NCBI GenBank assembly: GCA_026981635.1
Contig: JALSIF010000302.1
Location: 1-8,723, forward strand
Direction: 5' to 3'
DNA: 8,723 nucleotides
Source of the DNA: JALSIF01 sp026981635 [NCBI: bacterium]
GTDB lineage: Bacteria > 4484-113 > JALSIF01
Positions 1 to 8,723 of the stretch are shown one piece after another; the first letter of the stretch is position 1, and each line of letters opens with the position of its first letter. Both the position numbers and the translations under genes were made by a program. Below the pieces are notes generated by a model. The model had not been told where the DNA came from, searched no databases, and saw only the letters and a list, made by a program, of their open reading frames with translations.

Positions 1-988
<988 letters not shown>

Positions 989-995
989 CCCCTCT

Positions 996-1001
996 ATGTT
1001 A
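996..1001 (-). promoter_or_regulatory. Possible -10 element in front of gatB
   Basis: TAACAT on the minus strand is followed by seven bases and then the gatB ATG. This matches the spacing seen before csoR and the dipeptidase. The hexamer is a weak match to TATAAT and no -35 is evident. The intervening AGAGGGG touches the ATG and is too close to act as a normal ribosome binding site. Confidence 0.25.
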
Positions 1002-1019
1002 GCGGGAGCAGCCTCCCCG

Positions 1020-2030
1020 TCAGGATTTTCCCCAGGCCCGCCTTAGCACCCTGAGCCAGTTTTCCCCCATGAGCTTTTTGATGTCTGCCTCCTCCCAGCC
1101 CCGCTTGTCGGCGAGATAATCGGCCAGCTTGGGCAGGTCGGCCACCGTGCGGAAGGGGTCGGGGGAGTTTTCCGCCGTGATCCCGCCGTCAAAGTCACTT
1201 CCTATCCCCACGTGGTCAACTCCCATCACCTCAACCATGTGCTCCAGGTGGGCGTAGAGGTCGTTCAGGTTGGTGTGGCGGTCCTCGGCGATGAAGGCGT
1301 CGTAGAGCACCAGCCCCACCACCCCGCCCCGCTCGGCAATCATCCTGAGCTGGGCATCGCTCAGGTTTCTGGGGTGCTCATAGATGGCGGCGGCGTTGCT
1401 GTGGGAGGCGATCACCGGCAGCTCCCCCTCGCTCTGGTCCCAAACCTGCAGTGCCTCAAAGAAGGAGCGCTGGTTGAGGTGGGAGGTGTCAAGGATGAGC
1501 CCCGCCTTCTTCATCAGGATGAGCAGCTGCCTACCCGCCGGGGTTAGGCCGGGGCCGTCGGGGTAGTCGTTGCCCACCGCGTAGGCGTTGGGGTTGGCCC
1601 AGGTAAGGCCCACGATGGAGACCCCCTGGCCCCGCCAGTAGTCAGCCAGGCCGGGGTGGCCGATGGGGTCGGCCCCCTCCATTAGGATGACCATCCCCAC
1701 CTTGCGCTTCCCGCGCTCCGGGTGCTTGCGGTTGTGGGTAAGAAGTGCCTCCAGTTCGGGCAGGTTTCTCACCAACACCACTCTCCCCTTGCTCTCTTCC
1801 TCCAGCTCGCGGTAGAAGGAGAGTTGCAGCTTGGCTATCTCCTGGCTGCGGTAGGGCTTGTATTGGCGGGGGACGAAGAGGGTGGCAAAGACCAGGCTTA
1901 CCGGCGCGTCCAGATGGTCCTCAAAGGAGACCATCCAGTCTCCCCGGCGAAAGTAGCTCCGCTCCCGCTCCAGACAATGGCTGGCGATGTCCTCGTGGGC
2001 GTCAACGATGACGAGGTCTTCCCCCCGCAT
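1020..2030 (-). CDS. Membrane dipeptidase-type metallopeptidase (peptidase family M19)
   Basis: A 336-residue protein of the renal dipeptidase (M19) family, binuclear zinc enzymes of the amidohydrolase superfamily that cleave dipeptides, in some members D-amino-acid or beta-lactam-like substrates. All expected metal and catalytic positions can be placed: H12 and D14 (DAHED), bridging E118 (LMEGAD), H184 (DTSHLN), H210 (ASHSN) and D279 (GIGSDFDGG). The RNLSDAQLR segment at 221-229 is also typical. Length fits bacterial members (about 310-350). There is no signal peptide or membrane segment, so it is probably cytoplasmic despite the family name. The start at 2030 is favoured because the HxD motif begins only 10 residues in, and a -10-like TACAAT lies seven bases upstream with no Shine-Dalgarno. 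It sits 51 bases after the 474-residue protein gene and 31 before gatB. The substrate cannot be inferred; a role in peptide recycling is a family-level guess. Confidence 0.93.
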
Positions 2031-2037
2031 GAGACAA

Positions 2038-2043
2038 ATTGTA
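2038..2043 (-). promoter_or_regulatory. -10-like element giving a leaderless dipeptidase transcript
   Basis: TACAAT (five of six matches to TATAAT) on the minus strand is followed by TTGTCTC and then the ATG. Transcription would start at or next to the A of the start codon. No purine-rich ribosome binding site precedes the ATG and no clear -35 hexamer is seen 16-18 bases upstream. Confidence 0.45.
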
Positions 2044-2050
2044 GGTCAAT

Positions 2051-2064
2051 GGCTAAGACTAGCC
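2051..2064. repeat. Small perfect inverted repeat between two minus-strand genes
   Basis: GGCTA and TAGCC form a 5-bp stem with a 4-base loop (AGAC) in the 51-base gap between the 474-residue gene and the dipeptidase gene. It lacks a following T-run, so it is a poor intrinsic terminator. It lies just upstream of the candidate -10 of the dipeptidase gene and could equally be a protein site or chance. Confidence 0.3.
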
Positions 2065-2081
2065 TTTAGGCAGGGTTTCTC

Positions 2082-3506
2082 CTAGCCTCTGCCGGAGCCA
2101 AGCAGGTAGCCTCTCATCCACTCGGCAAGCCCCACACCTCCCAGGTCATAGGGGCCGTTGGGACCAACTACGGTGTAGACCCCGCTTATCTGGTCAATCA
2201 CCACCAGGGCGAAGTCGTCCTGGTAGTAGTCGCTGCGGGAGAGGGCCACATAGACCATGTAGGTCATGTGGTCAATGTCCATCAGGTAGTTTTCCAGCTG
2301 CTCGCGGCCGCGGGGCATCACATCAGCCCAGGGATCCCGCTCACGCGCACCCGAGCGTCCCCGGCTGGGCTGGCGCAGGGGATCAAATCTCAGCGCCACC
2401 ACCTCCGGCTCAAGCTGATCCAGGGCCCGCATAAAGGCCACCTTGATGAAGTTGTTGCCCAGGTTCTTTACTCCCCGCTCGCGGGTAAGCAGGAAGTGGG
2501 CCAGGTTGACGGTGGCAGGGTCGTGATAAAGCTCCGGCAAACCCAGCTCATCGGGACTCACCTCCACGGTGGACTCGGTAATGCGGTCCTGCTGGATGGC
2601 CTGGGCAAATCTCTCCGCCTTTCCCGAGCGGTGGATGGCCTCCCGCAAGGGGTCCACGTCAAACCGCTCGGCCCCGGGGATGGGCGGGAGTCCCTCCCCC
2701 GCCCTGATGCTCAGCACCTTGCGGGGTGGGCGGCCAAGCTTCTCGCGGTAGTCCTCAAACAGGTTGCCGATGAGGCTGGCCTGGTCGGACCCCGTGGGGA
2801 GGGGATATACCCTGCCCTGGGCGAACTTGGTGGTGAAGGGAGCAAGATCATCACTGCCCAGGGTGCGGCCCACAAAGGGAGTGAGGGCGGGGCTACTTCC
2901 CCACTCCACCACCACCAGCCTGGGCCCCTGGATGCGGTCGCGGGAGGCAAGCTCCTCCACCTGCCGGCTGAATATCCACACCATCTGAACCGGGTCGGGC
3001 ATGATGTCGGGCGGCATCGCCCCCTGCTCCATCAGCCAGCTGGTGAAGTCCTCCGAATAGGCGGACACCACCGCGGGGTCAAGCTTTCTCAGGTTGGCAA
3101 GCAGGGAGCGGAGAGCATTGCGGTCATTCTCGGTGATCTCCTCCCACTGCTCCACGGTGCGCACCAGGGCATACTTCATGGCGTCGTCCAGTGGCTCAAT
3201 GTAGGGCTCGGACTGGACCACCAGCAGCCGGTCGTCCAGGTAGAGCCGCCTTATCCACTCCCTCAGGTGGCGCTCTATGCGGCGGCTCTCCTCCTCAATG
3301 GTGGGCGAGGGAAGCGGCCCCATCCTGAGCTCCAGCTTCTCCCTATACCAGATGGCGTCGGAGGTATCCACCTGGGCCGCTTCTGCTACCAGGGCAGACA
3401 GCCCTGGCTTTTCCTTCTGAATGGCCAGGAAGGCCACCACCCCCAGGGCAAGCAGCGTTACGGCAAGCCCGAAGATCCAGCGCGGTCCTCTTCCCAGTCG
3501 GGTCAT
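2082..3506 (-). CDS. Membrane-anchored protein of unknown family (474 aa)
   Basis: I do not recognise this family. The N terminus is short and basic (R3, R6, R9), followed by one hydrophobic segment at about residues 11-29 with no clear cleavage site, so it is likely a single-span inner-membrane protein with a large extracytoplasmic domain. The rest is soluble and charged. Residues 71-90 are helix-like and rich in Arg and Glu; residues 196-215 hold a hydrophobic strand (PRLVVVEW) then small residues. A flexible basic stretch (RQPSRGRSGARER, 378-390) precedes a C-terminal part with many Tyr and Asp and a strand-like FALVVIDQISGVYTVVG (432-448). There is a strong ribosome binding site. It starts 53 bases after the stop of the Tat-exported phosphatase-fold gene, so the two are probably co-transcribed and both act outside the cytoplasm. 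Being a real gene is well supported by the ribosome binding site, tight packing and protein-like composition; function is unknown. Confidence 0.85.
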   Translation of the reverse strand: MTRLGRGPRWIFGLAVTLLALGVVAFLAIQKEKPGLSALVAEAAQVDTSDAIWYREKLELRMGPLPSPTIEEESRRIERHLREWIRRLYLDDRLLVVQSEPYIEPLDDAMKYALVRTVEQWEEITENDRNALRSLLANLRKLDPAVVSAYSEDFTSWLMEQGAMPPDIMPDPVQMVWIFSRQVEELASRDRIQGPRLVVVEWGSSPALTPFVGRTLGSDDLAPFTTKFAQGRVYPLPTGSDQASLIGNLFEDYREKLGRPPRKVLSIRAGEGLPPIPGAERFDVDPLREAIHRSGKAERFAQAIQQDRITESTVEVSPDELGLPELYHDPATVNLAHFLLTRERGVKNLGNNFIKVAFMRALDQLEPEVVALRFDPLRQPSRGRSGARERDPWADVMPRGREQLENYLMDIDHMTYMVYVALSRSDYYQDDFALVVIDQISGVYTVVGPNGPYDLGGVGLAEWMRGYLLGSGRG

Positions 3507-3514
3507 CTTTCTAA

Positions 3515-3525
3515 CCTCCTCTCCT
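3515..3525 (-). promoter_or_regulatory. Strong ribosome binding site of the 474-residue gene
   Basis: AGGAGAGGAGG on the minus strand ends eight bases before ATG 3506-3504. It fixes the start of this gene and contrasts with nearby genes that have no Shine-Dalgarno. Confidence 0.8.
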
Positions 3526-3544
3526 CACCAGCATTCCCCCAGTC

Positions 3545-3556
3545 GGCCTCTCGGCC
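3545..3556 (-). repeat. GGCC-GAGA-GGCC stem-loop after the Tat-protein stop codon
   Basis: On the minus strand the stop TAG (3562-3560) is followed at once by GGCCGAGAGGCC, a 4-bp GC stem with a GNRA-type GAGA loop, then GACTGGGG. The same 12 bases occur in the small RNA at 5473-5484. There is no T-run, so this is not a normal intrinsic terminator; it may stabilise or segment the message between the two cistrons. Confidence 0.4.
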
Positions 3557-3559
3557 GGC

Positions 3560-4753
3560 CTAGAGATACTCGGCCAGCACCTTCCCCTTGGCGGTGGGAA
3601 GCTCTATCCCCAGCAGGTGGGCGATGGTGGGAGCAACGTCAATGTGCTGCACCTCCCGCTCAATCACCACCCCCGGCCTGGTCTCCGGTCCCACGATGAG
3701 CATCCCGCAGTGGCGGGTGCCCTCGTCGCCCAGGCTGTGGTGCTGGAAGCCGTTGGCCACCCAGTCAAGGTTGCGCCCACACTCTGGCAGCACCAGCAGG
3801 GTGGTCTTGCCCTGATATTGGGGCAGGTTCTGGATCGCCTCCCAGATCAGACGCAGGTTCTCGTCGGTGTCGCGAATGGCTCTGACATAAAGGGACCAGT
3901 AGCCCTGGTGGGCCACATCCGGAGCGGCCAGGTTCACGTGGAGGATCTCGGGGGCAAACTTCTGCATCGCCTCAATGGCCAGGGCCACGTTGGCGCGGTC
4001 GCGGCCTGCCGCCTGGCGCACCTTGCTGCGGTCAAGGCTGAGCAGGAAGCGCCTAAGCTCCGGATCCAGGCTCTCCACCATCTCCACTGCCCGGTCCACC
4101 CGCTCCTGGTAGAGGCGGCGGGTGCGCGGATCGCGGTTTACCTCCTTGACGTAGCGATTAAGCTGGGCTTCCACCAGCTTCCTCACATCCTGCTCGGGCT
4201 GCTTCTCCAGCTCGTAGAGCACCTCCCGAAGGACCGGGTTGGCGGCCAGGTCTCCCCACACATTGGCCGCCGCGAAGCGGTCACCGTAGTCGGGGCTGGA
4301 GGAGCGGTTGATGGGGGCGAAGTTTGCCCCCTGGGGGATGAGCCAGGTGGATGTCTTGGGGGCGTCCTTCTGGCGGCGGAAGGCCTCAAAGATGGTGGGG
4401 GCGGGGGGAGGCTTGTAGGAGAAGTCCTCCAGCATGATCCAGTTTCCGGTAAGGATATTGGAGGTTCCCGCCACATGGTGAGTGAGCCCCCGGTTCCATA
4501 GCTCCCGATACATCATCCCCCGCTTGACCAGCTCGCGCAGGAAGGGGGTGTAGCGGTAGCTCGGATCGCCAAACAGCTCGCTGAAGCGGGTGGCACCACC
4601 AAACTGGACCACCACCACCTTCTGGGTGCGGTGGGAAAGGCCCTTGACAAAAGCCGGACCGGCCAGGGCGGAGGTAAGAGGGGAGGAGGCCAGCGCTCCC
4701 CCCAGCGCTCCCGCTCCCAGCCCACGGAGGAAATCACGCCTGCTAACCTTCAT
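3560..4753 (-). CDS. Tat-exported alkaline phosphatase/sulfatase-fold protein
   Basis: A 397-residue protein. The N terminus MKVSRRDFLRG is a textbook twin-arginine signal (S-R-R-x-F-L), followed by a Gly/Ala-rich hydrophobic stretch to about residue 32 (SALAGPA, likely cleavage), so it is exported folded, probably with metal already bound. The body resembles the alkaline phosphatase superfamily (sulfatases, phosphodiesterases): an early strand KVVVVQFGG (45-53), TSNILTG (97-103) where the nucleophile region lies, a PDVAHQG metal motif (D279, H282), D297, an LPECGR block (E324) where many relatives have DHG, histidines at 338-339 and 348, and the closing HIDVAPTIAHLLGIELP (370-386). Several canonical residues differ (FGG for the first metal Asp, ECG for DHG), so activity is uncertain. 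Substrate unknown. It starts 139 bases after csoR and precedes the 474-residue protein. The start codon lies in a strong hairpin. Confidence 0.8.
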   Translation of the reverse strand: MKVSRRDFLRGLGAGALGGALASSPLTSALAGPAFVKGLSHRTQKVVVVQFGGATRFSELFGDPSYRYTPFLRELVKRGMMYRELWNRGLTHHVAGTSNILTGNWIMLEDFSYKPPPAPTIFEAFRRQKDAPKTSTWLIPQGANFAPINRSSSPDYGDRFAAANVWGDLAANPVLREVLYELEKQPEQDVRKLVEAQLNRYVKEVNRDPRTRRLYQERVDRAVEMVESLDPELRRFLLSLDRSKVRQAAGRDRANVALAIEAMQKFAPEILHVNLAAPDVAHQGYWSLYVRAIRDTDENLRLIWEAIQNLPQYQGKTTLLVLPECGRNLDWVANGFQHHSLGDEGTRHCGMLIVGPETRPGVVIEREVQHIDVAPTIAHLLGIELPTAKGKVLAEYL

Positions 4754-4781
4754 CTCGCCTACCTCTGAAGTGGTTAGCAGG
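4739..4781 (-). promoter_or_regulatory. Perfect 10-bp inverted repeat enclosing the ribosome binding site and start codon of the Tat protein
   Basis: CCTGCTAACC (4739-4748) and GGTTAGCAGG (4772-4781) are perfect complements. An inner TTCA/TGAA stem (4749-4752 with 4766-4769) continues the helix after a 2-base bulge. On the minus-strand mRNA the Shine-Dalgarno-like GAGGTAGG falls in the 13-base loop and the U and G of the AUG (4752-4751) are in the inner stem. The 3' arm encodes residues 3-5 (V-S-R), at the start of the Tat motif. It could switch translation, or be a DNA operator. Confidence 0.6.
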
Positions 4782-4800
4782 TGGGTAGCAAAATTCCCCC

Positions 4801-4856
4801 GCCGGGTTTCAGAAGCGTGGAGAGGAACCAGCTCCCCTGCCCCGTACTGAAACGGC
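4801..4856. repeat. Long hairpin in the gap between csoR and the Tat-protein gene
   Basis: The 139-base gap 4754-4892 has no gene. GTTTCAG (4806-4812) pairs with CTGAAAC (4847-4853), extended outward by GCC (4801-4803) with GGC (4854-4856) past a 2-base bulge; the loop is 34 bases and holds GGAG/CTCC complementarity. A shorter CCTAC-AAG-GTAGG palindrome overlaps its edge (4856-4868). On the minus strand this is the 3' end of the csoR message or the leader of the Tat gene. No T-run follows, so an intrinsic terminator is not supported; a structured leader is possible. Confidence 0.35.
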
Positions 4857-4892
4857 CTACAAGGTAGGCAGGTTTTCTTCCCAGAGATGGGG

Positions 4893-5174
4893 CTAATCGT
4901 TTAGCGCCCGCTCAAAGGTGTCTACCAGCTCGGCTATTACCTCTTCTGCCTTGTACTCATCAGGGCTGGTCATCGCCTCCTTGACACAGGTGCGCAGGTG
5001 GTCCTCAAGTATGATGGAACTGATCCGGTTGATGGCGTTTCTGGCCGCTATCAGCTGATTGACGATGTCAATGCAGTAGTCACCCCGCTCAATCATCACC
5101 TCTACGCCCCTGAGCTGACCCTGAGCACGAGCCAGGCGATTCTTCAGCCGGCGCTTAAGTTCGTCACTCAGCAT
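4893..5174 (-). CDS. csoR: CsoR/FrmR-family metal-sensing transcriptional repressor, copper type
   Basis: A 93-residue all-helical protein of the CsoR/RcnR/FrmR (DUF156) family, DNA-binding tetramers that leave the operator on binding metal or reacting with a ligand. Family marks are the basic first helix with LKRRLKNRLARAQGQLRG (residues 6-23), GDYCIDIVNQLIAARNAI (31-48) and the ILEDHLRTCV block (55-64). The sensing residues are C34, H59 and C63, the Cys-His-Cys set of Cu(I)-responsive CsoR; nickel/cobalt RcnR, formaldehyde FrmR and persulfide CstR differ at these sites. Length is typical. No copper ATPase, chaperone or oxidase is next to it, so its regulon is not shown here; targets may be distant, or the downstream Tat-exported gene may be one. 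The start at 5174 is preceded by a -10-like TAGAAT at seven bases and no Shine-Dalgarno. Family is certain, copper specificity likely. Confidence 0.93.
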   Translation of the reverse strand: MLSDELKRRLKNRLARAQGQLRGVEVMIERGDYCIDIVNQLIAARNAINRISSIILEDHLRTCVKEAMTSPDEYKAEEVIAELVDTFERALND

Positions 5175-5181
5175 GGCAAGA

Positions 5182-5187
5182 ATTCTA
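5182..5187 (-). promoter_or_regulatory. -10-like element giving a leaderless csoR transcript
   Basis: TAGAAT (five of six matches to TATAAT) on the minus strand is followed by TCTTGCC and then the csoR ATG, placing transcription start at the A of the start codon. No ribosome binding site precedes the ATG and no clear -35 hexamer is seen. Confidence 0.45.
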
Positions 5188-5210
5188 CCCTGAGAGAGCT
5201 GGGGAGAGCT

Positions 5211-5238
5211 TAACCCCTATAAGCCCAGAGAGGGGTAA
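5211..5238. promoter_or_regulatory. Imperfect inverted repeat between csoR and the tRNA gene, possible CsoR operator
   Basis: TAACCCCT (5211-5218) and AGGGGTAA (5231-5238) are complementary at seven of eight positions, separated by 12 bases. C-tract/G-tract dyads ending in TA are typical of CsoR operators, and the site lies about 37 bases upstream of the csoR start. The centre is longer than in the operators I know, and the same bases abut the presumed tRNA promoter, so the assignment is tentative. Confidence 0.3.
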
Positions 5239-5244
5239 TAAAAT
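5239..5244 (+). promoter_or_regulatory. Possible -10 element of the tRNA-Arg gene
   Basis: TAAAAT (five of six matches) ends 13 bases before the first base of the mature tRNA. No good -35 is visible at the expected distance, so this is a weak call. Confidence 0.35.
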
Positions 5245-5257
5245 CAGATAGATAGCT

Positions 5258-5334
5258 GCCCCCGTAGCTCAAACGGATAGAGCAGCGGCCTTCTAAGCCG
5301 TTGGTTGCAGGTTCGAGTCCTGCCGGGGGCACCA
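5258..5334 (+). tRNA. tRNA-Arg, anticodon UCU (reads AGA, possibly AGG)
   Basis: A full cloverleaf can be drawn by hand. Acceptor GCCCCCG (5258-5264) pairs with CGGGGGC (5324-5330). The D stem is GCTC/GAGC (5267-5270, 5280-5283). The anticodon stem GCGGC/GCCGT (5285-5289, 5297-5301, with one G-U) holds the loop CTTCTAA and anticodon TCT (5292-5294). The variable loop has 5 bases. The T stem GCAGG/CCTGC (5307-5311, 5319-5323) has loop TTCGAGT. The discriminator is A5331 and the CCA end is encoded (5332-5334). No intron or mismatch stands out. UCU makes it tRNA-Arg for AGA codons, which are rare in the GC-rich genes here. It stands alone between divergent protein genes. Confidence 0.97.
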
Positions 5335-5369
5335 CCTCCCAATCTGGCTGAAATTGCCTTGGAGCAGGC

Positions 5370-5428
5370 AAAAAAAGAACCACCGGGCTCGGGATGAGAG
5401 CAGATCGCTATATCTCTGCCCGGTGGTC
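5370..5428 (-). terminator. Intrinsic terminator of the minus-strand small RNA
   Basis: On the minus strand ACCACCGGGC (5427-5418) pairs perfectly with GCCCGGTGGT (5388-5379), a 10-bp GC-rich stem extendable by one G-U pair. Two bases then lead into seven T residues (5376-5370). The 29-base apical part can form a small GCAGA/TCTGC stem. It stops transcripts 36 bases before they would run antisense into the tRNA. Confidence 0.85.
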
Positions 5429-5503
5429 GGTCGGTCCGGGGTTCTACCCGCCTGGGCGTGCTACTGGGACTTGGCCTCTCGGCCCGGGTGCCCCAGTCCG
5501 ACG
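5370..5503 (-). ncRNA. Candidate structured small RNA, about 134 nt, family not recognised
   Basis: The interval is bounded by a perfect consensus promoter and a strong intrinsic terminator on the minus strand and has no convincing ORF. The 5' domain folds by hand into coaxial stems: GUCGG (5502-5498) with CCGAC (5434-5430), a 3x3 internal loop, GGGG (5494-5491) with CCCC (5441-5438), ACCCG (5489-5485) with CGGGU (5450-5446), and inside them GGCC-GAGA-GGCC (5484-5473), a GNRA-capped hairpin. About 22 bases (5472-5451) stay single-stranded and could alternatively form ACUGGG/CCCAGU with 5497-5492. The 3' domain is the terminator hairpin. It lacks the SRP RNA tip sequence, is too short for RNase P RNA or tmRNA, and does not show the 6S layout I would expect. 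A cis-riboswitch is unlikely because the next minus-strand gene (csoR) lies beyond the antisense of the tRNA. The exact 5' end is inferred as about seven bases after the -10. Confidence 0.7.
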
Positions 5504-5509
5504 CAGATG

Positions 5510-5537
5510 ATTATACCCATTTGACCCACCCTGTCAA
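5510..5537 (-). promoter_or_regulatory. Perfect sigma70-type promoter of the small RNA
   Basis: On the minus strand TTGACA (5537-5532), a 16-base spacer and TATAAT (5515-5510) match the housekeeping consensus at all 12 positions. It is by far the strongest promoter in the window and drives transcription leftward into 5503-5370. Confidence 0.88.
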
Positions 5538-5546
5538 GCTTTTTTT
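5521..5546 (+). terminator. Dyad overlapping the -35 of the small RNA; weak plus-strand terminator
   Basis: TTGAC (5521-5525) and GTCAA (5533-5537) form a 5-bp stem with a 7-base loop, followed on the plus strand by GC and seven T residues (5540-5546). This could end plus-strand transcription coming from the tRNA before the downstream operon. The same dyad covers the -35 and spacer of the minus-strand promoter and might be a repressor site. The stem is short and AT-rich, so either role is tentative. Confidence 0.35.
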
Positions 5547-5610
5547 CAAAAATTGGGTCTCTTACCCCGCCCCTTACCCCAAGTATGGAACCTAACTCCC
5601 CAACCGGGAG

Positions 5611-5616
5611 TATGAT
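5611..5616 (+). promoter_or_regulatory. -10-like element giving a leaderless transcript of the secreted operon
   Basis: TATGAT (five of six matches to TATAAT) is followed by TTAGGT and then ATG 5623, placing transcription start at the start codon. A GGGAG further upstream is too far away to serve as ribosome binding site. No clear -35 is seen. Confidence 0.45.
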
Positions 5617-5622
5617 TTAGGT

Positions 5623-6501
5623 ATGGGAAGGTCCATTCTGCCTAAGGCTCCTGCCACCTTTATCCCCGTTCTCCTCCTCGTTGCCCTGCTCACTTCACCT
5701 ACCCCCAGCTACGGTCAGGGGAAGCTCATCAAGGTCATCTACGGCCCCGAGTTTTCCTCCATGAAGCTGGCCCTGCCCACCGGAAGTCCGGTTGAACTGG
5801 CCGGTGGCTTTAAGGGGTTTCTGGTTACTCCCAAGGAGTCGGGAGAGGAAGTACCGCTTCTGGTGCTGCTTCACGAACATGGCGGACGGGGCGACACCTT
5901 TGCCAGCATAAGCCGCTATGTAAAGATCAAGTCCGCCTACATCCTCTCCATCCAGGGCCGCTTCAGGGCGGTCACCCCGGAGGGGGAGAAGATGGACGGC
6001 TACTCCTGGTGGGAGCTTGGCCCAGACAGCACTGAGCAGAGTCAGCACGACTCCCTGGTCAGGGAAAGCCAGGCACTGGATGAGGCCATCCAGCAGTTCC
6101 TCCACAGCCAGCCCACCATTGACCCCAACAAGGTGGTTCTGATTGGCTTCGCCCAGGGATCCAGGATGGCCCAGGAACTGGCCGGTCGCTTCCCCAGCCA
6201 CTATGCCGGGGTGGTTCTATTTGGCGGCTACGGTGAGCTGGAGGCTGACTGGAAGAGCAGCCTAAGCCAGACCGGCACCCCGCCCAGCTTTTTCATCTCC
6301 ATTGGGGATGGTGACAAGCACACCCCCCTGGAGCTGGCCAAACAGCTCAAGTCCGACCTGGAAAGTCTGGGAGCCGATGTAATCCTCACCTACGTAAACA
6401 AGACCCACCAGATCATTGCCAGCGAATTTGACCAGATGAACCGCTGGCTCGGCAAGCTACTGGGCTATCCCCTTGTTGGCACTGCGGGCATCTCCTCCTA
6501 G
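5623..6501 (+). CDS. Secreted alpha/beta-hydrolase-fold protein lacking the nucleophile serine
   Basis: A 292-residue protein with a signal peptide (K8, hydrophobic 13-24, likely cleavage after about G31). The mature part resembles the phospholipase/carboxylesterase (acyl-protein thioesterase-like) branch of the alpha/beta hydrolases. VPLLVLLHEHGGRGD (77-91) is the oxyanion-loop strand, NKVVLIGFAQGSRMA (169-183) the nucleophile elbow, VVLFGGYGE (197-205) the next strand, ISIGDGDKHTP (225-235) the acid-loop region with D231, and KTHQI (260-264) the histidine region with H262. Relatives have G-F-S-Q-G at the elbow; here residue 177 is Ala (GCC at 6151-6153), so ordinary serine hydrolase chemistry should be lost unless S180 stands in. 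The length without the signal is slightly larger than the roughly 220-residue core family. It is the first gene of a plus-strand set with a secreted protein (41-base gap) and a transporter. The fold is well supported; function is open. Confidence 0.85.
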   Translation: MGRSILPKAPATFIPVLLLVALLTSPTPSYGQGKLIKVIYGPEFSSMKLALPTGSPVELAGGFKGFLVTPKESGEEVPLLVLLHEHGGRGDTFASISRYVKIKSAYILSIQGRFRAVTPEGEKMDGYSWWELGPDSTEQSQHDSLVRESQALDEAIQQFLHSQPTIDPNKVVLIGFAQGSRMAQELAGRFPSHYAGVVLFGGYGELEADWKSSLSQTGTPPSFFISIGDGDKHTPLELAKQLKSDLESLGADVILTYVNKTHQIIASEFDQMNRWLGKLLGYPLVGTAGISS

Positions 6502-6529
6502 GCAGGAATTCCTCATCCGCACTGATAAA

Positions 6530-6552
6530 CTCTGCCCGGCTGATGGGCAGAG
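6530..6552 (+). promoter_or_regulatory. Perfect 8-bp inverted repeat enclosing the start codon of the second operon gene
   Basis: CTCTGCCC (6530-6537) and GGGCAGAG (6545-6552) are perfect complements with a 7-base loop GGCTGAT; the AUG (6543-6545) sits at the loop-stem boundary. No Shine-Dalgarno precedes this start. Upstream in the same 41-base gap lies a 10-base palindrome AGGAATTCCT (6504-6513). The hairpin would hinder independent initiation, which suggests translation depends on ribosomes or structure from the upstream cistron. Confidence 0.5.
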
Positions 6553-7358
6553 CCACACCACTGCGATTAGGATCTCCATCGTTTGGGCTGGTTCTCCTCT
6601 CCTCCTTCCTACTCCTTACCCTCTCAGCCCATGCCACCCCCAACCGCTTCCCCCGTCTGCTTGACTACTTCGTTCCCTACCTGGACGACTGGGAGATTGC
6701 CACCTCCCTGCTGGAAGGCAAACCTGAGGAGGGAAAGGCAATCTTTGCCGAGCTATACGAGCGCACCGACCGAGAGGGGGCCCATCTGGTTCTGGCCGAA
6801 CTTGACCTGCTTGGCCGGGTAATGGTGGCGGCAGAGCTTATGGGGAAGGGGGAAATACCCCCCGCCAAGCTTTTTGCCTACCCCCTGAAGGGGGACCTTA
6901 CCAACTCGCTGGGGCTGGTTGAGGTGGAGGTACTGGTGGTGGAAGGAGACCAGAGGCGCTACGAGAAGCGACTGGTCAGTCTGGCCCGCTGCTGGCGGGA
7001 ACTTGACCGCTTCAGGGACAGGCTAGGTCAGGCCCTCATTGGGAGGACGATGCCCCAGGCTGCCCTAGCCATGCTAGAACTCATCGCCTCACCCCCAGGC
7101 TTTCCCGAACTGAGGGGGGAGCTGGTGGAGGAGATGGGGGAAGGGGGAGAGGAGGAGCTCTGGTTAAGAAAGCTCTTTGCTCCCCTGCGCGAGCCCCTGC
7201 TTCTCATCTCAGTCCGGCTAAGCAGCGAGCTCTCCAAGCAGGAGGAAGTGGATGACCAAACCCGCCAACTACTTTCCCGCTTTGCCGAGCTTAGCCTGAA
7301 ACAGGCCCGCCGCTCAGCCATCCCGCTGGCAAGCCTCACCCCACCCGAGGGAGGGTAA
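6543..7358 (+). CDS. Secreted protein of unknown family (271 aa)
   Basis: I do not recognise this family. It has a good signal peptide: basic start (R3, R8), hydrophobic 14-28, SAHA|TP cleavage after about residue 31. The mature chain is rich in Leu and Glu and looks almost entirely helical (for example EIATSLLEGKPEEGKAIFAE, 51-70, then YERTDREGAHLVLAELDLL, 72-90), with a Glu/Gly-rich stretch at about 194-206 and amphipathic C-terminal helices at 215-258. A helical-repeat fold is possible but no repeat unit is clear. One cysteine (C150). The start is preceded by no ribosome binding site and lies in a hairpin; the frame is open further upstream without a better start, and this start gives a proper signal-peptide n-region. 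It lies 41 bases after the hydrolase-fold gene and 15 before the transporter, so it is most likely the middle gene of one operon. It is probably periplasmic or extracellular. Confidence 0.8.
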   Translation: MGRATPLRLGSPSFGLVLLSSFLLLTLSAHATPNRFPRLLDYFVPYLDDWEIATSLLEGKPEEGKAIFAELYERTDREGAHLVLAELDLLGRVMVAAELMGKGEIPPAKLFAYPLKGDLTNSLGLVEVEVLVVEGDQRRYEKRLVSLARCWRELDRFRDRLGQALIGRTMPQAALAMLELIASPPGFPELRGELVEEMGEGGEEELWLRKLFAPLREPLLLISVRLSSELSKQEEVDDQTRQLLSRFAELSLKQARRSAIPLASLTPPEGG

Positions 7359-7359
7359 T

Positions 7360-7365
7360 AGGAAG
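7360..7365 (+). promoter_or_regulatory. Ribosome binding site of the MFS-type transporter
   Basis: AGGAAG lies eight bases before ATG 7374 and just after the stop of the preceding gene (7356-7358). It supports this start and translational coupling. Confidence 0.6.
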
Positions 7366-7373
7366 CTCCAGCC

Positions 7374-8723
7374 ATGGCGGTCCTCAGGGTCACCATCCGA
7401 ACCATGCGCATCGCCATTGCCGAGGGGGTGGGCTGGTCCCTCTACGCCAACCTGATTCAGGGCGCATTCCTCACCGGCTACGCCCTGCTGCTGGACGCCA
7501 ACCCACTGGTATTGGGGTACCTGGGCACGCTGCCCTTTGTGGGCAACTTCATCGGCATCTTTGTTGCCCCCTGGATTGAGCGTCATCGTGACTACAAGCG
7601 GATCACTGTAATCGCCGAAACAGGTGCCCGTCTCTGCTGGCTGATCCCCTTGGCCAACCTGTTCATCTCTTCCACCCAGGTAAAGCTTGCCGTACTGCTG
7701 GGGGCGGCCACCCTGAGCTACCTGCTCCACGCCCCCGCCGCCCTGGCCTGGTGGTCGTGGATGGCCAAGGTGATCCCGCCCCATGTCAGGGGAAGCTTCT
7801 TCATGACCCGAAACACGGTGATGGGCGTGGCGGGGCTTTTTGCCGCCACCATCGCCAGCCGTTTCGCCGACCACTTCCTCGGCCCCATGAAGGAGGCGGT
7901 GGCCAAAGCCCAGGGTCTTCCCCTGAGCGAGGTAAGCGAGCGCCTGCTGGAGGTGGGAAAGGCCGAGTGGGTCTTTGTGACCATTTTCGTCGTTGCCGTC
8001 CTGTTTAGCGCCCTCAGCCTATGGCTCTTGGTAGTTCAGCCTGCCCCCCGTCCCCGCAGTCTGAGAGGCGAGGAGCCGCCCTCCATGGCGGCCCCCATAG
8101 CCGATCGGCACTTTGCCCGCTTTCTTTTGTTCACCCTGGTCTTCTCCTTGGCCAACGGGCTGGTCAGCCCCTTCTATATCCCCTTCATGTTGGAGGATCT
8201 GGGCACCTCCTACTTTCAGGTGATCATCTGGCAGTGGCTGGCGGTGGGAACCATGATCATCACCACCCCGATCTTCATCCGCCGGCTTGACCTGTGGGGA
8301 AACCACCGCACCCTGGTGAGGGGGGTGGCCGGAGTGGTTGTGCTTCCCATCATCTTTGCCCTCGCCCGGCCCGACAACTACCTCCCCCTGTGGATTGACG
8401 CCGTCTTTTCAGGGATCGCCTGGCCGCTGGTCAACCTGGCGGTATCAAACCTGGTCATCGGCGAGGCACCAGAGGGTAAGCGGGCCGCCTACGTGGCCTG
8501 GAACTCGGCCCTGGGAGGGGCTGCCTTCTTTGTGGGAGGAATTGTGGGGGGAGGAATAGTTAGCCTAACTGGGAAGTTGCTATCTGGCCTTCCCGATGGG
8601 GAGCTTGGGTTTATTTTTAGCGGCTACCAGAGCGTGATGCTGCTTGCCACCCTGGGCAGGCTATTTTCCCTTATCCTCATCCTGCCCTATCGGGAGCGCT
8701 TCCCCGCCCGCCGGCCCGAACCG
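7374..8723 (+). CDS. MFS-type transporter, 3' end outside the window
   Basis: The frame is open from ATG 7374 to the window edge (450 codons, no stop). The protein is strongly hydrophobic, with about 12 membrane segments at roughly 20-40, 45-66, 79-98, 104-128, 144-163, 198-221, 248-270, 281-301, 313-331, 338-361, 374-398 and 417-439, so nearly the whole transporter is present. A charged loop WIERHRDYKRI (67-77) between helices 2 and 3 matches the position of the MFS signature loop; PPHVRGSFFMTRN (135-147) between helices 4 and 5 carries the conserved RG; FIRRLDLWGN (301-310) is the loop 8-9 counterpart. An extracytoplasmic insert of about 35 residues (164-198) and a cytoplasmic linker at 222-246 split the halves. 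Substrate unknown. It follows two secreted proteins with a 15-base gap, so it may move something they bind. The chain may end soon after the window, since the last residues are a charged tail. Confidence 0.88.
   Translation, partial: MAVLRVTIRTMRIAIAEGVGWSLYANLIQGAFLTGYALLLDANPLVLGYLGTLPFVGNFIGIFVAPWIERHRDYKRITVIAETGARLCWLIPLANLFISSTQVKLAVLLGAATLSYLLHAPAALAWWSWMAKVIPPHVRGSFFMTRNTVMGVAGLFAATIASRFADHFLGPMKEAVAKAQGLPLSEVSERLLEVGKAEWVFVTIFVVAVLFSALSLWLLVVQPAPRPRSLRGEEPPSMAAPIADRHFARFLLFTLVFSLANGLVSPFYIPFMLEDLGTSYFQVIIWQWLAVGTMIITTPIFIRRLDLWGNHRTLVRGVAGVVVLPIIFALARPDNYLPLWIDAVFSGIAWPLVNLAVSNLVIGEAPEGKRAAYVAWNSALGGAAFFVGGIVGGGIVSLTGKLLSGLPDGELGFIFSGYQSVMLLATLGRLFSLILILPYRERFPARRPEP

Follow-up and report, generated by a model that had tools for sequence, protein, structure and literature searches.

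The locus and its neighbours

The window, i.e. the whole stretch of DNA that was analysed, has a length of 8,723 nucleotides and constitutes one contig (JALSIF010000302.1, here C302) of the assembly of JALSIF01 sp026981635. This assembly comprises 1.745 Mb in 317 contigs and is 85.08% complete. The block of interest is intergenic; it lies between a gene for tRNA-Arg(TCT) and a hydrolase gene which starts at 5623, and it is present as a single copy in its own genome. Runs of seven T or A occur just twice in the window, one on each side of the block. The features discussed in the following are:

4893-5174, minus strand: csoR-like gene (PF02583), on the same strand as the candidate RNA
5258-5334, plus strand: tRNA-Arg (TCT), convergent neighbour of the candidate RNA
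5369-5502, minus strand: candidate small RNA of about 134 nt, delimited by promoter and terminator; start predicted at 5504 or 5502 from the -10 box, 3' end in U7
5370-5428, minus strand: intrinsic terminator with ten Watson-Crick pairs and one G-U pair (5428-5418 with 5388-5378), a weak inner stem, a C and U7
5430-5502, minus strand: 5' domain (MFE and centroid; z -1.65)
5502-5498 with 5434-5430, minus strand: GUCGG/CCGAC closing stem of the 5' domain (MFE and centroid)
5497-5490 with 5470-5463, minus strand: ACUGGGGC/GUCCCAGU stem of the 5' domain (MFE and centroid)
5484-5473, minus strand: GGCC-GAGA-GGCC hairpin (MFE and centroid)
5453-5462, minus strand: more open linker AGCACGCCCA with unpaired probabilities of about 0.4-0.9; putative pairing site
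5510-5515, minus strand: -10 box TATAAT (promoter scan; 16-nt spacer)
5532-5537, minus strand: -35 box TTGACA (promoter scan)
5540-5554, minus strand: A/T-rich tract (14/15 A/T), possibly with the role of an UP element
5521-5546, plus strand: TTGAC-N7-GTCAA, GC and T7, a weak terminator-like element (fold of 5510-5548: -3.1 kcal/mol, z -2.97, 5/200 shuffles as good)
5623 onward, plus strand: hydrolase gene, divergent from the minus-strand promoter, and the plus-strand genes that continue from it

A first-pass annotation of this DNA placed the RNA opposite to both the flanking tRNA and the flanking operon. This is correct for tRNA-Arg and for the genes from 5623 onward, which are on the plus strand. 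The annotation did not mention that the csoR-like gene, and further genes on that side of the tRNA, share the minus strand with the candidate RNA.

Several other features were observed in the surroundings. An inverted repeat, TTAACCCCT ... AGGGGTAA, occupies 5210-5238 in the gap that separates the minus-strand csoR-like gene from the plus-strand tRNA-Arg, at the position where the tRNA-Arg promoter is expected; we take it to resemble a CsoR-type operator. A minus-strand open reading frame of 57 aa (5210-5383) runs antisense through tRNA-Arg and starts inside the 3' arm of the terminator of the candidate RNA. Reading frames antisense to tRNAs are frequently annotated as hypothetical proteins. 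The csoR-like protein has three more matches in its own genome, which, although small, thus has four metal-sensing repressors of this type. The proteins encoded by 2082-3506 (474 aa) and 6543-7358 (271 aa) had no Pfam match at E ≤ 0.001; the protein encoded by 3560-4753, next to the former, gave TAT-signal and metalloenzyme matches, both under Pfam's cut-off.

Transcription signals on the minus strand

The promoter TTGACA-16-TATAAT (5537-5510, minus strand) matches the consensus in 12 of 12 positions, as the first-pass annotation had stated. When the window was dinucleotide-shuffled 2000 times, a perfect promoter with a spacing of 16-18 never arose on either strand. The entire assembly contains two perfect promoters, and a control search with the reversed pattern found none. 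Promoter-like sites with at least 9 of 12 matches are not above chance in the window (one site found against a shuffle mean of 1.2), so that it is the perfection of the promoter and not the number of sites which stands out. The other perfect promoter (L064, 1381-1527) lies upstream of a gene for tRNA-Gly(GCC); its -10 box ends 46 bases before this tRNA, which is directly followed by T7. In eight of the nine other stable RNA genes listed, the best promoter-like site reached only 6-9 of 12 positions. The stable RNAs of this genome thus do not normally have a perfect promoter.

Directly upstream of the -35 box lies the A/T-rich tract 5540-5554. No other 15-mer of the window reaches 14 A/T, by a test which was chosen after an 18-mer test and fitted to this tract; 18-mers with at least 16 A/T do not occur in the window. 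With an RNA start at 5502 the tract spans about -38 to -52. UP elements are located between -40 and -60, according to a published study (PMC10911233), and the predicted tract would fall partly inside this zone. The same study reports that expression in vivo is highest when one of the two promoter boxes departs from the exact consensus, and that a perfect match to the consensus can impede promoter escape (PMC10911233). The argument for strong expression from a perfect promoter is weakened by the former statement and by the low scores of the other stable RNA genes.

The terminator at the other end of the block agrees with what had been described from the sequence, namely a 10-bp stem followed by seven Ts. 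A strict scan, which required a stem of at least 10 pairs with G-U allowed, a loop of at most 35 and at least six T, found such a terminator in only 3 of 300 shuffled windows. The minus-strand fold of the terminator has a z of -4.0 to -4.1, and none of 200 shuffles was as good. A simpler scan with a loop of 3-8 recovered only a 5-pair stem at this position; over the whole window it counted 13 terminator-like sites where 6.5 were expected. The terminator stops 35 bp short of tRNA-Arg, before an antisense overlap would begin. Runs of T6 or T7 also follow the genes for SRP RNA, tRNA-Gly and tRNA-Arg(CCG), i.e. three of the nine other stable RNA genes listed; the candidate RNA makes it four out of ten.

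The promoter, its spacing and the terminator together make it likely that the block is an independent transcription unit on the minus strand. From these signals it is also plausible that the candidate RNA is strongly expressed.

Fold, family and relatives of the candidate RNA

The candidate RNA offers no usable reading frame: it contains no ATG, and a GTG only at nucleotide 120 and a TTG only at nucleotide 132 are both too close to the 3' end. On the minus strand the whole block folds with an MFE of -59.7 (z -2.84), and 2 of 200 shuffles were as good. The bulk of this signal comes from the terminator; the 5' domain alone is weakly significant, with 14 of 200 shuffles as good. The GGCC-GAGA-GGCC hairpin noted earlier is present in both the MFE and the centroid structure. 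The situation is different for a stretch of 22 bases (5472-5451), which the first-pass annotation considered single-stranded and a natural candidate for target pairing. In the MFE and centroid structures 8 of these 22 bases, nucleotides 33-40 of the RNA, pair with nucleotides 6-13, and their unpaired probability is 0.3-0.4. The predicted fold lends no support to target pairing through the full stretch. According to the model the part from about 5462 to 5453 is more open, and this linker would be the better candidate for a seed.

We compared the block with known RNA families. A search of the whole window against Rfam 15 gave no match in the block. With the block itself and E ≤ 10 it gave two chance matches only, to HepC_CRE (E 0.25, 12.8 bits, cut-off 140) and to sR7 (E 7), and among these Rfam 15 results there was no match to a riboswitch or known aptamer family. 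The earlier view of an independent RNA which matches no known family is supported by the sequence signals, with Rfam 15 as the reference. The suggestion that it could be 6S-like does not. The genome encodes a 6S RNA above the Rfam cut-off elsewhere (C2:5464-5622; 51.1 bits, cut-off 46.4), as well as a small SRP RNA (C158:7989-8084; 57.1 bits, cut-off 40). The covariance models for 6S RNA (RF00013) and bacterial small SRP RNA (RF00169) found no match in the block at E ≤ 10. It is ruled out that the candidate RNA is the sole copy of either, because both are encoded elsewhere and neither matches the block.

The genomes available for comparison were nine of the same class and then others of the domain; none was of the same order, family or genus. 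A blastn search of 60 genomes including its own returned matches at E ≤ 1 in 34 of them (33 of the 59 others). Those in other genomes were short: the best had an E of 0.008 and spanned 42 bases, and no match covered the full length of the block. A covariance model (R1) was built from the single candidate sequence given twice. It found only its own locus in 192 and then in 385 genomes including its own (the two sets probably overlap), in runs with stricter filters which scored only part of the first-look candidates and can miss weak relatives. The search for the same block in other genomes which the first-pass annotation had envisaged was thus without result for blastn (60 genomes) and for R1 (385 genomes), the nearest being of the same class only. 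Because no comparison genome was closer than this, the missing relatives do not refute conservation or covariation. The absence of relatives fits a lineage-specific RNA, with comparison genomes no closer than the class.

On a set of 16 loci R1 gave six matches at E ≤ 10; the best one (14.1 bits, E 0.16) was in a viral contig (L063), away from its shared 17-mer. The neighbouring proteins were used as well: the hydrolase had five distant matches in three other genomes of the class, the CsoR-like protein had two matches in two, and a scan of the genome contigs with the CsoR-like protein gave six loci. With filters off, R1 produced 37 matches at E ≤ 10 (best E 0.25) in 13 loci of the class, which include seven loci of hydrolase or CsoR-like matches (five and two). 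One R1 match on the minus strand of L032 (1643-1790, E 0.79), beside a tRNA-Arg(TCT), lies inside a same-strand open reading frame of 293 aa (1584-2465) and was set aside as chance. The 400 bases downstream of tRNA-Arg(TCT), available from six of the nine class relatives, showed a best minus-strand promoter of 8 or 9 out of 12, and T6 runs were absent from both strands. Plasmid and phage collections contained no match to the block. When the tRNA was included, the plasmid search returned 196 records; among the 20 listed the match was in the tRNA part.

Hfq (PF17209) was found in none of 10 genomes of the class, including the candidate's own, which is 85% complete; 5 of 14 control genomes had a match. 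This speaks against the best-known mode of action of trans-acting sRNAs. Pairing of the candidate RNA with the start regions of eight genes in the window did not beat shuffles in any case (65 to 292 of 300 shuffles as good). The energy of a whole-length duplex with tRNA-Arg was matched by only 4 of 300 shuffles. We do not claim pairing with tRNA-Arg: in local alignment a complement to the D-arm region (11 matches, one gap) was equalled in 153 of 1000 shuffles, and the RNA itself against the tRNA in 394 of 1000.

Competing explanations and comparison with known RNAs

The same DNA can be read from the other side. The tRNA-Arg transcript could have a structured 3' trailer on the plus strand, which comprises the long hairpin, a second folded domain and an end formed by the weak TTGAC/GTCAA hairpin with its T7; in that case the minus-strand promoter may be there by chance or may serve a short antisense RNA. 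The block is stable on both strands and more so on the plus strand (MFE -67.0, z -3.90, 0/200 shuffles as good). The difference is clear in the hairpin region 5377-5428, with a z of -5.56 (0/200 shuffles) on the plus against -4.10 on the minus strand; the number of G-U pairs, 5 versus 2, was also counted in favour of the plus strand. The fact that the plus copy folds better means that the fold energy does not fix the strand. The strand would be fixed, although imperfectly, by the promoter and by the U-tract after a G+C-rich hairpin, and in a plus-strand trailer this combination would have to be a coincidence. The simpler scan found no terminator-like site on the plus strand between the tRNA and 5546, where a 6-pair hairpin followed by T7 (5521-5546) is available; the palindrome TTGAC-N7-GTCAA may be the stem of a plus-strand terminator, and the T7 (5540-5546) lies in the A/T-rich tract. 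Against this, the end hairpin amounts to only -3.1 kcal/mol, and the stricter scan finds nothing on the plus strand. The second domain is weaker there (z -0.91, 35/200 shuffles) than on the minus strand (z -1.65, 14/200), and the best promoter site upstream of tRNA-Arg has 7 of 12 matches (8 of 12 with a looser rule). On balance we regard the trailer as unlikely, while it receives more weight than any other single alternative. The palindrome overlaps the -35 box of the minus-strand promoter, and it was also considered as a repressor site; it occurs in one place in the genome, as does a reversed control pattern, and there is no regulon.

Nearly as much weight, and still little, goes to a remnant that is transcribed but has no function, or to an arrangement that arose by chance. 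The single copy, the weak 5' fold and the lack of visible conservation among genomes of which the nearest are of the same class would agree with this; the joint rarity of a perfect promoter and a terminator speaks against it. Attenuators usually have a terminator behind a folded 5' domain, as the candidate RNA does. In a riboswitch-like leader the 5' domain would sense a signal and the terminator would control read-through into the csoR-like gene (5174-4893), which is on the same strand, and into the genes beyond; an alternative fold that gives up the terminator stem is less favourable by 7.5 kcal/mol. However, when the 5' domain was shuffled, pairing with the terminator arm was as good in 672 of 2000 cases, and the gap was as small in 203 of 300. 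Furthermore, 195 nt and an antisense tRNA gene separate the terminator from the csoR-like gene, and Rfam offers no riboswitch match. Because the alternative pairing is at shuffle level and the next same-strand gene lies beyond an antisense tRNA gene, an attenuator is improbable. We judge it equally improbable that the act of transcription matters and not the RNA. The promoter faces tRNA-Arg and points away from the divergent hydrolase gene at 5623, so that it could fire strongly in this direction with the terminator as insulation; but this terminator would halt the polymerase before the tRNA, and some 134 nt of transcribed DNA would presumably be superfluous. We also considered a two-faced locus, in which a strongly expressed RNA of the minus strand would be antisense over the whole length to a structured 3' trailer of the tRNA-Arg transcript, each with its own T7 end. 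The small RNA would then control, in this lineage, how tRNA-Arg(TCT) ends, how it is processed or how much of it is supplied; this is very doubtful. Least probable of all is a diverged housekeeping RNA: size and strong promoter would suit 6S or SRP RNA, but both have their genes elsewhere and the block resembles neither up to E 10.

About half of our belief goes to a different reading, in which the minus strand of the block carries the gene of a small non-coding RNA (about 134 nt) that is transcribed independently, with a housekeeping-sigma promoter, a UP-like tract and an intrinsic terminator. This RNA would act in trans without Hfq and be lineage-specific. In such a gene the promoter and the UP-like tract would cause constitutive and probably strong minus-strand transcription, and the terminator would end the transcript ahead of tRNA-Arg. 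The function of the RNA is probably regulatory, independent of Hfq and restricted to its lineage. Its mode of action is a guess; base pairing via the open linker 5462-5453 or via the terminator loop, or else binding of a protein, would be most likely. One of the two perfect consensus promoters of the assembly precedes a short RNA without an Rfam family. If expressed, this RNA could be abundant, in a bacterial class that has been poorly sampled, which is a motive to seek its relatives in nearer genomes.

Among known systems, 6S RNA (RF00013) is likewise a promoter-driven, structured RNA of broadly similar size; in contrast to it, the candidate RNA has no match to the family, and the 6S RNA of this genome is elsewhere. 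Leaders of the attenuator and riboswitch type likewise have an intrinsic terminator behind a folded 5' domain. They differ in that the next same-strand gene of the candidate RNA lies beyond an antisense tRNA gene and its antiterminator pairing does not exceed shuffles. Independently transcribed intergenic sRNAs of bacteria differ from the candidate RNA in that it is without detected relatives and belongs to a class in which Hfq was not found. The likeness to them is in the predicted own promoter, the intrinsic terminator, the intergenic position and the lack of a usable reading frame. It is credible from these features that the candidate RNA, which matches no family of Rfam 15, belongs to this known general kind, the independent intergenic sRNAs.
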